Shown: piece after piece, positions 1 to 64,000 of the stretch
Numbering within the stretch: the first letter of the stretch is position 1
Layout of the letters: each line of letters starts with the position of its first letter
Source of the DNA: Nakamurella leprariae
GTDB taxonomy: Bacteria; Actinomycetota; Actinomycetes; Mycobacteriales; Nakamurellaceae
NCBI RefSeq assembly: GCF_016918035.1
Contig: NZ_JAERWK010000023.1
Span: 124,001-188,000 of the forward strand
Direction of reading: 5' to 3'
Length of the DNA stretch: 64,000 nt
Notes under the pieces: generated by a model
What the model was told of the DNA's origin: nothing
Database searches by the model: none
What the model saw: the letters and a program-made list of their open reading frames with translations, nothing else
Translations under genes and position numbers: made by a program

Positions 1-141
1 TCGGACCAGCCGGTTCATCAGCCTAGTTGCCCGGATGCGGCCGGGGCACACAGACCGAGCGCCCGCACCTGCCGTGTCAGCCCGCGGGCGCCGTGTCACA
101 GTGGGACGGCCGCCCGTCGCAGCTGAGCCGGAGGTCAGGGG

Positions 142-1767
142 ATGGATGCGATCACCGCACCGCCGCCACCGCGCAACGAACCGGTCTGCGACCACGCCCC
201 GGGCAGCGCCGAGCGGGCCGACCTGCTCGCCGCGCTGGACGAGTTCGCCGAACCCCGCGAGCTCCCCGCGGTCATCGGCGACCGGCGCCGTCCGGGTTCC
301 GGACCGCAGTTCGACGTGCGGGCGCCGCACGACCACCGGCGGGTGCTGGCGGTCAGTGCGGCCGCCGACGCAGATGACGCCCGGCTCGCCGTCCAGGCCG
401 CGCTGGCCGCGGCCGTGCCGTGGCGGGAGACGCCGTTCGACGAGCGGGCCGCCGTGCTGCTGCGCGCAGCCGAGCTGCTGGCCGGTCCCTGGCGGGCCCG
501 GATGAACGCGGCGACCATGCTCGGGCAGGGCAAGACGATCCAGCAGGCCGAGATCGACGCCGCCTGCGAGCTCATCGACTTCTGGCGGTTCAACGTCACC
601 TTCGCCCGGCAGCTGCTGGCCGAGCAGCCACCGGCCCAGGCGCCCGGGGTGTGGAACCGCACCGATCACCGCCCGCTCGAGGGATTCGTCTGGGCCATCA
701 CCCCGTTCAACTTCACCTCCATCGCCGGGAATCTGCCGACCGCGCCGGCCCTGATGGGCAACGTGGTGATCTGGAAGCCCTCGCCGACCCAGCAGCTGGC
801 CGCCTCGCTCACCCTGGACCTGCTGTTCGAGGCGGGACTGCCGCCCGGGGTGATCAACCTGCTGCCCGGCCGCGGCCCGGAGATCGCCGAGGTGCTGCTG
901 GCCGAGCCGGAGCTGGCCGGCATCCACTTCACCGGGTCCACCGAAACCTTCCAGCAGTTGTGGCGCACGGTGGGGGAGCGGATCGCCGGGTACCGCACCT
1001 ATCCGCGGCTGGTCGGCGAGACCGGCGGCAAGGACTTCGTGATCGCCCACCCGTCGGCCGACCCGCAGGCCCTGGTCCCCGCGCTGCTGCGCGGGGCGTT
1101 CGAGTACTCCGGGCAGAAGTGCTCGGCGGCGTCGCGCGCCTACCTGCCCGAGTCGCTGTGGCGCCGGGTCCGCGACGAGCTGGCGGAGCGCACCGAAGCG
1201 CTGTCGGTCGGGGCCGTCACCGACCTGAGCGCGTTCACCTCGGCGGTGATCGACCGTCCCGCCTTCGACCGGTGCTCGGCCGCGCTGCGGCGGGCGCACG
1301 CGACGGACTCGATCAGCGTGCTGGCCGGCGGCACCGCGGATGACGAGGTCGGCTGGTTCGTCCGGCCCACCGTGCTGCACGGGACCGACCCGCGGGACGA
1401 GATGTTCTCCACCGAGTACTTCGGGCCCATCCTGTCGGTGGCGGTGTACCCGGACGACCGTTTCGAGCAGGTGCTGCGCGAGGTCGACACCGCCTCGCCG
1501 TACGGGTTGACCGGGGCCGTGTTCGCCCGGGACCGGGCCGCGCTGCACACCGCGCAGCACGCGCTCCGGTTCACCGCCGGCAACTTCTACCTCAACGACA
1601 AGCCCACCGGGGCGGTCGTCGGCCAGCAGCCGTTCGGTGGTTCCCGCGCGTCCGGGACCAACGACAAGGCCGGAAGCGTCGGCAATCTCGCCCGCTGGAC
1701 GTCGCCCCGCACGATCAAGGAGACGTTCCTGCCCGCCCCCGGCGTGACCTACCCGCATCAGGGCTGA
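142..1767 (+). CDS. pruA: L-glutamate gamma-semialdehyde (1-pyrroline-5-carboxylate) dehydrogenase
   Basis: This NAD-dependent aldehyde dehydrogenase oxidises glutamate semialdehyde to glutamate, the second step of proline degradation in the cytoplasm. At 541 aa it has the usual length of the monofunctional enzyme. The catalytic cysteine lies in SGQKCSA at about residue 327. The glycine-rich FTGST segment of the NAD site and the GETGGKDF block containing the general-base region come before it, and GGSRASGTNDKAG is near the C-terminus. The start ATG is preceded by GGAGG with 7-nt spacing. The proline dehydrogenase gene follows after 3 nt, so the two enzymes are almost certainly co-transcribed. 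This corresponds to the split PruA/PruB arrangement of actinobacteria rather than fused PutA. Confidence 0.96.
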   Translation: MDAITAPPPPRNEPVCDHAPGSAERADLLAALDEFAEPRELPAVIGDRRRPGSGPQFDVRAPHDHRRVLAVSAAADADDARLAVQAALAAAVPWRETPFDERAAVLLRAAELLAGPWRARMNAATMLGQGKTIQQAEIDAACELIDFWRFNVTFARQLLAEQPPAQAPGVWNRTDHRPLEGFVWAITPFNFTSIAGNLPTAPALMGNVVIWKPSPTQQLAASLTLDLLFEAGLPPGVINLLPGRGPEIAEVLLAEPELAGIHFTGSTETFQQLWRTVGERIAGYRTYPRLVGETGGKDFVIAHPSADPQALVPALLRGAFEYSGQKCSAASRAYLPESLWRRVRDELAERTEALSVGAVTDLSAFTSAVIDRPAFDRCSAALRRAHATDSISVLAGGTADDEVGWFVRPTVLHGTDPRDEMFSTEYFGPILSVAVYPDDRFEQVLREVDTASPYGLTGAVFARDRAALHTAQHALRFTAGNFYLNDKPTGAVVGQQPFGGSRASGTNDKAGSVGNLARWTSPRTIKETFLPAPGVTYPHQG

Positions 1768-1770
1768 CCG

Positions 1771-2715
1771 ATGGATCCGCTGGGAAATCTGCTGCTCGCC
1801 GCGTCCGCGCGCCCGGAGGTGCGGACCGCCCTGCTGCGCGTCCCGGTCACCCGCCGGGTGGTGCAGCGGTTCGTGGCCGGGGACACCGTGGCCGACGCCG
1901 TCCGGGTGGTGGCCCGGCTCCGGGACCGTGGCCTGCCGGTCAGCCTGGACCACCTGGGCGAGCAGCATACGGACGCGGAGTCGGCCACGGCCGCCGTCGA
2001 GGCCACGCTGGGCTCCCTGGACGCGCTCGCGGCGGCGGGACTCTCCGCGGGCAGCGAGGTGTCGGTGAAGCTGTCGGCCATCGGACAGGCCGTGGCCGGA
2101 AGTGGCTCCGAGGCCGTCGCCCTGGCCACGCGCAACGCCCGGCGCATCGCTGACGCAGCCGCGGCGGTGGGCGCGCTGGTCACGCTGGACGCGGAGGACG
2201 CCGGCACGATCGACGACCTGCTGCAGGTGCACGCCGAACTGCGGCGGCACCACCCGGATGTCGGGGTGGTGCAGCAGGCGATGCTCCGCCGCACGGAGTC
2301 GGAGCTGCCCGGGCTGGCGGCGTCGGGAGCGCGGATCCGGTTGGTCAAGGGGGCCTACGCGGAACCGCCCGAGGTCGCCCACCAGGACCGCGCCGCGGTG
2401 GACCGGGCCTACGCGCGGTGCCTGGCGGTGCTGATGGCCGGCCCCGCCCACCCGATGGTGGCGACCCACGATCCGCGGTGCATCGTCCTGGCCGGGGAGT
2501 TGGCCGGCCGCACCGGGCGGAGTGCGCAGGACTGGGAACACCAACTGCTGTACGGCATCCGACCGCAGGAGCAGCAGCGGCTGGTCGACGCCGGCCGGCG
2601 GGTGCGGGTCTACGTGCCGTGGGGGACCGAGTGGTACGGCTACTTCACCCGGCGGCTGGCCGAACGCCCGGCCAATCTGCAGTTCTTCCTGCGGTCATTG
2701 GTGACGCATTCCTGA
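1771..2715 (+). CDS. pruB: Proline dehydrogenase (monofunctional)
   Basis: This FAD-dependent TIM-barrel enzyme oxidises L-proline to 1-pyrroline-5-carboxylate and hands its product to the dehydrogenase encoded 3 nt upstream. The 314-aa length is typical of the single-domain actinobacterial form. Diagnostic blocks are VSVKLSAIGQ near residue 95, RLVKGAYAEP near 190, LLYGIRPQEQQRL near 255, and the C-terminal PWGTEWYGYFTRRLAERP. The RRxxER residues of that last block bind the proline carboxylate in the family. The start was chosen for the tight spacing to pruA, although a strong ribosome binding site is not visible and translational coupling is likely. Confidence 0.95.
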   Translation: MDPLGNLLLAASARPEVRTALLRVPVTRRVVQRFVAGDTVADAVRVVARLRDRGLPVSLDHLGEQHTDAESATAAVEATLGSLDALAAAGLSAGSEVSVKLSAIGQAVAGSGSEAVALATRNARRIADAAAAVGALVTLDAEDAGTIDDLLQVHAELRRHHPDVGVVQQAMLRRTESELPGLAASGARIRLVKGAYAEPPEVAHQDRAAVDRAYARCLAVLMAGPAHPMVATHDPRCIVLAGELAGRTGRSAQDWEHQLLYGIRPQEQQRLVDAGRRVRVYVPWGTEWYGYFTRRLAERPANLQFFLRSLVTHS

Positions 2716-2735
2716 GACGGCCGATGCATTCCTGA
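2706..2735 (+). repeat. Short direct repeat across the pruB stop codon
   Basis: The 10-mer gcattcctga occurs at 2706-2715, where it ends in the pruB stop codon, and again at 2726-2735. The 20-bp period suggests a small local duplication at the gene end. No function is implied. Confidence 0.5.
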
Positions 2736-3434
2736 TCACCATCCCCGACCATCATCCTCGGATCTCGACGAGGTCGGCTGTCACTCCTGTCGCGCGCGAG
2801 CACCTGGCGGAGGCGATGAGCACAGCGGTCACTGCGCGGGGCGATCGGGTGAAACTGAGGGCACGATCGGTCGTGTCGTCCTCCCGGCGATCCCTCTGTG
2901 GTTCCCCTGGGTGTCCGTCGGCACGTTGCCGTGCCTGCTTCCCGGCTGGTCGTCACCCATTCCGATGAATTGCCCGCCATCGGCGTGAATCGACGATCCA
3001 GAAGCCCTCGTACTGTGCAGAGAGGCCATGACTCGAACTGGGGACGCGACCATGATCCCGATCGTCGTCAGTCGATTCCTCGGCCGACCGTGTCCGTCGA
3101 CAGACGTGCGGTCCTCGCTCCACGTGAAGGTGATCGCCGGGGTGACCCCTCCGGTGTCGCCTGTGCCGCCGGGCTCGTGTGTGCGAGCCGCCGGGAATGG
3201 CCCGTGCACACCGTCGTCACGGTGTCGCCGTGGACAACACGGGAACGGCCCTGGCGGCAGCCGGTCCGTTGATGATCGGGCGACCCGCCCGGATCGGTCC
3301 TGCTCGACAGACGGGAGAGCAACGATGCTCGACGATCGCAGCCGCAGGTGTTCTCGACTGCAGCAGACGGCATGCTGGGGGACCAGGGTCGGCTGATGGC
3401 CCGTCCCCGAGGACCTGGGCGGCCAGCTCGCCGG
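2716..3434. other. Intergenic region without a supported gene
   Basis: About 720 bases separate pruB from the convergent aldo/keto reductase. Short open frames exist on both strands. None has a convincing start, a consistent third-position G/C bias or a recognisable protein. The stretch looks slightly less GC-rich than the flanking genes. I see no RNA gene or strong terminator in it. Confidence 0.5.
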
Positions 3435-4403
3435 TCAGGCCGGCGGCGGGAAGATGGTGTCGATCTCGGCCAGGTCGGTCGGGGTCGGCGTCCAGGCCGA
3501 TCCCGCCTCGGCGTTGGCCACCACCTGCTCGGGCCGGGTCGCGCCGGCGATCACCGAGGCCACCGGGTCCTGGGCGAGCAGCCAGCCGAACGCCACGTGC
3601 AGCATGGTGAGCCCGCGGGCCTCGGCGAACATCTGCAGCCGGTCCAGCGCCTCCCAGGGCGCGGACTCCAGCAGCTCCGGTTTGATCCGGGCCAGCCGAC
3701 TGTCGGCCGGGGCGTGGCTGCGGGTGTACTTGCCCGACAGCAGGCCGTTGGCCAGCGGGAAGAACGGCAGCACCCCGACGCCGGCGGCGCGGGCGGCCGG
3801 CAGCAGCTCCCGTTCCAGTTCGCGCCGCAGCAGCGAGTACTCGTTCTGGGCTGAGACGAAGGGTGCCCGGCGTTCGGTGCGGGCGGTCCAGGCCGCGTCC
3901 GTCACCTGCCACCCGGCCAGGTTCGACGACCCGACGTAGCGCACGGTGCCGGCCTGGACCAACTCGTCCAGAGCGGCCAACGTCTCGTCGATCGGCGTGA
4001 CCGGGTCGGGCTCGTGCAGCTGGTACAGGTCGATCCAGTCGGTGCGCAGCCGCCGCAGTGAGGCGTGCACGGCGGCCCGGATGTAGCGACGGGAGCCGCG
4101 GGCGCCGTCCACCGGGCCGTTCGCGCCGTCGACGTCCAGCCCGAACTTGGTGGCCAGCACGATCTCGTCCCGGCGGCTGCCGAGCGCCTCGCCGAGCAAT
4201 GCCTCGCTGCGCCCGGCCGGCTGCCCGTACCGGTCGGCGGTGTCGAACAGGGTGATGCCGGCGTCGATCGCGGCGTGCACCACCGCCCGAGTGCCGGCCA
4301 GATCCTCGGTGGCCGTGCCGGGTCGGCCGAAGTTGTTGCATCCCAGGCCCGTGGTCGACACGGTGAGGCCGGAGCGCCCGAGTTGTCGTCTGCCGGTGGT
4401 CAT
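3435..4403 (-). CDS. Aldo/keto reductase
   Basis: This is a predicted NADPH-dependent oxidoreductase of the aldo/keto reductase superfamily, with a cytoplasmic TIM barrel. The substrate cannot be inferred. The catalytic tetrad is visible: Asp and Tyr in LFDTADRYGQP near residue 55, Lys in VLATKFG near 85, and His in LYQLHEPDP near 130. The C-terminal cofactor segment SVIAGATRPEQVVANAEA is characteristic of the family. The frame is open further upstream, but the internal ATG giving MTTGRRQLGRSGL matches the usual N-terminus of the family (322 aa), so I use it. The gene is isolated, transcribed toward pruB and divergent from the 5'-nucleotidase gene. Confidence 0.9.
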   Translation of the reverse strand: MTTGRRQLGRSGLTVSTTGLGCNNFGRPGTATEDLAGTRAVVHAAIDAGITLFDTADRYGQPAGRSEALLGEALGSRRDEIVLATKFGLDVDGANGPVDGARGSRRYIRAAVHASLRRLRTDWIDLYQLHEPDPVTPIDETLAALDELVQAGTVRYVGSSNLAGWQVTDAAWTARTERRAPFVSAQNEYSLLRRELERELLPAARAAGVGVLPFFPLANGLLSGKYTRSHAPADSRLARIKPELLESAPWEALDRLQMFAEARGLTMLHVAFGWLLAQDPVASVIAGATRPEQVVANAEAGSAWTPTPTDLAEIDTIFPPPA

Positions 4404-4696
4404 GGGCGCAGCGTAGAGGCGACGTCCGACGCTCACGCTCCGTGGCTTCCTCCGCGGGCTGCCCCGCTCGGGTGCTGACCGTGAGTGATGGTTCCGGGTG
4501 CGACATCTCGGTGTTCACCAGTTCGTCACGCCCCGGTCTCGTGGACTGTCGGATCCCGCAGGCATGATCCGAGCGCCGCTCGAACGAGCGGGCCGTGACC
4601 GGTGGTCACCGCCCGCCATCGGGCACGTCGACGACCACGAGAAGGAGGCCGGGTGTCCGGCAGCGCAGAGCGGTCCGAACCATCAGGAGGAGTCGC

Positions 4697-7600
4697 GTGA
4701 GCGAGGGACGAGCGAACGCGGCATCCGACCATCGGCGCAGCAGCAGTCCGGGGCGCGACGCGTCCGCCGCAGTACCCCGCCGCCGGGGCCGGTGGTTCGC
4801 CGCCGCGACCGTCGCGTTGGTCGGCGCCACCACGGTGGCCCTGCCCGCCGCCGCGGCCGCGGCACCCGTCCCGGGCTGGTTCGGATCGCTCGACCAGGCC
4901 ACCAACGGCGTGGTCAGCACCGTCTCCGGCTGGGCGCTCGACCCGGCCGACGTCAACGGCACGGCCGAGGTGCACATCTACGTCAACGGCGTGGGCCAGG
5001 CCAACCTGCAGGCCGACCTGGCCCGTCCCGACGTGAACGCCGCCTTCGACCTCACCGGCGGGCACGGCTTCTCGGCCGAGGTGGCCCTGCAGCCGGGCAG
5101 CAACGAGGTCTGCGCCTGGATCGTCCCGTCGGACGCGGCGGCCAGTGTGCTGATGGGCTGCGCCACGGCGCAGGGCCCGGGCCCGGCCCAGGGCTCCCTG
5201 GACGCGGCGTTCGTGGCTGCGCCCGGCACGGCGCAGCTCACCGGCTGGGCGCTCGATCCGAACGACGCGGCTGAGCCCACCGAGGTCCACGTCTACGTCG
5301 ACGGTGCTGGCTTCGCCTTCCCGGCGGACGGAGCCCGAGCCGACGTCAACGCGGTCCTGGGCGTCTCCGGCGACCACGGCTTCAGCGTCGAGGTCCCGCT
5401 GCAGGAGGGCGTGAACGACGTCTGCGCGTTCGCCATCGCACCGTCCGGCAACACCCTGCTGGGCTGCCGGACGATCCCGGGTTCGACGGCGGCGTTCGGT
5501 TCGCTCGACGCTGCCGTGGTCACCGTCACCGGTGACCAGATCGCACTGACCGGGTGGACCCTGGACCCGAACGCCCCGAACGCCGCCAGCGAGGTGCACG
5601 TCTACGTGGACGGCGTCGGGTACGCGCGCCAGTCGGTGCTGCCCCGCCCGGACGTCAACGCCGCGCTCGGCACCTCCGGTGATCACGGCTTCGCCGTGAC
5701 CGTGCCGCTGCCCGAGGGCGAGCACACCGTGTGCGTGTTCGCCGTGTCGGCCACCGGCAACGACAACTCGCTGCTGGACTGCGGGACGGCGGTCGGCGAG
5801 GACACCGGCCTGACCACGCTGAACCTGCTGAACATCAACGACTTCCACGGTCGCATCGACGACAACGCCGTGGCGGTGGCCGGAACCGTGGAGCAGCTCC
5901 GCGAGGCCGGCGACGCGGACACCACCCTGCTGCTGTCCGCGGGTGACAACATCGGTGCCTCGCTGTTCGCCTCGTCGGTCCAGCAGGACCAGCCGACCAT
6001 CGACATGCTGAACGCGATGGAGGTCTCGGCCTCGGCCGTCGGCAACCACGAGTTCGACCAGGGCTACCAGGATCTGGTCGGCCGCGTCATCGGCGGCGAG
6101 GACGGCAACGAGCCGGTCCACTTCCCGTACCTGGGCGCCAACGTCTACCTGGCCGGCACCGACGAGGAGCCGGCGCTGCAGGAGTACGCGGTGTTCGAGG
6201 TCGACGGCCTGCGGGTCGGCGTCATCGGCGCGGTGACCCTGGAGACCCCGTCGCTGGTCTCGCCCGGCGGCATCACCGAGATCACCTTCGGTGACCCGGT
6301 GGCGGCGGTGAACCGGGTCGCGGCCCAGCTGACCGACGGTGACGAGGACAACGGCGAGGCCGACGTGCTCATCGCCGAGTACCACGAGGGTGCCGGGGCC
6401 GGGACACCGGACGGTGCGACGCTGGAGGAGGAGATCGCCGGCGGCGGTGCCTTCGCCGAGATCGTCACCGGGACCTCGCCCGCGGTGGACGTGATCTTCA
6501 CCGGTCACACCCACAAGGAGTACGCGTGGCAGGCGCCGGTGCCGGGCAGCGACGGCACCCGCCCGGTGGTCCAGACCGGTTCCTACGGGGCCAACATCGG
6601 CACGGTCTCCCTGGTCGTCGACGAGGCGACCGGTGACGTCGAGGCATCCGTGGCCGCGAACGTGGTCCGCACCACCAGCAACGACGCCCAGCTGATCGAA
6701 GCCTATCCGCGGGTCGCCGCGGTCAGCGGCATCGTGGACGCTGCGCTGGCCGAGGCGGCCGAGGTCGGCGACACCCAGGTCGGCAGCGTCACCGCCGACA
6801 TCACCACCGCCTTCAGCGGGGGCAGCTGGTCGGGTGGCGTCTACGTCGGTCAGCCGGCCACGCCGGACAACCCGACGCCGGGCCGGGACGACCGGGCCAG
6901 CGAGTCGGCCCTGGGCGACCTGGTCGCCGACGCCCTGCGCGACAGCCTGGGCTCGGAGGACCGCGGCGGCGCCGAGCTGGCCGTGGTCAACCCCGGCGGG
7001 CTGCGGGCCGAGCTGCTGTACGGCGAGGACGGCGTGATCACCTACGCCGAGGCCAACGCGGTGCTGCCGTTCGTGAACAACCTGTGGACGACCACGCTGA
7101 CCGGCACGCAGCTGATCGAGCTGCTCAACCAGCAGTGGCAGACGGACGCCAACGGCAACGTGCCGTCGCGGCCGTACCTGCAGCTGGGACTGTCCGGCAA
7201 CGTCACCTACACGTTCGACGACAGCCTGCCGGCGGGGCAGCGGATCACCTCGGTCACCATCGACGGGGCGCCGCTGGACCCGGCGCGGGAGTACCGCGTC
7301 GGCACGTTCTCGTTCCTGATCACCGGGGGCGACAACTTCCGCGCCTTCACCGGTGGCACGGACGCGCGCGACTCCGGGCTGGTCGACCGGGACGCGTGGA
7401 TCGAGTACCTGGAGGCGAACCCCGGCCTGACCCCGGACTTCGCCCGTCAGGCCGTGGAGGTCGCGGGTGTTCCCGCCGAGGTCGCGGCCGGCGAGACGAT
7501 CGAGTTCCAGGTGTCGGGGTTGGACCTGACCAGCCTGGGCGCGCCGGAGAACATCGAGCTGGCCGTCCGGATCGGTGATGTCGAGCTGGCGCCGGTGACC

Positions 7601-7954
7601 GTGGCCGACGGCCAGGCCACCGTCGAGATCGACGTGCCGGCCGAGCTGAGCGGGGCGACCAGCATCGTGCTGACCGCCGCGCCGTCCCAGACCGTGGTCA
7701 CCATCCCGCTGACGGTCACGGCCGGCTCGGAGACCACCGTCCCGACGACGCCGAGCACCACGCCGGCCGATCCGACCGACGTCAGCACGACGCCGGCCGA
7801 GCCGGGCACCACCACGAGCACGACCTCGACGGCGCCGGAGACCACCGAGACCACCACCCCGGGGACCTCGACCTCCGGCACCACGACGACCAGCGCCATC
7901 CCGTCGTCCAGCACGACCAGCACGACGACGGCGAGCACCACGGCGCCGGCGTGA
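4697..7954 (+). CDS. Secreted bifunctional UDP-sugar hydrolase/5'-nucleotidase with N-terminal repeats
   Basis: This is an exported metallophosphoesterase of 1085 aa that probably releases phosphate and nucleosides from extracellular nucleotides. The GTG start has AGGAGG six bases upstream. A signal peptide follows a twin-arginine-rich stretch (about residues 28-56). Three copies of a module of about 95 aa come next (about 62-150, 158-250, 255-350), each with GWxLDP, xVxVYVDG, RPDVNA and GDHGF. The metallophosphatase domain begins near residue 372 with NINDFHGR, then GDNIG, GNHEFDQG near 449 and GHTHKEY near 602. The 5'-nucleotidase C-terminal domain spans about 690-915. The last 80 residues are a Thr/Ser/Pro-rich tail with no sorting motif or membrane anchor. 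The same repeat module recurs in the CAP protein at 44553-45662. Confidence 0.93.
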   Translation: MSEGRANAASDHRRSSSPGRDASAAVPRRRGRWFAAATVALVGATTVALPAAAAAAPVPGWFGSLDQATNGVVSTVSGWALDPADVNGTAEVHIYVNGVGQANLQADLARPDVNAAFDLTGGHGFSAEVALQPGSNEVCAWIVPSDAAASVLMGCATAQGPGPAQGSLDAAFVAAPGTAQLTGWALDPNDAAEPTEVHVYVDGAGFAFPADGARADVNAVLGVSGDHGFSVEVPLQEGVNDVCAFAIAPSGNTLLGCRTIPGSTAAFGSLDAAVVTVTGDQIALTGWTLDPNAPNAASEVHVYVDGVGYARQSVLPRPDVNAALGTSGDHGFAVTVPLPEGEHTVCVFAVSATGNDNSLLDCGTAVGEDTGLTTLNLLNINDFHGRIDDNAVAVAGTVEQLREAGDADTTLLLSAGDNIGASLFASSVQQDQPTIDMLNAMEVSASAVGNHEFDQGYQDLVGRVIGGEDGNEPVHFPYLGANVYLAGTDEEPALQEYAVFEVDGLRVGVIGAVTLETPSLVSPGGITEITFGDPVAAVNRVAAQLTDGDEDNGEADVLIAEYHEGAGAGTPDGATLEEEIAGGGAFAEIVTGTSPAVDVIFTGHTHKEYAWQAPVPGSDGTRPVVQTGSYGANIGTVSLVVDEATGDVEASVAANVVRTTSNDAQLIEAYPRVAAVSGIVDAALAEAAEVGDTQVGSVTADITTAFSGGSWSGGVYVGQPATPDNPTPGRDDRASESALGDLVADALRDSLGSEDRGGAELAVVNPGGLRAELLYGEDGVITYAEANAVLPFVNNLWTTTLTGTQLIELLNQQWQTDANGNVPSRPYLQLGLSGNVTYTFDDSLPAGQRITSVTIDGAPLDPAREYRVGTFSFLITGGDNFRAFTGGTDARDSGLVDRDAWIEYLEANPGLTPDFARQAVEVAGVPAEVAAGETIEFQVSGLDLTSLGAPENIELAVRIGDVELAPVTVADGQATVEIDVPAELSGATSIVLTAAPSQTVVTIPLTVTAGSETTVPTTPSTTPADPTDVSTTPAEPGTTTSTTSTAPETTETTTPGTSTSGTTTTSAIPSSSTTSTTTASTTAPA

Positions 7955-7971
7955 TCCGCTGAGCAGTCGGG

Positions 7972-8004
7972 GATCCCCCGGTCGACTCGGTCGACCGGGG
8001 GATC
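7972..8004 (+). terminator. Strong hairpin terminator after the 5'-nucleotidase gene
   Basis: There is a perfect 14-bp inverted repeat: gatcccccggtcga at 7972-7985, a 5-nt loop, then its exact complement at 7991-8004. It starts 18 bases after the stop codon. There is only a weak pyrimidine tract (tctcgttgt), as is common in high-GC actinobacteria. It probably ends transcription of the nucleotidase gene and shields the convergent gene downstream. Confidence 0.8.
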
Positions 8005-8114
8005 TCTCGTTGTCCGGGCGCCTCCGCGGCCTGGACGCGTCGGGCGCTGGTGACCGGGCGGACCCGTCGGTCGAGGGTCGGACCTCGTCGCTCAGGGGTC
8101 GGACGTGCCGGCGC

Positions 8115-9365
8115 TCAGCGGCGCCGGTCGGTGCCGCGGGGGTCGTCGGCCGGTGGGGCGCCGCCGTAGCCGGGCAGTGACACCTCGATCGACGGCATCG
8201 ACGGCATCGACGGCACCGACGGCACGGTCCGGGTCTCCGGGTCCGGCACGGCCGGCACGATCACGACGGTGCCACCCTGCCGAGGGCTCTCGGCCGGCGG
8301 TGCCGCTGGGGCCGCGGGCACGGCCGGAGCGGCCGGGGCTGCGGGTGCCGCCGGAGGCGGAGCGGCGGGCGGCTGAGCAGAGGAGGCGGTCGGACGTCGC
8401 TCGACGTTCCGGCCCTCGGTCAGCTCGGGCGGTGCCGCATTCGGCGCCGGCTCCGGTGCGACCGGGGCCTCGGTCCGCGGAGTGCGCGACCGCGGCGACG
8501 GAGCAGCCTCGGCGGGGCGGGCGGGTGCGGCGGACGGCGGCGCCGGAGCGGGAGCCGCTGGCGGGACAGCGGCGGCGTCCGTGACCGGGACGGCCGCGGA
8601 CGCCACCGGGGCCTGAGCCGGATCCGCGGACGTCACCTCGGATGACACCGCCGACGGCACCGCCGTGGTCGCGGCGGCCACCTGCTCGGTGGTGGGTGCC
8701 ACCACCTGCACCGAGCGCACCGCGGTGGCCGAGGTCGGCGGTGCCGTGGTCGACGACGGGACATCCACACCCGCCGGATCCACGGCGCCACCGGTCACCT
8801 CGAAGGTGATGACCACGCCGGTCACGACCACGGCCGCGGCGCCCACCACCGCGGCGAGCGTGCGACGACGGCCGGGCGGGCGTCCGGACGACGCGGGCGG
8901 CGGGCTGGTGGGCATGGACGGCAGCTCGGCGGACGGGTCGACGGGTGGTTCCTCCTCGGCCGGCCCGAGCAGTTCGGTGGTCAGGTCGGGCCATTGGGTC
9001 TCGGCCGCGGAGATGGGCGCCACGGGCACGACCGAGGGGTTCGCGACCGGCCGCCTGACCGCAGCCGGACCCGGTGCCGCACCGCCGGTTCGGATCGGGG
9101 CAGACCGGGGGTGTGGGAGCGTCGAACGCATCGTGACGCCCTGCGCCGCGTCGGCGGTGCGGTACTCCTCGAGCAACGCGGTCAGGGCCGCGGACCGGCT
9201 GAACCCGGAGGGTGGGACCGAGGTGGCTGCCTCGGCCCGGACGTCGGGCCCGGGCGTGCCGGCGGCGTGCCGTCCGCCCGACTCACCGTGATCGGCTGCT
9301 GTGCTTCCGCTCCCGTCGTCCGGCGCAGCGTGCAGACCGACCGACCGCGACTCTCGCGTGACCAC
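8115..9365 (-). CDS. Pro/Ala-rich single-pass membrane protein of unknown function
   Basis: I do not recognise this 416-aa protein. The N-terminal 160 or so residues are polar and low-complexity, with one better-structured patch near the start (RSAALTALLEEYRTADAAQG). One membrane span, LAAVVGAAAVVVTGVVITF, sits near the middle after a basic RRR stretch, so the C-terminal half is probably outside the cell. That half is very rich in Ala, Pro, Val and Thr and ends with repeated PSVPSMPSMPSIEV. The frame is open to a GTG at 9434, but the GTG at 9365 has GAGGGG with 6-nt spacing and is preferred. The gene converges on the 5'-nucleotidase terminator and diverges from the CPBP protease. A wall-spanning or regulatory role is only a guess. 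Confidence 0.65.
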   Translation of the reverse strand: MVTRESRSVGLHAAPDDGSGSTAADHGESGGRHAAGTPGPDVRAEAATSVPPSGFSRSAALTALLEEYRTADAAQGVTMRSTLPHPRSAPIRTGGAAPGPAAVRRPVANPSVVPVAPISAAETQWPDLTTELLGPAEEEPPVDPSAELPSMPTSPPPASSGRPPGRRRTLAAVVGAAAVVVTGVVITFEVTGGAVDPAGVDVPSSTTAPPTSATAVRSVQVVAPTTEQVAAATTAVPSAVSSEVTSADPAQAPVASAAVPVTDAAAVPPAAPAPAPPSAAPARPAEAAPSPRSRTPRTEAPVAPEPAPNAAPPELTEGRNVERRPTASSAQPPAAPPPAAPAAPAAPAVPAAPAAPPAESPRQGGTVVIVPAVPDPETRTVPSVPSMPSMPSIEVSLPGYGGAPPADDPRGTDRRR

Positions 9366-9750
9366 TGCTGACCCCCTCGTGCTGGATGGGGTTGTTGGTC
9401 CGGCCGTCACGTGCGGCCGGCGATCACTTCGCACCCCCCGACGCGCGGCAACCCCACTCGGCCCCAGCCTTTCACCTGATCGGACGTCGTGTCGAGCTTC
9501 GATATGGCAACTTCATGGCGTAGGGGCATCGTTGATCGTGTGGTGTACCACCGGATCTCGGTCGGGTCGCCGCACCGGGCGGTGCCGTCGCCGCTGAACA
9601 GCGACGACGGCCGACCACCCGGCACGGTCGGTGATCATCAGGTGCCTGGGTCGGCACGGTGCTTCGCCCGAGCCGAAGCCCTGCGACCATGGTCGCCAGG
9701 TCCACCGACCGACGGCGGACGTGCGGCGGATGTGCAAGAAGGACGTGCCC
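9366..9750. other. Divergent intergenic region
   Basis: About 385 bases lie between the minus-strand Pro/Ala-rich protein and the plus-strand CPBP protease, so promoters for both should lie here. Part of the stretch could extend the reading frame of the minus-strand gene if the GTG at 9434 is used. I see no RNA gene or clear operator. Confidence 0.45.
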
Positions 9751-10821
9751 ATGTCGGAGTCCGGCCCGATCGACCAGCCCCGCGCGGCCGCAGCATCCAC
9801 CGCCGGACTCGGTGACCCACCGCGGCCGGACCCCTGGATGCCCCCGCCCGCCCGCGCCGGTCAGCCACCCGGCGGACCGGGTCAGCCGCCGGCCGGAGCC
9901 GACCAGCCGACCGCCCCGCCGATCACCGAGCCGATCCACCTGCCGATCCCGCTGTCGATCCAACTGTCGATCCCACTGTCGATCCCGCAGCCGAGCCCAG
10001 TGCCCGCCGCCGGGGACCGACCGGCCGACCGGCAGCGGCCCGGGTCCGACCCGGCGCCCCAGTCCCTACCGCCGTCCGCACCGCAGCGCACCGGCTGGTC
10101 GTTGCGGGACGTGCTGGCCGCGTTCGGCGTCATCCTGCTGGTCACCACCGGCGTGCAGACGGTGCTGCAGCTCAGCGACGTCCGGTCCGTCTCGTCGGTC
10201 AGCGTCACCCTGGTGTTCGGGGTGCTGCCCATCTGGATCGGGCTGGTCGGCACCTGCTGGTGGGCGGTCCGGGCGCACGGCACCGGCAGCTTCGCCCGGG
10301 ATCTCGGGCTGCGGTTCCGGTGGATCGACCTGGCCGTCGGACTGGGGCTCGGGGTGGGGCTGCGGGTGGCGGCGGTCGTGATCACGCTGCTCGTCCAGGG
10401 CGTCACCGCCAGCCGACCGAGTGGGAACGTGCCGTTCTCCGGGCAGGCGGGCGGCAACCCGATGCTCATCGCGCTGCTGGTGCTGTTCGTCGGGCTGCTG
10501 GGCCCGCTCATCGAGGAGGTCTTCTTCCGCGGACTCGGGTTGCGGTCGGCGCTGGCCACCCTGCAACGGGCCGACGCCCGCCGCGGCCGCCGGCCGCGGG
10601 ACCGGCGCATGGCGGCCGTGTGGATCACCTCGTCGCTGTTCGCGTTCCTGCACTTCCCAGAGGTCACCGACGTGGTCTCGCTCGTCACCCTGGCTCCGAC
10701 CCTGCTGCTGGGCGGCGTCGCGTTCGGGCTGGTGTCGATGCACTACCGGCGGATCGGCCCGGCCATCGTCGGCCACGTCGTGTTCAACGCCACCGCGCTG
10801 CTGCCGCTCGCCTTCGCCTGA
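9751..10821 (+). CDS. CPBP-family intramembrane metalloprotease
   Basis: This is a predicted membrane-embedded protease of the CPBP/Abi family (356 aa). The N-terminal 110 residues are a cytoplasmic Pro-rich segment with short repeats of PxxIPLSI type. Several transmembrane helices follow. The family's active-site motifs are present: EEVFFRG (Glu255, Glu256, Arg260), then FAFLHF, then HVVFNA near the C-terminus. The Glu and His residues coordinate the catalytic zinc in characterised relatives. The start ATG has AGAAGGA eight bases upstream. Longer in-frame starts lack such a site. Substrates cannot be predicted. Relatives act in prenyl-protein-like processing, bacteriocin immunity or anti-sigma cleavage. 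Confidence 0.88.
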   Translation: MSESGPIDQPRAAAASTAGLGDPPRPDPWMPPPARAGQPPGGPGQPPAGADQPTAPPITEPIHLPIPLSIQLSIPLSIPQPSPVPAAGDRPADRQRPGSDPAPQSLPPSAPQRTGWSLRDVLAAFGVILLVTTGVQTVLQLSDVRSVSSVSVTLVFGVLPIWIGLVGTCWWAVRAHGTGSFARDLGLRFRWIDLAVGLGLGVGLRVAAVVITLLVQGVTASRPSGNVPFSGQAGGNPMLIALLVLFVGLLGPLIEEVFFRGLGLRSALATLQRADARRGRRPRDRRMAAVWITSSLFAFLHFPEVTDVVSLVTLAPTLLLGGVAFGLVSMHYRRIGPAIVGHVVFNATALLPLAFA

Positions 10822-11055
10822 ACGCCATCCTGATCACGGCTGATCACCTGCGGCTGATCGGGACGGCGCGATTGAGATCACCTGGTCGGCGCGGTACAAC
10901 CGTCGCCGGATGATCGCGATCACGAGGTCGCGCGCCCCCGCGACCACGTGTCGTGGGGGCGGATGCATCCTGTATCGGCATTCGCCAGGGTCGGCGCACC
11001 GTCGCTCCGCCCTGGCCGTGTGGGTTCCACCTCGGTGACAGGAACGGATCTGGTC

Positions 11056-12387
11056 ATGGCTCTGCTGAGTCCTGCTCGTGGCGGCGCGATGCCGCAACCC
11101 GCCCGTGGCGTCTGGCCCGGACTGTTCGACGTGCCCAGCTCGGGACTGCACGCCGCCGTCGCGCGCCGTGTGCTGCAGGGTGCCGCCCGCAACCTGCCGC
11201 TGACCGTCGCCTTCCCGGACGGCAGCAGCTGGGGGACCGGCGGTCCGCGGCTGCAGGTCGTCCGGCCCGAGGCGTTCTTCGCCCGGCTCGGCCGGGACGG
11301 GCTGATCGGCCTGGGCGAGGCGTGGATGACCGGGGACATCACCACCGGCGGGTGGGCCGCGCCGCTCGCCGACCAGCCGGCCGGGACGATGACCGCGAGC
11401 GCGGGGCAGATCAACGAGGCCACCGACGAACTGGCCGAGGTGCTCACCGTGCTGGCCAGCCGGCTCACCATGCTGGTGCCGGCGCCGCTGCAGAAGCTGC
11501 GCAAGTACTGGCAGCACCGGCCGCCGGCGTCGGAGGACAACACCCCGACCAACGCCCGGGAGAACATCCACCGGCACTACGACCTGTCCAACGATCTGTT
11601 CGAGACGTTCCTGGACCCGACGCTGACGTACTCGGCGGCCTGGTTCGAACCGGGTGACGACCTGCAGACCGCGCAGCTGCGGAAGATCGACGGCGTGCTC
11701 GACCTGGCTCGGGTGGCCCCCGGGATGAGGGTGCTGGAGATCGGCTCGGGCTGGGGAGCACTGGCCCTGCGCGCGGTGGCCGAGCGCGACGTCACGGTGA
11801 CCACGCTGACGTTGTCGGAGGAGCAGCAGGCGCTCGCCCGGGAGCGGATCGCCGCGGCCGGGCTGGCCGACCGGATCGAGGTCCGGCTCGAGGACTACCG
11901 CACGCACGCTGCGGCCAACCCCGGCGGGTACGACGCCGTGGTGAGCGTCGAGATGATCGAGGCGGTCGGCGAGCGGTACTGGCCCGACTACTTCCGCGCG
12001 GTCGCGCGGGTGCTCACCGAGTCCGGTCGCTTCGGTCTGCAGGCCATCACCATCGGGCACGACCGGATGATCGAGACGCGCAACAGCTACACCTGGGTGC
12101 ACAAGTACGTGTTCCCGGGCGGCGCGCTGCCGTCACTGCGGGCCATCGAAGGCACCCTGGTCGAGCACACCGACCGGCGCATCCTGGAGAGCCGCCGGCT
12201 GGGCCGTTCGTACGCGATCACCCTCGAGCTGTGGCGGCACCGCTTCAACGAGCAGCTGCCCCGGATCCGCGAGCTCGGCTTCGACGAGACGTTCATCCGG
12301 ATGTGGAACTTCTACCTGACCTACTCGCAGGCCGGCTTCGCCGCGGACTACCTGGACGACTGGCAGCTGGGCATCGGCCGGGCCTGA
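11056..12387 (+). CDS. Cyclopropane-fatty-acyl-phospholipid synthase family methyltransferase
   Basis: This SAM-dependent enzyme is predicted to add a methylene or methyl group to unsaturated acyl chains of membrane phospholipids. It is 443 aa long. An N-terminal lipid-binding-like region covers roughly 1-160. The core begins with NIHRHYDLSNDLFETFLDPTL and TYSAAWF, followed by the SAM-binding VLEIGSGWGALAL near residue 228. VVSVEMIEAVGERYWPDYF follows, then the C-terminal NFYLTYSQAGF signature. The ATG at 11056 has an AGGAA upstream. A GTG at 11035 is a possible alternative. It could act in tuberculostearic-like or cyclopropane lipid formation, but the exact product is unresolved. Confidence 0.92.
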   Translation: MALLSPARGGAMPQPARGVWPGLFDVPSSGLHAAVARRVLQGAARNLPLTVAFPDGSSWGTGGPRLQVVRPEAFFARLGRDGLIGLGEAWMTGDITTGGWAAPLADQPAGTMTASAGQINEATDELAEVLTVLASRLTMLVPAPLQKLRKYWQHRPPASEDNTPTNARENIHRHYDLSNDLFETFLDPTLTYSAAWFEPGDDLQTAQLRKIDGVLDLARVAPGMRVLEIGSGWGALALRAVAERDVTVTTLTLSEEQQALARERIAAAGLADRIEVRLEDYRTHAAANPGGYDAVVSVEMIEAVGERYWPDYFRAVARVLTESGRFGLQAITIGHDRMIETRNSYTWVHKYVFPGGALPSLRAIEGTLVEHTDRRILESRRLGRSYAITLELWRHRFNEQLPRIRELGFDETFIRMWNFYLTYSQAGFAADYLDDWQLGIGRA

Positions 12388-12436
12388 TCCTCACCGGGTT
12401 GGCGCGTACCCCGTGTCGCCCGGACCTCTTCTTGGT

Positions 12437-12476
12437 GAAGACCCGCGCTCCCGCGCGAGTCGTTGTGCGGGTCTTC
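12437..12476. terminator. Hairpin between convergent genes
   Basis: Arms gaagacccgc (12437-12446) and gcgggtcttc (12467-12476) form a perfect 10-bp stem with a 20-nt GC-rich loop. It lies 50 bases after the synthase stop codon and just before the end of the convergent cation-efflux remnant, so it could serve both directions. Confidence 0.6.
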
Positions 12477-12490
12477 CCCGAGCCGACCGC

Positions 12491-12936
12491 TCAGGGCCCC
12501 CCTGCCGGACTGGTGTGCACGGTCAGCTCGGTCAGCCGTCGGGTGTGGCTGACGGCGTGCTGTTCGGCGGCATGGGCGACGCCCTGGGCCTGCAGCGCGG
12601 TCAGGGCCGGGTCCACCTCGATGTCGGCCTCGCCGCGGAGCTGGTGGCCCGACCAACGCATGCGCACGCGCCGGACGCCGCGGACGCCCGGCGTGGTGCG
12701 CAGGGCATCCGCGACCGTCTCGACGAGCTGCGGCTCCACGCCGTCGAGCAGCCGCCGGAACACCTCGCGCCCGGCGGTGCTCAGCACCAGCAGGATGGCC
12801 ACGGCGATGACGATGCCGGAGACCGGGTCGGCGGCGGGCCAGCCGACCCACACGCCGAGCGCGCCGAGCACGACGGCCAGCGAGGTGAGGCCGTCGGTGC
12901 GGGCGTGCAGACCGTCGGCGACCAGGGCAGCGGAAC
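12491..12936 (-). pseudogene. Cation diffusion facilitator (CDF/DmeF-like), C-terminal remnant
   Basis: This is the last third of a cation-efflux transporter. It begins abruptly at LGSAALVADG, which in intact CDF proteins follows membrane helix 4. It then carries ADGLHARTDG with the metal-site His and Asp, two hydrophobic segments (LAVVLGALGVWVGW and IVIAVAILLVLS) and the complete cytoplasmic C-terminal domain ending in LTELTVHTSP. The first four membrane helices and any start are missing, so it cannot be a working transporter. It sits directly after the truncated ArsR gene in a different frame. This is as expected if one deletion removed the end of arsR and the front of the transporter gene. 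Confidence 0.85.
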
Positions 12937-13170
12937 CGAGCGCCGGGTCGAGACCAGCCGCGCCATGCGCAGTTTCGCCAGGTGCTGCCAGACCGCCGGG
13001 CCGAGGCGGTTGAGCTGGGCGGCGAGCTCGTTGACCGGCAGCTCGCGGTCGATGAGGGACCACAGCAGCTGGACCCGCGTCGGGTCGGCCAGCATGCGGA
13101 ACACCTCGACGGCCAGAGCGACCTGGTCGGCGGCGAGCACGCGCCGGCATGCCTGCTTGTCTGCATCCAT
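12937..13170 (-). pseudogene. ArsR/SmtB-family metal-responsive repressor, truncated
   Basis: The first 77 residues match the helix-turn-helix half of an ArsR repressor: VEVFRMLADPTRVQLLWSLI, then ELPVNELAAQLNRLGPAVWQHLAKLRMARLVSTRR. In intact relatives STRR continues into the beta-wing, dimer helix and metal ligands. Here the text switches to unrelated out-of-frame sequence, and the reading frame runs into the transporter remnant until a stop at 12781. ArsR followed by CDF is a standard metal-efflux operon, so this is the upstream gene of that pair. A DNA-binding fragment could still be translated, but a metal-sensing dimer is unlikely. Confidence 0.85.
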
Positions 13171-13493
13171 GCGCAGATATCAAATGATCCGAGCCGGGGT
13201 GCGGTCACGGGGGTGCGGCGATCGGTGGACATCCGGGCCTCGAGCGCTGGAAGGCGTGACGGGCTGCCGCGGTGGAGCCGCGACGGTGGATGCCGCGCCA
13301 GCAGATGCGCTGATCGACGACCTGACCGGTCGAACGGTCGATGCCGCCGAGGGCGTTGCCCGTCCGCTCCAGCTGAGCGGCGGCACCCCGGCGCCGACCC
13401 GCTGATCGAGCAACGCCGAGCTGACACCGCGTTCCTATGCTGGGTCCTGCGAGACGCCCGACCCGGGTGGACCGGACGCCGCGGGGGAGGCCG

Positions 13494-14657
13494 ATGTCCG
13501 AGCGCACAGAGGTGACCGAGCCGGCGGACGCCCCCCCGGTGGCGCCGCGACGCATCGCCGCGTTCGACGTGCTGCGGGGGCTGTGCATCGTCAGCATGAC
13601 GACGGCGCACCTGGCCGCCGGCAGCCTGCCGTACGAGGTGTTGCACGCGGCGGTGTGGATCGACGGCGCGGTCGGGTTCGTCTTCCTCTCCGGCCTGGTG
13701 CTGGGCGTGGTGCAGCGATCCCGGGCCGACCGGCCCACCGGCGTGGTGACGAGGACGCTGCTGCGGCGGGCGGGGCTGATCTACCTGGCCCACCTGTTCC
13801 TGGTGGTGCTCGCGCTGGTGATCGCCGCGGTGGACCCGGAAAGGACCAGCACGCTGGCACCGCGACCGCTGGCCTCGGTCGACGGGGTCGGCGGCCTCGG
13901 CCCGACCATCTGGGCCGCGCTGACCCTGCGGATCTCGCCGCCGCTGGTGTCCATCCTGTCGCTGTACGTGGTGTGCCTGCTGCTGGCCGTGCCCGCGGTG
14001 CTGGCCCTGCGCCGGGGCTGGTGGCCGCTGGTCGTCGGCGGATCGCTGGTGCTGTACGCCGTCGGCTACGTCGTCGGCGAGGGCTCCACCGCCCTGCCCC
14101 GCTCGACCTTCACCTTCCCGCAGTTCCCCGGTGTACCGGGCGCGGTGAACTGGGCCTGCTGGCAGCTGCTGTTCCTGGTCGGGCTGACCATCGGCTGGCA
14201 CTGGCGCAGCGAACGGGTGCAGTCCCTGGTCGGCAACGTGCGGGTGATCGCCGCCGCGGCCGTCGCGCTGGCGCTGTTCGTCGTGCTGGGCTACGCGGTC
14301 ACCGAGGGGCCGACGGCGATCTGGCGCACGTCGGTGCAGTCGCTCTTCCTGGAGGGACGACTCGGGCTGGGCACGATCGTCATGGCCCTGCTGGCCTTCC
14401 TGGTGCTGCGGCCGGCGGCGGCCTGGCTGCTCGACACGGTGCCGATGGTGGCCTCGCCGTTCGCCCGGCTCGGCCGGCACGCCCTGGACTGCTACCTGAT
14501 CCTGTCGACCGTCGTGCTGCTGACGCCGAGCGTCTTCCGCCTCGAGGGCGCCTCGTTGCTGGCCACGCTGTACGCGTTCGACGTGCTGGTGCTGTGCTGG
14601 GTGTGGTGTCTGGTCCGCGACCGCCGTCGCGCCCGGCCACCCGCCCCGGTGCCCTGA
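13494..14657 (+). CDS. OpgC-family membrane protein
   Basis: This is an integral membrane protein of 387 aa with about ten hydrophobic helices. The N-terminal block RIAAFDVLRGLCIVSMTTAHL is typical of the OpgC/acyltransferase-3-like family, which includes the succinyl-modifying protein of osmoregulated glucans. The C-terminal ARLGRHALDCYLILS also fits. The start ATG follows a GGGGGAGG purine block at short spacing. Actinobacterial members have no proven substrate. Modification of a cell-envelope glycan is the most reasonable guess, given the two polysaccharide loci in the window. Confidence 0.82.
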   Translation: MSERTEVTEPADAPPVAPRRIAAFDVLRGLCIVSMTTAHLAAGSLPYEVLHAAVWIDGAVGFVFLSGLVLGVVQRSRADRPTGVVTRTLLRRAGLIYLAHLFLVVLALVIAAVDPERTSTLAPRPLASVDGVGGLGPTIWAALTLRISPPLVSILSLYVVCLLLAVPAVLALRRGWWPLVVGGSLVLYAVGYVVGEGSTALPRSTFTFPQFPGVPGAVNWACWQLLFLVGLTIGWHWRSERVQSLVGNVRVIAAAAVALALFVVLGYAVTEGPTAIWRTSVQSLFLEGRLGLGTIVMALLAFLVLRPAAAWLLDTVPMVASPFARLGRHALDCYLILSTVVLLTPSVFRLEGASLLATLYAFDVLVLCWVWCLVRDRRRARPPAPVP

Positions 14658-14766
14658 CGCGCGAACGATGCCCACCGACCTGCGGCGACCATCGACGCGG
14701 TCCGCGCCGACGACTATCGTGGGCGGGGAGCCGCCGGTGGCCGCCGACGACTCCCCTGGTACGGGC

Positions 14767-14895
14767 TCAGCCCCCTGTCAGGGACCGGACCACAGCAACG
14801 ATCGCCCCGACGACTGAGCCAACGGCTGTCAACCACTTGGCCCAGTCGATCGGGGCTTTCGGCTGTCGCGGCGGATCGTGTTCATCCACCCGCAC
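14767..14895 (-). CDS. Small membrane-associated peptide, 42 aa
   Basis: This small open frame is in a gap otherwise empty of genes. AGGAGG stands 6 bases before the GTG chosen here (3 bases before an adjacent in-frame GTG at 14898). The peptide has a charged, Pro-rich N-terminus (VDEHDPPRQPKAPIDW) and a C-terminal helix, WAKWLTAVGSVVGAIVAVVR, that is hydrophobic on one side, ending LTGG. That shape is consistent with a single membrane span or an amphipathic membrane-active peptide, loosely like small holin-like or toxin peptides. It lies between the OpgC-like gene and the Fpg/Nei gene, on the opposite strand to both. No homologue is recognised. Support comes from the excellent ribosome binding site and the coherent hydrophobic pattern. 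Confidence 0.6.
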   Translation of the reverse strand: MRVDEHDPPRQPKAPIDWAKWLTAVGSVVGAIVAVVRSLTGG

Positions 14896-15024
14896 CACCT
14901 CCCTCCTGGGCGCGCTTCCGACCGGACCTTCCGGCAGCGCCCCTCGGAGTGAGGTGCGATCACTGTATGGATCACCACCGACCGTCCTTCCCGACCCGAT
15001 CACGCTGAGGGCACACTGTCGGGC

Positions 15025-15918
15025 ATGCCCGAACTGCCCGAGGTGACGGCGCTGGCGTCGTTCGTGACCGAGCATGCCGGCGGTCAGCCGGTGCTGGCCG
15101 TCAACGTCGCCGCGATGAACGTGCTGACCACGTACGAGCCGCCGCCGACGGCGCTGGTCGGGCGCACGGTCAGCCACGCGACCCGGCACGGCAAGTTCCT
15201 GGACATCGTCACGGTGCCCGGCCCGACCAGCGACAGCAGTCCAGGCGCCACCGATGATCCGGAGCTGCACGTCGTCATCCACCTGGCCCGGGCCGGCTGG
15301 CTGCGCTGGTCGGACAACCCGAGCGCGACGCCGCCGAAGATGGGCGGGCCGGTGGCGCTGCGGATGCGGTTCCCCACGGGCGGCTTCGACCTCACCGAGG
15401 CCGGTACCCGCAAGTCGGTGAACGTGGCGATCGGCCGGGATCCGCAGCAGGTCCCGGGCATCGCCCGGCTCGGTCCGGACGCGTTGACGCTCGACGCGGC
15501 CGGGTTCAAGGAGCGGTTCGCCGGGCAGAGCGGGCGGATCAAGACGGTGATCACCGACCAGGCCGTGCTGGCCGGCATCGGCAACGCCTACTCCGACGAG
15601 ATCCTGCACGTGGCCAAGCTGTCGCCGTTCGCGACGGCGTCGAAGCTGACCGGCGAGGAGCTGGACCGGCTGGCCGACGCGGTGCACGACGTGCTGACCG
15701 ACGCGGTGTCGCGCACCGAGGGGATGCAGGCGGCGCGGCTGAAGGGGGAGAAGCGCACCGGACTGCGGGTGCACGCGCGGACCGGCCTGCCCTGCCCGGT
15801 GTGTGGGGACACGGTGGCCGAGGTGTCGTTCACCGACCGCTCGTTCCAGTACTGCCCGACCTGCCAGACCGGCGGCCGGTTGCTGGCCGATCGGCGACGT
15901 TCGCGCCTGGTCAAGTAA
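15025..15918 (+). CDS. Fpg/Nei-family DNA glycosylase/AP lyase
   Basis: This base-excision repair enzyme of 297 aa is predicted to remove oxidised bases. It opens with MPELPEV, so Pro2 is the Schiff-base nucleophile and Glu3 is the second catalytic residue. The H2TH region contains AVLAGIGNAYSDEILHVAKLSP. The C-terminal zinc finger has four cysteines in CPVC ... FQYCPTCQTGG. The lysine-rich LKGEKRTGLRVHARTGLPC before the finger is typical of the actinobacterial Nei-like branch. Whether it prefers purine or pyrimidine damage cannot be read from the sequence. The gene appears to be monocistronic. Confidence 0.94.
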   Translation: MPELPEVTALASFVTEHAGGQPVLAVNVAAMNVLTTYEPPPTALVGRTVSHATRHGKFLDIVTVPGPTSDSSPGATDDPELHVVIHLARAGWLRWSDNPSATPPKMGGPVALRMRFPTGGFDLTEAGTRKSVNVAIGRDPQQVPGIARLGPDALTLDAAGFKERFAGQSGRIKTVITDQAVLAGIGNAYSDEILHVAKLSPFATASKLTGEELDRLADAVHDVLTDAVSRTEGMQAARLKGEKRTGLRVHARTGLPCPVCGDTVAEVSFTDRSFQYCPTCQTGGRLLADRRRSRLVK

Positions 15919-16183
15919 CCGACGCACCGACACGTCGTGAGCAGCCCGACGGCCGGTGATGCACCGCCGGCGGACACCGGCAGCGCCCCGGAACGTCAAA
16001 GGATCTTCACAGACTGCTCCGAACGAACGCACCTCTGCGGCGCTCGGGTGCTTGCCCCGAAGTCGATCTCCACCGGGGCGTGACCTTCCTAGTCTGGGCG
16101 GGCACCGGTGCGCGCCCGTCCTCACAGCGGAGTGGGGACACCGGGTCTGGGATCGCTGGGGCCGGTGTCGAGGGGGTTCGACG

Positions 16184-17548
16184 ATGCGGCGAACAATCAG
16201 CCTGGCCGCCACCACCGCGATCGGTCTCGCTGCAGTGGTGGCGTTCGCGCCACCGGCCGCGGCCGGCGGGGACGGGTGGGGCGACCACGGCAGGTGGAGT
16301 GACGACGACCCGTGGCGCTGGCACGGTGGCTGGCACGGTGACTGGCACGGTGGCGACCACGGCAACGGGGAGACCCCCGATCCGGTGGTCGTGGTCAACG
16401 GCCTGAACAACCCGCGTGGGCTGTCCTGGCAGGGACGGGCCGGCGGCACCCTGGTCATCGCCGAGGCCGGCCGGGGCGGCGACGGTCCGTGCCTGACCGG
16501 GCCGGAGGGCGAGGTCTGCCTGGGGCTCACCGGCTCGGTGTCCACCGTCGACCGGCCCAGCCGGGTCGAGGGTTCGGCGCCGAACCGGGTGCTGACCGGG
16601 TTCCTGTCGGCCGCCGCGCCGGACGGGTCCGGGGCGACCGGGTCGGACGCGGCCGCCTGGACCGAGACCGGTGAGGTCCTGGTCCCGATCACCTACGGGC
16701 CCATCCCGCCCGACCTGACGGTCCCCGGCATCGAGCAGCTGGGCAACCTGGTCGTCGGCATTCCGGACAGCAACTCGCTGATCCCGTACGTGAGCATCGC
16801 CGCGGCGGAGCAGGCGCTGAACCCCGACGGCGGCGCCATCGACTCGAACCCGTACGGCGTGCTGTACCTGGGTCGCGAGGGTGACATCGCCAAGGCTCTG
16901 GTCGCGGACGCGGGCGCGAACGCCGTCTGGCTGGTCACCGCGGACTTCGGCCACCTGGACGACCGGGGCCTGCCGACGCCGACGTTCGAGGTGTGGTCGG
17001 TGTACCCGCCGGAGGAGGGCGTGCCGGAGTTCGTGCCGACCTCGTTGGCCCAGGACAAGTGGGGCAACATCTACGTCGGCGGGCTGGGTGCGCTGGCACC
17101 CGGGTACGGCGCGGTGGTCAAGTACGACCAGGACGGCACTGAGCTGGACCGGTGGGACGGCTTCACCGCCGTGACCGGCATCGCCGTGGACGGCAAGTAC
17201 CTGTACGTCTCGCAGCTGTTCGGGCCGGAGGGCCCCGGTGGTCCTCCCGGAGGGGAGCCCCCGGTCGCCGCGCCGGAGGAGCCGCCGGCCGGTCCGCCCG
17301 GGACGGTGGTCCGGGTCGACACCCGCGACGACACCTACGTCTCGCAGGACGTGCCCTTCCCGGCCGGCCTGGTCGTCGATCGGCGGGGCAATGTGTTCGT
17401 CTCGGCGTGGAGTCTCTCCGACGAGGATGGGTCGTCGGCCTCCGAGGTCGCCCCGGCCACCCCGCCCGGTGCGGTGTGGAGGATCGGGTTCCCCAGGCGC
17501 GGTGACAGTCAGCCGCTGCCGGTGGTGGCCCCGCTGCCGACGAGCTGA
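16184..17548 (+). CDS. ScyD/ScyE-like secreted beta-propeller protein with His/Trp/Gly-rich segment
   Basis: This is an exported protein of 454 aa. A signal peptide (MRRTISLAATTAIG to PPAAAGG) precedes a remarkable segment at about residues 28-63, rich in Trp, His, Gly and Asp (for example WHGGWHGDWHGGDHG). The rest matches the ScyD/ScyE family: VVNGLNNPRGLSW, then LTGSVSTVDR, then repeated blade segments such as QDKWGNIYVGGLGAL and VVDRRGNVFVSAWS. ScyD/E proteins were named from cyanobacterial scytonemin clusters, but actinobacterial members occur without that pathway. The His-rich stretch could bind metal, which is inference. The start ATG follows a GAGGGGG-type purine block. A longer upstream frame lacks a signal peptide and is rejected. 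Confidence 0.85.
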   Translation: MRRTISLAATTAIGLAAVVAFAPPAAAGGDGWGDHGRWSDDDPWRWHGGWHGDWHGGDHGNGETPDPVVVVNGLNNPRGLSWQGRAGGTLVIAEAGRGGDGPCLTGPEGEVCLGLTGSVSTVDRPSRVEGSAPNRVLTGFLSAAAPDGSGATGSDAAAWTETGEVLVPITYGPIPPDLTVPGIEQLGNLVVGIPDSNSLIPYVSIAAAEQALNPDGGAIDSNPYGVLYLGREGDIAKALVADAGANAVWLVTADFGHLDDRGLPTPTFEVWSVYPPEEGVPEFVPTSLAQDKWGNIYVGGLGALAPGYGAVVKYDQDGTELDRWDGFTAVTGIAVDGKYLYVSQLFGPEGPGGPPGGEPPVAAPEEPPAGPPGTVVRVDTRDDTYVSQDVPFPAGLVVDRRGNVFVSAWSLSDEDGSSASEVAPATPPGAVWRIGFPRRGDSQPLPVVAPLPTS

Positions 17549-17836
17549 CGCGACACACATCCGGACCGTCCGTTCCGCCGAGCATCTCGGCGCGGCGGGC
17601 GGTCCGGGCGTCTCGGTCCGCCGATGAACGCGGAGAGGTGTCGGTGGCCGTGCCGGGTCTGTCGATGCTCGCGGTGGCAGTTCCCGCGTCGGGCCAGACG
17701 GCGGCGGAGCCGGCATGTCCTGCAGGTCGGTCGCCGACAGCCCGGTCATGCTCGGGAAATTCCGGCGGCACCACGCGGAGGCACCGGCGGATGCCAGGCA
17801 GATCTTCACCGTCTCGGCCGGCGGCCCACCGGGTGC

Positions 17837-19039
17837 TCAGCCCAACGCCGGCAGCGGCGCCCCGGCCGCGACCAGCTCGCAGCCGTGGTCGTAGTCGGCG
17901 TCGGCCTCGGAGGTCAGCACGCCGACCGTCACCTGCTGGCCGTCCTGGTCGCGGGTGTACCAGACGGTCCACCCGCCGTCGGGGTGCTCGACGAGGACGT
18001 CCCGATCCCAGCCGTCGCCCCAGGCGCCGTACTTGAGCGTGTGCGGGCCGATCTCGGACCAGAAGCCGGGCACGTCGCCCCATGCCTCGGTGGCGCCGGC
18101 CGCGTTCTCGCCGGCGATCTCGCCCATGATGGTCGCCTCGCCCCAGTGTTCGACCGCCAGATGCCGTCCGGCGGTGGCGTTCCGGGCGAAGGCGATGTCG
18201 CCCGCGGCGAACAGGCCGGGGATGCCGGTGGCCAGGTGCTCGTCGACCACCACCCGGTCGCCGTCCAGCGTGCAGCCGGCGTCGGCGGCCAGTTGGGTCT
18301 GCGGGTCGACGCCGACGGCGGTGAGCACCAGGTCGGCGGTCACGGACCGGCCGTCCTCGAGGTGCACCGCGCGGCCGTCCTCGATGGCGGCGACGTGCGC
18401 GTCGCCGATGAGGTGCACGCCGGCGTCGGCGAGCCAGGTGGCGATGCGCTCGGCGGCGGCCTGGCCGAGCCGGTGTCGCTGCGGCAGCGGTTCGGACGAG
18501 ACCATGGTGACCGCGAGGCCGCGCAGGGCCAGTGACATGGCGGCCTCGCAGCCGATGAACCCGGACCCGACCACCACCGCACTGGCCGCGCGCTCGGCCC
18601 GGCCGCGGAGCTCCTGGGCCTGGTCCAGGAACCGCAGCTGCAGCACGTCCGGGTGGCCGCCGCCGGGGATCGGCAGCACCGCGGGCCGGCAGCCGGTGGC
18701 CAGCACGCACTGCTCGTACGCGACGGAACGGCCGGAGGCGGTGCGGGCCACCCGGGCGCCCGCGTCCAGCGAGACGACCGGATCGTCCAGCCACAGCTCG
18801 ATGTCGTGTTCCTCGTAGTAACCGCGCCCGTCCAGCCACAACTCGGCCTCATCGGTCTCGCCGCGCAGGTAGTCCTTGGACAGCGGCGGCCGGTTGTACG
18901 GCTGCGCCTGGTCGTCGCTGACCAGCAGCACCCGGCCGGGGCCGTCGTCGTCGCGGTACCCGGCCACGGCGGAGTGGCCGGCGGGGCCGCCGCCGATGAC
19001 CAGGAGGTGCACGTGGTCGTACGCCGTTGTCGATGCCAT
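17837..19039 (-). CDS. FAD-dependent NAD(P)-disulfide/ferredoxin-reductase-like oxidoreductase
   Basis: This is a flavoprotein of 400 aa with two Rossmann folds. The FAD fold begins LLVIGGGPAGHSA near residue 12. PYNRPPLSKDYLRG is the hallmark of ferredoxin/rubredoxin reductases of oxygenase systems. The NAD(P) fold has AVVVGSGFIGCEAA near 150, and the second FAD contact is TGIPGLFAAGDIAFARN near 280. The C-terminal domain has WGDVPGFWSEIG, as in the reductase family. The redox partner is not encoded nearby. The gene is divergent from the GGDEF gene across about 155 bases. Confidence 0.9.
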   Translation of the reverse strand: MASTTAYDHVHLLVIGGGPAGHSAVAGYRDDDGPGRVLLVSDDQAQPYNRPPLSKDYLRGETDEAELWLDGRGYYEEHDIELWLDDPVVSLDAGARVARTASGRSVAYEQCVLATGCRPAVLPIPGGGHPDVLQLRFLDQAQELRGRAERAASAVVVGSGFIGCEAAMSLALRGLAVTMVSSEPLPQRHRLGQAAAERIATWLADAGVHLIGDAHVAAIEDGRAVHLEDGRSVTADLVLTAVGVDPQTQLAADAGCTLDGDRVVVDEHLATGIPGLFAAGDIAFARNATAGRHLAVEHWGEATIMGEIAGENAAGATEAWGDVPGFWSEIGPHTLKYGAWGDGWDRDVLVEHPDGGWTVWYTRDQDGQQVTVGVLTSEADADYDHGCELVAAGAPLPALG

Positions 19040-19195
19040 GCCGGTCTCGTTCCCCGTTCGGTCGTGTGCCGCTCACGGACCGTACGCCGCACTTGACCAC
19101 TGCGGGCGACTGCGCGGCCACTGCGGCGTCGGTAGCGTCGAGGGTTCGGTCGGCGGCCGGGTGGCCGCCGGCAGCGGACGACATCGGGGGATGCC

Positions 19196-20251
<1,056 letters not shown>

Positions 20252-20264
20252 GCGAGTTCGGCGT

Positions 20265-21011
20265 TCAGACCCGGGCGGGGCGCACCGGGTCCTGTCCGGT
20301 CTCGGTGACCTGCCGCGCCACGTCGTGCAGCTTGGCGTTGCTCTCCTGCGAGGCCCGGACCAGCAGGGCGAACGCCCGATCGGCGGTGATCTTGTAGCGC
20401 TCCATCAGGACGCCCTTGGCCTGACCGATGAGGTCCCGGTTGGCCAGCGCCGAACGCATGTGGTGTTGCTGCTGGGCGCCCATCATGGCGATCGCCGCGT
20501 GGCTGGCCAGCAGGAGACCGACCTGCTCGGCCTCGTTGTCGAAGGCGTGCGGCTCCTCGGCGTACAGATTCAGCGCGCCCAGGTCGCGGTCCCGGACGAA
20601 CAGCTGGAACGACAGCATCGAGCGCACGCCCAGCTCGGCGGCGCGCTGCGCGAACTGCGGCCAGCGCTGCTCGGCGGACATGTCCTCGACGCGGACGGTG
20701 GCGTCGTCCCTGATGGCGTCCAGGCACGGGCCCTGGTCGGTGTCGTACTGCGCCTGGTCGACCCGCTCGACCAGGTCGCTGGAGCCGGCGGGCGTCGTGA
20801 TCGTGCGCTTCTCGATGAGCATGACGCCGGCGTGCGCCGCGCCCGGGATGTTGTCCACGGCGGCGCGCACGATGCGCTGCAACGTCTCGTCGAGGTCGGG
20901 TTCGGCCTCCAGCGACCGGGCCAGGTCGCTGAGGCGCTGGGCGAGTCCGGCGTCCGCGGACGCGCCACTGCTGGTGTGGCCGCGGACGTCGCCGGCCCGG
21001 TCGTCGGTCAT
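20265..21011 (-). CDS. GAF and ANTAR domain RNA-binding antiterminator
   Basis: This 248-aa regulator has a GAF sensor domain (about residues 30-170, including [21 protein letters not shown] and MLSFQLFV) followed by an ANTAR domain (about 180-235, with [29 protein letters not shown]). ANTAR domains bind dual hairpins in nascent RNA and prevent termination, and this architecture is very common in actinobacteria. The start ATG at 21011 has AGGAG five bases upstream. A longer frame to 21086 lacks this. The signal and target RNAs are unknown. The divergent DUF4012 gene is one candidate, but no dual-hairpin ANTAR site was identified. Confidence 0.9.
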
Positions 21012-21217
21012 GACAGCTCCTGGCGATGTCACGGGCCCGGGACCGCAGGGTTGTGGATCGGCCGCCGTGATCGCATCCAACGGCACAGGTTACTGAACCG
21101 ATCGCCGGCGGGCCAAAGTCCTTCGCGGCGCCCCAAGGATCCGCCACGCTGAGTTCTCGCCCCTTTTACAGGGTGCTCCATACCGTCACCGGACGTGACG
21201 ATGCGGGGTGGCGTTCG

Positions 21218-23302
21218 ATGGTGAAGCAGCACAGCAGTGGGGATCCGACCCCGGAAGATCATCCGGCGGAGTCTGCCGGTGACGCGGCGGAGCCGACGAC
21301 GGCCGGGTCGGACCGGGTTCCCGGGTCGGGTCCCAGCGGGAGCGCCGAGAGCCCGGAGAGCCCGGCGAGCCCAGAGGACTCCGAGACCGCCGACCGGTTC
21401 GCCATCCGGACGTACCAGCCGCCGACCGGCGGGGTGCAGTTCGCCGAGCGGCGGAAGCTGACCCCGCAGGAGCGGGCCGAGCGCCGGGAGCGGCGCCGCA
21501 AGCGCACCCGTCGGCAGCGGATCCTGTCCTGGTCGATGATCGGGCTGGGCGTGCTGATCATCGGCTCGATCGCGTGGGTGGGCTGGCGGACGTACCAGGC
21601 CTACACCCACCTGACCGCGGCGGCCGAGCACGTCAGCGACCTGCAGGGCGAGCTGGACGACCTGGCCGCGATCGATCGGGATGCGACGGCGCGGACGGTG
21701 GCCGCTCTGCGGGAGGAGGCGTCGGCGGCGCGCAGCGCGGTGGACGATCCGCTGTACCGGGCGGCCACCGTGGTGCCGTGGGTGGGCGACCAGCTGGACG
21801 CGGTGCGCGAGGTCGGTCTGGTGGTCGACGCGCTGTCCACCGAGGTGATGCCCTCGATGGTGCAGATCACCGACACCCTCGACCCGTCGGTGCTGGCACC
21901 CGAGGACAGCACCATCGACCTGGCCCCGATCCAGGCAGCGGCGCCGCTGCTCCAGCGGGCCGACGAGGTGGTGAACGACTCGCGGCAGCGGATGGCCGCC
22001 ATCGACCGGTCGGACCTGGTCGGGCCGGTGAACGAGGCGGTCCTGGAGCTGTGGGGCAAGCTCGACCAGGCGGCCGGCATCACCGGCACGGGGGCGCGGG
22101 CCGCCCGGCTGCTGCCGCCGATGCTCGGCGCGGACGGGCCACGCACGTACCTGGTGGCCTTCCAGAACCTGGCCGAGCCGCGGGCCACCGGCGGCATCTT
22201 CGGCTCGTACGCGTTGGTGCAGGCCGACCAGGGTCGGGTGAGGATCCTCGACCAAGGTGCGGCCAGCCGGACGCTGGGCACGTTCGACCCGCCGATCGCC
22301 ACCATCAGCCCGGAGCAGCGGGCGCTGTACTCGAACCTGATGACGATCTATCCGCAGGACGTCAACTTCACCCCCGACTTCCCGACCGCAGCCTCGCTGT
22401 TCGCGCAGATGTACACGGCGCGCAAGGGCACGGCGATCGACGGGGTGCTGGCGGTGGATCCGGTGGTGCTCTCGTACCTGATGAAGGGCAGTGAGCCGAT
22501 CGACGTGGGAGGCGGGGTCACGCTCACCGCGGACAACGTGGCCCAGGTGCTGATGTCGGACGTCTATGCGAAGTTCCCGGACCTGCGCCAGCAGAACGAC
22601 CGCGACGATTACCTGGCCGCCGCCACGGCGCTGGCCTTCAACCGGGTGGCCTCGGGCGCAGCGAACGCCTCCGCAATGGTGGACGGCCTGGCTCAGGGCG
22701 TCCGGGAGCGCCGGGTGATGCTGTGGAGCGCGGACACGACCGAACAGGCCGACATCGGCGCCACCATGCTGGCCGGGGCGCTGTCCACCGACGTCGAGCA
22801 GCCGACCATCGGGGTGTTCCTGAACGACGGCACCGGGGCCAAGCTCGGCTACTACCTGCACCAGGACGTGGCCGTCACCGAGGGCAAGTGCGCCGACGAC
22901 GGTCGGCGGGAACTGCTGGTCGACGTGACCTTGCGGTACGACGCGCCGTCGTCGGGCCTGCCCGAGTACGTACTGGGTCTGCAGAAGGCGGGCACGGCGT
23001 ACGTGCTGCAGACCAACGTGACCGCCTTCGCGCCGGTGGGTGGCGGCGTGGTGCGGGTGCTCAAGGACGACGGCATCGCGACCTTCACGCGCTCGCAGGA
23101 CCAGTCGCGCGAGGCTGCCTGGACCACGGTGCAGCTGGCGCCGGGGGAGTCGACCACGGTGCAGTTCACGGTGCTCGGGCCGGTCGAGGGCGCCGGAACG
23201 GCGAGCGACGTGACGCCGGACCTGGTGTTGACGCCGGGCGTCCACACCACCTCGACGTCCATCGACACGTATCGCACCTGTCGCCTCCCGGACGCTGCGT
23301 GA
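21218..23302 (+). CDS. DUF4012 single-pass membrane protein
   Basis: This 694-aa protein has a charged, Pro/Ser/Glu-rich cytoplasmic N-terminus of about 100 residues ending in a strongly basic patch (RRERRRKRTRRQR). One membrane span, MIGLGVLIIGSIAWVGW, follows, then a large external domain. That domain carries the DUF4012 hallmarks: TYLVAFQNLAEPRATGGIFGSYALV and the downstream DPVVLSYLMKGSEPIDV. The molecular function is unknown. Family members sit repeatedly beside exopolysaccharide and cell-wall glycan genes, as here. They have been discussed as relatives of LytR-CpsA-Psr-type enzymes, but I see no proven catalytic motif. The ATG at 21218 gives the best N-terminus, although its ribosome binding site is weak. 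Confidence 0.85.
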   Translation: MVKQHSSGDPTPEDHPAESAGDAAEPTTAGSDRVPGSGPSGSAESPESPASPEDSETADRFAIRTYQPPTGGVQFAERRKLTPQERAERRERRRKRTRRQRILSWSMIGLGVLIIGSIAWVGWRTYQAYTHLTAAAEHVSDLQGELDDLAAIDRDATARTVAALREEASAARSAVDDPLYRAATVVPWVGDQLDAVREVGLVVDALSTEVMPSMVQITDTLDPSVLAPEDSTIDLAPIQAAAPLLQRADEVVNDSRQRMAAIDRSDLVGPVNEAVLELWGKLDQAAGITGTGARAARLLPPMLGADGPRTYLVAFQNLAEPRATGGIFGSYALVQADQGRVRILDQGAASRTLGTFDPPIATISPEQRALYSNLMTIYPQDVNFTPDFPTAASLFAQMYTARKGTAIDGVLAVDPVVLSYLMKGSEPIDVGGGVTLTADNVAQVLMSDVYAKFPDLRQQNDRDDYLAAATALAFNRVASGAANASAMVDGLAQGVRERRVMLWSADTTEQADIGATMLAGALSTDVEQPTIGVFLNDGTGAKLGYYLHQDVAVTEGKCADDGRRELLVDVTLRYDAPSSGLPEYVLGLQKAGTAYVLQTNVTAFAPVGGGVVRVLKDDGIATFTRSQDQSREAAWTTVQLAPGESTTVQFTVLGPVEGAGTASDVTPDLVLTPGVHTTSTSIDTYRTCRLPDAA

Positions 23303-23623
23303 GCCTGCATTCACACGTCTGTCACGCAGCGTTCCGGGTCGGGAACGATCTGTGACCGACAGCACAGATTGACCTGTCGGGGATGTGAAGCCGGTGTTCG
23401 GTCGCGCATCGTCACGGTGCGTAGCGCCAGCGGCGAGTCCAGCAGCTCTCGAAAGGATGACAACAAAACCTTCGAGTCGATTTCCGTGGCAGCAAGCAGC
23501 ATCTGCTCATCCAACATCAACTTCACATCGGGCGAGACCCACATATGCTCCCTTCGTCGGAAGCTCTGGGGGGCAGGCGGATTGCCCGCAGGGAACAGCA
23601 CGTCGATGGGGGCGGAAAACCAC
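23303..23623 (+). promoter_or_regulatory. Long leader of the LAXTG surface-protein gene with overlapping inverted repeats
   Basis: About 320 bases precede the surface-protein start, less GC-rich than the surroundings. Two interleaved inverted repeats occur near its beginning: ATCTGTG (23348-23354) pairs with CACAGAT (23363-23369), and CCGACAG (23356-23362) pairs with CTGTCGG (23374-23380). The stems cannot form at once, so they could be alternative RNA hairpins or overlapping operator sites. An AT-richer block (aaaggatgacaacaaaacc) follows near 23451-23469. No known riboswitch class is recognised. Confidence 0.4.
23311..23544 (-). CDS. Possible small protein antisense to the LAXTG-protein leader
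   Basis: This is a tentative 77-aa gene. AAGGGAG stands just before the ATG. The first 45 residues read like an ordinary soluble protein (PDVKLMLDEQMLLAATEID, then KVLLSSFRELLDSPL), and third codon positions are moderately G/C-rich. It would diverge from the surface-protein gene, leaving about 80 bases for two promoters. No relative is recognised. The same DNA may simply be the long 5' leader of the plus-strand gene. Confidence 0.3.
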   Translation of the reverse strand: MWVSPDVKLMLDEQMLLAATEIDSKVLLSSFRELLDSPLALRTVTMRDRTPASHPRQVNLCCRSQIVPDPERCVTDV

Positions 23624-24550
23624 ATGCTGCGCAAACTCGTTACACCTCTGCTTGCGATGCCGATCGCGTTCGTCGCGATCTCCGGCGTCGCGACCGCTGC
23701 GCCGACCGATGACTATCCGGCACCGGCGCCCGGCGCCGAGCCGGTCGTGTCCGCCGGTGGCGTCGGCGAGACGGCCGTCGTGGCCGTGCCGGCGAACTCC
23801 TTCATCCCGGGCGAAGAGGTCGCCTACACCATCGAGGGCCCGTCGATCGGTGGTGGCGCCGGTCAGGCGTTCCCGCTGAAGATGGAGACCATCACCGGTA
23901 CGGCGGTCGCGGGGGCCGACGGCTCGGTGGCCATCTCCTTCACGCCGCTGGCCGAAGGCACCTACACGGTCACCTTCACCGGTCTGACCAGCGGCCGGTC
24001 GGTGTCGGTGTCGGTTCCGGTCGGCGACGACGTCGCCGGTCCGGGCGACGGTGACGGTGACGGTGACGGCAACGTGGGTGTGGTCATCGGGACCAACAAC
24101 GGCACCGTGATCATCAACAACGGCACCCTGATCATGGGCGACGGCTTCATCGCCAACGAGCCGATCACCGTGACCGTGGTCTACGTGAACGGCGATGTCG
24201 AGACCTACGCGGTGGCTGCCGACAACGGCGGCGTGGTGAACTTCACCGTCACGCCGAAGCACACCGGCAAGACCGTGGTGAAGGTGACGGGCGACAAGTC
24301 CGGCTCTTGGGGCTCCAAGACGGTCTACGTCGAGGACGAGACCTGGACCGAGGTCTCCAGCACCACCACCGCGGCCTACGTCAAGGGTGCCTCCGGCACC
24401 TACGCCAGCAGCTCGGGCCTGGCCAACACCGGCGCCAGCGTCGCGGCTCCGCTGGCCATCGGCGGCACCGCGCTGGTCGCCGGCCTGGGTCTGCTGTTCT
24501 TCGGCACCCGGGGTGCGATCCGTCGGCGGGGGACGCACGTCTCCAGCTGA
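23624..24550 (+). CDS. LAXTG-anchored cell-surface protein (predicted sortase E substrate)
   Basis: This 308-aa exported protein is of unknown function. It has a signal peptide (MLRKLVTPLLAMPIAFVAISGVATA), then two Ig-like or beta-rich regions separated by an acidic GDGDGDGDGN segment near residues 140-150. A Ser/Thr-rich stretch and a complete sorting signal end the protein: LANTG near residue 267, a hydrophobic helix, and a basic tail (RRR). LAXTG rather than LPXTG is the motif known for class E sortases of high-GC actinobacteria. No sortase gene is in the window. An in-frame ATG at 23606 is an alternative start. The gene lies directly upstream of the first exopolysaccharide operon and is separated from it by a strong terminator. 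Confidence 0.85.
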   Translation: MLRKLVTPLLAMPIAFVAISGVATAAPTDDYPAPAPGAEPVVSAGGVGETAVVAVPANSFIPGEEVAYTIEGPSIGGGAGQAFPLKMETITGTAVAGADGSVAISFTPLAEGTYTVTFTGLTSGRSVSVSVPVGDDVAGPGDGDGDGDGNVGVVIGTNNGTVIINNGTLIMGDGFIANEPITVTVVYVNGDVETYAVAADNGGVVNFTVTPKHTGKTVVKVTGDKSGSWGSKTVYVEDETWTEVSSTTTAAYVKGASGTYASSSGLANTGASVAAPLAIGGTALVAGLGLLFFGTRGAIRRRGTHVSS

Positions 24551-24564
24551 CGCTGTCTGATCCT

Positions 24565-24600
24565 GACAACGCCCGGACCCGTTTGGGTCCGGGCGTTGTC
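24565..24600 (+). terminator. Strong hairpin terminator after the surface-protein gene
   Basis: A perfect 16-bp stem (24565-24580 with 24585-24600) closes a 4-nt loop, gttt, beginning 14 bases after the stop codon. A downstream U tract is absent. It separates transcription of the surface protein from the exopolysaccharide operon. Confidence 0.85.
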
Positions 24601-24755
24601 GCGTCTCGGGAGCAGCGTGCTGTCGGGCTTGCCGCGGACGCCCGGTTCTCACGCGGACCATAACCGGCGGTTGGGAAGATCCTGGGGATCGTTCCAGGAC
24701 CGGGTGCGACCCGAGCGCTGAGGACGAGGCAGTGGCGGCAGAGCGAAGGACGGCA

Positions 24756-26231
24756 ATGAACTATCGGACCTGGGTTCGCGGTCTTCGGAAGTACTGGTGG
24801 GTCGTGCTCATCTGCACCGTGGTCGGTGCGGGAGTCGGGACGATCATCACCGTCGCAACCACGCCGCAGTACGCAAGCTCGGTCACGTTCTTCGTCCGGA
24901 CGCCCACCGACCAGTTGGGCGGCGCGTACCAGGGCGATCAGTTCGCGCAGAAGCGGGTCAACTCCTACGCGCAGCTCGCCAAGAGCGGACGTCTCGGTCA
25001 GATGATCGCAGACGACACGCAGATCGACCTGAGCGCCGATCAGATCTCGAGCCGGATCACCGCCCGCGGTGATCTCAACACCGTGCTACTGAACCTGACC
25101 GTCACCGACACCGACCCGGAGCGGTCACTCGAGATCGCTGAGTCGGCTTCGGTCCAGATGGTCGACCTGGTGTCGCAGATCGAGACCGCTCCGGGGGCAA
25201 CCGATCCGGGCGTCAGCCTCGAGGTGACCTCCGCCGCGCGCCTAGAGGCGAGTCCGGTGAGCCCCGACGCGGTGTTGAACATCGGCTTGGCGACCCTGAT
25301 CGGTTTGATCGTCGGCACCGCGCTCGCTGGCCTGCGGGAGATGACCGACACATCGGTGCGCACGCCCGAAGATGTCGAGGACGCGACGGGTTCCGGTGTG
25401 CTCGCGGTCATTCCCTTCGACGCCGAGGCCGGCGAATCGCCGCTCATCGTCGACACGCATTCGCGATCCATACGCGCTGAGGCCTACCGACAGCTGCGCA
25501 CCAACTTGGCCTTCGTCGACGTCGATCGTCCGATCCGACGGGTGCTGCTGACCTCCTCGGTCGCCGAGGAGGGCAAGTCCAGCACTGCGGTCAATCTTGC
25601 GGTCGCCTTCGCGGAGTCGGGGGAACGGACTCTGCTCATCGAAGCCGATCTCCGCCGCCCCCGGGTGGCCACGTACCTTGGTCTGGAGAGCGCAGTCGGA
25701 CTGTCCGATGTCCTGGCGAATCGCGCTGAGCTGGACGACGTCCTGCAGCCGTGGGGCCGCGGCGGACTGACCGTGCTCCCGTGTGGGTCCATCCCGCCGA
25801 ATCCGTCGGAGCTGTTGGCCAGCAGTGCGATGAGCAAATTGCTCGACGAGATCGACAAGACGTTCTCGATGGTCGTCATCGACACCGCGCCGCTGCTGCC
25901 GGTCACGGACGCCGCCGTGCTCTCCACCAAGGTCGACGGTGCCGTCGTTGTCGTCCGACACGGCCGGACGACTCGCCAACAGTTGCACACTTCGGCCGAA
26001 TCACTGCGGGCCGTCGACGCACGGGTGCTCGGCACAATCCTCAACCGGGTCCCGATCTCCGGCGCGGATTCGTACTCGTACTACGGCTACGGGTCGTACC
26101 AGCCACACGAGAACACCTCGTCGCACTCAGCGGGCGATGCCGGCGGAGAGGTGTCGAGCGGCAAGCACCGTCCAGACGGCGGGGAGTCCGAGGTGGCCAC
26201 CAGCCAGGTCGCCGTTCGCAGCGGGAAGTGA
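24756..26231 (+). CDS. Polysaccharide co-polymerase/tyrosine autokinase (Wzz-CpsD-type fusion)
   Basis: This 491-aa protein controls chain length and export of an exopolysaccharide. The N-terminal Wzz domain has two membrane helices (WWVVLICTVVGAGVG near residue 17 and the segment ending near 195). The C-terminal cytoplasmic BY-kinase domain has a Walker A motif AEEGKSSTA near residue 270, a Walker A' motif LLIEADLRRP, and a Walker B motif MVVIDTAP. A tyrosine cluster YSYYGYGSY near the C-terminus is the likely autophosphorylation site. The ATG at 24756 with AAGGA six bases upstream gives the canonical N-terminus MNYRTWVRGLRKYWW. A GTG at 24732 is also possible. It is the first gene of the operon, and the next gene overlaps its stop by 4 nt. 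Confidence 0.93.
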   Translation: MNYRTWVRGLRKYWWVVLICTVVGAGVGTIITVATTPQYASSVTFFVRTPTDQLGGAYQGDQFAQKRVNSYAQLAKSGRLGQMIADDTQIDLSADQISSRITARGDLNTVLLNLTVTDTDPERSLEIAESASVQMVDLVSQIETAPGATDPGVSLEVTSAARLEASPVSPDAVLNIGLATLIGLIVGTALAGLREMTDTSVRTPEDVEDATGSGVLAVIPFDAEAGESPLIVDTHSRSIRAEAYRQLRTNLAFVDVDRPIRRVLLTSSVAEEGKSSTAVNLAVAFAESGERTLLIEADLRRPRVATYLGLESAVGLSDVLANRAELDDVLQPWGRGGLTVLPCGSIPPNPSELLASSAMSKLLDEIDKTFSMVVIDTAPLLPVTDAAVLSTKVDGAVVVVRHGRTTRQQLHTSAESLRAVDARVLGTILNRVPISGADSYSYYGYGSYQPHENTSSHSAGDAGGEVSSGKHRPDGGESEVATSQVAVRSGK

Positions 26232-27520
26232 TCTGTGTCAATGCTCGCTCCCCTGCCCGAACTGTGGTGACACACCGCTCACCGCCGAAACCGCGGAGTC
26301 GACTGACCAGGCAGTTCGGTCTGGTCGCCTCCGGTCGCATCGTCGGGGCGGTCATTCAGGCGCTGAGTCTCGCCCTCCTCGCCCGCTGGGCCGGCCCGGA
26401 CGATTTCGGTGTCGCCAGCGTGATGTTCGGACTGATCATCGTGCTGCAGGTCGCCACCGACCTGGGCATCCCGACGTTCGTGCTTCGTCAGCGCGCAGCC
26501 GATCGGAATGATCCCACCGTGACTTCGGCCCTGCGCATCAACAGCCGTACTGCGCTGGCGTTGTGCGCCTTGGTCGCACTCGTGATCGTGGTGGGTGCGA
26601 TGATCGACTCGACGTTCTGGTCGGTGTTGCCGCTCGCGGTCTGGGCCGCTGCGGATCGCAACACAGACACGTGGTTGGGAGTCGCGCTCGCCGACGGGGA
26701 CGCGCAGGTGAACGCGACGGTCGGCGTCGCGCGCCGGGTGCTCTCATGTGCGTCCTTCATTCTGCTCGTGCTTCCTGGTGTTCCGCCTCTTCTCGCATTT
26801 TCTGCCGGATATGCGGTCGTGTCGCTCGCCATCAACGTGGCAGTCCACCGCTGGGTCCGTCACCGCCTCGTCGCCGACACCCGAACTCCGTTCCGTACCA
26901 TCGTGGGCCAGTCGTTCGCCTACTGGGTCAATTCGGTCGGTACGCAGTTGCGCAATCTCGACACCTTGATCGTCGGTACGATCGCCGGGTCAAGCCAGAC
27001 GGCCTACTACGCGGCGGCGGCTCGAGTGACTGGGCCATTGCGCATCGTCCCGACGTCTCTGGCCACGGTGCTGGTCCCCGCGGTAGCACGCGGCCAGGCC
27101 GAGGGGGCCGGGCTCCGTCCGGTCATGAAGACCGTCGGAGTGGTCGTGGGCATGATGGCCCTCATCTACGGTGCGCTCGCAGCACTGGCGCCGGTGGCCG
27201 TGCCGCTGCTCCTCGGAGAGGGGTACCGCGACGCGGTGCTGCCGTTCCAGATCGTGGTCATCTCACTGGTGCTCGCAGGGCTCGCATCGAATCTCGGCGG
27301 CGCGCTCCAAGGTCTCGGCCGCAAGCAGTTCGTCGCAATGGTGTCGGTGATCAGTACTGCACTGTGCCTGGCCGGAGTCGCCATCGGGTCGATCTCCAGC
27401 GGTGCCGTGGGCGCAGCGATCGCTCTGGCCGCGTCATTCGCGCTCCAAGCAGTTCTCCTGGGAATCGCCCTCGCCCGCTCCGGATGCCGGGCGCCCGCGC
27501 ACATGATCGAGGAGCTCTGA
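26228..27520 (+). CDS. Polysaccharide flippase (Wzx/MATE-like)
   Basis: This integral membrane protein of 430 aa has about 12-14 hydrophobic helices and is predicted to flip undecaprenyl-linked repeat units across the membrane. The N-terminal RQFGLVASGRIVGAVIQALSL and RWAGPDDFGVASVMFG follow the pattern of the polysaccharide-transport family. A further hallmark is FAYWVNSVGTQLRNLDTLIVG. The GTG at 26228 overlaps the kinase stop (GTGA), so translation is probably coupled. GTGs at 26264 and 26267 are alternatives. It functions with the polymerase two genes downstream. Confidence 0.88.
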   Translation: MICVNARSPARTVVTHRSPPKPRSRLTRQFGLVASGRIVGAVIQALSLALLARWAGPDDFGVASVMFGLIIVLQVATDLGIPTFVLRQRAADRNDPTVTSALRINSRTALALCALVALVIVVGAMIDSTFWSVLPLAVWAAADRNTDTWLGVALADGDAQVNATVGVARRVLSCASFILLVLPGVPPLLAFSAGYAVVSLAINVAVHRWVRHRLVADTRTPFRTIVGQSFAYWVNSVGTQLRNLDTLIVGTIAGSSQTAYYAAAARVTGPLRIVPTSLATVLVPAVARGQAEGAGLRPVMKTVGVVVGMMALIYGALAALAPVAVPLLLGEGYRDAVLPFQIVVISLVLAGLASNLGGALQGLGRKQFVAMVSVISTALCLAGVAIGSISSGAVGAAIALAASFALQAVLLGIALARSGCRAPAHMIEEL

Positions 27521-27523
27521 CTG

Positions 27524-28660
27524 GTGGACATCTTCTACAGTGCGGTCGCACAACAGGAGAACCTGGGCGATGTCGTGATCCGGGCCGTCGCGCTGGCGTG
27601 GATCAACGCTTCAGGGCGCCACAAGATCCACGTGCTCGCAACAGGAATGGCGGACGACTACCTCGATGCCGCCGTCGGTCGGCCGGCACCGGATGCGATC
27701 GTCCATCGCAGTGACCGGGAGTACATCGCGAGCTGGGGTGCCTCCTTGCGGCAGGGGGAGGCCGGACTTGTCTTCGCGCCGGGCCCCAGGTCGGCGGCCG
27801 GGTCGCGCGGCGCTGTCGGCGCTGCGGCTCGGGCCTGGATGTTGGCCGCGGTCACCCGCAGCCGACGGGGTTCGGTCGTCGGGATCGGTGGCGCCCTGAG
27901 CGGACGCAACGCGCTTGCGGTTCAGCTGCATCGCCGAACGGCCGGACGAGCTGAGTTCTACGGTGTACGCGACCCCGTCAGCTGCCAGTTGATCGGTGTC
28001 CGTGCCCACCTGGTGCCGGACGTGGCGCTCGACATGACACGTGCGTTGGGCTTGGACTCTCGGAACGAGAGCGATCGGTACGTCGCGATCTCGCTCCGCG
28101 ACCCCCGGGCAGTACCCCTGAGCAACCTTCGACACCTGATGCAGCGAAGCCGCAAGCAGGGCCTGGAGCCTGTGATCGTCACGCAGGTCCGACGCGACGA
28201 GGCAGGTCATCAGGCGCTCGCCGATGCGCTCGGAATCGAACACGTCGGCTGGTGCGGGCGTTCCACCGGCGACCAACTCGACAGGGTCCTCAGCACCTAC
28301 CGATCGTCCGCCCTGGTCGTCAGTGATCGATTGCACGCCTGTGTGTTCGGCGGAATGGCCGGCGCGCTGGTCGTCAACGCCGAGCAGCGGCCGGGCGGGA
28401 AGATCGACCGGACGTTGTCCTGGTTCATGGATCCGATACCGCTCCGACGGTTGATCGACGGCGACCTGCGTGACGACTGGTCGCCGTTGTCTTCGCTCAG
28501 GGACGTCCAGGCGGCCCGGTTGGTGGTGGCGGACGAGCTCCTGCAACGAGGTCGCCGGGCGGCGGTCGCGGCCTTGGAACACGTCGACGGAACTCCGGGC
28601 GACGGATCGGATCGACCAGGCCCGCCGATCACCGCGAATCGGACCGGTCATGCCGGTTGA
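27524..28660 (+). CDS. Polysaccharide pyruvyl transferase family protein
   Basis: This 378-aa protein is predicted to transfer a pyruvate ketal from phosphoenolpyruvate to a sugar of the repeat unit. Features typical of the family are the N-terminal NLGDVVIRAVALAWI, the central YGVRDPVSCQLIG and LVPDVALDMT, and the C-terminal VVSDRLHACVFGGMAGALVV. The gene starts with GTG 3 nt after the flippase stop and overlaps the polymerase start by 11 nt. Pyruvate groups would give the polymer negative charge. The acceptor sugar is unknown. Confidence 0.88.
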   Translation: MDIFYSAVAQQENLGDVVIRAVALAWINASGRHKIHVLATGMADDYLDAAVGRPAPDAIVHRSDREYIASWGASLRQGEAGLVFAPGPRSAAGSRGAVGAAARAWMLAAVTRSRRGSVVGIGGALSGRNALAVQLHRRTAGRAEFYGVRDPVSCQLIGVRAHLVPDVALDMTRALGLDSRNESDRYVAISLRDPRAVPLSNLRHLMQRSRKQGLEPVIVTQVRRDEAGHQALADALGIEHVGWCGRSTGDQLDRVLSTYRSSALVVSDRLHACVFGGMAGALVVNAEQRPGGKIDRTLSWFMDPIPLRRLIDGDLRDDWSPLSSLRDVQAARLVVADELLQRGRRAAVAALEHVDGTPGDGSDRPGPPITANRTGHAG

Positions 28661-30080
28661 GTCGGTCTGGCTCGCCTGTGCCTCGCTGACGATCGGCCTC
28701 GTCGGACTGGTCGTGGCAACCCGCGGGCGGACGGGGGATCTGCTCGCGCCGTTCTCGACGTCGTTGATCCTTCTGATCTCGATCTTCGGGATCCGGCCGC
28801 TCTTCATGGCCGCCGATGGTGCGATCTGGTTCTACGGCGCCGATGTGTCGCAAGGGACGCCGCTGGCGTCATTGGTCGGGTTGGCCGGCATCACAGCGCT
28901 GGTAGGTGGCCACTGGGTGGCGACGGTGACAACCTCCCGGGGCCGTCGACAGTTCCCGACTGAGGTGGAGTTGGCTCCGGCGCCCGATCCGACGATCCTT
29001 GCTCTCCGGTTCAGACGGGGGCTGGTCGCGGCCATCGCCATCCTGGGGGCATGGCTTGCGATCACCCTGTACATGGGCGGAGGCACCGCGATCCTGGGCC
29101 AACTGTTCGCCGGTCGATCGGCGGCGAACTCCCAGTTCCTCGTCGGGGTTCCAGCCTTGGTCCCGGCCCTGCCCGTCGTCGCGGCGGTCGTTGCCGCGGT
29201 GCAACGAGTGACACTCGAGCGGGTTCGGGCGCTGAGCAGGTCTCAGCGGCTCTGCTACTGGCTGGTGGTCGGTCTGGCGGTCGTTCCGCCACTGGCACTG
29301 GGGAATCGGCGCTTCCTGATCCCCTCGATCATCGCGGGGCTCATCGGCGCGAGCACCCGGCGATGGTCGCGCAAGGTCTCGTTGAGCTTGATCGGAACCA
29401 GCGCTGTCGTCTTCTTCTCGCTGACGGTGATTCCGTTCATTCGGAGCGCCGGTTCCAGGACCGACGATGCCGGCTTCACCTCCGCGTTCTCCGACCGGGT
29501 CGGATCCGAGGGGATCTGGGGAAGCATCGAGAAGTTCTTCGTCTCGTACGACACCGAGATGTACTCGTACATAGCCTATGCCGGTCCGCAGATTGGCTCG
29601 ACCAGCGTCCCATGGGGCTTGGGACGTGGGACCTTCGGTGACCTGCTGATCGCCCCCATGCCTGCGGCGTTCGGGCCCCCTCGCTCGTGGAGCAACACCT
29701 TGCTGACGGGGCTGTTCGGTGGAACATGTCAGGAAGGCATCTGCCCGGTTCCGAGCGTCTTCGGGACGCTCTTCTTCGATTTCGGACTTGTCGGCGTCGT
29801 GGTGGCGAGCTACCTGCTCGGATCGTGGAGCCAACGCTGGACGAGTCGCTACGAGAGGGCATCTGGGAGCAGGTTGGTAGCGCTGGTGGTGGTCGCGGCG
29901 GTCGCACCGGTCGCGGCACGCGGCAATTTTCCAGCCCAGGTCAGCATCGCGCTCCAGGTCGCGGTTGCCGCACTGGCCGTTGACTGGTGGGTCAGACAGG
30001 CCCGGCCAGGCAGGGCAGGACCGCTGCCGGTAGCGCACCGCCGATCTTGGCGCGGACGTTCCTCCGTGCCGCGTCGCTGA
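28650..30080 (+). CDS. O-antigen/exopolysaccharide polymerase, Wzy-like membrane protein
   Basis: This polytopic membrane protein of 476 aa has 10-12 predicted helices and a large external loop around residues 270-370 (SAGSRTDDAG to SVPWGLGRG). The topology, length and position between flippase, kinase and pyruvyl transferase genes identify it as the likely Wzy polymerase. Wzy sequences are too divergent for confident motif matching. The start ATG overlaps the preceding gene by 11 nt. It is the last plus-strand gene of this block and converges on the phosphotransferase gene with a 48-base gap. Confidence 0.75.
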   Translation: MPVESVWLACASLTIGLVGLVVATRGRTGDLLAPFSTSLILLISIFGIRPLFMAADGAIWFYGADVSQGTPLASLVGLAGITALVGGHWVATVTTSRGRRQFPTEVELAPAPDPTILALRFRRGLVAAIAILGAWLAITLYMGGGTAILGQLFAGRSAANSQFLVGVPALVPALPVVAAVVAAVQRVTLERVRALSRSQRLCYWLVVGLAVVPPLALGNRRFLIPSIIAGLIGASTRRWSRKVSLSLIGTSAVVFFSLTVIPFIRSAGSRTDDAGFTSAFSDRVGSEGIWGSIEKFFVSYDTEMYSYIAYAGPQIGSTSVPWGLGRGTFGDLLIAPMPAAFGPPRSWSNTLLTGLFGGTCQEGICPVPSVFGTLFFDFGLVGVVVASYLLGSWSQRWTSRYERASGSRLVALVVVAAVAPVAARGNFPAQVSIALQVAVAALAVDWWVRQARPGRAGPLPVAHRRSWRGRSSVPRR

Positions 30081-30128
30081 CCGCTCGTTGCACGATGACG
30101 GAACGGCTGGCTGATCCTGCTCCGGATG

Positions 30129-30989
30129 TCACCTGTCCGAGAACTGATCGCCCGCCCGAGAGTCGAAGTACGTGAGCATTTCTCGGAGATTGGTGGCCAC
30201 CAGAGGCAGGGCGAATCCCGTTCGCCTGCAGTACTCGCGAACCAACGGCGAGCTGAAACGGAGGTGGTCCCGGGCATCCTGACTGCTGAGCATGCCGCCG
30301 ATGTCCGCCGAGGCCAGGACGTAGTGAGCCAAGTCGAGACCGGGCTGCAAGGCCCGGGCCCGCTCCCAGTCGATGAGCCAGGTGCGTTCGCCGTGCAACA
30401 GGTTCCAGGGAGCCAAGTCACCGTGGGTGATTCCGCTGTCGTCGACTCGCGCCAGCTCAACGGACACCGCCAGTGCCTCGTCCAGGTCGAAATGCACGGA
30501 ACCATGGACATCTGCGACGCGCTCCATGTCGAACGCCGACCACGTCCGTCCTTCACTGAGTCTGTTGACGATCGGTACTGAGAACAGCCCGGAGTGATCC
30601 GCGAGTCGGCGCAGCGTTCGGTACTCCTCGCGGATCCGGGCACGCTGGTCCTGCATGCCGATCTTGGCGATGACGCCCTGCGTGTCGTCCGTGTCGATCG
30701 CGATGACCCATTGCTGGCGGTCGGGGGAGCGCATCACCGCGCACCCCCGTGGGCGCACCCCGAGCGCGGCGATGACCTCGTCAAGTTCGAACGGGAAGCC
30801 ACTCGCCCGTTTGCCTCGAAGGCGCAGGGCCGTCGAGATGGCCAAGGCGACCTGGCCGCGCAACTTGGACGGCCGGTACAACCACGTCGCGATGGCACCG
30901 GAACCGGAGGCCGCCAGTTCCAGGCGCCCGGGGGTGAGCGGGACCGAGCGGAGGGTGACCAGTGGTCGGGAGGTCGATGGCGGACTCAT
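30129..30989 (-). CDS. Phosphotransferase/protein-kinase-like enzyme in the exopolysaccharide locus
   Basis: This 286-aa protein has the catalytic signatures of the aminoglycoside-phosphotransferase/choline-kinase fold: THGDLAPWNLLHGE near residue 189 (catalytic Asp and the Mg-binding Asn) and LIDWERARAL about 15 residues later (metal-binding Asp). An N-lobe lysine may be in GVIAKIG near 107. In this setting it may phosphorylate a sugar or a lipid-linked intermediate rather than an antibiotic, as with other kinase-fold enzymes in glycan clusters. It is the last gene of a tightly overlapping minus-strand run, with its start overlapping the previous stop by 1 nt. Confidence 0.75.
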   Translation of the reverse strand: MSPPSTSRPLVTLRSVPLTPGRLELAASGSGAIATWLYRPSKLRGQVALAISTALRLRGKRASGFPFELDEVIAALGVRPRGCAVMRSPDRQQWVIAIDTDDTQGVIAKIGMQDQRARIREEYRTLRRLADHSGLFSVPIVNRLSEGRTWSAFDMERVADVHGSVHFDLDEALAVSVELARVDDSGITHGDLAPWNLLHGERTWLIDWERARALQPGLDLAHYVLASADIGGMLSSQDARDHLRFSSPLVREYCRRTGFALPLVATNLREMLTYFDSRAGDQFSDR

Positions 30990-31786
30990 CAGACCGACTT
31001 CCGCGCAGCCAAGCTGAAGGCCGCCCGGTCGATCGGTTCCATCAGCAGTTCCGCGATGCGTCGGGTCGGGCGGCCGTAGTCCTCGCCTCGCGTGCCGGAG
31101 ACCCCCCTCAATCGGGGACGCTCGGCGAAGCGGTTGACTCGGACCTGGCGGACCGCGCTGGCATGCATGAGCCGCGCGGCCAGGACGTTGCCCAGATCCG
31201 TTCCGCGCGCCTCGTCCACCTCGTCACACATTCCTGACAGGTCGCGCGCCCAGATCGCTCGGGAGGCTCCGACGACCCGCATGTCGAAGCGTGACCGATC
31301 GAGCAGACCGCGCGCCACGACCGTCCGCTCGGGGAGTTCGGTGATCACGCGATCGGCATTGGCGATGGTCAGACGGCCGGTGATCTTGTACATGGCCGTC
31401 GTGTCGTCGGTCAGGAGTCCTACCGTTCGATCGATCATCTCAGCCTCGATCGCGCCTTTTCCGCGCATCAGTGCCGTCTCTGTCGGAGTGACGTCGATCC
31501 AGGTGATCTCGTTGCAACCGGATTCACTGAATGCCTCGAGGAAGCAGTCCGGAGGCGTCCCCGAGGACTCCGTGACCACGATCCGGGCGCCGGTCCGCTG
31601 AGCGAACTCACCCCAGAACCGGAAGGAATCCAAGTACTGCGTGCGCCGTGCCTCCGCGTCACTCAGTGCCACCGACACGCCAGAGTTCGGCTGCACCGCT
31701 GCCGTCAACAGCACCACGACGTTCGTGCGCAGATCTTGCGGTCCTTCTGATCTCCGGTGCCGGAGACGGTCCGTCGACGGCCTCAT
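30989..31786 (-). CDS. Unknown cytoplasmic protein, possible glycosyltransferase
   Basis: I do not recognise this 265-aa protein with confidence. It opens with a strand and loop like those of nucleotide-sugar enzymes (NVVVLLTAAVQPN) and contains ARIVVTESS, KGAIEAEMIDRTV and YKITGRLTIAN. The last motif recurs in uncharacterised proteins of surface-polysaccharide clusters. No signal peptide or membrane span is present. Its start overlaps the upstream glycosyltransferase stop by 4 nt (ATGA), so it is co-translated with transferase genes. A glycosyltransferase role is inferred from context only. Confidence 0.6.
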   Translation of the reverse strand: MRPSTDRLRHRRSEGPQDLRTNVVVLLTAAVQPNSGVSVALSDAEARRTQYLDSFRFWGEFAQRTGARIVVTESSGTPPDCFLEAFSESGCNEITWIDVTPTETALMRGKGAIEAEMIDRTVGLLTDDTTAMYKITGRLTIANADRVITELPERTVVARGLLDRSRFDMRVVGASRAIWARDLSGMCDEVDEARGTDLGNVLAARLMHASAVRQVRVNRFAERPRLRGVSGTRGEDYGRPTRRIAELLMEPIDRAAFSLAARKSV

Positions 31787-32886
31787 ACCAGCATCGCCCG
31801 GACGCCGGCGGCGAAGTTGCCAATCATCTGGTCCATCGTCGGATGAGCCCGGGCTGGTGCGGGCCGTTCGGCGAATCGTTCGGTGCTGGCCAGGAGCTTG
31901 TGGGCGTAGCTCCGGGGGTCGTCATCACTGCTGAACATCGACACACCTTCTTGCAAGTACTCGATCTCGGCCGAGTGGTACTTCCACTTGGTCGTGATGA
32001 CGGGAAGCCCCAGGGCGAGGGCCTCGACCGCGATCAGCCCGATCCGTCCGGGCATCGCGAGCGTGCTGGCCACCTTGCTGACCAGAGCCTTCTCGCTGGA
32101 ACCCACATATCCCATGTGGATGACCTGACCTCGGTCGATGGCAGGTCGGAGCAATTCGATGGAGGCTCCGCGGCCGCCCACGATCAGCTTGAACCGTGGG
32201 TCGAGCTGCGCCAGCTCCGCCAGTGACTCCGCGAGGAAATCGATGCGCTTGGCTTGATCGAGCCCCCCGAAGTACGCAGCCGTACGACAGCGGTCCAGGC
32301 TGTGCCGCTCGACGAAGGCGTCGACGACCGCCGGGTCCACGGCACTGGCCGCAGTGCACAAGGTGGCCGTGTCCACCGAGTTCATCACCGTGGTGACTGC
32401 GTGGGGCCTGACGCCCAACCGGATCGCCTCGGCAGCACCGCCTGGAGTGTAGGCAAAGACCCGCGACGCATTCATGAGCTGCCATCGCTCGACGAGGGCA
32501 TCGAGTGGATGGGACTCCGAGGTGTACGACTTGATGTGACCCCACAGTCCGACCGGGATACCGCGGAACTTGCCGGTCAGGATCGCGCGGTAGGTGTCGT
32601 ACGACGATCCGAGCATGGCGACGATCACGGCGTCAGCGCTGCGCTGGGCTGGTCCGCTGCCCAGGTAGGAGATCGTGCGACCGCGGATCCGCAGAGTGCC
32701 ACCCTGGGTGAACGTGTGCCAGGGCGGATTGTGATCGCTGTCACCGCGGGCGGCGGCCACTCCGCCGGCGGGTGGCGACGCCACCCGGCAGGCGATGTCG
32801 TCCTTGGCCAACTCAGCGATGAGGCCCTCGAAGAAGGGCAGACGGTAAGTCGTCAGTCGTGGTTGCACGATCAGCAGGTTGGTCAT
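31783..32886 (-). CDS. Glycosyltransferase family 4-type protein
   Basis: This 367-aa GT-B-fold glycosyltransferase has an N-terminal half starting LLIVQPRLTTYRLPFFEGL, typical of enzymes that act on lipid-linked oligosaccharides. The C-terminal half has AYFGGLDQAKRIDFLAESL, then VIHMGYV, then the donor-binding region PGRIGLIAVEALALGLPVI near residue 290. The donor and acceptor sugars cannot be predicted. It lies in a run of genes with 4-nt ATGA overlaps at both ends, so expression is coupled with the flanking transferases. Confidence 0.85.
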   Translation of the reverse strand: MTNLLIVQPRLTTYRLPFFEGLIAELAKDDIACRVASPPAGGVAAARGDSDHNPPWHTFTQGGTLRIRGRTISYLGSGPAQRSADAVIVAMLGSSYDTYRAILTGKFRGIPVGLWGHIKSYTSESHPLDALVERWQLMNASRVFAYTPGGAAEAIRLGVRPHAVTTVMNSVDTATLCTAASAVDPAVVDAFVERHSLDRCRTAAYFGGLDQAKRIDFLAESLAELAQLDPRFKLIVGGRGASIELLRPAIDRGQVIHMGYVGSSEKALVSKVASTLAMPGRIGLIAVEALALGLPVITTKWKYHSAEIEYLQEGVSMFSSDDDPRSYAHKLLASTERFAERPAPARAHPTMDQMIGNFAAGVRAMLV

Positions 32887-34037
32887 CGGGTCGACTCTGG
32901 CGCCGGTGCCGTGCGTGTCCCCGTGGAAAGGCTGGCTCGGTAGTGGTCGAGCAACTGATCGACCACCGCATCGATCGAAGCCTGCTCTCGGACAGCCCGT
33001 CGAGCGTTCTCGCCCATCGTCGTGGCCAAGCTCAGGTCGGTGACGATGGTGTCAATGGCGTCGGCCAGGCCAGCGGTGCTGTGATCCACGACCAATCCGC
33101 TGTTCGTCTGTCTGATGAGATCGGCGAGCCCGCAGGACTCGGTGACGATGACGGGCGTGCCGTGCGCCATGGACTCCAGCACGGCCATCGGATACGGCTC
33201 GTCGATCGAGGGCAGCACGAAGACCGACGCCCGCGCAAGCTCCGCCTGCAGCGATGCGTGAGCCATCGGCCCGACCCATTCGACCGCCGGATCGTGCAAC
33301 TCGCTCAGGAGCTCGCGGACGTTGTCGCCTTGTCCCTCATCCGGTCCGACGAGACGGAAGCGTGCCCGGACACCGTCCGCGCGGAGCTGCGCGGCGGCGC
33401 GGATGAAGGCGCTCGGTCGCTTCCGCGAATGCAGTCGCGAGGCGAACAGCACGGTCGGCTCCCGACCGTCGCGTCGATCGACCCCGTCAGTTTCGGGCGG
33501 CAGTGCCAACCCGTTCATCAAGCGCTGGCTCTTCAGACCGGGGACGACCTCTTGGAGGTGCCGCTGCTCGAGCGCCGTCAGCGCGAAGACCGCGGCCGCG
33601 CCGCGCAACGCCCGACGCGTCGCCAGGCTGTCCAGCACGGCGCCGAGCCGGTTCTTGGGCGGGTCGACCATGCCGTGGGTCTGGACGACGTAAGGAATGC
33701 CGAGCCGGGAGGCGGCCAAGGCGATCGGAAGGGTGATGAGGTCTCGACTCATGTGGATGTGCAGGAGGTCGATTCGTGCGCGGTGTCGAATCAACCAGGA
33801 GATCGACGACGGCGCAGACCAGCCGGCGAAACCAAGAGCTGGGACCAGGCGCCGAATGGCGAACGTGAGCACGGGAGCACCTTGGACGTCCGAGGGATGG
33901 TAGCCGCGGGAACCGGCGATCAGGAAGGCTGGGACGTCTGCGCGGCGGAGCCCGTTGACATGGCCGGCCGCCACGGTGAGAGGTCCTCCGTAGGAGTTCA
34001 TCGAGTCGACCGAATGAACGACGTGGACGACTCTCAT
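32883..34037 (-). CDS. Glycosyltransferase family 4 protein
   Basis: This 384-aa GT-B-fold transferase has an N-terminus MRVVHVVHSVDSMNSYGGPL, which is classical for the family. The C-terminal domain contains VLFASRLHSRKRPSAFIRAA, VEWVGPM, and the donor phosphate and ribose-binding FVLPSIDEPYPMAVLESMAHGTPVI with the E-x7-E arrangement. The start chosen gives the canonical N-terminus. The longer frame to 34157 adds an Arg-rich stretch without merit. It is coupled by 4-nt overlaps to the acetyltransferase upstream and the next glycosyltransferase downstream. Confidence 0.9.
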   Translation of the reverse strand: MRVVHVVHSVDSMNSYGGPLTVAAGHVNGLRRADVPAFLIAGSRGYHPSDVQGAPVLTFAIRRLVPALGFAGWSAPSSISWLIRHRARIDLLHIHMSRDLITLPIALAASRLGIPYVVQTHGMVDPPKNRLGAVLDSLATRRALRGAAAVFALTALEQRHLQEVVPGLKSQRLMNGLALPPETDGVDRRDGREPTVLFASRLHSRKRPSAFIRAAAQLRADGVRARFRLVGPDEGQGDNVRELLSELHDPAVEWVGPMAHASLQAELARASVFVLPSIDEPYPMAVLESMAHGTPVIVTESCGLADLIRQTNSGLVVDHSTAGLADAIDTIVTDLSLATTMGENARRAVREQASIDAVVDQLLDHYRASLSTGTRTAPAPESTR

Positions 34038-34585
34038 CGCTGACTCGCGGCGACGTGTCCGGCCGCGACGCTGTGACCGACCGTTGCGGCCGCTCCGACC
34101 ACTGATCCGCTGCCAAGCGTGACTCCGCGCAGCACGATGGACCGGGCCGCCACCCACGCGCCGTCCTCGATGACGATCGGCCCATTGTCGAACTCGAACG
34201 TCTCGGAGCGACGGTCATGAGAGCCGGTGCACAGCAGGGCTTCCTGCGAGATGCAGACGTCGTTGCCGATGGTGACCGGTTCGAGGTTGAGGATCCACGC
34301 TCCTTCGCCGATCCAGCAGTCGTTGCCGATGGTCAGCTTCCAGGGCCAGTGCACGCGGACGCGGTGCCGCATGAGGACGCCGGTACCGATGTCGGCGCCG
34401 AACGCTCGCAGGATCGCGATGCGGACCGGGCTCGGGCACCACCACTTCATGGCCACCAGGTTCGAGGTGGCGAACCAGGCCGCCTGCCACAGCGTGTTGC
34501 GACCCTTGTCGTACCCAGCTCCGGTGAAGCCGGCCAGGCGTCGGCGCGCGGGCGCCGGAGCGGGGTGTGCAGGGGCGGCCGTCAT
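34034..34585 (-). CDS. WcaF-like putative colanic acid-type O-acetyltransferase
   Basis: This 183-aa left-handed beta-helix acetyltransferase is predicted to acetylate a sugar of the exopolysaccharide using acetyl-CoA. The hexapeptide-repeat region runs through IGTGVLMRHRVRVHWPWKLTIG, IGNDVCISQEALLCTGSHD and GAWVAARSIVLRGVTLGSGSV. The catalytic His lies in TGSHD. The N-terminal YDKGRNTLWQAAWF matches the WcaF/LbgB-like subfamily. The ATG chosen lies within a 4-nt overlap with the fcl stop. Longer upstream frames are Arg-rich shadow sequence. Confidence 0.88.
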   Translation of the reverse strand: MTAAPAHPAPAPARRRLAGFTGAGYDKGRNTLWQAAWFATSNLVAMKWWCPSPVRIAILRAFGADIGTGVLMRHRVRVHWPWKLTIGNDCWIGEGAWILNLEPVTIGNDVCISQEALLCTGSHDRRSETFEFDNGPIVIEDGAWVAARSIVLRGVTLGSGSVVGAAATVGHSVAAGHVAASQR

Positions 34586-35559
34586 CCGCGCACCTCGCTG
34601 GCGTGCTGCAGGAACCACCGGTAGGTGTCGCTCAGTCCGGTCTGCAGGTCGATCTGCGGTTTCCACCCGGTGGCCTTGATCCGGGAGACATCGAGCAGCT
34701 TGCGCGGCGTGCCGTCCGGCTTGCTGGTGTCCCATTCGATGTCGCCCTGGTAGTCGACGGCCGCCGCGGTCATCTCGGCGATCTCGGCGATCGTCTGATC
34801 CACCCCGGTGCCGATGTTGATGGTCTGCGGGTCGTCGTAGTGCTCGAGCAGATGCAGGCAGGCGGCGGCCAGGTCGTCGACGTGCAGGAACTCCCGCTTC
34901 GGGGTGCCCGTGCCCCAGCAGGTGACTGACGCCGCGCCCGACTCCTTGGCTTCGTGGAAGCGTCGGATCAGCGCCGGCAACACGTGGCTGTTCCTCGGGT
35001 GGAAGTTGTCGCCCGGCCCGTACAAGTTGGTCGGCATCGCGGAGATGTACGGCAGGCCGTACTGCCGGCGGATGGCCTGCACCTGCATGATCCCGGCGAT
35101 CTTGGCGATCGCGTACGCGTCGTTGGTCGGCTCCAGTGCGCCGGTCAGCAGCGAGTCCTCGCGGATGGGCTGCTCGGCGAACTTGGGATAGATGCAGCTG
35201 GACCCGAGGAACAGCAAGCGCGGTACCTCAGCGGCCACCGCGGCGTCCATCAGGTTCACCTGGATCTGCAGGTTCTCGGACAGGAACTCGGCCGGGTACG
35301 TGTGGTTGGCCAGGATGCCGCCGACCCGGGCTGCTGCGTCGATCACCACGGCCGGGCGGAGCGCGCGGACTCGTTCGTGCACGGCGGCCCTGTCTCGCAG
35401 ATCCAGCTCGGACGACGACCACCCCACCAGGTTGGTGAAGCCGTTCGCCTCGAGGTGCCGCCACAGTGCGGAGCCGACCAGGCCGCGGTGGCCGGCGATG
35501 TAGACCGGGGCCTCCCGGTCGAGCTGATGGATGGGGGATCCCACCCGGTGTTCGGGCAC
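34582..35559 (-). CDS. fcl: GDP-L-fucose synthase
   Basis: This NADPH-dependent epimerase/reductase converts GDP-4-keto-6-deoxymannose to GDP-L-fucose and works with Gmd, encoded divergently just upstream. It is 325 aa long. The Rossmann motif is YIAGHRGLVGSALWRHL. The SDR catalytic residues are Ser in FLGSSCIYPKFA and the YxxxK motif in NDAYAIAKIAGI. MPTNLYGPGDNFHPRNSHVLPALIRRF is diagnostic for GDP-fucose synthase. It heads the minus-strand unit (fcl, acetyltransferase, two glycosyltransferases, unknown, phosphotransferase). Its presence implies L-fucose or a derivative in the polymer. Confidence 0.95.
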   Translation of the reverse strand: MPEHRVGSPIHQLDREAPVYIAGHRGLVGSALWRHLEANGFTNLVGWSSSELDLRDRAAVHERVRALRPAVVIDAAARVGGILANHTYPAEFLSENLQIQVNLMDAAVAAEVPRLLFLGSSCIYPKFAEQPIREDSLLTGALEPTNDAYAIAKIAGIMQVQAIRRQYGLPYISAMPTNLYGPGDNFHPRNSHVLPALIRRFHEAKESGAASVTCWGTGTPKREFLHVDDLAAACLHLLEHYDDPQTINIGTGVDQTIAEIAEMTAAAVDYQGDIEWDTSKPDGTPRKLLDVSRIKATGWKPQIDLQTGLSDTYRWFLQHASEVRG

Positions 35560-35661
35560 GTGACCGCCTCAGGAGAAGAGCTGACGGGGACGAAACGCTC
35601 CGCGTGGAGAATTGCGAGCAGAGCGTAGCCATACAGTTACACCGAGAGAAGTGAGCTTCCT
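35560..35661. promoter_or_regulatory. Divergent promoter region between fcl and gmd
   Basis: The 102-base gap between the two divergently transcribed GDP-fucose genes must hold promoters in both directions. It is less GC-rich than the flanking genes and contains ttgcgagcagagcgtagccatacagttacacc as a region that could hold -35 and -10 elements for gmd (about 35610-35641). The exact boxes are not certain. Confidence 0.4.
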
Positions 35662-36687
35662 GTGACCGCGACCGCCGAGTCCCCTGGAACCAGCCAGCGC
35701 AAGGTTGCCTTGATCACCGGCATCACCGGGCAGGACGGCTCCTACCTGGCCGAACTCCTGCTGGAGAAGGGCTATGTCGTCCACGGCTTCATGCGCCGGT
35801 CATCGACGTTCAACACCTCCCGCATCGATCACCTGTACCAGGACCCACACGACCCCAGCGCCCGGCTCTTCCTGCACCACGCCGACCTGACCGACGGCTC
35901 CCGGCTGGTCACCCTGCTGGAGAAGATCAACCCGACCGAGGTCTACAACCTCGCCGCCCAGTCGCACGTGCGGGTGTCCTTCGACGAACCCGAGTTCACC
36001 GGTCTGACCACCGGCATGGGCACCACGCGACTGCTCGAGGCCATCCGGGCCACCGGTGTGCCGGCCCGCTTCTACCAGGCCAGCAGCTCCGAGATGTTCG
36101 GCGCGACCCCGCCGCCGCAGGACGAGGAGACGCCGTTCTGGCCGCGCTCGCCCTACGGCGCCGCCAAGGTCTATTCGTACTGGATCACCCGGAACTACCG
36201 GGAGGCGTACGACCTGTTCGCGGTGAACGGCATCCTGTTCAACCACGAGTCGCCCCGGCGCGGCGAGACCTTCGTGACGCGCAAGATCGCCATGGGTGCC
36301 GCGGCGGTCGCCAGTGGCAAGCAGCAGTACCTGTACATGGGCAACCTCGACGCGGTCCGCGACTGGGGCTACGCCAAGGAGTACGTCGAGGGCATGTGGC
36401 GCATGCTGCAGGCCGAGGTCCCGCAGGACTACGTGCTGGCGACCGGGACCGCTTACACCGTGCGCGACTTCCTGGAGTTCTGCTTCCGGACCGTCAATCT
36501 CGACTGGCAGGACCACGTGCGATTCGACGAGCGCTACCTACGCCCGTCCGAGGTCGACTCCCTCATCGGCGACGCGTCGAAGGCCAAGCGTGAACTCGGC
36601 TGGGAGGCTCAGGTCCTGCCGCCCGAGCTCGCCCGCATCATGACCGAGGCCGAGATGGTCGCGCAGCACGCGGTTCCCCAGCGCTGA
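35662..36687 (+). CDS. gmd: GDP-mannose 4,6-dehydratase
   Basis: This NADP-dependent SDR enzyme converts GDP-D-mannose to GDP-4-keto-6-deoxy-D-mannose, the substrate of Fcl. It is 341 aa, a standard length. Features are [23 protein letters not shown] at the nucleotide-binding fold, the [15 protein letters not shown] region, the catalytic residues in QASSSEMFG and in [11 protein letters not shown] (Tyr and Lys), and the substrate-binding [17 protein letters not shown]. The start is GTG. It is divergent from fcl over 102 bases, and the following glycosyltransferase is 377 bases downstream. Confidence 0.96.
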
Positions 36688-37064
36688 CGTGGGCCACTTG
36701 GTAACGAGTGGGTGATCTTCAACGACATCAACACCGGGACACCGTCGTTGCGGCTCGTGGCTGCCGACGAGAGATCACTGGTTGCGACACAAGAACACCG
36801 ATCGACGGCGCCGGTCACCCGATGGTGGCTGCTTGCGGCCGATCTCGATCACCATCGGTCGTCATGTCCGAGTCCGGGTGTGTGACAGCCGTTCCCGGAG
36901 GCCAGCCGCTTCCCGTAGCATCGGCCATCGGGTCCGGAGAGCACTTCCCACGCAGGCGTCACCGAGACCGGAACATTCGATCCGATGTCGTGTCGAGGCG
37001 CCAGGCCAGCAATGACTCGCGGGGCCGCCAGAACACACTGAGCGGTCGCCCGGACGGGGGAAGT
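36688..37064. other. Intergenic region with no supported gene
   Basis: These 377 bases lie between gmd and the WcaI-like transferase. The frame upstream of the transferase is open but has no usable start or protein-like composition. A promoter for the transferase and initiating sugar transferase probably lies here. I see no terminator or RNA gene. Confidence 0.4.
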
Positions 37065-38366
37065 ATGGACGCAGTGGACTTGAGCGGTGCCCGGATCACC
37101 GTCGTGGGCATCAATTACGCGCCCGAGCCGACCGGCAGCGCCCCCTACGTCACTGCGCTCGCCCGCGCGCTGGCCGACGGGGGAGCGCATGTCCACGTCG
37201 TGACGGGACTGCCGCACTATCCGCAGTGGCGGGTCGACGATCCTCGGTACGCGAACGGTGATTTCTGGCAGGAGTGGGACGGCTCGGTGCAGGTGACGCG
37301 GTGCCGGCACTGGGTGCCCCCGCAGTCGAGCATGAAGGACCGGGCACGGATGGAGGCCAGCTTCTTCCGCCGGGCGCTGCAGGTGCTGCGCGGTGAGCGA
37401 CCGGATCTGGTGATCGCCTCGGTGCCGGTGCTGGGTGCACTCGCTGCGCCGCTCGCGGCGTACCGTCGGCGGGTTCCCGTGGCGGCGATCATCCAGGATC
37501 TGACTGCGAACGCCGCGACGCAGACCGGCACGGTGGGGGGCCGGCTGGGCGCGGTGATCCGGGCGGGGGAGTACTCGCTGTACCGACGTTGCGCCCGGAT
37601 CGGCGTGATCAACGAGGAGTTCCGGCGGGTTCTCGAGCAGGGCGGCGTCCCGGTCGACAAGGTCGATCTCACCACCAATTTCGCCCACATCACGCCGGTC
37701 CGTGCGAGCGTGTCCGAAGCGCGGGCCCGCCTCGGCTGGGACCCGGACGCGTTCCTGGTGGTGCACACCGGCAACATGGGTTCCAAGCAGGGTCTCGAGA
37801 CAGTGGTCGACGCCGCACGCCTGGCCGAGCAGCGCGCCAGTACGGTCCAGTTCGTGTTCGTCGGTGACGGCAATCAGCGCCAAGTGCTGGGGCAACGTGC
37901 CGCCGGAGTGGCGAACGCGCAGTTCGTCCCGCCGCTGTCCGACGCAGACTATCCCTACGCACTTGCAGCTGCAGATGTGTTGCTGCTCAACGAGTTGCCT
38001 TCAGCAATCACCATGTCGCTGCCGAGCAAGTTGACCTCCTACACAGCAGCCGGCCGCCCCGTGCTCGCCGCGACCGACTCGGTCAGCATCACTGCGGCGT
38101 TCTTGGCCGAGCAACGGCTGGGTGAGGTCGTCGCAGGGGGGGATCCGCAGGCGCTGCTGGACGCAGCCGAGCACTTGCAGCACGACGAGGTCCGCCGACA
38201 CGAGCTGGCGTCGGCGTCGCGGCGGGTCTACACCACCCTCTACGGCCGCGAGGCCGCCGAGGACCGGTACCGGCGGTTCGCCGGGACCGCGCTGGCCGGC
38301 TCCAGGTCACGCGCGAGCTCCAGCGAGGTGGACGACTCTCCGGCACTGCGTTCCGAGGCCGGGTGA
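37065..38366 (+). CDS. WcaI-like glycosyltransferase family 4 protein
   Basis: This 433-aa GT-B-fold transferase resembles the colanic acid fucosyltransferase WcaI. The N-terminal ITVVGINYAPEPTGSAPYVTALARALADGGAHVHVVTGLPHYPQWRV is the diagnostic start. SVPVLGALAAPLAAYRRRVPVAAIIQDLTANAA and the C-terminal donor-site region FLVVHTGNMGSKQGLETVVDAA and AADVLLLNE also fit. Given that GDP-fucose genes are adjacent, fucose transfer is a plausible but unproven role. The ATG has GGGGGA a few bases upstream. The initiating sugar transferase starts 37 bases later, so the two are likely co-transcribed. Confidence 0.88.
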   Translation: MDAVDLSGARITVVGINYAPEPTGSAPYVTALARALADGGAHVHVVTGLPHYPQWRVDDPRYANGDFWQEWDGSVQVTRCRHWVPPQSSMKDRARMEASFFRRALQVLRGERPDLVIASVPVLGALAAPLAAYRRRVPVAAIIQDLTANAATQTGTVGGRLGAVIRAGEYSLYRRCARIGVINEEFRRVLEQGGVPVDKVDLTTNFAHITPVRASVSEARARLGWDPDAFLVVHTGNMGSKQGLETVVDAARLAEQRASTVQFVFVGDGNQRQVLGQRAAGVANAQFVPPLSDADYPYALAAADVLLLNELPSAITMSLPSKLTSYTAAGRPVLAATDSVSITAAFLAEQRLGEVVAGGDPQALLDAAEHLQHDEVRRHELASASRRVYTTLYGREAAEDRYRRFAGTALAGSRSRASSSEVDDSPALRSEAG

Positions 38367-38403
38367 CTCGGGTGTCGGATCCACGTGCGTCGAGGAGTTG
38401 GCG

Positions 38404-39972
38404 ATGAGTTCAGTCGAAGATCGACTGCAAGCGGTCAAGACCGTGTCCGGTGTCCCACCGGTGCTCCCGGTGCAGCTGGAGCGGCGCGACATGGGGACGG
38501 CACCGACGGAGCCGTCCACCAGTGAACCGATCCGCCCGGTGCACGTCCGCCGATGGATGCGCCGCTACGTCCGCAACCTGTTCATGACCGACGCGGTGAT
38601 CATCGCGGCGATGATGTTGCTGAGTCAGTCGTTGCGGTTCGACGATCTGTGGGATGTGACGGTCGCCAAGCCCGGTGATGTCGCCATCAGCTACTGGGCG
38701 CTCACCATCCTGTTGACCGCCACCTGGTTGATCGCGTTGGCCATCTGGGGAGCGTGGGACCACAAGGTGGTCGGCGAGGGCCCCTCCGAGTACAAGCGGG
38801 TCATCAGTGCCTCGCTGTACTTGTTCGGGTTCGTGGCCATCGTCTGCTATCTGCTCCAGTTCGACGTGGCCCGCGGATACCTGGCCCTGGCGCTGCCGCT
38901 CGGCCTGTCCGGAGTGATGGCCGGGCGCTGGGTGTGGCGGCAACTGCTTCGTGAGCACCGCAAGGTCGGCGGTTACATGAACTCAGTGCTGATCATCGGG
39001 GACGGCCGGTCGGCCAGCGCGCTGGCCCGGCGCCTGCGCCAGCAGAGCGCGTCGGGGTACCGGGTGGTGGGTCTCTGCGTCCCGGACGACCAAGTCGCTG
39101 CCTACACCGAGCACAGCGAGTTTCCCGTGCTCGGGGGCTTCACCGACTTCACGGGCGCCATCGACCGTTCGGCGGCCAACACGGTCGCGGTGTCGTCGTC
39201 GACCAGATTCACGCCCGAGCACGTCCGTCAGCTGGGGTGGCGGCTGGAAGGTACCGGCATCCGCCTGTGCCTCGCGCCGTCCCTCACCGATGTCGCCGGT
39301 CCACGGATCCACGTCAAGCCGGTGGCAGGGCTGCCGCTGCTCGTCGTCGAGGAGCCGACGTTCAAGGGGCCGAAGCTGGTCGCCAAGACGGTGCTCGACC
39401 TGGTCATCGCTGTCATCGGAGTGACGGCCCTCTCACCGGTGTTCCTCGCCGTGGCTGCGGCCATCAAGATCACCGATCGAGGGCCGGTGTTCTTCCGCCA
39501 GGAGCGGGTCGGCCGAGGCGGTCAGACGTTCAGAGTGTGGAAGTTCCGATCCATGCGAGTCGGTGCCGACAAGGCGGTCAGCCAAGCCAAACAGGCGGCC
39601 GGCCAGTCGGGAGCCGTGTTCTACAAGTCAGCTGACGATGCCCGCATCACCAAGATCGGCCGGTTCATCCGCAAGACCAGCATCGACGAACTGCCACAGC
39701 TGTTCAACGTGCTGAGCCTGCAGATGAGCATCGTCGGGCCGCGACCACTGGTTCCGGGCGAGGGCGCCGAAGTCGGTAACTTCCTGGAGCGGAGGATGCT
39801 GGTCAAGCCGGGTATCACCGGGCTGTGGCAGGTGTCCGGTCGCTCGGACGTGAGCGCCGAGGAGCGAATCCGACTCGACTTCTACTACGTCGAGAACTGG
39901 TCGGTGGCATCGGATCTGACGATCATCGCGAAGACCGTCAAGACGGTGCTGGCCAAGCAGGGAGCGTACTGA
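38404..39972 (+). CDS. Polyprenyl glycosylphosphotransferase (initiating sugar transferase)
   Basis: This 522-aa membrane enzyme transfers a sugar-1-phosphate to undecaprenyl phosphate to begin repeat-unit assembly. It has four or five N-terminal helices, a CoA-binding-like middle domain (VLIIGDGRSASALARRL), and a C-terminal catalytic domain. The catalytic domain carries VLDLVIAVIGVTALSPVF, RGPVFFRQERVGRGGQTFRVWKFRSM, KTSIDELPQLFNVL and KPGITGLWQVSGRSD and ends in GAY. Which sugar it transfers is unknown. GAGGAG six bases before the ATG fixes the start. It ends the first polysaccharide locus. Confidence 0.94.
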   Translation: MSSVEDRLQAVKTVSGVPPVLPVQLERRDMGTAPTEPSTSEPIRPVHVRRWMRRYVRNLFMTDAVIIAAMMLLSQSLRFDDLWDVTVAKPGDVAISYWALTILLTATWLIALAIWGAWDHKVVGEGPSEYKRVISASLYLFGFVAIVCYLLQFDVARGYLALALPLGLSGVMAGRWVWRQLLREHRKVGGYMNSVLIIGDGRSASALARRLRQQSASGYRVVGLCVPDDQVAAYTEHSEFPVLGGFTDFTGAIDRSAANTVAVSSSTRFTPEHVRQLGWRLEGTGIRLCLAPSLTDVAGPRIHVKPVAGLPLLVVEEPTFKGPKLVAKTVLDLVIAVIGVTALSPVFLAVAAAIKITDRGPVFFRQERVGRGGQTFRVWKFRSMRVGADKAVSQAKQAAGQSGAVFYKSADDARITKIGRFIRKTSIDELPQLFNVLSLQMSIVGPRPLVPGEGAEVGNFLERRMLVKPGITGLWQVSGRSDVSAEERIRLDFYYVENWSVASDLTIIAKTVKTVLAKQGAY

Positions 39973-40179
39973 GCCTCCGGTCGTCGCGTTCGGTACGGGC
40001 ACGGTGGGTCTCCCACCCGGCCGGCTCGGCCGAAGTGAGGTGTCAGCAGCGGCGGTTGCTGCCGCACGCAATTCGTTCCCCGATGGCGCCCCGCTGTGGG
40101 CGGTGTCTGCGAGTCCCGTTCCGACAGACGGCGTGTCTGGGTCACCGGCCACGTCACGGAGTCCGGCGGCGACGTTCCG

Positions 40180-40811
40180 TCAGCTCGTGGCCAGGACCGA
40201 GTCCATCGCCGCGATCACCGCGTCGGCGAGCACCCGATGCCCGGCCTCATCGGCCACGGCACCGTCACCACTGATCAGCTCGGTCCGCCGGGACAGCGGC
40301 TCCTCGGTGTCCAGGAGCGCGATGTTCGCGGCCGCGGCGGCGCTTCGGATGATGTCCGTCATGGCCGCGAAGTCCGCCGGCAGTTCGTGGTCGTCCCACC
40401 ACGGATTGATGATCACGACGAACGCGCCGGATGCCGAGCTGGTGATGATGTCGAGGGTGGCCTCGACTCGGCCCGGAACCGCGCGGGATCGTCCTCGAAG
40501 AACGGCAGGTTGCCGTCCGCCGCGTTGGTGCAGCCGACGTCGCCCGCCCCCAGGGTCTCCGGCGCCCGTCCCTTGGCCGCGGCCACCTGCTGCACCCACG
40601 GGCTTGGACCTGCCGTGGAGGCATCGCCGATGAAGACCGCCGGCAGGGGCTGGGTCTCGGTCGGAATGGTCGGCGAGCTCTTCGACGTCCGGCACGGCGG
40701 TCGGTCTGGGCCCACCACCACCGCACACACCACGATCGTTGCGGCAGCAAGGATCATCGACGCGCCGTAGCCGCCCTGCTTCCCCTGAACGGGGCGTGGA
40801 CGGAACCTCAT
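40180..40811 (-). pseudogene. Decayed SGNH-hydrolase-like gene (tandem paralogue)
   Basis: This is a broken copy of the neighbouring gene at 40868-41677. Reading one frame from the ATG at 40811 gives a membrane span (ILAAATIVVCAVVV), then AVFIGDAST and DDPARFRAE. At about 40467 the homology jumps by one base to another frame (VEATLDIITSSASGAF, VVIINPWWDDHELP, ending VLATS). Near 40690-40720 the paralogue's RPTAVPNVDEL is recognisable only out of frame (RPTAVPDVEEL), so a compensated pair of indels also occurred. About 25 residues containing the GGGND block are missing. The canonical nucleophile Ser and C-terminal catalytic His are absent as well. This is a pseudogene unless there are several sequence errors. 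Confidence 0.85.
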
Positions 40812-40867
40812 CGTCCGGACTGTGAACGATGAGTCGTGAGTTGCCGGTGGTTCCGATCTGCTCGAGG

Positions 40868-41677
40868 TCAGAGCGGAGCCCCCACGGACTCGATCGCCAG
40901 ATGAACGGCAGCGGCCAGCGCTGCCTGACCCTGCTCGTTGGGACGGATGCTGTCCGCGTCGACGAGATCCGACCGACCGACCAGTGGCTGCCCGGTGTCC
41001 AGGTAGGTGGCGCCGGCGGCGACGGCCGCGGCGCGGACCGTGTCCGACAGCGCGACGAACGTCTGCGGGACGGGGTCGTCGTCCCACCACGGATTCACCA
41101 CGATCACCGTGGCGTCCGGTGCCCGGCGCCCGATCTCGCTGAGGGTGGCGGCAACGTCGGCCTGGAACGTCGCCGGATCGCGAACGAAGATGCTCAGGTC
41201 GTTGCCGCCGCCGGCCACCATCACGATGTCGGTGCCGTCGGGGATGCCGGCTGCTTGCCCCGCGTACGCCGGCGTCCCGGCGGGGGCGTTGCTGTAGCCG
41301 GCCCGGGCGGCGGCCAGCACCGTCGGCGTCCAGCCCTCGGACGCCGCCACGAGCGCGGCCCACGAATCCGGGGCGGCCGTGTAGCCGTCACCGATGAACA
41401 CGACCCGCTGCATCTCCGGTCGAGCCGGCGTCGAAGACGCGCTGGACGATCCGATCAGCGGTGCGACCGTGGTCGCCGGTGACGACGACGACTGCGCCGC
41501 CGCGATCCGGGATGCCGCCGCTGCGTTCAACTCGTCGACGTTCGGCACCGCGGTCGGGCGGGTGAGCACGACGACCGAGGCGACGATCGTCCCGACGGTC
41601 AGTGCCGCCAACGCCGCGTACCCGACGGCGCTGCGCCGCCTGTCCCGGCTGTCTCCAGACCTCACAGGCCCCAGCAT
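40868..41677 (-). CDS. SGNH-fold membrane-anchored protein lacking catalytic residues
   Basis: This 269-aa protein has one N-terminal membrane anchor (AALAALTVGTIVASVVVL), a Ser/Ala-rich stalk, and an external SGNH/GDSL-hydrolase-like domain. Block I reads VVFIGDGYTAAP (residues 93-104), so the nucleophile position normally held by Ser is Gly98. Block III is intact (GGGNDLS). The block V position usually reading DxxHP is DSIRPNEQG, with Arg in place of His. Both residues essential for catalysis in the family are therefore changed. A binding or structural role in glycan modification is possible. It lies beside the end of the first polysaccharide locus, and its decayed duplicate is 56 bases downstream. 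Confidence 0.75.
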   Translation of the reverse strand: MLGPVRSGDSRDRRRSAVGYAALAALTVGTIVASVVVLTRPTAVPNVDELNAAAASRIAAAQSSSSPATTVAPLIGSSSASSTPARPEMQRVVFIGDGYTAAPDSWAALVAASEGWTPTVLAAARAGYSNAPAGTPAYAGQAAGIPDGTDIVMVAGGGNDLSIFVRDPATFQADVAATLSEIGRRAPDATVIVVNPWWDDDPVPQTFVALSDTVRAAAVAAGATYLDTGQPLVGRSDLVDADSIRPNEQGQAALAAAVHLAIESVGAPL

Positions 41678-42177
41678 TGATCAACAACGGTGTGCTGTCG
41701 GTGATCTTGCGCTGCGCGTCGGGATGACGTCGGCGCCGTACCCACGGACGGAGTGCACGCCCCCCGTGCTCCGTCGGCGCGCTCCGTGACCTTCGGCCCG
41801 TCGACACCGCGACTCTCATGCGCTCCACGATCACCCGGCGGGGGTGCAACCGAGCGGGAACGGTGACCCACGGCCACGACTCGCCCCCGTGCGGGGATTG
41901 ACTGCGAGTCTTCCGGGTACTTACTGAGCGTGATCGTGGATGGGTACCGTCTCCGAGCACTCAATCGCAGGCCGCGTGACCGGGGGGTCGCGCGGGATGC
42001 GGTGCAGAGAGCGGGTGCACGAGAGAGGAACTGCCGTGTTGCAACGACGGGGGGTACCAGGGCGCTGGACGCCCTGCGTGGTCGGCGCATCGCCGTCCTG
42101 CCGGAGCCGGGCCGCCCGGCACATCGCGCTGCCGTGGCGCTGCCGAGCCGTCCAGCGGCTCGCATCGGAGTGCCGCC
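41678..42177. other. Divergent region upstream of the RiPP operon
   Basis: These 500 bases separate the minus-strand SGNH-like gene from the plus-strand precursor gene and should contain both promoters. There are open frames, the most notable being a possible short gene at 42036-42188, listed separately. No terminator, tRNA or known riboswitch is seen. Confidence 0.45.
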
Positions 42178-42188
42178 ATGACCGCTGA
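42036..42188 (+). CDS. Possible 50-aa Cys/Arg-rich peptide overlapping the RiPP precursor start
   Basis: This is a tentative small gene. GAGAGGAA lies 6 bases before the GTG, and third positions are strongly G/C. The peptide contains four cysteines (TPCVVG, SPSCRS, WRCRAV, SECRHD) and ends eight bases inside the precursor gene. Arg, Cys and Trp richness is also what a shadow frame of high-GC DNA produces, so it may be spurious. If real, it would be coupled to the precursor gene. Confidence 0.25.
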   Translation: MLQRRGVPGRWTPCVVGASPSCRSRAARHIALPWRCRAVQRLASECRHDR

Positions 42189-42360
42189 GCGCTCCTGGCC
42201 CACCACATCCTCGTCACGGCCGCCGGTCCAGGACTACGAGCCGCCGCAGCTGCGCCGGCTGGGCTCGCTCGGGCCTGCCCGCGGCGCCGAGTCGTCCGCC
42301 GGCCGCCCTCGTGCCGACCGAGCCGACCGAGCGAATCGATCCATCGGGACGCCGGCATGA
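42178..42360 (+). CDS. Putative lasso-like RiPP precursor peptide
   Basis: This 60-aa peptide is the presumed substrate of the next two genes. GGAG stands 7 bases before the ATG. The leader contains YEPPQLRRLG (residues 20-29), an exact fit to the lasso-peptide leader motif YxxPxLxxxG recognised by PqqD-like B1 proteins. A normal lasso leader has Thr two residues before the cleavage site, roughly seven residues after that Gly. Here the region reads SLGPARGAES and has no Thr. The C-terminal 25 residues are Ala/Arg/Asp-rich with RADRADRAN. Starting a core at Gly36 puts no Asp or Glu at ring positions 7-9. It is thus lasso-like by leader but not by core. Its stop overlaps the next start (ATGA). 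Confidence 0.72.
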   Translation: MTAERSWPTTSSSRPPVQDYEPPQLRRLGSLGPARGAESSAGRPRADRADRANRSIGTPA

Positions 42361-42719
42361 CCGCCGTCCTGGAGCCGGTGCTGCACGTCTCGTCCACCGT
42401 CGTCGCCTGGCGCACCATCGGCGAGAGCACCGTCCTGCTCGATCTCGCCGCCTCCGCCTACTACGGCCTCAACCGCACGGGCACCCGGCTGTGGTCGCTG
42501 CTCGCCGACGGCGCCACCCACACCGCCCTGGTCGACGCGCTGCTCGAGGTGTCCGACCACCGCATCGACCGGTGCCGGGCCGACGCCGACGTCGTCGCCT
42601 TCCTGGCCGAACTGCGCACCTCCGGGCTGCTCGACCAGGCGCCCGACCAGCCGCACCCGGCCTTCGCGCTCCGCACCGGCATCACCCGGCTCGGCTCCCG
42701 GCTGGGATCCGGGCGATGA
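42357..42719 (+). CDS. PqqD-like RiPP recognition protein (lasso B1/E-type)
   Basis: This 120-aa protein comprises a RiPP recognition element of the PqqD family. The wing and helix pattern is typical: GESTVLLDLAASAYYGLNRTGTRLWSLLADGATHTALVDALLE, followed by a C-terminal helix (DADVVAFLAELRTSGLL). In lasso systems B1 binds the YxxPxLxxxG leader and presents it to the B2 protease. The precursor upstream carries that motif. The gene is coupled at both ends by 4-nt ATGA overlaps. The C-terminal 25 residues (after LLDQAPDQ) extend slightly beyond the usual domain. Confidence 0.88.
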   Translation: MTAVLEPVLHVSSTVVAWRTIGESTVLLDLAASAYYGLNRTGTRLWSLLADGATHTALVDALLEVSDHRIDRCRADADVVAFLAELRTSGLLDQAPDQPHPAFALRTGITRLGSRLGSGR

Positions 42720-44140
42720 CCGACCCCACCGGCCTCGGCACCACCGCGCCGGCGGCGCCGCTGCGTCGCGCGCACCTGTCCCTGGTCCCGACCCCGCCCG
42801 GTCTCTCGCCGGACGCCCTGCCCGCCGCTCCGCTCGCCGGCCGTCGCCGCACCGCGGTGCGCGCCGGGGACTCGCCGCTGCTGGCCGCGGTGACCGACGA
42901 CGCGAGCGACCACGGCGCCGCCGACCTGTTCCGGACCACCGACCCGTGGATCGGCCGCGCCGACCGTCCCGGGCCGGCCGCCACGCCCACGGCACCCGCT
43001 CCCACGCCCACGGTGGCGGCCCGCCACCTGGTGGTCGACGCACTGGCCGCCGGTACCGCCGCGCTGCTCAGCGACGCCGGCGTGGCCGCACTGCTCATCG
43101 GCGGCCCGGTCATCGCCCGGCAGATCCACCACCCGGTCGGGCGGACCCGCGGCTACGCCGCCGTCGACCTGCTCGTGCATCCCGCCGCCGTCCCGGCCGC
43201 CACCGATGCGTTGCGCGACCACGGCTACCGGCCGGAGGGACTGGACCTCACCGGCCCCACCGGCCCCACCGGCTGCCACCGCTGGCGCTCGCCCGGCTCC
43301 GGCGCCATCACCGTGCGGCTGCACTCCCTTCCTGCCGGGGTCGACCGCCCGGCCGGACTCTTCCGGGAGCTGTGGGAGGAGCGGGCCATGCTGGTGTTCG
43401 CCGGCGCCGAGGCGCCCGCGCCGTCGGCCCGCGGCATCGCCCTGCTCGTCGCCCTGGCCGCCGGCCGGGGTCCGACCGCGCCGCGCTCCGGCCGGCAGGA
43501 CCTGGCCCAGGCCGTGCAGACATTCGGACCCGACACCTGGCTGCGCGCTGCCGATCTGGCCCGTACCTGCCGGGCCCAGGAGGCGTTCCGGGCCGGGCTC
43601 GATACCCTGCGCACCCCATCGGCCGCCCCCCGCATCGCGGCCACACCGGCCACCCGGCCCGGTCCGTCGTTGCCCGCCGCCGCCCGCGCCATGATCCGTG
43701 GCGTCCGGAACGCCGGCGAACGGCGGGGTGCGGGGCCGCGTCCGGCCGCTGCCGGCTGGGCCGTCGCCGCGCTGCTCTCCGCGCGCCGCCAGCTCACCAC
43801 CGCGGGCGTCACCGACGTGGAACTGCCGGCGCCGCCGCAGGTCCGGGCGGCCGATCGCTCGGCCGTGGTGGCCACGCTGGACGAGCAGCGCGCCACCTGC
43901 CTGGAGCGGTCGCTGGTGCTCCAGCGGTTCGACGCCGACGGTGGCCGTCCCCGGGAGCTCGTCGTCGCGGTCACCGACCCGGGTCCGGACCGCACGCCCG
44001 GCTGCGCCGCCGCCGACGGCGACCCGGTGGGGGCGGTGCACGCGCACGCCTGGCTCGAAGGAGACACCGCCCCCCAGGCCGGGTTCCGCGAGCTGCTGCG
44101 GTCGCCGGCGCCGGGCGCGTTGCCCGCGGGGCAACGCTGA
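42716..44140 (+). CDS. Fusion of nucleotidyltransferase-like domain and lasso B2-type leader protease
   Basis: This 474-aa two-domain protein follows B1 with a 4-nt overlap. Residues about 100-290 match the uncharacterised nucleotidyltransferase family found in several lasso clusters: VAALLIGGPVIAR near 123-135 and RGYAAVDLLVHP near 145-156. In most relatives the last block is D-x-D; here the first Asp is Ala149 and only Asp151 remains. Residues about 330-474 match the B2 transglutaminase-like cysteine protease, with the catalytic Cys395 in RATCLERSLVLQR and His444 in VHAHAWLEGD. The B2 part should cut the precursor leader. The other half may modify the peptide or merely bind. No lasso cyclase (asparagine-synthetase-like) and no exporter are encoded nearby. 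Confidence 0.85.
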   Translation: MTDPTGLGTTAPAAPLRRAHLSLVPTPPGLSPDALPAAPLAGRRRTAVRAGDSPLLAAVTDDASDHGAADLFRTTDPWIGRADRPGPAATPTAPAPTPTVAARHLVVDALAAGTAALLSDAGVAALLIGGPVIARQIHHPVGRTRGYAAVDLLVHPAAVPAATDALRDHGYRPEGLDLTGPTGPTGCHRWRSPGSGAITVRLHSLPAGVDRPAGLFRELWEERAMLVFAGAEAPAPSARGIALLVALAAGRGPTAPRSGRQDLAQAVQTFGPDTWLRAADLARTCRAQEAFRAGLDTLRTPSAAPRIAATPATRPGPSLPAAARAMIRGVRNAGERRGAGPRPAAAGWAVAALLSARRQLTTAGVTDVELPAPPQVRAADRSAVVATLDEQRATCLERSLVLQRFDADGGRPRELVVAVTDPGPDRTPGCAAADGDPVGAVHAHAWLEGDTAPQAGFRELLRSPAPGALPAGQR

Positions 44141-44552
44141 GCGTCCCTCCGATCAGTCTCCGGGCCGGAACCCGAACCGGATGAACGGATCGAGGATCTG
44201 ACGCTGCCGTGGATCGGCGTCAACCCCACTGCTCGTGCAGATCGAGAGCGTGTGGCGGGGGCCGAGAGCTGGCTGAGTGAGGCCCGACGGCCGTGCGGGT
44301 CATCGCCACGGACCGCCATGTCACGGGCAGTCCGTGGCGGCCGATCGGGGGCGGAGCTGCCCACCGTCTCGGAGCACGGTGACCCCGGGTCGGCCCCGCG
44401 GGCACCGGACCGGTGGGAACCGGCCCGGTTCGGGTGATCCGTCCGAATCGTCCTCCCCGAACCGACGACCGCCGGGCACCCTGGAGGGGACCGTTCGGCG
44501 CCGATGACGCCGCCGACCTCGTCCCGGTCGTCCTGGGGAGACGGAGACAGCC
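44141..44552. other. Intergenic region after the RiPP operon
   Basis: These 412 bases lie between the B2 fusion gene and the CAP-domain gene. No open frame looks real, and I find no trace of an asparagine-synthetase-like cyclase. The region contains one hairpin (44304-44339) and, presumably, the promoter of the CAP gene. Confidence 0.5.
44304..44339 (+). terminator. Possible terminator of the RiPP operon
   Basis: Arms cgccacggac (44304-44313) and gtccgtggcg (44330-44339) give a perfect 10-bp stem with a 16-nt loop, about 165 bases beyond the RiPP operon. The distance and the absence of a U tract make this only a candidate. Confidence 0.4.
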
Positions 44553-45662
44553 TTGACGCAGGACCGTGCTGTGCACCGTCGTCACCAGCAGACCCGTCGC
44601 CGGTCGCCCGGGCTGCGGGCCGTCGCCGTGCCGTCCGCGATCCTGGCCGCGGTCTTGGCCGCGGTCGTCGGTCTGGCCCCCGCCGCGGTCGCGGCCGAGC
44701 CCGGCGCCGCCCTCGAGTCATTGGGCCACGTGTCGACCAGCACCGCACCGACCGCACCGGTCGTCCGGCCCGCCCTCGTCGGCACGGGTGCCTCCGGATC
44801 CACCGCACCGACCGCACCGGCCGCGGTGCGCTCCGCCGCCACTGCGCCCATGCCCGGGACACCGCTGGTGCCCCAACTGACCTGGTTCGACCAGGAGATG
44901 ATCCTGCTGGTCAACCGGGCCAGGCTCGAGGCCGGTCTGACCCCGCTCGTCGAGGCCGAGGGCCTCACCCGGCTCGCGCTCACCTGGACGACCGTGCTGG
45001 CTTCCGGCGGCACCGACGATCGACTGGAGCACAACCCGGACGTCCCCGTCTGGCTGCCCCAGTTCGGGGCCGGGTCCGGCTCCGCCTGGGGCGAGAACGT
45101 CGGCCAGTGGACCACCGGTACCGGCACGCCCGAGATGCTGTTCGCCAGCTACATGGACTCACCGTCGCACCGGGAGAACATCCTGCGCCCGGAGTACCGC
45201 TTCATCGGCATGGCCAGTGGACCCGGGCGGGCCGGCAGCGACTTCAACACCATGGTGTTCACCGACGGCGTCGACGCCGATGCGCCCGTCCGGGACGTGC
45301 TGCTGCCCGTCCCGGACCGCGAGCCGGTCGGCGCGCTCGACGCGGTGCTGCGCTCCGGCGACGGCGACCGGCTCCGGTTCCAGGGCTGGACCATGGATCC
45401 CGACGACTTCGAGCGACCCACCCAGGTCGAGTTCACCGTGACCACGGCGGACGGGACCACGTTCACCACCGGACGGTTCGTCGCCCGCACCTGGCGCGGT
45501 GACGTCGCCGCCTGGTACGGCATCAGCGCGAGTGGCCGGCACGGCTTCACCGTGACCGTCCCGCGCCCGGCGGTCGGCGGGGAGTTGCAGGTCTGCGCCA
45601 CGGCGGTCGGGCTCGACGGCGGCGCCAACACCCTGCTCGGCTGCCGCACCCTGCCCGCCTGA
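44553..45662 (+). CDS. Secreted CAP-domain protein with C-terminal repeat module
   Basis: This exported protein of 369 aa is of the CAP/SCP superfamily. The TTG start has GGAG 6 bases upstream. A signal peptide runs from the basic N-terminus to APAAVAAEP. A Thr/Pro-rich linker with two STAPTAP-type repeats follows. The CAP domain (about 105-245) contains EMILLVNRARLEAGLTPL, RLEHNPD, AWGENVGQW, and MDSPSHRENILRPEYRFIGMA. The final 115 residues match the module repeated three times in the 5'-nucleotidase at 4697-7954 (GWTMDPDD, SGRHGFTVTVP, NTLLGCRTLP). CAP proteins act outside the cell in ways that are mostly undefined in bacteria. The gene converges on the lipoprotein gene with a 19-base gap. 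Confidence 0.88.
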   Translation: MTQDRAVHRRHQQTRRRSPGLRAVAVPSAILAAVLAAVVGLAPAAVAAEPGAALESLGHVSTSTAPTAPVVRPALVGTGASGSTAPTAPAAVRSAATAPMPGTPLVPQLTWFDQEMILLVNRARLEAGLTPLVEAEGLTRLALTWTTVLASGGTDDRLEHNPDVPVWLPQFGAGSGSAWGENVGQWTTGTGTPEMLFASYMDSPSHRENILRPEYRFIGMASGPGRAGSDFNTMVFTDGVDADAPVRDVLLPVPDREPVGALDAVLRSGDGDRLRFQGWTMDPDDFERPTQVEFTVTTADGTTFTTGRFVARTWRGDVAAWYGISASGRHGFTVTVPRPAVGGELQVCATAVGLDGGANTLLGCRTLPA

Positions 45663-45681
45663 TCGTCGTCGCGCCCGGCGC

Positions 45682-46578
45682 TCAGTGGTCGGCGCGGCGG
45701 TCGATGCCGATGACGGCGCCGTCCTCCGCGGCGACGAGCACCCGGTCACCGAGCGGCCGATCGAGCGGCAGGTCCACGGTGCGGGTGACCCCGGGGCCGG
45801 CGCAGCCAGCGCCCGACCAGCTCAGATCGGCGTGCTCGATGACGTCCACCACGACGACGTGCTCGGTCTCGGCCGCGCTGGCGGTGTCGTCGCTGCCGCA
45901 TCCGTGACCCGAGGGCGGTGTCTCACCGGGGAAGCTGACCCGCACCGTGCCGCCCGCCAGGACTTCCGCCGTCCAGAGGCTGGGCAGACCCGTCACGTCG
46001 GGGACGGTGAGGTACTCGGCTGGGTCGATGGCGACCAGGCGGACCAGATCGGGCGTGCCCTGCGCGACGAACTGCCAGGCCGGGACGTCCGTCGGCCCGA
46101 GGATCGTCGTGATGCGCATGGTCACCAGCGCCGGATCGGTCAGCACCAGCTCCCGGCAGTCCGCGGCGCACCGGTCTCCGCGTCGTACGGACGCCGCGGT
46201 GGCGTCCGGGGACAGCACGCCGACGGTCCGGGTGGTGCCGCCCAGGGCGATCGTCTGGGGTGCCGGGGTGCCGGTGCCGGCCGGGTCCTCGACGACCAAC
46301 CGCCCGTGGACCCAGGCGTCCTTGGACTCGGCGTCGGTCCAACCACCGCCGTCCAGCACCGACAGCGGCTCGGTGATCAGCAGCGGAGGCGTGGTCGTTG
46401 CCGCCAGCGCGGTGTCCCAGGCCTCGGCCGCCACCTCGCCCGGCGGGCGCGGTGGCGCCACCATCGGCGGCGTGGTGACCCCGCACGCGGCGGTCACGCC
46501 CACGACGACGGCGGCCACCGCCCCGAGCGCGGGTCGGCGGATCCGGCGGCGGGACCTGCGGCCGGTGGAACGGTCCAT
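45682..46578 (-). CDS. Putative lipoprotein of unknown function
   Basis: This 298-aa exported protein has a basic N-terminus (RRSRRRIRR), a hydrophobic stretch and a lipobox VTAACG with Cys near residue 33, so it is probably lipid-anchored outside the membrane. The mature region has paired cysteines (RCAADCREL, GHGCGSDD, GAGCAGPG) and no recognisable enzyme motif. GGAG five bases before the ATG supports this start. A GTG two codons upstream is also in frame. It is downstream of the sigma-factor gene on the same strand, but separated from it by a hairpin, so it is probably a separate transcript. Confidence 0.72.
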   Translation of the reverse strand: MDRSTGRRSRRRIRRPALGAVAAVVVGVTAACGVTTPPMVAPPRPPGEVAAEAWDTALAATTTPPLLITEPLSVLDGGGWTDAESKDAWVHGRLVVEDPAGTGTPAPQTIALGGTTRTVGVLSPDATAASVRRGDRCAADCRELVLTDPALVTMRITTILGPTDVPAWQFVAQGTPDLVRLVAIDPAEYLTVPDVTGLPSLWTAEVLAGGTVRVSFPGETPPSGHGCGSDDTASAAETEHVVVVDVIEHADLSWSGAGCAGPGVTRTVDLPLDRPLGDRVLVAAEDGAVIGIDRRADH

Positions 46579-46685
46579 GAGCACTCCGACGGGACGGTCG
46601 ATGATCGCGCCAGTATCGGACGGGCCGGCCTGTGTCGCCAGGGCGCGCCGGGGGTGACCCCGTGTCGGTGCCGGGGACCACCCGG

Positions 46686-46742
46686 TCAGGTCCCCGGATA
46701 CTCGGTGCTGTCCGGACCGAACTGATCAGGACTGCGCAGGTG
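46686..46742 (-). pseudogene. Remnant of a PD40-propeller C-terminus
   Basis: Translation of this stretch ends in DQFGPDSTEYPGT and a stop. The intact PD40 gene at 47884 ends in TDGPGSNEYPGT and a stop. The DNA is also alike: about 29 of 33 bases match between 46687-46719 and 47884-47916. No other part of a propeller gene is recognisable nearby, so this looks like the tail of a duplicated copy otherwise lost. Confidence 0.55.
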
Positions 46743-46768
46743 TGGCTCGGTCGGGACTCCCACACCAC

Positions 46769-46791
46769 GTGCCGGACCCGTGGTCCGGCAC
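46769..46791 (-). terminator. Hairpin terminator after the sigma-factor gene
   Basis: The arms gtgccggacc (46769-46778) and ggtccggcac (46782-46791) form a perfect 10-bp stem with a 3-nt loop. It begins four bases after the sigma-factor stop codon on the minus strand, which is an ideal terminator position. Confidence 0.7.
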
Positions 46792-46795
46792 GAGA

Positions 46796-47563
46796 TCAGG
46801 ACAGTCCCAGGTGGTGCTCGGTGACGCCTCTCCCCTCGTGGTGATCGGCGACTGCCCGGGGCGGGCCGGGCGGCGACGACACAGGTGGGGCGACGAGACG
46901 GTGCCCGTCGGGCGTCGTGGTTCGGGGTCGGGTCCCGGTGGTGGTCGCTGCACCCAACGTCACGCGGAGTCGACCCAGTCCGTCGCGCAGGCGCGTCTTG
47001 ACCGTGCCGAGGGGGACCGCGAGGAGCCGACTGACTTGGTGGTTGGTCAGGCCGCTGAAGTAGACGAGTTCGATGCACTGTCGTTGCAGCGGCGTGAGGG
47101 TCTCCATGCTCGCGCGGACCAGCCGACGGTCGGCGCGGGTCAACACGTCCTCGACGACCTGGTCGTGATCGCGATCTTGGTGCGCCGACTCCGCGACCGC
47201 ATCCCGTCGGCGGGACGAGACGAGGCCTCGGACGCGATCGACGGCCCGATGATGGGTGATCATCATGATCCAGCCGATGGCGGAGCCACGTGCGCAGTCG
47301 AACTGGCCGGCCTCTCGCCACACGTGGAGGAACACCTCCTGACTGATCTCCTCGGCCAGACCTGAGTCGCGGACCACCCGGAAGGCCGCCCGTCGAACCG
47401 GCAATTCCAAGATCAGGAAAAGGGCCCGGAATGCCTGACGATCACCCGCGGCGACCTCGGTGAGCCAGAGACCAGCTTGTGATTCCCACGATCCGACCGG
47501 CGAAACACCCAGATCTCGGTCACTTCCCCCATTTCCCGCTGAAGCGTCCTGCTCGTCGGCCAT
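46796..47563 (-). CDS. ECF RNA polymerase sigma factor (SigK-like)
   Basis: This 255-aa sigma-70-family factor has region 2 in RAFRALFLILELPVRRAAFRVV, EEISQEVFLHVWREAGQFD and GSAIGWIMMITHHRAVDRVR. Region 4 is TPLQRQCIELVYFSGLTNHQVSRLLAVPLGTVKTRLRDGLGRLR. After region 4 there is an unusually long, Thr/Pro/His-rich tail of about 55 residues. SigK-type factors are normally followed by an anti-sigma gene. None is present, and instead a terminator and a propeller remnant follow. The start ATG (MADEQDASAG) lacks a strong ribosome binding site and is the least certain part. It lies just downstream of the second polysaccharide operon, on the same strand. Confidence 0.88.
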   Translation of the reverse strand: MADEQDASAGNGGSDRDLGVSPVGSWESQAGLWLTEVAAGDRQAFRALFLILELPVRRAAFRVVRDSGLAEEISQEVFLHVWREAGQFDCARGSAIGWIMMITHHRAVDRVRGLVSSRRRDAVAESAHQDRDHDQVVEDVLTRADRRLVRASMETLTPLQRQCIELVYFSGLTNHQVSRLLAVPLGTVKTRLRDGLGRLRVTLGAATTTGTRPRTTTPDGHRLVAPPVSSPPGPPRAVADHHEGRGVTEHHLGLS

Positions 47564-47883
47564 CAGTCGAGCTGGAAGCACTGGCCGTCCATCGTCATGT
47601 CTCACTATGGCACGGCTATGACTATCAGTGTTCCGTGGACCACTGAACGTGATGATGCCAATTTTCGGCCTCGCGTCGGGATGATGCGTACGAAACCGAT
47701 CTTCACGCTTCGGGGACGATTCACCGAGGCGGGTCAGGGGAAATGGCTCGACGTCAGGCGAACAGCACCACGGATCCGCCCGATGAATGAAACGATCTTG
47801 GAGTTTCCGATCAAGGTCCTTCTGGCTCGACGGGGAATGATCGTGCGGCTGGCCGCGGATCCGACTCGCCCGACGTCGAACGG
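47564..47883. other. Intergenic region upstream of the sigma-factor gene
   Basis: These 320 bases lie between the PD40 gene stop and the sigma-factor start, both on the minus strand. The stretch is less GC-rich than the genes and probably holds the sigma-factor promoter. No gene, RNA or clear hairpin is visible. Confidence 0.45.
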
Positions 47884-48999
47884 TCAGGTCCCCGGGTACT
47901 CGTTGCTGCCCGGCCCGTCGGTGAGCTCGGCCAGGCCGGAGCCGTCCGGCCGCACCTTCCACAGCTGGAACGCGTCGCCGCCCGGCGGGATCCGGTGCGT
48001 GAAGATCGTCCGGCCGTCCGCCGACCACTGCGGCCGGCTGGTCACCCCGTCGTCGCCGATCAGCCGGCGTGCGCCCTGCCCGTCCGGCCCGCCGACCATG
48101 ATGTCCCACACGCCGAGATCGGCTACGCCACCGTCGGTCTCGATCTGCGCCAGCCAGGCCAGCCGCGTGCCGTCGGGGGAGTAGTACGGATCCTGGTCCC
48201 GGATCGTGTTGGTGGTGAGACGCTGCGCCGTCCCGCCGCCGACCGGGATCCGGTACAGCTCGTAGTCGGCCTCGTGGCAGATCGCCCGCGGGCAGCCGAC
48301 GAAGGTGATGGTCTTCCCGTCCGGGGCGAACACCGGGTCCAGGTTCACCCCGGGCCGGTCGGTGACCTTCTTCGGGGACCGGCCCAGCGCGTCGGTCACC
48401 CAGATCTGCGGGTTGATCCGGCTGCCGCCGAACATCACCACCGACCGGCCGTCCGGGGAGAACTCGGGATGCCCCTGCACGGTCCACCCGTCCGTGCCCG
48501 GCGGCCGCAGCTGGGTGGGCCCGGACCCGTCCACGCCCATCACCCACAGGCTGACCTTGGTGGCGTCCCGGTCGAGCGTGCCGGCCGGCGACCGCAGGAA
48601 CATGATCGTGCGCCGGTTCGGGGCGAGCCGTGGCCACCACGAGTCGTACTGCGGGTCCCTGGTCATCTGCCGGGCCGGGCCGCCGGCCGCCGGCATGGTG
48701 AAGATCTCGTAGTTGCCGGTGCGGTCGGAGGTGAATGCGATCCGGTCGCCCGGTTCCGGCTGGATCACCGAGGACGTGGGCAGCACGGACGGTGGCACCC
48801 AGCCCGACGGCGGGGACGCCGGCTGGTCGGACACTCGCACCAGCGCCAGGAACACCGCCCCGATCAGCACCACCGCGGTCACCGCCCCGGCCAGCCACCA
48901 GCGCCACGGACGCCGCCGCCGCTGCGGTCCGGAGCCGGCGCCGGTCGGGACCGGGAAGCCCGGCGGGACCGGCGGTCCGGGTGGCGGGGGCGGGGACAC
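47884..48999 (-). CDS. Single-pass membrane protein with extracellular PD40/TolB-like beta-propeller
   Basis: This 371-aa protein has a short Pro-rich N-terminus, a basic patch (RRRRPWRWW), one membrane span (LAGAVTAVVLIGAVFLALV) and a propeller of about six PD40 repeats outside the cell. Repeats include DRIAFTSDRTGNYEIFTMPAAGG, HPEFSPDGRSVVMFGG, DPVFAPDGKTITFVG and DQDPYYSPDGTRLAWLAQ. Such domains bind proteins or glycans, and no enzyme motif is seen. The GTG start lies 2 nt after the stop of the glycosyltransferase gene, making this the last gene of the second polysaccharide operon. A longer frame upstream overlaps that gene and is rejected. The large polymerase fusion at 54939 has a propeller of the same class. 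Confidence 0.82.
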   Translation of the reverse strand: MSPPPPPGPPVPPGFPVPTGAGSGPQRRRRPWRWWLAGAVTAVVLIGAVFLALVRVSDQPASPPSGWVPPSVLPTSSVIQPEPGDRIAFTSDRTGNYEIFTMPAAGGPARQMTRDPQYDSWWPRLAPNRRTIMFLRSPAGTLDRDATKVSLWVMGVDGSGPTQLRPPGTDGWTVQGHPEFSPDGRSVVMFGGSRINPQIWVTDALGRSPKKVTDRPGVNLDPVFAPDGKTITFVGCPRAICHEADYELYRIPVGGGTAQRLTTNTIRDQDPYYSPDGTRLAWLAQIETDGGVADLGVWDIMVGGPDGQGARRLIGDDGVTSRPQWSADGRTIFTHRIPPGGDAFQLWKVRPDGSGLAELTDGPGSNEYPGT

Positions 49000-49001
49000 C
49001 G

Positions 49002-50192
49002 TCAGCGCGCCAACGGTTCGGCAGCCGGGGCGCCGGATCGGGCGGCCGCGGCGTGCAGTGCGACCCAGGCCGCCGTGCCGGTGCGTTCCACGGTGAACAT
49101 CGCGGCCCGCTGCCGGCCCCGGTCCACCAGCTCGGCCCGCAGCGGTTCGTCGGTGACGGCCCGGACCATCGCCCGGCCGATCGCCGTCTCGTCCAGCGGA
49201 TCGACGAGCAGCGCGGCGTCCCCACACACCTCGGGGACGGCGGTGGCGTCGGCCGCGACGACGACCGTGCCGCGGGTCATCGCCTCCAGCGGCGGCAGCC
49301 CGAACCCCTCGAAGGTGGACGGGTAGACCAGCGCCGCCGCATCGCGCAGCAGCACCTCACGCTGTGCGGTGCTCACGCGACCCAGCATGGCGATCCGTCC
49401 GTCCGGTGCGGCCGTCGCGACGGCCTGCTCCTCGCTGCCGGCGAACCACCGGCCGCCGGCCACCACGAAAGCCACATCGTCCATCCCGGGCTGTTCGGCC
49501 ACGGTGAGGAACGCCCGCAGCGCCCGGGCCACGTTCTTGCGCGGGTGCAGATTGCCCAGGTACAGCAGGAACCGGCCGGACACCCCGTGCGCGGCCAGCT
49601 CGGCCCGGGCCGCGTCCGACCCGGACGGTCCGTCCACCGGCTCGTCCACCACCAGTGGCACCACCGACACCCGGTCCTGCGCCAGGCCGTACTCGTCGAG
49701 GATGTCGCGGCGGCAGAACTCGCTGATCGTCACCACCTGGGCGGCCCGCGGCGCCTGCCGGCGCACCATCGCCTGCAACCGCAGCCGGGTCAGCCACGGG
49801 TACGCCGCCGGCACCCGCACGAACGACAGGTCGGTGACCACCAGTGCGACCGGGGCCGGCGACCGGACCGGGGCGTGGGTCACGCTCAGCACCACGTCCG
49901 GCCGGCCGGACCGCCGGGTCACCCGGGCCAGCCAGCTCGGCGAGGTCACCGTGAAGTGCACCGGCCCGGGTCGCCGCCGGCACCGGTCCACTCGGACCGT
50001 GGGGTGCTCGGTCACCTCGATCGGCAGGGTCGCGTCCCGATCGGCCAGCAGCACCAGCCGGTGTGGCGCGGCACCGGCCGGATCCGTCCCCCCGCGCAGG
50101 GTGGCGACCAGCCCGCGGAGCAGCCCGAGCATCAGCGTCTCGTCCCCGCCCAGTCCGGAGCCGATCGAGGTGGCGTCGATCGCGACGAACAT
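49002..50192 (-). CDS. Glycosyltransferase family 4 (group 1)
   Basis: This 396-aa GT-B-fold transferase has an N-terminus MFVAIDATSIGSGLGGDETLM, typical of the branch. The linker region contains TISEFCRRDILDEYGL. The donor-binding domain has LLYLGNLHPRKNVARALRAF near residue 228, then MLGRVS and the conserved VYPSTFEGFGLPPLEAMTRGTVVVAADATAVPEVCGDAALLV. The start lies 5 nt after the preceding acyltransferase stop. It probably adds one sugar of the second polysaccharide; donor unknown. Confidence 0.9.
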   Translation of the reverse strand: MFVAIDATSIGSGLGGDETLMLGLLRGLVATLRGGTDPAGAAPHRLVLLADRDATLPIEVTEHPTVRVDRCRRRPGPVHFTVTSPSWLARVTRRSGRPDVVLSVTHAPVRSPAPVALVVTDLSFVRVPAAYPWLTRLRLQAMVRRQAPRAAQVVTISEFCRRDILDEYGLAQDRVSVVPLVVDEPVDGPSGSDAARAELAAHGVSGRFLLYLGNLHPRKNVARALRAFLTVAEQPGMDDVAFVVAGGRWFAGSEEQAVATAAPDGRIAMLGRVSTAQREVLLRDAAALVYPSTFEGFGLPPLEAMTRGTVVVAADATAVPEVCGDAALLVDPLDETAIGRAMVRAVTDEPLRAELVDRGRQRAAMFTVERTGTAAWVALHAAAARSGAPAAEPLAR

Positions 50193-50197
50193 CGCCG

Positions 50198-50812
50198 CTA
50201 CCCGGCCACGCGCAGGGCGCCGCCGTGGTCGGCCAGGCCCACCTCGGCCAGCGGCCGGACGTCGGTCGAACTCCGCGGCCCCATCACGAACATGTCCGCC
50301 TCGACGTCCCGGGCCACCAACGCGCCGCTGCCCACCACCGTGCGGTCGCCGATGGTCACCGGCCCGAACACCTTGCTGCCGTCCATCAACCACACATCGT
50401 CGCCGAGCACGGGGTGCCCCGGCCGGGCCGGGTTGCCGCTGCCGCCGATCCGCACGCCGCCCATGACCCGGCAGCGGGCGCCGAACACCACGTCGCTGGC
50501 GATCGTCACGCCCACCGGGTGCGGCATCACCATGCCCGGGCCGACCCGGGCCCCGGCCGGCAGGTCGGCGCCGAACAGCAGCATGGTCGCGACGTAGCAG
50601 AGCCGGGACACCGGCCGCAGCCCCCGGGCCCGGCACGCCGTGCCCAGCCGCCACAACGCCACCGCCCAGAACCCCGGCATCATCAGCACGTCGATCCGCT
50701 GCCCGAGGCCGAGCCGCCCCGGATCGGCGCCGGACGCCTTGACCTTGGCGAACTCCCGCAGGTCCACGGCCAGTGCCGCGCGCAGACCGACGGGCGCCGG
50801 ACCGGTGCTCAT
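50198..50812 (-). CDS. Serine O-acetyltransferase-like hexapeptide acyltransferase
   Basis: This 204-aa acyltransferase has an N-terminal helical domain (RAALAVDLREFAKVKASG) and a left-handed beta-helix with the hexapeptide repeats PAGARVGPGMVMPHPVGVTIASDVVFGARCRVMGGVRIGG. The catalytic His is in PHPVG. Although the fold is that of serine acetyltransferases, the location in a glycan operon suggests sugar O-acetylation. Start and upstream stop overlap by 4 nt (ATGA). Confidence 0.85.
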   Translation of the reverse strand: MSTGPAPVGLRAALAVDLREFAKVKASGADPGRLGLGQRIDVLMMPGFWAVALWRLGTACRARGLRPVSRLCYVATMLLFGADLPAGARVGPGMVMPHPVGVTIASDVVFGARCRVMGGVRIGGSGNPARPGHPVLGDDVWLMDGSKVFGPVTIGDRTVVGSGALVARDVEADMFVMGPRSSTDVRPLAEVGLADHGGALRVAG

Positions 50813-52002
50813 CGGAACGCCCGCGACCAGCGGGCCATCCAGTCGCCCAGCTCGGCGAACACCGCGCGGTAGTGCGCGGGCTGGGTGCTCCGCGACAGCG
50901 CCCGGTGGTACCCGTCGACGAACGCGGCGTACATGTCGAGGTACTCGCCGGACTCGACGTCGGTGAGCGCCTCCTCGACCAGGTCGTAGAACGGCATCGA
51001 CATCAGGTGCATCCACTGCTCCAGCACCACCACCCGCTCCAGCCGGGTCTGCTTGGTGTGCTGCACCACCGGCCCGCCGAAGCTGAGCAGGTCGCCGCGC
51101 AGGTCCATCAGCCGCTTGACGATGTAGCCGCCCCAGATGTCGTCGTGCCGGGACAGCTGCCAGCCGTCCACCCACACGTCGGGCAGGAAGAAGTACGCCG
51201 GGGTCAGCTCCGCCGCGAACGCGGTGTTCATCCCGCACAACGGCAGGTTGCCCAGTGCCACCTGGTTCGGCCCGGCGGCCAGGCCGGGATCCCCGGGCTC
51301 ACCGCCGAAGAGCTTGTCGATGCCGTTGAGGTCCAGGATCCCGTCCCAGACGCCCATGTTCAGCTTGACCTCGCCGCTGACGGTGGTCGCCGTCGTCCGG
51401 CTCAGCTCCGGGGTGCGCAGCTCGTACGGGTAGCCGCGGGCGTAGACGGGCGACCCGGCGCCCTGCCCGGCGTTCGGGCCGTCGGCCGGCAGCCCACCGA
51501 ACACCTGGTCGATCGAGTTGACCCAGCCGCGCTCCAGACCGGGCTGCAGGGCCGGCGCCCCGGTCGCGGTGCCGAGCGCCCGCAGGTGCTCGGCCAGCCA
51601 GCCCGGGCGGGTGCCGCAGTCGTAGTCCAGGGCCACGATGACGTCGAACCCCTCGCGGTAGGCGATGTAGTGCCCGACGTTCCGGCTGGCCGCGCTCCGG
51701 TGCGGCATGGCCGCGAAGTGCTCACCGGTGTACGCCTGCTGCGCGGCACTGTCGAAGTACCAGACGTTCTCGCGCGGCGGCGGGGCCAGCTGCCCGTTGC
51801 TGTCGTCGCTGACGATGATCGGGATGTGTGCCGGCACCTCGTCGAACAGCTCCCACGGCGGGTCGTTCGGCATCGGGATGACCACGCACACCGAGCGCTG
51901 GTCGGTCTCGGACGCGGGGCCGGTGGTGGGGACGGGGACCGTCGCGCCGGTCACGGATCCGGGCGTGGGACGGGAGGTGGCGGCGGTCGAGGTGATGGTC
52001 AT
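50809..52002 (-). CDS. Reversibly glycosylated polypeptide (GT75)-like glycosyltransferase
   Basis: This 397-aa protein resembles the RGP/GT75 family, known from plant UDP-arabinopyranose mutase and bacterial relatives. Key blocks are CVVIPMPNDPPWELF, IIVSDDSNGQL, SAASRNVGHYIAYREGFDVIVALDYDC (the family's acidic D-x-D-C region) and FLPDVWVDGWQLSRHDDIWGGYIVKRL. The first 35 residues are a Thr/Pro-rich extension. GGAGATC three bases before the ATG supports the start. It may act as a mutase or transferase supplying an unusual furanose sugar, but this is inference. A 39-base gap separates it from the upstream RmlD-like gene. Confidence 0.65.
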   Translation of the reverse strand: MTITSTAATSRPTPGSVTGATVPVPTTGPASETDQRSVCVVIPMPNDPPWELFDEVPAHIPIIVSDDSNGQLAPPPRENVWYFDSAAQQAYTGEHFAAMPHRSAASRNVGHYIAYREGFDVIVALDYDCGTRPGWLAEHLRALGTATGAPALQPGLERGWVNSIDQVFGGLPADGPNAGQGAGSPVYARGYPYELRTPELSRTTATTVSGEVKLNMGVWDGILDLNGIDKLFGGEPGDPGLAAGPNQVALGNLPLCGMNTAFAAELTPAYFFLPDVWVDGWQLSRHDDIWGGYIVKRLMDLRGDLLSFGGPVVQHTKQTRLERVVVLEQWMHLMSMPFYDLVEEALTDVESGEYLDMYAAFVDGYHRALSRSTQPAHYRAVFAELGDWMARWSRAFR

Positions 52003-52041
52003 GGGGATCTCCAGGCAGGTCTGTGGTCGGGGAGATGGGGT

Positions 52042-52980
52042 TCAGGCGACGCGCTCGGCCGAGCACAGGTCGGCGTACTGGGTCTGCAGGTACTCGGCCA
52101 GCGCGGTCGGCCAGTCCCGCATGACGTTCATGCCCTGCAGGTCGAGCACCAGGTTGCGCATGATCTCCGAACGGGGCCGTACCGAGGAGAACTCCTCGGC
52201 GAAGAACTCGGAGTCGACGCCGACCAGGGTGACGTCGTCCCGGCCCAGCACCCGCAGCAGGTGCTCGGCCACGTCGTAGCGGGAACCCTCACCGCCGCAG
52301 GCCATGTGGTACAGACCCCACACTCCGGAGTCGATGAGCTGCAGGAAGCAGCGGGCGAAGTCGGGCGCGTAGGTGGGGGTGCCGAACTTGTCGGTGACCG
52401 CGTGGATGGTGTCCGCCCCGGCGGCCAGCTGGTCCATGATCCGGGAGACGAACTTGTGATCCTTGCCGGGGCCGCCGCCGACCATCCAGCCGGCCCGGAT
52501 GATGTAGTGCTCCTCGACGAGTTCGCTGACCAGCAGCTCACCCTCGTACTTGCTGGCCCCGTACAGGTTCACCGGGTTGGGCTTGTCGAACTCGGTGTAG
52601 GCGGCCGCCTTGGTCCCGTCGAAGACGCCCGCGGTGCTGATGTAGGTGAGGGGCACGCCGGCCCGGCGGGCGGCCAGCGCGACGTACTTGGTGGCGATGG
52701 TGTTGGTCAGGTACGCGTGGTCCGGGTCCGCGTCGGACAGTTCCAGCGAGGTCTCGGCGGCCAGGTGGAGCACCATCTCCGGCGCCACCGCGCGGATGGC
52801 GTCGTTCACCGCGGTCCGGTCCCGCACGTCCAGGTGGTCGATCACCGGGCCGGTCGACCCCCAGGGCCGCGGCTCGGTGAGATCGATGTCGGTGGCGACG
52901 ACCTCATGGCCGGCGCGGACGAGGGTGGGGATGAGCGAGCTGCCGAGCATGCCGGCGGCTCCGGTGGCCAGGATCTTCAT
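52042..52980 (-). CDS. dTDP-4-dehydrorhamnose reductase-like SDR protein
   Basis: This 312-aa extended SDR enzyme is of the RmlD-like group. The Rossmann motif is ILATGAAGMLGSSLIPTL. The catalytic Ser/Thr is in TYISTAGVFDG and the YxxxK motif in NLYGASKYEGELLV. The C-terminal FGTPTYAPDFARCFLQLI is typical of RmlD. Other rhamnose genes (rmlA, B, C) are absent from this window, so the true substrate could be a different nucleotide 4-keto-6-deoxy sugar. Start overlaps the methyltransferase stop by 4 nt. Confidence 0.85.
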   Translation of the reverse strand: MKILATGAAGMLGSSLIPTLVRAGHEVVATDIDLTEPRPWGSTGPVIDHLDVRDRTAVNDAIRAVAPEMVLHLAAETSLELSDADPDHAYLTNTIATKYVALAARRAGVPLTYISTAGVFDGTKAAAYTEFDKPNPVNLYGASKYEGELLVSELVEEHYIIRAGWMVGGGPGKDHKFVSRIMDQLAAGADTIHAVTDKFGTPTYAPDFARCFLQLIDSGVWGLYHMACGGEGSRYDVAEHLLRVLGRDDVTLVGVDSEFFAEEFSSVRPRSEIMRNLVLDLQGMNVMRDWPTALAEYLQTQYADLCSAERVA

Positions 52981-53903
52981 CGGGTCGGGACCTCTCGGGG
53001 CAGGCCGAGGGTCACCACGACCATTCGGCAGACGTTGCGGGTGGACGGGACGGTGCGCAGCACCCACCGGTCGATGGACTCGAGCCGGTGCCAGACAGGA
53101 TCGGACAGTTCGGTGAAGTTCTGCAGACGGCTGAGCAGTTGGAACGGGCGCCACTGCACGAGCCGGAACCAGCGCTGCATGAGAGCGAGATCGCCCTTGT
53201 CCAGCGACCGTTCGTCGGGGGAGTGGGTGTGCGGTGGGAACCGACGGGTGACCGGCGCCGAATTGCGCAGGCGGCGCAGCCAGTCCGGGACGAACAGCAC
53301 CGGTTCGCAGAACACCGCCACCGCGCCGGGCGCCAGCATCCGCCCCAGCGCGGCCATGGCCAGGTCGCGGTCGAAGTGGTGCACGACGTTGTTGCCGATG
53401 ATCGCGTCGAACTGCTCGATCGCCAGCCCGGCCGCGGCCGGGTCGAACGACTCGATCGGGCTGTGCACGAAGGTGACCCGGTCGGCCACCCCGGAGACCT
53501 CGGCGCGGCGACGCGCCACCTCCAGGATGCCGCCGGAGACGTCGATGCCGACCACCTCGGCGCCCTGCAGGGCCAGCCACACCGCCAGCGACCCGGAGCC
53601 GGCGCCGACCTCGAGGATCCGCTTCCCGGCCAGCGGCCGGATCTCGTCGATCGCCGCGGTCAGGTAGTCCACGTGCTCCCGGTTGGCGAACGGGATGACG
53701 GCCGGGTCGATCCGGTACGCCTCGTCCGACCAGTCCGCGAGCAGGCCGGCGGCCATGGCGTCGTAGGTCTCGGCCTCGTGGGCGTGCCGGTCGGCCAGGG
53801 TCAGCGCAGGCCCGTGCTGATGATGCGCGTGGGCGTGGTGGTCGGCTGTGTGGTGGTCGGGTGGTGGTGCCCCGGTGGCGGGGTCAGCGAGATCGGTCGA
53901 CAC
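52977..53903 (-). CDS. Class I SAM-dependent methyltransferase with His-rich N-terminus
   Basis: This 308-aa methyltransferase has the SAM site KRILEVGAGSGSLAVWLALQGAEVVGIDVSGG near residue 93 and a later IIGNNVVHHFD. The substrate may be a sugar of the repeat unit, the terminal residue or a lipid intermediate. The first 35 residues hold many histidines (DHHTADHHAHAHHQH) that might bind metal. The GTG at 53903 has GGAG seven bases upstream and overlaps the glycosyltransferase gene by only 20 nt. An upstream in-frame ATG at 53939 has a weak site and is less likely. Confidence 0.85.
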   Translation of the reverse strand: MSTDLADPATGAPPPDHHTADHHAHAHHQHGPALTLADRHAHEAETYDAMAAGLLADWSDEAYRIDPAVIPFANREHVDYLTAAIDEIRPLAGKRILEVGAGSGSLAVWLALQGAEVVGIDVSGGILEVARRRAEVSGVADRVTFVHSPIESFDPAAAGLAIEQFDAIIGNNVVHHFDRDLAMAALGRMLAPGAVAVFCEPVLFVPDWLRRLRNSAPVTRRFPPHTHSPDERSLDKGDLALMQRWFRLVQWRPFQLLSRLQNFTELSDPVWHRLESIDRWVLRTVPSTRNVCRMVVVTLGLPREVPTR

Positions 53904-54933
53904 GGATGGGCTCCAGGGCGAGTCGGAGGAGACGGGCATGGTCGGCGGCTCGGGTCCGCAGGGCGGCGGCCCGATCAGGTCGATCGGGGTCGGGACGGGC
54001 CCGGGCCACGGCGGCCCGGACGGTGTGCACGGCGGCGCGGCCGCCGAAGCCGACGACTTCCATCACGCGCAGCGCGAGTCCGGCCGTTGCACCGGCCCGG
54101 CGGGCGTACCAGCGGTTCAGGGCGCGCAGCGCCTCCGGTGACGCCCGGCCGGTGACCTGTCGGCTGGACGAGCCCATGAAGTGCACCGCGGTGGTGTCGG
54201 CCGCGTACCAGACGTGCCAACCGGCCGCGGTGACTCGTTGGCACAGGTCGACATCGTCCATGTAGACGAAGATGTCGTCGTCGAAGGCGCCGACCTGGTC
54301 GAGTGCGACGCGTCGCACCATCATCACCGCGCTGGACACCCAGCCGGGCCGGAACGGCTCGGGGGTGTCGATGCCCAGGTAGATGCCGGCCGTGCGGTGC
54401 CGGCTCGGGTCGCCGCCGATCCGGCCCAGCCGGTCCAGGCCGAGCAGGTAGCAGGCCAGCGTCCGCAGCGTGACGTCCTGGCCCGCGGTCCAGCGTTGCC
54501 ACGACCCGTCCGCGTACACCAGCCGCGGGCCGACCACCGCGGCGAGCGGGTCCCGATCCAGATGGGCGCGCATCGCGACGATGCCGTCGGGCGCCAGCCG
54601 GGCGTCGGTGTTGATGAGCAGCAGCTCGGGCGCCTCGGCCAGGGCGATCGCCTGGTTGTTGGCCCGGCAGAAGCCGACGTTCTCCGCGTTCTCCAGCACG
54701 GTGACGTCCGGCCAGGCGCGGCGCAGGTGCTCGGCCGATCCGTCGCCGGAGGCGTTGTCCACCACGATGATCTCGTTGTCGGTGTCGGCCGGGGTGGCGG
54801 CGACGACGCTGGCCAGGCAGTCGTCGAGCAGCCCGACGGTGTTCCACGTGACGATCACGGTGGTCAGCCGGCGTCGCGGGGACACCTGCTCGGCCACCGC
54901 GGTGGGGCTCGGGCGCGTGATCAGGTCCGTCAC
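53884..54933 (-). CDS. Glycosyltransferase family 2 (rhamnosyltransferase-like)
   Basis: This 349-aa GT-A-fold transferase has VIVTWNTVGLLDDCLASV near the N-terminus, EIIVVDNASGDGSAEHL, and NVGFCRANNQAIALAEAPELLLINTDARL with the D-x-D-like donor site. The later DIFVYMDDVDLCQRVTAAGW is characteristic of rhamnosyl- and related transferases. A GTG at 54942 overlaps the polymerase stop, but the GTG at 54933 is preceded at ideal distance by GGAGGTGATC, an exact complement of the 16S rRNA 3' end. The 3' end overlaps the methyltransferase start by 20 nt. Confidence 0.9.
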   Translation of the reverse strand: MTDLITRPSPTAVAEQVSPRRRLTTVIVTWNTVGLLDDCLASVVAATPADTDNEIIVVDNASGDGSAEHLRRAWPDVTVLENAENVGFCRANNQAIALAEAPELLLINTDARLAPDGIVAMRAHLDRDPLAAVVGPRLVYADGSWQRWTAGQDVTLRTLACYLLGLDRLGRIGGDPSRHRTAGIYLGIDTPEPFRPGWVSSAVMMVRRVALDQVGAFDDDIFVYMDDVDLCQRVTAAGWHVWYAADTTAVHFMGSSSRQVTGRASPEALRALNRWYARRAGATAGLALRVMEVVGFGGRAAVHTVRAAVARARPDPDRPDRAAALRTRAADHARLLRLALEPIRVDRSR

Positions 54934-54936
54934 GGG

Positions 54937-54946
54937 GATCACCTCC
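54937..54946 (-). promoter_or_regulatory. Perfect Shine-Dalgarno sequence
   Basis: GGAGGTGATC is fully complementary to the 3' end of bacterial 16S rRNA and lies a few bases before the GTG at 54933. It decides the start of the glycosyltransferase gene and suggests strong translation within the operon. Confidence 0.75.
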
Positions 54947-57900
54947 AGTCCAGGGAGTGCACGGTGGTGCCGGGGTCGGGTTGCAGCAGGCGGGGGGCCG
55001 GGCGGTCGTCCGGTCCGGCGCCGGGCAGGTCGGTGATCCAGACCGTGAACCCGGCGATCCCGGGTTGCAGCCAGGCCACCCGGCCGCCACCGGGGTCGAC
55101 CACCGGCCGGGCCACCGGCTCGTCGACTCCAGCGGTGACCGGTCGGGTCCCGGCCGGGCCGGTCAGCACCAGCTGGGCGCCGGCCGCGACATCGGCCACG
55201 CTCACCACCGCGGATCCGTCCGGCAGCCAGGCCGGGCCGGTGCTGGCCGAGCCGGACCCGCCGTCGTCGAGCGGCTGGACGGCGGCGCCGGTGGTGGCGT
55301 CCATCCGGAACAGGCCGCGGTCGTCGCCGTCGGCCCAGGTGAACGCCACGGTGCCGCCATCGGGAGAGACGGCCGGGTCGGCGTCGCGGACGGGCAGCGC
55401 CCCGGCGGTGCCGTTGGTCAGGTTGACCACCGAGCCGGGCTGGTCGAGGCGCTGCAGATCGAGCCGCAGCAGGAACGACTCACCGGTGGCCGGGGAGGTG
55501 TTGGTGACGGTCAGGAAGCGCCCGTCCGGGGAGAACGCCGGCGCGGCGTTGCTGCGCGGGTCGCCGGCGGCCACCCCGTCCTGCGCGTCCTCCAGCCACG
55601 GGTCGGTGAGCTGACGGACCGAGCCGTCGGCGGCCCGCAGGAACACCTGGGGCAGGCCCGCGTCTGTCACCTCGGTGGCCGCGTCGGTCTGCAGGGCCAG
55701 CGACAGCGGTCGCAGCACGTCCAGGGTCACGTGCTCGCGGCGGGCGGTGCCGGGCGCCGGGGCCGGGTGCGGCGCGGCCGGGGTGTCCGGCACCGGAGCC
55801 AGCGCGGTGAACGCCACCGTCCGCCGGTCCGGTGCCCAGCGCGCGTCGATCGGTGCGACACCGTCCGGCAGCGGCAGGATCTCGCGGTCGGTGAGGTCGG
55901 TCGACGCGGACAGCAGCTGGGTTCGGCCCCCGGGCGCCGACGCGACCAGCAGCAGCCGCGAGTCGGACGCCGCCGACCCGATGGCGCCGGGGCCGGCGGT
56001 GCCCGGGGCCGGGCCCGGTGTGGTCGTCCAGTCGAACCAGTCGATGGCCAGGTCGGTCGACGCCAGCAGCGGCGTCCCCTGCCCGCCGGTCAGATCGATC
56101 ACGCAGATGCAGGTGGTGAAGATGTCCAGCGCGCCGACGAACCCGACCCACCGGTCGTCCGGGCTGAATTTCGGTGCGAACGCGGACATCTCGGTGACCG
56201 TGCACCGCTCGGTGGGCAGCCGGGTGGTGCACTGCGCGCCGTCGGTGAGCACCCGCTCCGGCCCGCCGGCGGTGGCCTGGGTGATCAGCGACCAGTCCGC
56301 CGACCGCACGCCGAGCAGCGACAGTTCGTCCGTGTCACTGGGGCGGCCCTCCCCGCGGTAGGAGGCGGCCACCACCAGGGTGCCGTCGGTGGTGATGTCC
56401 GGATCGGTGTCGAAGAACGGATGGTCGGTGACGCGGGCCCGGTCGTTCCCGTCGACGCCGAGCCGGCTGATCCCGGTGCGGTCCCCGGTGGAGTCGGCCA
56501 GCACCAGCGTCCGGCCGTCGGCGGCCAGCGTCGGGTCCGAGTCGAACCCGCCCACCGGCACGGTGACCGCGGTCAGATTGGTGCTCTCGAGGGTGCGCAG
56601 ATCCATCCGGAACACCGCGACCACCGGGAACCACGGCGCCTGCGCCGTGTAGATCAGGAACGAACCGGTGGGATCGACGTCCGGGTGGGCGATCTGGTAG
56701 CCCAGGGTGCGGATCGGCCGCACATCGGTGCCGTCCGGGTCCATCAGCGCGATGGTCTCCGGCGAGCCGACCCGCCCGGACCGGACGGTGAACACGATCT
56801 TGTTGCCGCCGTACACGAACCGTGGCCAGTTGTAGAACCGCCCGTCCGCCGGGGTGATCCGGCGGATGCCGGTGCCGTCGGTGCCGGCCACGAAGATGCC
56901 CTGCACCCCGGTGGCCCGCTCGACGGCCGAGAACACCAGGCGGGTGGACGGATCGACCGCGACGGCCGGCGCCGGCGTGACCCCGGCGGGCGGGACGGAG
57001 GACGTGGTCGGGAGCGGGGTCGGGGGCGTGGTCGGCGGCGTGGCCGCCGTCGGGGTGGTCGCTGCTGTCGGTGTCGTCGCCACTGTCGGGACAGTGCTGG
57101 TGCCCGGCGCCGGGCTGGTGGTGGTCGGGTCCGCCCCGGGCTGGGCGGTCGCCGGCCCCACCGGGCTCAGCGCCACCCCGGCGACCACCGCCGCAACCAC
57201 CGCCGGCACCAGCACGACCGGCCGCAGCCGGCGGCGACGGGGCACCCGGTGCGTCAGTGGGGTCCGGCCGGTCAGCAGCTCGTCGACCAGCTCCGGGTCG
57301 GACGGGGCCGGCGCCCGCCGCGGCCAGCGCGGCGGCAGTGGCGCCGGCGGTCGGGGGCGCCGCGGCGGCGTCGGCGACGGGACGGGCGGCACCGGGGCGG
57401 AGACGGCGATCTCCGAGCACGCCACCAGCAGCCCGGCCACCACCCAGAACAGGGCCAACGGGATGTCCTGCCGCATCGAGAAGCCGAGCAGCTCCTCGAT
57501 GCCCACGAAGAGCACCACGCCGGCTGCCCCGATGCCGACCGCCGCGAGCAGTCGGTCGGTGGTGCGGCGGGCCAGCCGCACCGCGACCGTGACCAGTGAG
57601 GCGCCCACCACGACGACCGAGGCCAGGCCGAGCACGCCGGCCTCGGACAGGTACATCAGGTACAGGTTGTGCACCGGGTTGCCGAAGAAGATCACCGGGA
57701 ACGGCTCGTACCGCGGCAGCACCGTCTCGAACGCGTTCAGCCCGACGCCGATGCCCCAGTGGTCGTCGAACATGGTCCAGGCGATGTCGTTGAGCTGTCC
57801 ACGCGAGTCGAGCTCCTCCTGGTAGTGCCCCGTCCCGAAGTTGGCCTGCACCAGGTCGGTCAGCTGCGGCAGGAACGCCACGGCCAGCACTGCCGCGGCG

Positions 57901-58907
57901 GCCAGCCCCCAACCCACGGCCCGCCACGGGATCCGCCCGCGGGCCAGGCCGAGCCCGACGACGCCGACCGCGACGACCGCGAACGCCACCAGCGCGGCCC
58001 GGGTCTGCGCGATGACCAGCGGCAGCAGCGCCGCGGCGGTCAGTCCGGTGGCCAGCAGGCGGGGCAGCCCGCGGCGCAGCTCCACGGCCAGGGCCAGCCC
58101 GAGCAGCGCGATGATGCCGAGCGAGCAGCCCATGAACACCGGGTGGGTCACCGTGCCGAACGGTCGTCCCAGTGACGAGGTGTCGGTGGTGCGCTCGCCG
58201 AGCTCGGTGGGGATGCCCAGGAACGACAGACCCAGCACCCCGCCGGTGGTCGCCTGCAGCACCACCACCACGAGCTCCACGAGCACGAAGACGCCCAGCC
58301 CGGCCAGCACCGCGACCACGTGCCGGCGGGTGCGCACCCGGACGGCCAGGTACCAGAACAGCAGCGCCATGAACCCGCAGCGGGCCAGTTCGGCGGCGCC
58401 CAGCAGCAGCGTCGGGGTGATCAGCAGGCTGGGCAGCAGCAGCGCCGCGGCCAGCGGTGGCATCCACAGGATCCGTCGGCGCCGGAACGCCGCGCGCAGG
58501 TCGGTCAGCAGCGTGCCCTCGGCGATCCACAGCCCGTACAGCACCAGCACCAGCAGGTCGAACGTGGTGACGTAGACCGAGATCGCGCCGCCCGAGTGCT
58601 CCAGGTCCTGGGCGGTGAGCGACTTGTGCAGCAGCACGGCCAGTGACGCGACGGTCAGGAAGGTGACCACCTCACTGGCGGAGCTGCCCCGGACGGTCCG
58701 GCTCAGCAGCGGCCACACCTGCCGGGACCGCAGCACCACCCCCACCGGCGCCAGGTCCCGGCGGCACGCCCACAGCACCACGACCGCCACCAGGGCGGCA
58801 CCGAGCACCGCGAGCACGGTGGGGCCGAGCGGGGCCAGGGCCGCAGCCGCCAGCACCACCGCCAGCAGCACCAGCACCGTGCTCCCGGCGCGTCGGAGGA
58901 CGTTCAC
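54939..58907 (-). CDS. O-antigen ligase/polymerase (Wzy_C) fused to extracellular PD40 beta-propeller
   Basis: This exceptional 1322-aa fusion has three parts. Residues about 1-500 form a polytopic membrane domain of the O-antigen ligase/polymerase family, with VTHPVFMGCSLGIIALLG, IAQTRAALVAF and, in the large loop and after it, NPVHNLYLMYLSEAGVLGL near residue 410. A Pro/Arg-rich cytoplasmic stretch, a further membrane span near 565-585 (VVLVPAVVAAVVAGVAL) and a Thr/Pro linker follow. Residues about 640-1322 are a TolB/PD40-type propeller presumably outside the cell. The repeats include PDVDPTGSFLIYTA, APKFSPDDRWVGFVGALD, APAFSPDGRFLTVT and DPAVSPDGGTVAFTW. The GTG at 58907 has GGAGA six bases upstream and overlaps the preceding stop. 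The front half should polymerise the second polysaccharide. Confidence 0.85.
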   Translation of the reverse strand: MNVLRRAGSTVLVLLAVVLAAAALAPLGPTVLAVLGAALVAVVVLWACRRDLAPVGVVLRSRQVWPLLSRTVRGSSASEVVTFLTVASLAVLLHKSLTAQDLEHSGGAISVYVTTFDLLVLVLYGLWIAEGTLLTDLRAAFRRRRILWMPPLAAALLLPSLLITPTLLLGAAELARCGFMALLFWYLAVRVRTRRHVVAVLAGLGVFVLVELVVVVLQATTGGVLGLSFLGIPTELGERTTDTSSLGRPFGTVTHPVFMGCSLGIIALLGLALAVELRRGLPRLLATGLTAAALLPLVIAQTRAALVAFAVVAVGVVGLGLARGRIPWRAVGWGLAAAAVLAVAFLPQLTDLVQANFGTGHYQEELDSRGQLNDIAWTMFDDHWGIGVGLNAFETVLPRYEPFPVIFFGNPVHNLYLMYLSEAGVLGLASVVVVGASLVTVAVRLARRTTDRLLAAVGIGAAGVVLFVGIEELLGFSMRQDIPLALFWVVAGLLVACSEIAVSAPVPPVPSPTPPRRPRPPAPLPPRWPRRAPAPSDPELVDELLTGRTPLTHRVPRRRRLRPVVLVPAVVAAVVAGVALSPVGPATAQPGADPTTTSPAPGTSTVPTVATTPTAATTPTAATPPTTPPTPLPTTSSVPPAGVTPAPAVAVDPSTRLVFSAVERATGVQGIFVAGTDGTGIRRITPADGRFYNWPRFVYGGNKIVFTVRSGRVGSPETIALMDPDGTDVRPIRTLGYQIAHPDVDPTGSFLIYTAQAPWFPVVAVFRMDLRTLESTNLTAVTVPVGGFDSDPTLAADGRTLVLADSTGDRTGISRLGVDGNDRARVTDHPFFDTDPDITTDGTLVVAASYRGEGRPSDTDELSLLGVRSADWSLITQATAGGPERVLTDGAQCTTRLPTERCTVTEMSAFAPKFSPDDRWVGFVGALDIFTTCICVIDLTGGQGTPLLASTDLAIDWFDWTTTPGPAPGTAGPGAIGSAASDSRLLLVASAPGGRTQLLSASTDLTDREILPLPDGVAPIDARWAPDRRTVAFTALAPVPDTPAAPHPAPAPGTARREHVTLDVLRPLSLALQTDAATEVTDAGLPQVFLRAADGSVRQLTDPWLEDAQDGVAAGDPRSNAAPAFSPDGRFLTVTNTSPATGESFLLRLDLQRLDQPGSVVNLTNGTAGALPVRDADPAVSPDGGTVAFTWADGDDRGLFRMDATTGAAVQPLDDGGSGSASTGPAWLPDGSAVVSVADVAAGAQLVLTGPAGTRPVTAGVDEPVARPVVDPGGGRVAWLQPGIAGFTVWITDLPGAGPDDRPAPRLLQPDPGTTVHSLDWR

Positions 58908-59998
58908 ACCGGTTCTCCCGCCCACGGTCTCGTCGGATCGGCGGAGACATGACCGACCACCGCGGCCGCCGGGTCAGCGGTCGGGATCGGCGCGGGTCGG
59001 GTCATGGTGGGGGAGGGGGAGCGGCGCGGCTCCGACCGGTACCCGCGCTCGGTGGAGTGCAGCATGATCTTCCAGAACGCCCAGCGGGCGAACCGGGTGT
59101 CGGCCAGCGCGGACCCGTCCCGCAGCGCCCACCGCAGGGGCGGCACGGTGACCCGGTTGAACATCGCGTTGCGGACGGTCATCCGGATCCGGCCGCGCCG
59201 CGACGCGGTGCGGCTCAGCACGCCGTACCGCTCCAGCAGGTCGGGCTCCGGGATGAGCACCTCGAGGTCGCGCAGGCCCCGGCCGATCGACTCCTGCAGC
59301 CGGCAGGCGCTGGCCAACCCGTGCGGGTGGAAGTGCTGCCCGAACGCGGCCGGTTCGTACACCACCGGGTAGCCCGCCCTGGTCCAGCGGTAGCCGAGTT
59401 CCACGTCCTCGTGGCCGATGTGGGCCCAGTCCTGGTGGAAGACCAGGTTGCGATCCAGCATCGTCCGCCGCGGCAGGCTCAGGTTCATCGACCAGTGGTA
59501 GCGGTAGGACACGGCCTGCCCGGCGCGGTCGGCGATCTCGTCGTAGGCGAACGGCCGGTACCAGTTGATGAACGGGTCGTCCGGCATGAGCGTGGACTGC
59601 TCGACCCGGCCGATCACCGCGACCGGTCCGTCGTGCCGGGCGTGGGCCTCGACGTGCCGGCGGACGAAGTCCGGGCCGACCCAGACGTCGTCGTTCATGA
59701 ACAGCGCCAGGTCACCGGTCGCGGCCCGCAGTGCGTCGTTCCGCTTCACCGCGGGCAGCCGCTCGTCGCCGAACAACAGCCGGATGCGAACGGCCGAGTC
59801 GGCGGCCAGCTCCCGGACCATGGCCGGGGTGCCGTCGGCCGAATTGTCCGCGACCAGGATCTCCAGTCGGTCGTCCGGGTAGTCCTGGGCCAGCAGGTGC
59901 ATGAGCGTCACCCGGCCGACCTCGCACCGGTTGTACGTCGGGATGATGACCGACACCTTCGGCAGCGCCGACCCGGTCGCGGTCGATGGCTCGTTCAC
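58904..59998 (-). CDS. Glycosyltransferase family 2
   Basis: This 364-aa GT-A-fold transferase has VSVIIPTYNRCEVGRVTLMHL, EILVADNSADGTP, and AVKRNDALRAATGDLALFMNDDVWVGPDFV with the metal-binding Asp pair. HEDVELGYRWTRAGYPVVYEP follows, as in rhamnosyl/galactosyl-type transferases. The last 60 residues are Pro/Ala-rich. The GTG start overlaps the flippase stop (GTGA), and its own stop overlaps the polymerase start, so it is fully coupled within the operon. Confidence 0.88.
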   Translation of the reverse strand: MNEPSTATGSALPKVSVIIPTYNRCEVGRVTLMHLLAQDYPDDRLEILVADNSADGTPAMVRELAADSAVRIRLLFGDERLPAVKRNDALRAATGDLALFMNDDVWVGPDFVRRHVEAHARHDGPVAVIGRVEQSTLMPDDPFINWYRPFAYDEIADRAGQAVSYRYHWSMNLSLPRRTMLDRNLVFHQDWAHIGHEDVELGYRWTRAGYPVVYEPAAFGQHFHPHGLASACRLQESIGRGLRDLEVLIPEPDLLERYGVLSRTASRRGRIRMTVRNAMFNRVTVPPLRWALRDGSALADTRFARWAFWKIMLHSTERGYRSEPRRSPSPTMTRPAPIPTADPAAAVVGHVSADPTRPWAGEPV

Positions 59999-61524
59999 GT
60001 CAACACCTCTCGGAAGGCTCGGTGCCACCGGGTGGCGACCAGGGCGGCCAGGTGGCCGACGACGGCGGCGAGCACCACGACCGGCCAGGGCAGGTGCAGC
60101 AGCCGCGCGACCAGCAGGGCCAGGCCGCCGACCGCCGCGGCCAGGGCGACCCCGGCCAGCCGGCGGGCATCGAGGGTCAGCGCCATGTGCCGGCGGATGG
60201 CCAGGGTGGACGCGGTCAGCACGTACACCGCGGTGATGAGCGCGGCCAGCGCGGCGCCGATCATCCCGACGCCCGCGACCAGCGCGACGCAGCTGACGAT
60301 GGTCAGCACCAAGGCGATCGCGTTGTAGCGCAGGGTGATCCGCTGGAACCCGCCGGCCAGCAGCACCAGCGACTGCCATGCGTTGACCACCATGAGGACC
60401 AGCGCGATCCCCAGCACGGTCATGGTGGGCGCGGCCGGGGTGAACGCCGGGCCGAACACGGTCTGCAGCATCGGGCCGGCCGCGGCCAGCAGCGCCAGCG
60501 GTACCAGCACGAACACGGCCACCAGTGCCTCGGTGCCGCGGCGGTACCAGGCTCGCAGCGCGACAGCGTCCTGCCCGGCCCAGGCCCGGGAGACCAGTGG
60601 GAACAGCACCCCGATGAACACCGCGCTGGCCAGCAGCAGGTATTCGACCGGGCGGTGCGCGGCCCCGTACCGGCCCACGTCGGAGTCCGGCCGCATCGTC
60701 GACAGCACGACCGTGTCCAGCTTCAGCGACAGCACCCCGATGAGCAGTGCCGGACCGATGGGCAGCGCCTCGATGAGCAGCCGCCGCACCAGGTCCCGCC
60801 GCACCTGCAGCCGCACCCGGTAGCGGCGCCGGGCCAGCGGCAACGCGACCGCCGCGCCGGCCACGATCCCGGCCACCGGCGCGGCGAACAGCCCCGGCAG
60901 CGGCGCCCCGGCGGCCAGCAGCACCAGCACCACCGCGGTCTCGACGGCCTCCATCACCACCCGGACCAGCGCCTCGTACTGCTGCTCGACCCGGACGTGG
61001 AACGCCACCAGCGCCACCGACAGCAGCGCGTCACCGAAGAACACCAGCGCCGACACCAGGGCGGCCAGGTGTACGACGGCCGGCTCGCCGAGCCCCCACA
61101 GCACCAGCTGCGGCAGCAGCACCGCCACCACCGCCAGTGCCCCGCGCACGGCCAGCATCGTGCCGACCAGCTCACCCTCGCGCTGCGGCTCCCGGGCCAC
61201 CTCGCGGATCACCAGCTGGGTCAGCCCGAAGTCGGCCACCAACCCGGCCAGCAGCGTCAGGGTCAGCACCAGCACGTACGAGCCGTACGCGTCCGGGCCC
61301 AGGGCGCGGACCAGCGCGACCGTGGTGACCAGGTTCAGTCCGAGATGCAACACCTTGGCCACGATCTGGGTGCCGGTGCTGACCATCACGCCCCGGCCGA
61401 CCCCGGTGGCCGGTTCCGGACCGGCGGTCGCGCCGTCCGGCATCACCGCTCCGGGCGGTCCGGGCGGCTCGGACGGGGGTGCCGCCGCGCCCGGCGGGTG
61501 CGCGGGAGGAGGGGAGGGGTGCAT
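59995..61524 (-). CDS. Polysaccharide flippase (Wzx-like), second locus
   Basis: This 509-aa membrane protein has about 14 helices and belongs to the polysaccharide-transport/MATE-like flippase family. A Pro-rich cytoplasmic N-terminus of about 45 residues precedes GVMVSTGTQIVAKVLHLGLNLVTTVALVRALGPDAYGSYVLVLTL, the family's start. LIEALPIGPALLIGVLSLKLDTVVLS is a second hallmark. Start and Wzz stop overlap by 1 nt. It is distinct from the flippase at 26228-27520, so each polysaccharide locus has its own export protein. Confidence 0.9.
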   Translation of the reverse strand: MHPSPPPAHPPGAAAPPSEPPGPPGAVMPDGATAGPEPATGVGRGVMVSTGTQIVAKVLHLGLNLVTTVALVRALGPDAYGSYVLVLTLTLLAGLVADFGLTQLVIREVAREPQREGELVGTMLAVRGALAVVAVLLPQLVLWGLGEPAVVHLAALVSALVFFGDALLSVALVAFHVRVEQQYEALVRVVMEAVETAVVLVLLAAGAPLPGLFAAPVAGIVAGAAVALPLARRRYRVRLQVRRDLVRRLLIEALPIGPALLIGVLSLKLDTVVLSTMRPDSDVGRYGAAHRPVEYLLLASAVFIGVLFPLVSRAWAGQDAVALRAWYRRGTEALVAVFVLVPLALLAAAGPMLQTVFGPAFTPAAPTMTVLGIALVLMVVNAWQSLVLLAGGFQRITLRYNAIALVLTIVSCVALVAGVGMIGAALAALITAVYVLTASTLAIRRHMALTLDARRLAGVALAAAVGGLALLVARLLHLPWPVVVLAAVVGHLAALVATRWHRAFREVLT

Positions 61525-63023
61525 CAGTGCGCCGCCCCGTTGCGGCCGGGCGGCGGCCCGAGAACGCCGACCGGTTCCGGGGTCCGCGCCGGAGCCACCG
61601 GTTCGAGGTCCGGACGGGGGCCGGGCACCGGTGCGGGCGTCTCGTCCGGCGTCCCGGCCGGCGCCGCGTGGCCGCCGCCCGGCGGCTCGGTGCTCGGCGC
61701 CGGGTTCTGCTCGACTCCCGCCGGGCCGGTGTGCCGTCGGCGTGCCCACCAGGTCAGGGCCGCGCCGGCCAGACCGCCGAAGACCAGCCCGAGCAGCAGG
61801 TACATGTAGCGCTTGGGTGCGGCCGGATATGCCGGCAGGGCGGCGGTGTCGATCCGGGTCAACTCGCCACCACCGGTGACGGCCGTGCTGCGGGCCTGCT
61901 GCAACCGCCCGGTCAGGTCGGCCTGGTTGCTGCGGGCCAGGTCGAGATCCTGCTGCAGTACCACCAATCGACCCTGCGCGGTGTTCAGCGCGGTCGGGCT
62001 GGCCGCGGCCAGCTGCGACTGCAGCTGTGCGATCCGGGCCTGCACCCCGTTCAGCTGCGCCCGCACCTGGTCGCGCTGGGTGGCCAGCGCCGTCCACACC
62101 GGGTTGGTCGCGTCGCTCTCCACCGTGGTGTCCGAGCGCCCGGTCTGGATGCGCTGGTTGTTGCTGAGCAGCTGCGGGGTGTCGGCCAGGGACGCCTCGG
62201 TGGAGGCCAGCTGGGCCTGCAGGTCGGCCAGCTGCGCCTGGGCGTCGAGCAGGTTGTTCTGCAGGGTGTCGTAGGAGGTGGCGGCCAGCACCTGCTGCTC
62301 TTCGGCGGTGGACAGCCCGTTGGTGTTCTTGAAGTCGGTGACGGCCTGAGTGCGGGCCGCGACGTCCTGCTCGGCCGCGGCCACCTGGGCGGCGAGATCG
62401 GCCTCGTACCGCTGAATGTCCTCGGTGAACCGCCGTTCGCCGGCCGCGACCAGCTCGTCGGCCACCGCGTCGGTCACCGCCCGGGCCTGCTCGGCCGTCT
62501 CGCCGGTGGCGCCGATCTCCAGCACGTACGAGACCGGTTGTCCGGCGCCCTGTCCGGTGTTCGGGCCGAGTTGCCCGGCGGTGACGCCCTCCTGCACGCC
62601 GCTGATGGCCGCGGTGCGCGTGTCGATCTCGGCGCAGAACCCCGAAGTGACGAACGCCTTGGTGCAGCGGTACAGCCAGGACAGCCCGCGCCGGGCCGAG
62701 GCGATGATGCCGTCGTCCTGGGCCCGCGGGGCGTCCAGGGCGAGCCGGTCGACGACCGCCTCGGCCGTGGTGCGGCTGGTGGCCATGGCCGCGTACGTCT
62801 CGGCCAGCGACTTGGACAGGCTGCCGTCGGCCACGATGGTGCCCGACGACAGGTCCTGGCCCGAGGTGGTCAGGAAGCTGGTGTCCTTGGCCCGGATCAG
62901 CACCCGGGTGCTGGACTCGTAGGTCGGCGAGACCAGGAACGAGCCGGCGAAGGCCAGCACCGCCCCGAGCAGCGCGATGAGGGGGATCCGCCAGTACCGG
63001 CGCAGCCACGCGGAGACGGTCAT
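61524..63023 (-). CDS. Wzz/GumC-family chain-length determinant without kinase domain
   Basis: This 499-aa inner-membrane protein is predicted to set polymer length. It has a first span RIPLIALLGAVLAFAGSFLV near residue 13 and a Wzz domain (YESSTRVLIRAKDTSF). A long helical, coiled-coil region covers about 200-400, rich in Gln/Ala/Leu (AQLADLQAQLASTEASL, IAQLQSQLAAA). The second span is YMYLLLGLVFGGLAGAAL, and a Pro-rich cytoplasmic tail ends the protein. No Walker motifs are present, unlike the fused tyrosine kinase of the first locus. Start overlaps the upstream glycosyltransferase stop by 4 nt. Confidence 0.88.
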   Translation of the reverse strand: MTVSAWLRRYWRIPLIALLGAVLAFAGSFLVSPTYESSTRVLIRAKDTSFLTTSGQDLSSGTIVADGSLSKSLAETYAAMATSRTTAEAVVDRLALDAPRAQDDGIIASARRGLSWLYRCTKAFVTSGFCAEIDTRTAAISGVQEGVTAGQLGPNTGQGAGQPVSYVLEIGATGETAEQARAVTDAVADELVAAGERRFTEDIQRYEADLAAQVAAAEQDVAARTQAVTDFKNTNGLSTAEEQQVLAATSYDTLQNNLLDAQAQLADLQAQLASTEASLADTPQLLSNNQRIQTGRSDTTVESDATNPVWTALATQRDQVRAQLNGVQARIAQLQSQLAAASPTALNTAQGRLVVLQQDLDLARSNQADLTGRLQQARSTAVTGGGELTRIDTAALPAYPAAPKRYMYLLLGLVFGGLAGAALTWWARRRHTGPAGVEQNPAPSTEPPGGGHAAPAGTPDETPAPVPGPRPDLEPVAPARTPEPVGVLGPPPGRNGAAH

Positions 63024-63961
63024 GATGCTCCTGTCCGACGGATGAGGGATCGGTCGCGCAGGGACGACTCGGCGATGAGCACCGCGGCACGGGCGGTGAG
63101 CGCGGCGGCGGCGGCCCAGCGCAGCGGGTTCCACCACTGCGGGGCGGCGTGCAGCCGCCAGTACCGGTAGGCGCCGCGGTGGAACGACCGCAGGGCGGTG
63201 GTGGACCAGCCGTGGTTGCGGGTACCGCCCTCGTCGTGGGTCACGACAGCGTCCGGGACGACCCACACGTCGAGTCCGGCGGACCGGATCCGTCGGCACC
63301 AGTCGGCGTCCTCCCAGAACAGGAAGTAGCCCTCGTCCAGCCCACCGACCCGATCGATCACCGCCCGCGGCACCAGCATCGCCGCCCCGGACACCCAGTC
63401 GGCCCGGAACGGCCGGGACCGGTCGACCTGGTCGGTCAGCAGGTACCGCCCGGACCAGCGGTTACCCGGCCACAGCCGGGTCAGCACCGACCGGCGACCG
63501 AACACGGCGGCCGCGGCGGTGGGGAACCGGCGGGCGGTGCGCTGGTCGCTGCCGTCCGGGTTGCGCAGGGCCGGGGCGACGACGCCCGCGTCCGGGTGGT
63601 CGGCCAGGAACCGCAGCAGCGTGTCGATCGCATCCTCGGCGACGACGGTGTCCGGGTTGAGCAGCAGCACGGCCGGGGCGGCGCCCAGCGCGATGCCCCG
63701 GTTGCAGGCCCGGGCGAAGCCGGTGTTGCCACCCATGTCGATGCCGGTGACGCCGGCCCGGTCGCCCAGCCGGTGCAACAGCAGGGTGTCCCGGCTGTTG
63801 TCCAGCACCGTGACGTGCACCCGCTCGGCGGTCAGGTCGGCGGCCAGTGCGTCCAGGCAGCGCAGCACCAGGTCCCGGCTGTGGTAGGCGACGATGATCA
63901 CGTCGAGCGACGGGACACGCTGTACGGAGGGCGCTTCCGCCGTCTGCGGCGCGGCGGCCAT
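63020..63961 (-). CDS. Glycosyltransferase family 2
   Basis: This 313-aa GT-A-fold transferase is of the rhamnosyltransferase-like group. It has LDVIIVAYHSRDLVLRCLDAL, then MGGNTGFARACNRGIALGAAPAVLLLNPDTVV with the D-x-D-equivalent, then YFLFWEDADWCRRIRSAGLDVWVVPDAVVTHDEGG. A C-terminal hydrophobic segment (AAAAALTARAAVLIAES) may touch the membrane. The start ATG overlaps the preceding stop by 1 nt. It is part of the second polysaccharide operon; donor sugar unknown. Confidence 0.9.
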   Translation of the reverse strand: MAAAPQTAEAPSVQRVPSLDVIIVAYHSRDLVLRCLDALAADLTAERVHVTVLDNSRDTLLLHRLGDRAGVTGIDMGGNTGFARACNRGIALGAAPAVLLLNPDTVVAEDAIDTLLRFLADHPDAGVVAPALRNPDGSDQRTARRFPTAAAAVFGRRSVLTRLWPGNRWSGRYLLTDQVDRSRPFRADWVSGAAMLVPRAVIDRVGGLDEGYFLFWEDADWCRRIRSAGLDVWVVPDAVVTHDEGGTRNHGWSTTALRSFHRGAYRYWRLHAAPQWWNPLRWAAAAALTARAAVLIAESSLRDRSLIRRTGAS

Positions 63962-64000
63962 CAGAACGCCCCTCGGCCGAGCACCACGACCAGCCCGGTC
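63961..64000 (-). CDS. Partial gene, probable C-terminus of an initiating sugar transferase
   Basis: Only the last 12 residues are inside the window: TGLVVVLGRGAF and a stop that overlaps the next start (TGATG). Bacterial sugar transferases of the polyprenyl glycosylphosphotransferase family usually end this way; the one at 38404-39972 ends in KQGAY. That position, just before glycosyltransferase and Wzz genes, also fits. The identification is tentative because so little is present. Confidence 0.45.
   Translation of the reverse strand, partial: TGLVVVLGRGAF

Follow-up and report, generated by a model that had tools for sequence, protein, structure and literature searches.

The three coupled genes at 42178-44140 on the forward strand of the window (the whole 64,000-nucleotide stretch of Nakamurella leprariae DNA that was analysed) probably represent a lasso peptide cluster that has been truncated, is degenerating and is unable to make a lasso. 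They encode a precursor-like peptide (A), a leader-binding protein (B1) and a fusion of a nucleotidyltransferase domain (N) with a leader-peptidase domain (B2). Of the features of a lasso cluster, the YxxPxLxxxG leader, a B1 protein of the RRE/PqqD type and, as judged by sequence, a B2 domain with Cys and His were found; Thr at leader position -2, Asp or Glu at core positions 7-9 and an asparagine-synthetase-like cyclase (C) were not, and therefore the locus was not classed as a working lasso cluster. The first-pass annotation of this DNA had described a lasso-like operon without a cyclase and had proposed a new RiPP class reusing the lasso leader machinery. Its view that no lasso is to be expected is retained, because no cyclase was found genome-wide and A lacks a ring acceptor in the register expected; the new class was not borne out by the related loci described below.

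Organization of the locus

Gene A (42178-42360, 60 aa), B1 (42357-42719, 120 aa) and the N-B2 fusion (42716-44140, 474 aa) are all open frames on the forward strand, joined by ATGA overlaps as first described. A GGAG element precedes A, its end lying 7 bases before the ATG, and a scan gave no candidate promoter or terminator. The GC3 values of B1 and N-B2 are 0.97 and 0.92, that of A being lower at 0.82; long open frames are frequent on both strands of the window. The set is followed by a gap to the next gene (44141-44552), the position taken by the cyclase in the congener G012, and no remnant was found in it. By inspection, a large exopolysaccharide-like locus adjoins the three genes. Immediately upstream lie two neighbouring similar genes on the reverse strand (40180-40728 and 40868-41677), named by inspection as SGNH-hydrolase-like, with the motif NPWWDD in both.

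The leader-binding protein and the nucleotidyltransferase-B2 fusion

The PqqD-like character assigned earlier to B1 was confirmed by its match to PF05402 (E 2.7e-13), the only PqqD match genome-wide. B1 keeps all 16 strongly conserved columns, and its mean identity to 15 Micromonosporaceae rows is 42.4%, against 42.1% for the B1 of G012.

The N part of the fusion (43016-43600) matched PF14907 (NTP_transf_5) over the cut-off with an E value of 3.3e-10 and is followed by the B2 part (43676-44137); this tailoring nucleotidyltransferase half is an addition to the earlier description, which had named only B2. The B2 part gave library matches under the cut-offs (PF13471, E 0.12; NF033537, E 0.028) and a match of E 4e-44 to a model built from its relatives, which holds partly by construction since the window sequence was among the inputs of the B1, N and B2 profiles; the B2 domain first proposed was recovered in this way. 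Four weak PF13471 frames occur in the genome, of which the window's alone is B2-like by the profile of the relatives. One of the others, on contig C5, scored E 0.017 with PF13471 against 0.022 for the window B2, and these other frames were rejected with B2-profile E values of at least 0.58, against 8e-45 for the window. A further NTP_transf_5 match on contig C36 was set aside as, by inspection, a nucleotidyltransferase of another kind.

Residues and identities were compared using only N rows of at least 150 aa and B2 rows of at least 90 aa, and loci L036, L037 and L038 were skipped as duplicates of L045, L058 and L055. N belongs to its family by the profile match and has lost most of the conserved Lys and carboxylates, which we take to be the residues of the active-site motif: the Lys kept in 33 of 35 other rows is Gly in the window, the first Asp (34 of 35) is Ala149, and the third Asp/Glu (35 of 35) is Arg201 in place of Asp, the second Asp of the DxD motif being kept both in the window and in 34 of 35 other rows. 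Apart from the window, the first Asp is missing only from an isolated N domain with altered active-site motifs in the congener G004 (L017, 9329-10300), which adjoins a hisS-like gene; no other lasso part was found at this locus, and neither a B1 nor a cyclase match in G004.

Counted over all conserved columns, the window N keeps 25 of 29, with the losses K, D, D and H, and seven of the 35 other N rows keep a smaller share. The window B2 keeps 19 of 22 (losses W to F, G to A and F to V) and ranks seventh of 38 from the bottom. The two domains are therefore equal by column share, and the N losses differ in hitting the active-site motifs. The B2 Cys and His are present in the window (Cys395 and His444, by alignment to relatives) and in all 37 other rows, so that B2 is a candidate leader peptidase whose catalytic residues look intact. 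Just ahead of the active-site His, B2 carries an insertion of 14 residues (43988-44029) not seen in four aligned relatives, and the window fusion is without an extended segment that separates N from B2 in those four.

Mean identity to the Micromonosporaceae rows is 41.5% for the window B2 against 32.4% for that of G012 (n=16), and 35.4% for the window N against 41.0% (n=16). This pattern is consistent with N having lost its function early and the cyclase having disappeared afterwards, or with B1 and B2 having stayed in use. Together with the complete set of conserved columns in B1, the greater closeness of the window B2 to the Micromonosporaceae suggests that selection acted on B1 and B2 until recently, or still does.

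Search for the cyclase, kinase and exporter

With profiles made from relatives, the six frames of the window were found to contain no cyclase, no kinase (K) and no ABC exporter (D) of the Micromonospora type, in agreement with the first report of a missing cyclase and of no adjacent exporter. Possible remnants of C, K and D were at background level, the best E value being 0.056 for D2 (30959-31234) and those for K, C and D1 0.15-0.26. In the whole genome, a draft assembly of 39 contigs and 99% completeness, PF00733 matched two asparagine synthetases and a LarE-like protein (names by inspection). Both synthetases carry an amidotransferase part, at the N-terminus by inspection, and were rejected as lasso cyclases. 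The same model detected two lasso cyclases of relatives at 36.9 and 48.5 bits, the cut-off being 21. The dedicated cyclase profile revealed no lasso cyclase in the genome, with a best E value of 0.005 in the LarE-like frame, and the kinase profile gave a best genome-wide E value of 0.09. The cyclase profile was run on this genome, 11 congeners, six genomes of other genera and eight chosen genomes; the congeners G013-G016 were left out.

Related loci in other genomes

The fusion was matched in seven of 61 genomes at E 1e-3, its own included, one of which was discarded (G016, a weak match with three stops overlying an aldehyde-dehydrogenase-like frame), and in at least nine of 249 genomes of the order at E 1e-5, its own included, with at most six candidates scored per genome. 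In G012 (L016) the genes D1 and D2 of an ABC exporter, B1, an HPr-kinase-like K, an N-B2 fusion and C lie side by side. A scan of public contigs gave 33 loci with related proteins, 16 of them from Micromonospora and several genomes having more than one, and N-B2 fusions were found at six distinct loci besides the window. In the fetched DNA a cyclase is present at 30 of the 33 loci (in five, split over more than one frame piece), the kinase at 28, B1 at 31 and the membrane part of the exporter at 26.

The three loci without a cyclase are L058 (Micromonospora mirobrigensis), L064 (M. lupini) and L060. In M. lupini, B1 and B2 (L064, 10091-10801) are separated by about 1.9 Mb from A, C, K, N and D (L075, 9354-14006). 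The second locus of M. mirobrigensis (L037/L058) has a canonical precursor, B1, N, B2 and an exporter, with no cyclase in about 20 kb, and the cyclase of L045 in that species may serve two precursors. L060 is a lone B2 (9334-9738) in a region of sugar and polysaccharide genes, from a metagenome bin of unstated completeness in which no cyclase was found. A cyclase was found elsewhere in the genomes of M. lupini, M. mirobrigensis and G059. The last of these has only N-B2 at L018 (9018-10430), flanked on one side by the transpeptidase-like and chitinase-like genes that also adjoin the full cluster of G067 (L038, 7854-13539), and its C, B1 and A are located separately, at L042; the pair L018 and L038 likely represents a natural partial deletion.

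None of the loci examined combines the lack of a cyclase with a core like that of A, and no conserved precursor and enzyme set like that of the window recurred in several genomes among the fetched loci; the similar three-gene sets that the first-pass annotation had suggested looking for in related genomes were not encountered there. The presence of cyclases at most related loci, together with precursors of the ordinary lasso type and an N domain lacking conserved catalytic-motif residues, argues against the new RiPP class.

The leader and core of the precursor

As had been noted, A contains the exact YxxPxLxxxG motif, in the form YEPPQLRRLG (residues 20-29, 42235-42264). Among the 508 ORFs in the window with 30 or more residues, gene A alone contains it, and the motif arose in 104 of 200,000 shuffles of the A peptide. 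The match of A to the lasso leader model NF033521 was under the cut-off (E 0.035); with tblastn, A and the L039 precursor are 50% identical across 32 aa (E 7e-5). The leader of A, YEPPQLRRLGSL, may be compared with that of M. sonchi (L049), YEPPRLRRLGTL.

The putative core (42283-42357) begins at Gly36, which is a guess, one residue short of the spacing of the relatives as measured from the conserved Tyr. With this start there is Ala at -2 and no Asp or Glu at 7-9, as first stated; an acid at 7-9 is also absent in the registers adjoining Gly36 and is present in others, e.g. that of Gly42. The comparison comprised 36 precursor ORFs from 34 loci, including near-identical pairs such as L039/L075 and L049/L073, with L036 representing its duplicate L045; a precursor was listed at none of L047, L052, L060, L064 and L067. 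Matches resembling a leader that fell within other genes or away from the clusters had been removed beforehand (L020 10347, L036 6185, L039 13093, L040 9609, L049 11377, L050 15144, L057 14018, L073 9114 and L075 7251). The precursor-like ORFs of L043 and L044, beside PqqD proteins with neither a lasso B2 nor a cyclase, were not counted, and both have Thr at the corresponding place.

All 36 listed precursors have Thr(-2); one of the two search patterns includes this Thr, and 35 of the 36 were found independently of it, that of L058 alone depending on it. Asp or Glu occurs at 7-9 in 30 of the 36, whereas six lack it in the register assumed here. All 17 precursors with an RLGTL or RLDTL leader, to which the RLGSL of A is similar, have such an acid. 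The RADRADRAN tail of A, the conservation of which had been raised together with the new class, is by eye in none of the 36 cores. By eye the closest composition among those listed is that of the L042 precursor of G059 (9701-9856), an Ala/Asp/Arg-rich core with Thr(-2) and Glu8. A simple frameshift behind the lost core was rejected, as neither of the other two frames of A contains a TLAELT-like stretch.

Origin of the locus and alternative explanations

It is proposed that the ancestor was a lasso cluster with the kinase, N fused to B2, B1, the cyclase and the ABC exporter. C, K and D would have been lost, the active-site motifs of N damaged, and A deprived of its cleavage-site Thr(-2) and its ring acceptor; B1 and B2 may still bind the leader, with inefficient cleavage or none, and a lasso would not be formed. 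The anatomy of the set, the genes and residues that are missing or changed, and the complete clusters of the relatives are direct observations; from these we infer a complete ancestor, and decay rather than a new function as the source of the differences. The piecemeal loss suggested by G059 and G067 counts, by analogy, toward decay. Against it stand the open frames with their ATGA coupling (although long open frames are frequent here), the high GC3 of B1 and N-B2, the fully kept conserved columns of B1, the closeness of the window B2 to the Micromonosporaceae, and the N domain, which by conserved-column count is not the worst; moreover, no sister strain showing stages of decay was found.

An unlikely explanation, although one with evidence in its favour, is that of a working minimal device, in which the leader is bound by B1 and cut by B2 to release a linear Arg/Asp-rich peptide, the damaged N serving only as a scaffold for B2. 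The exact leader motif, the retained gene overlaps and the intact B1 and B2 Cys/His, while C and K were not found and N is damaged, are in its favour. It has to account for the lost Thr(-2), given that Ala(-2) stopped cleavage in one phospho-lasso system according to the available text of PMC10368454, for a share of conserved columns in B2 equal to that in N, for an arrangement and core seen in no examined locus, and for a window without an exporter of the relatives' type. Somewhat more doubtful is the further idea that the lasso front end (leader, B1 and B2), having lost the enzymes for ring closure and tailoring, was kept beside the large exopolysaccharide locus as a stand-alone leader cutter, giving a linear RAD-repeat peptide from a changed cleavage site.

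Improbable is the recent capture beside the exopolysaccharide genes of an incomplete cluster fragment that was never functional in this genome. At E 1e-3 the fusion is unmatched in 12 of 16 congeners, and B1 in 14 of 16, as a capture would lead one to expect. The CAP-type neighbour of the set was searched in 11 congeners, and its homologues in G004 and G007 have other surroundings; when these two regions were compared with the window proteins, conserved synteny was rejected, CAP giving a good match and the others weak matches to generic enzymes. However, no mobile element was noticed by inspection next to the three genes, and their GC pattern is similar to that of the neighbouring genes.

A split pathway, with the cyclase provided from elsewhere in the genome, has slightly less chance still of being correct. 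It has precedents in the three genomes with a distant cyclase, among them M. lupini with its separated L064 and L075 and M. mirobrigensis with its second locus, and a draft assembly may contain a gap; yet neither Pfam nor the dedicated profile revealed a lasso cyclase in this genome, and A is without an acceptor in the expected register. Least probable of all is a true core of 19 residues from Gly42, a lasso-like layout closed by another ligase, since for all its Gly1, Asp9 and Ser(-2) this start places the leader Tyr five residues farther from the cut than in the relatives, where 35 of 36 precursors share one spacing (that of L058 being three shorter), and no cyclase was found.

With decay as the preferred explanation, the locus illustrates concretely one way in which a lasso cluster may be dismantled, with the cyclase, kinase, exporter and key core residues missing, N impaired, and B1 and the catalytic residues of B2 retained. 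It also counsels caution, a leader motif with B1 and B2 being no proof of a lasso product. If B1 and B2 were active, the set would be a natural device for cutting leaders without ring closure.

Comparison with known lasso systems

No description of a cyclase-less B1/B2 class was found in the titles and abstract openings of the literature searched. Incomplete lasso clusters have been reported, most of those in one survey proving complete upon manual curation (available text of PMC7533575), and N-B2 fusions are reported in several lasso clusters (PMC8498205, in the part available). As to the residue at -2, Ile and Val are known exceptions to Thr according to the accessible part of PMC10368454; in the BsfA phospho-lasso system, with native Ile(-2), the same text reports that I(-2)A blocked leader removal completely and Thr likewise. 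Since both Ala and Thr block leader removal in BsfA, the residue needed at -2 varies between systems.

The phosphorylated or glycosylated lasso clusters with K and N (paeninodin, pseudomycoidin and BsfA types) share with the window the leader motif and homologues of B1, B2 and N. In contrast to them, C and K were not found in the genome nor D in the window, the N motifs are damaged, and A has neither Thr(-2) nor an in-register acceptor. The K-N-B2-B1-C-D loci of Micromonospora (e.g. L045, L046 and L049) and the locus of G012 have homologous B1, B2 and N, with 42, 42 and 35% mean identity, respectively, over the 15-16 Micromonosporaceae rows, but in them the cyclase is present and the cores carry both Thr(-2) and an acid (Asp/Glu) at 7-9. 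The split or partial loci of M. lupini (L064/L075), M. mirobrigensis (L058) and G059 (L018/L042) differ from the window in having a cyclase elsewhere in the genome and precursors (L075, L058 and L042) with Thr(-2) and an acceptor. Like the window, they contain B1/B2 parts without an adjacent cyclase, and together with it they indicate that B1 and B2 are separable from the cyclase.
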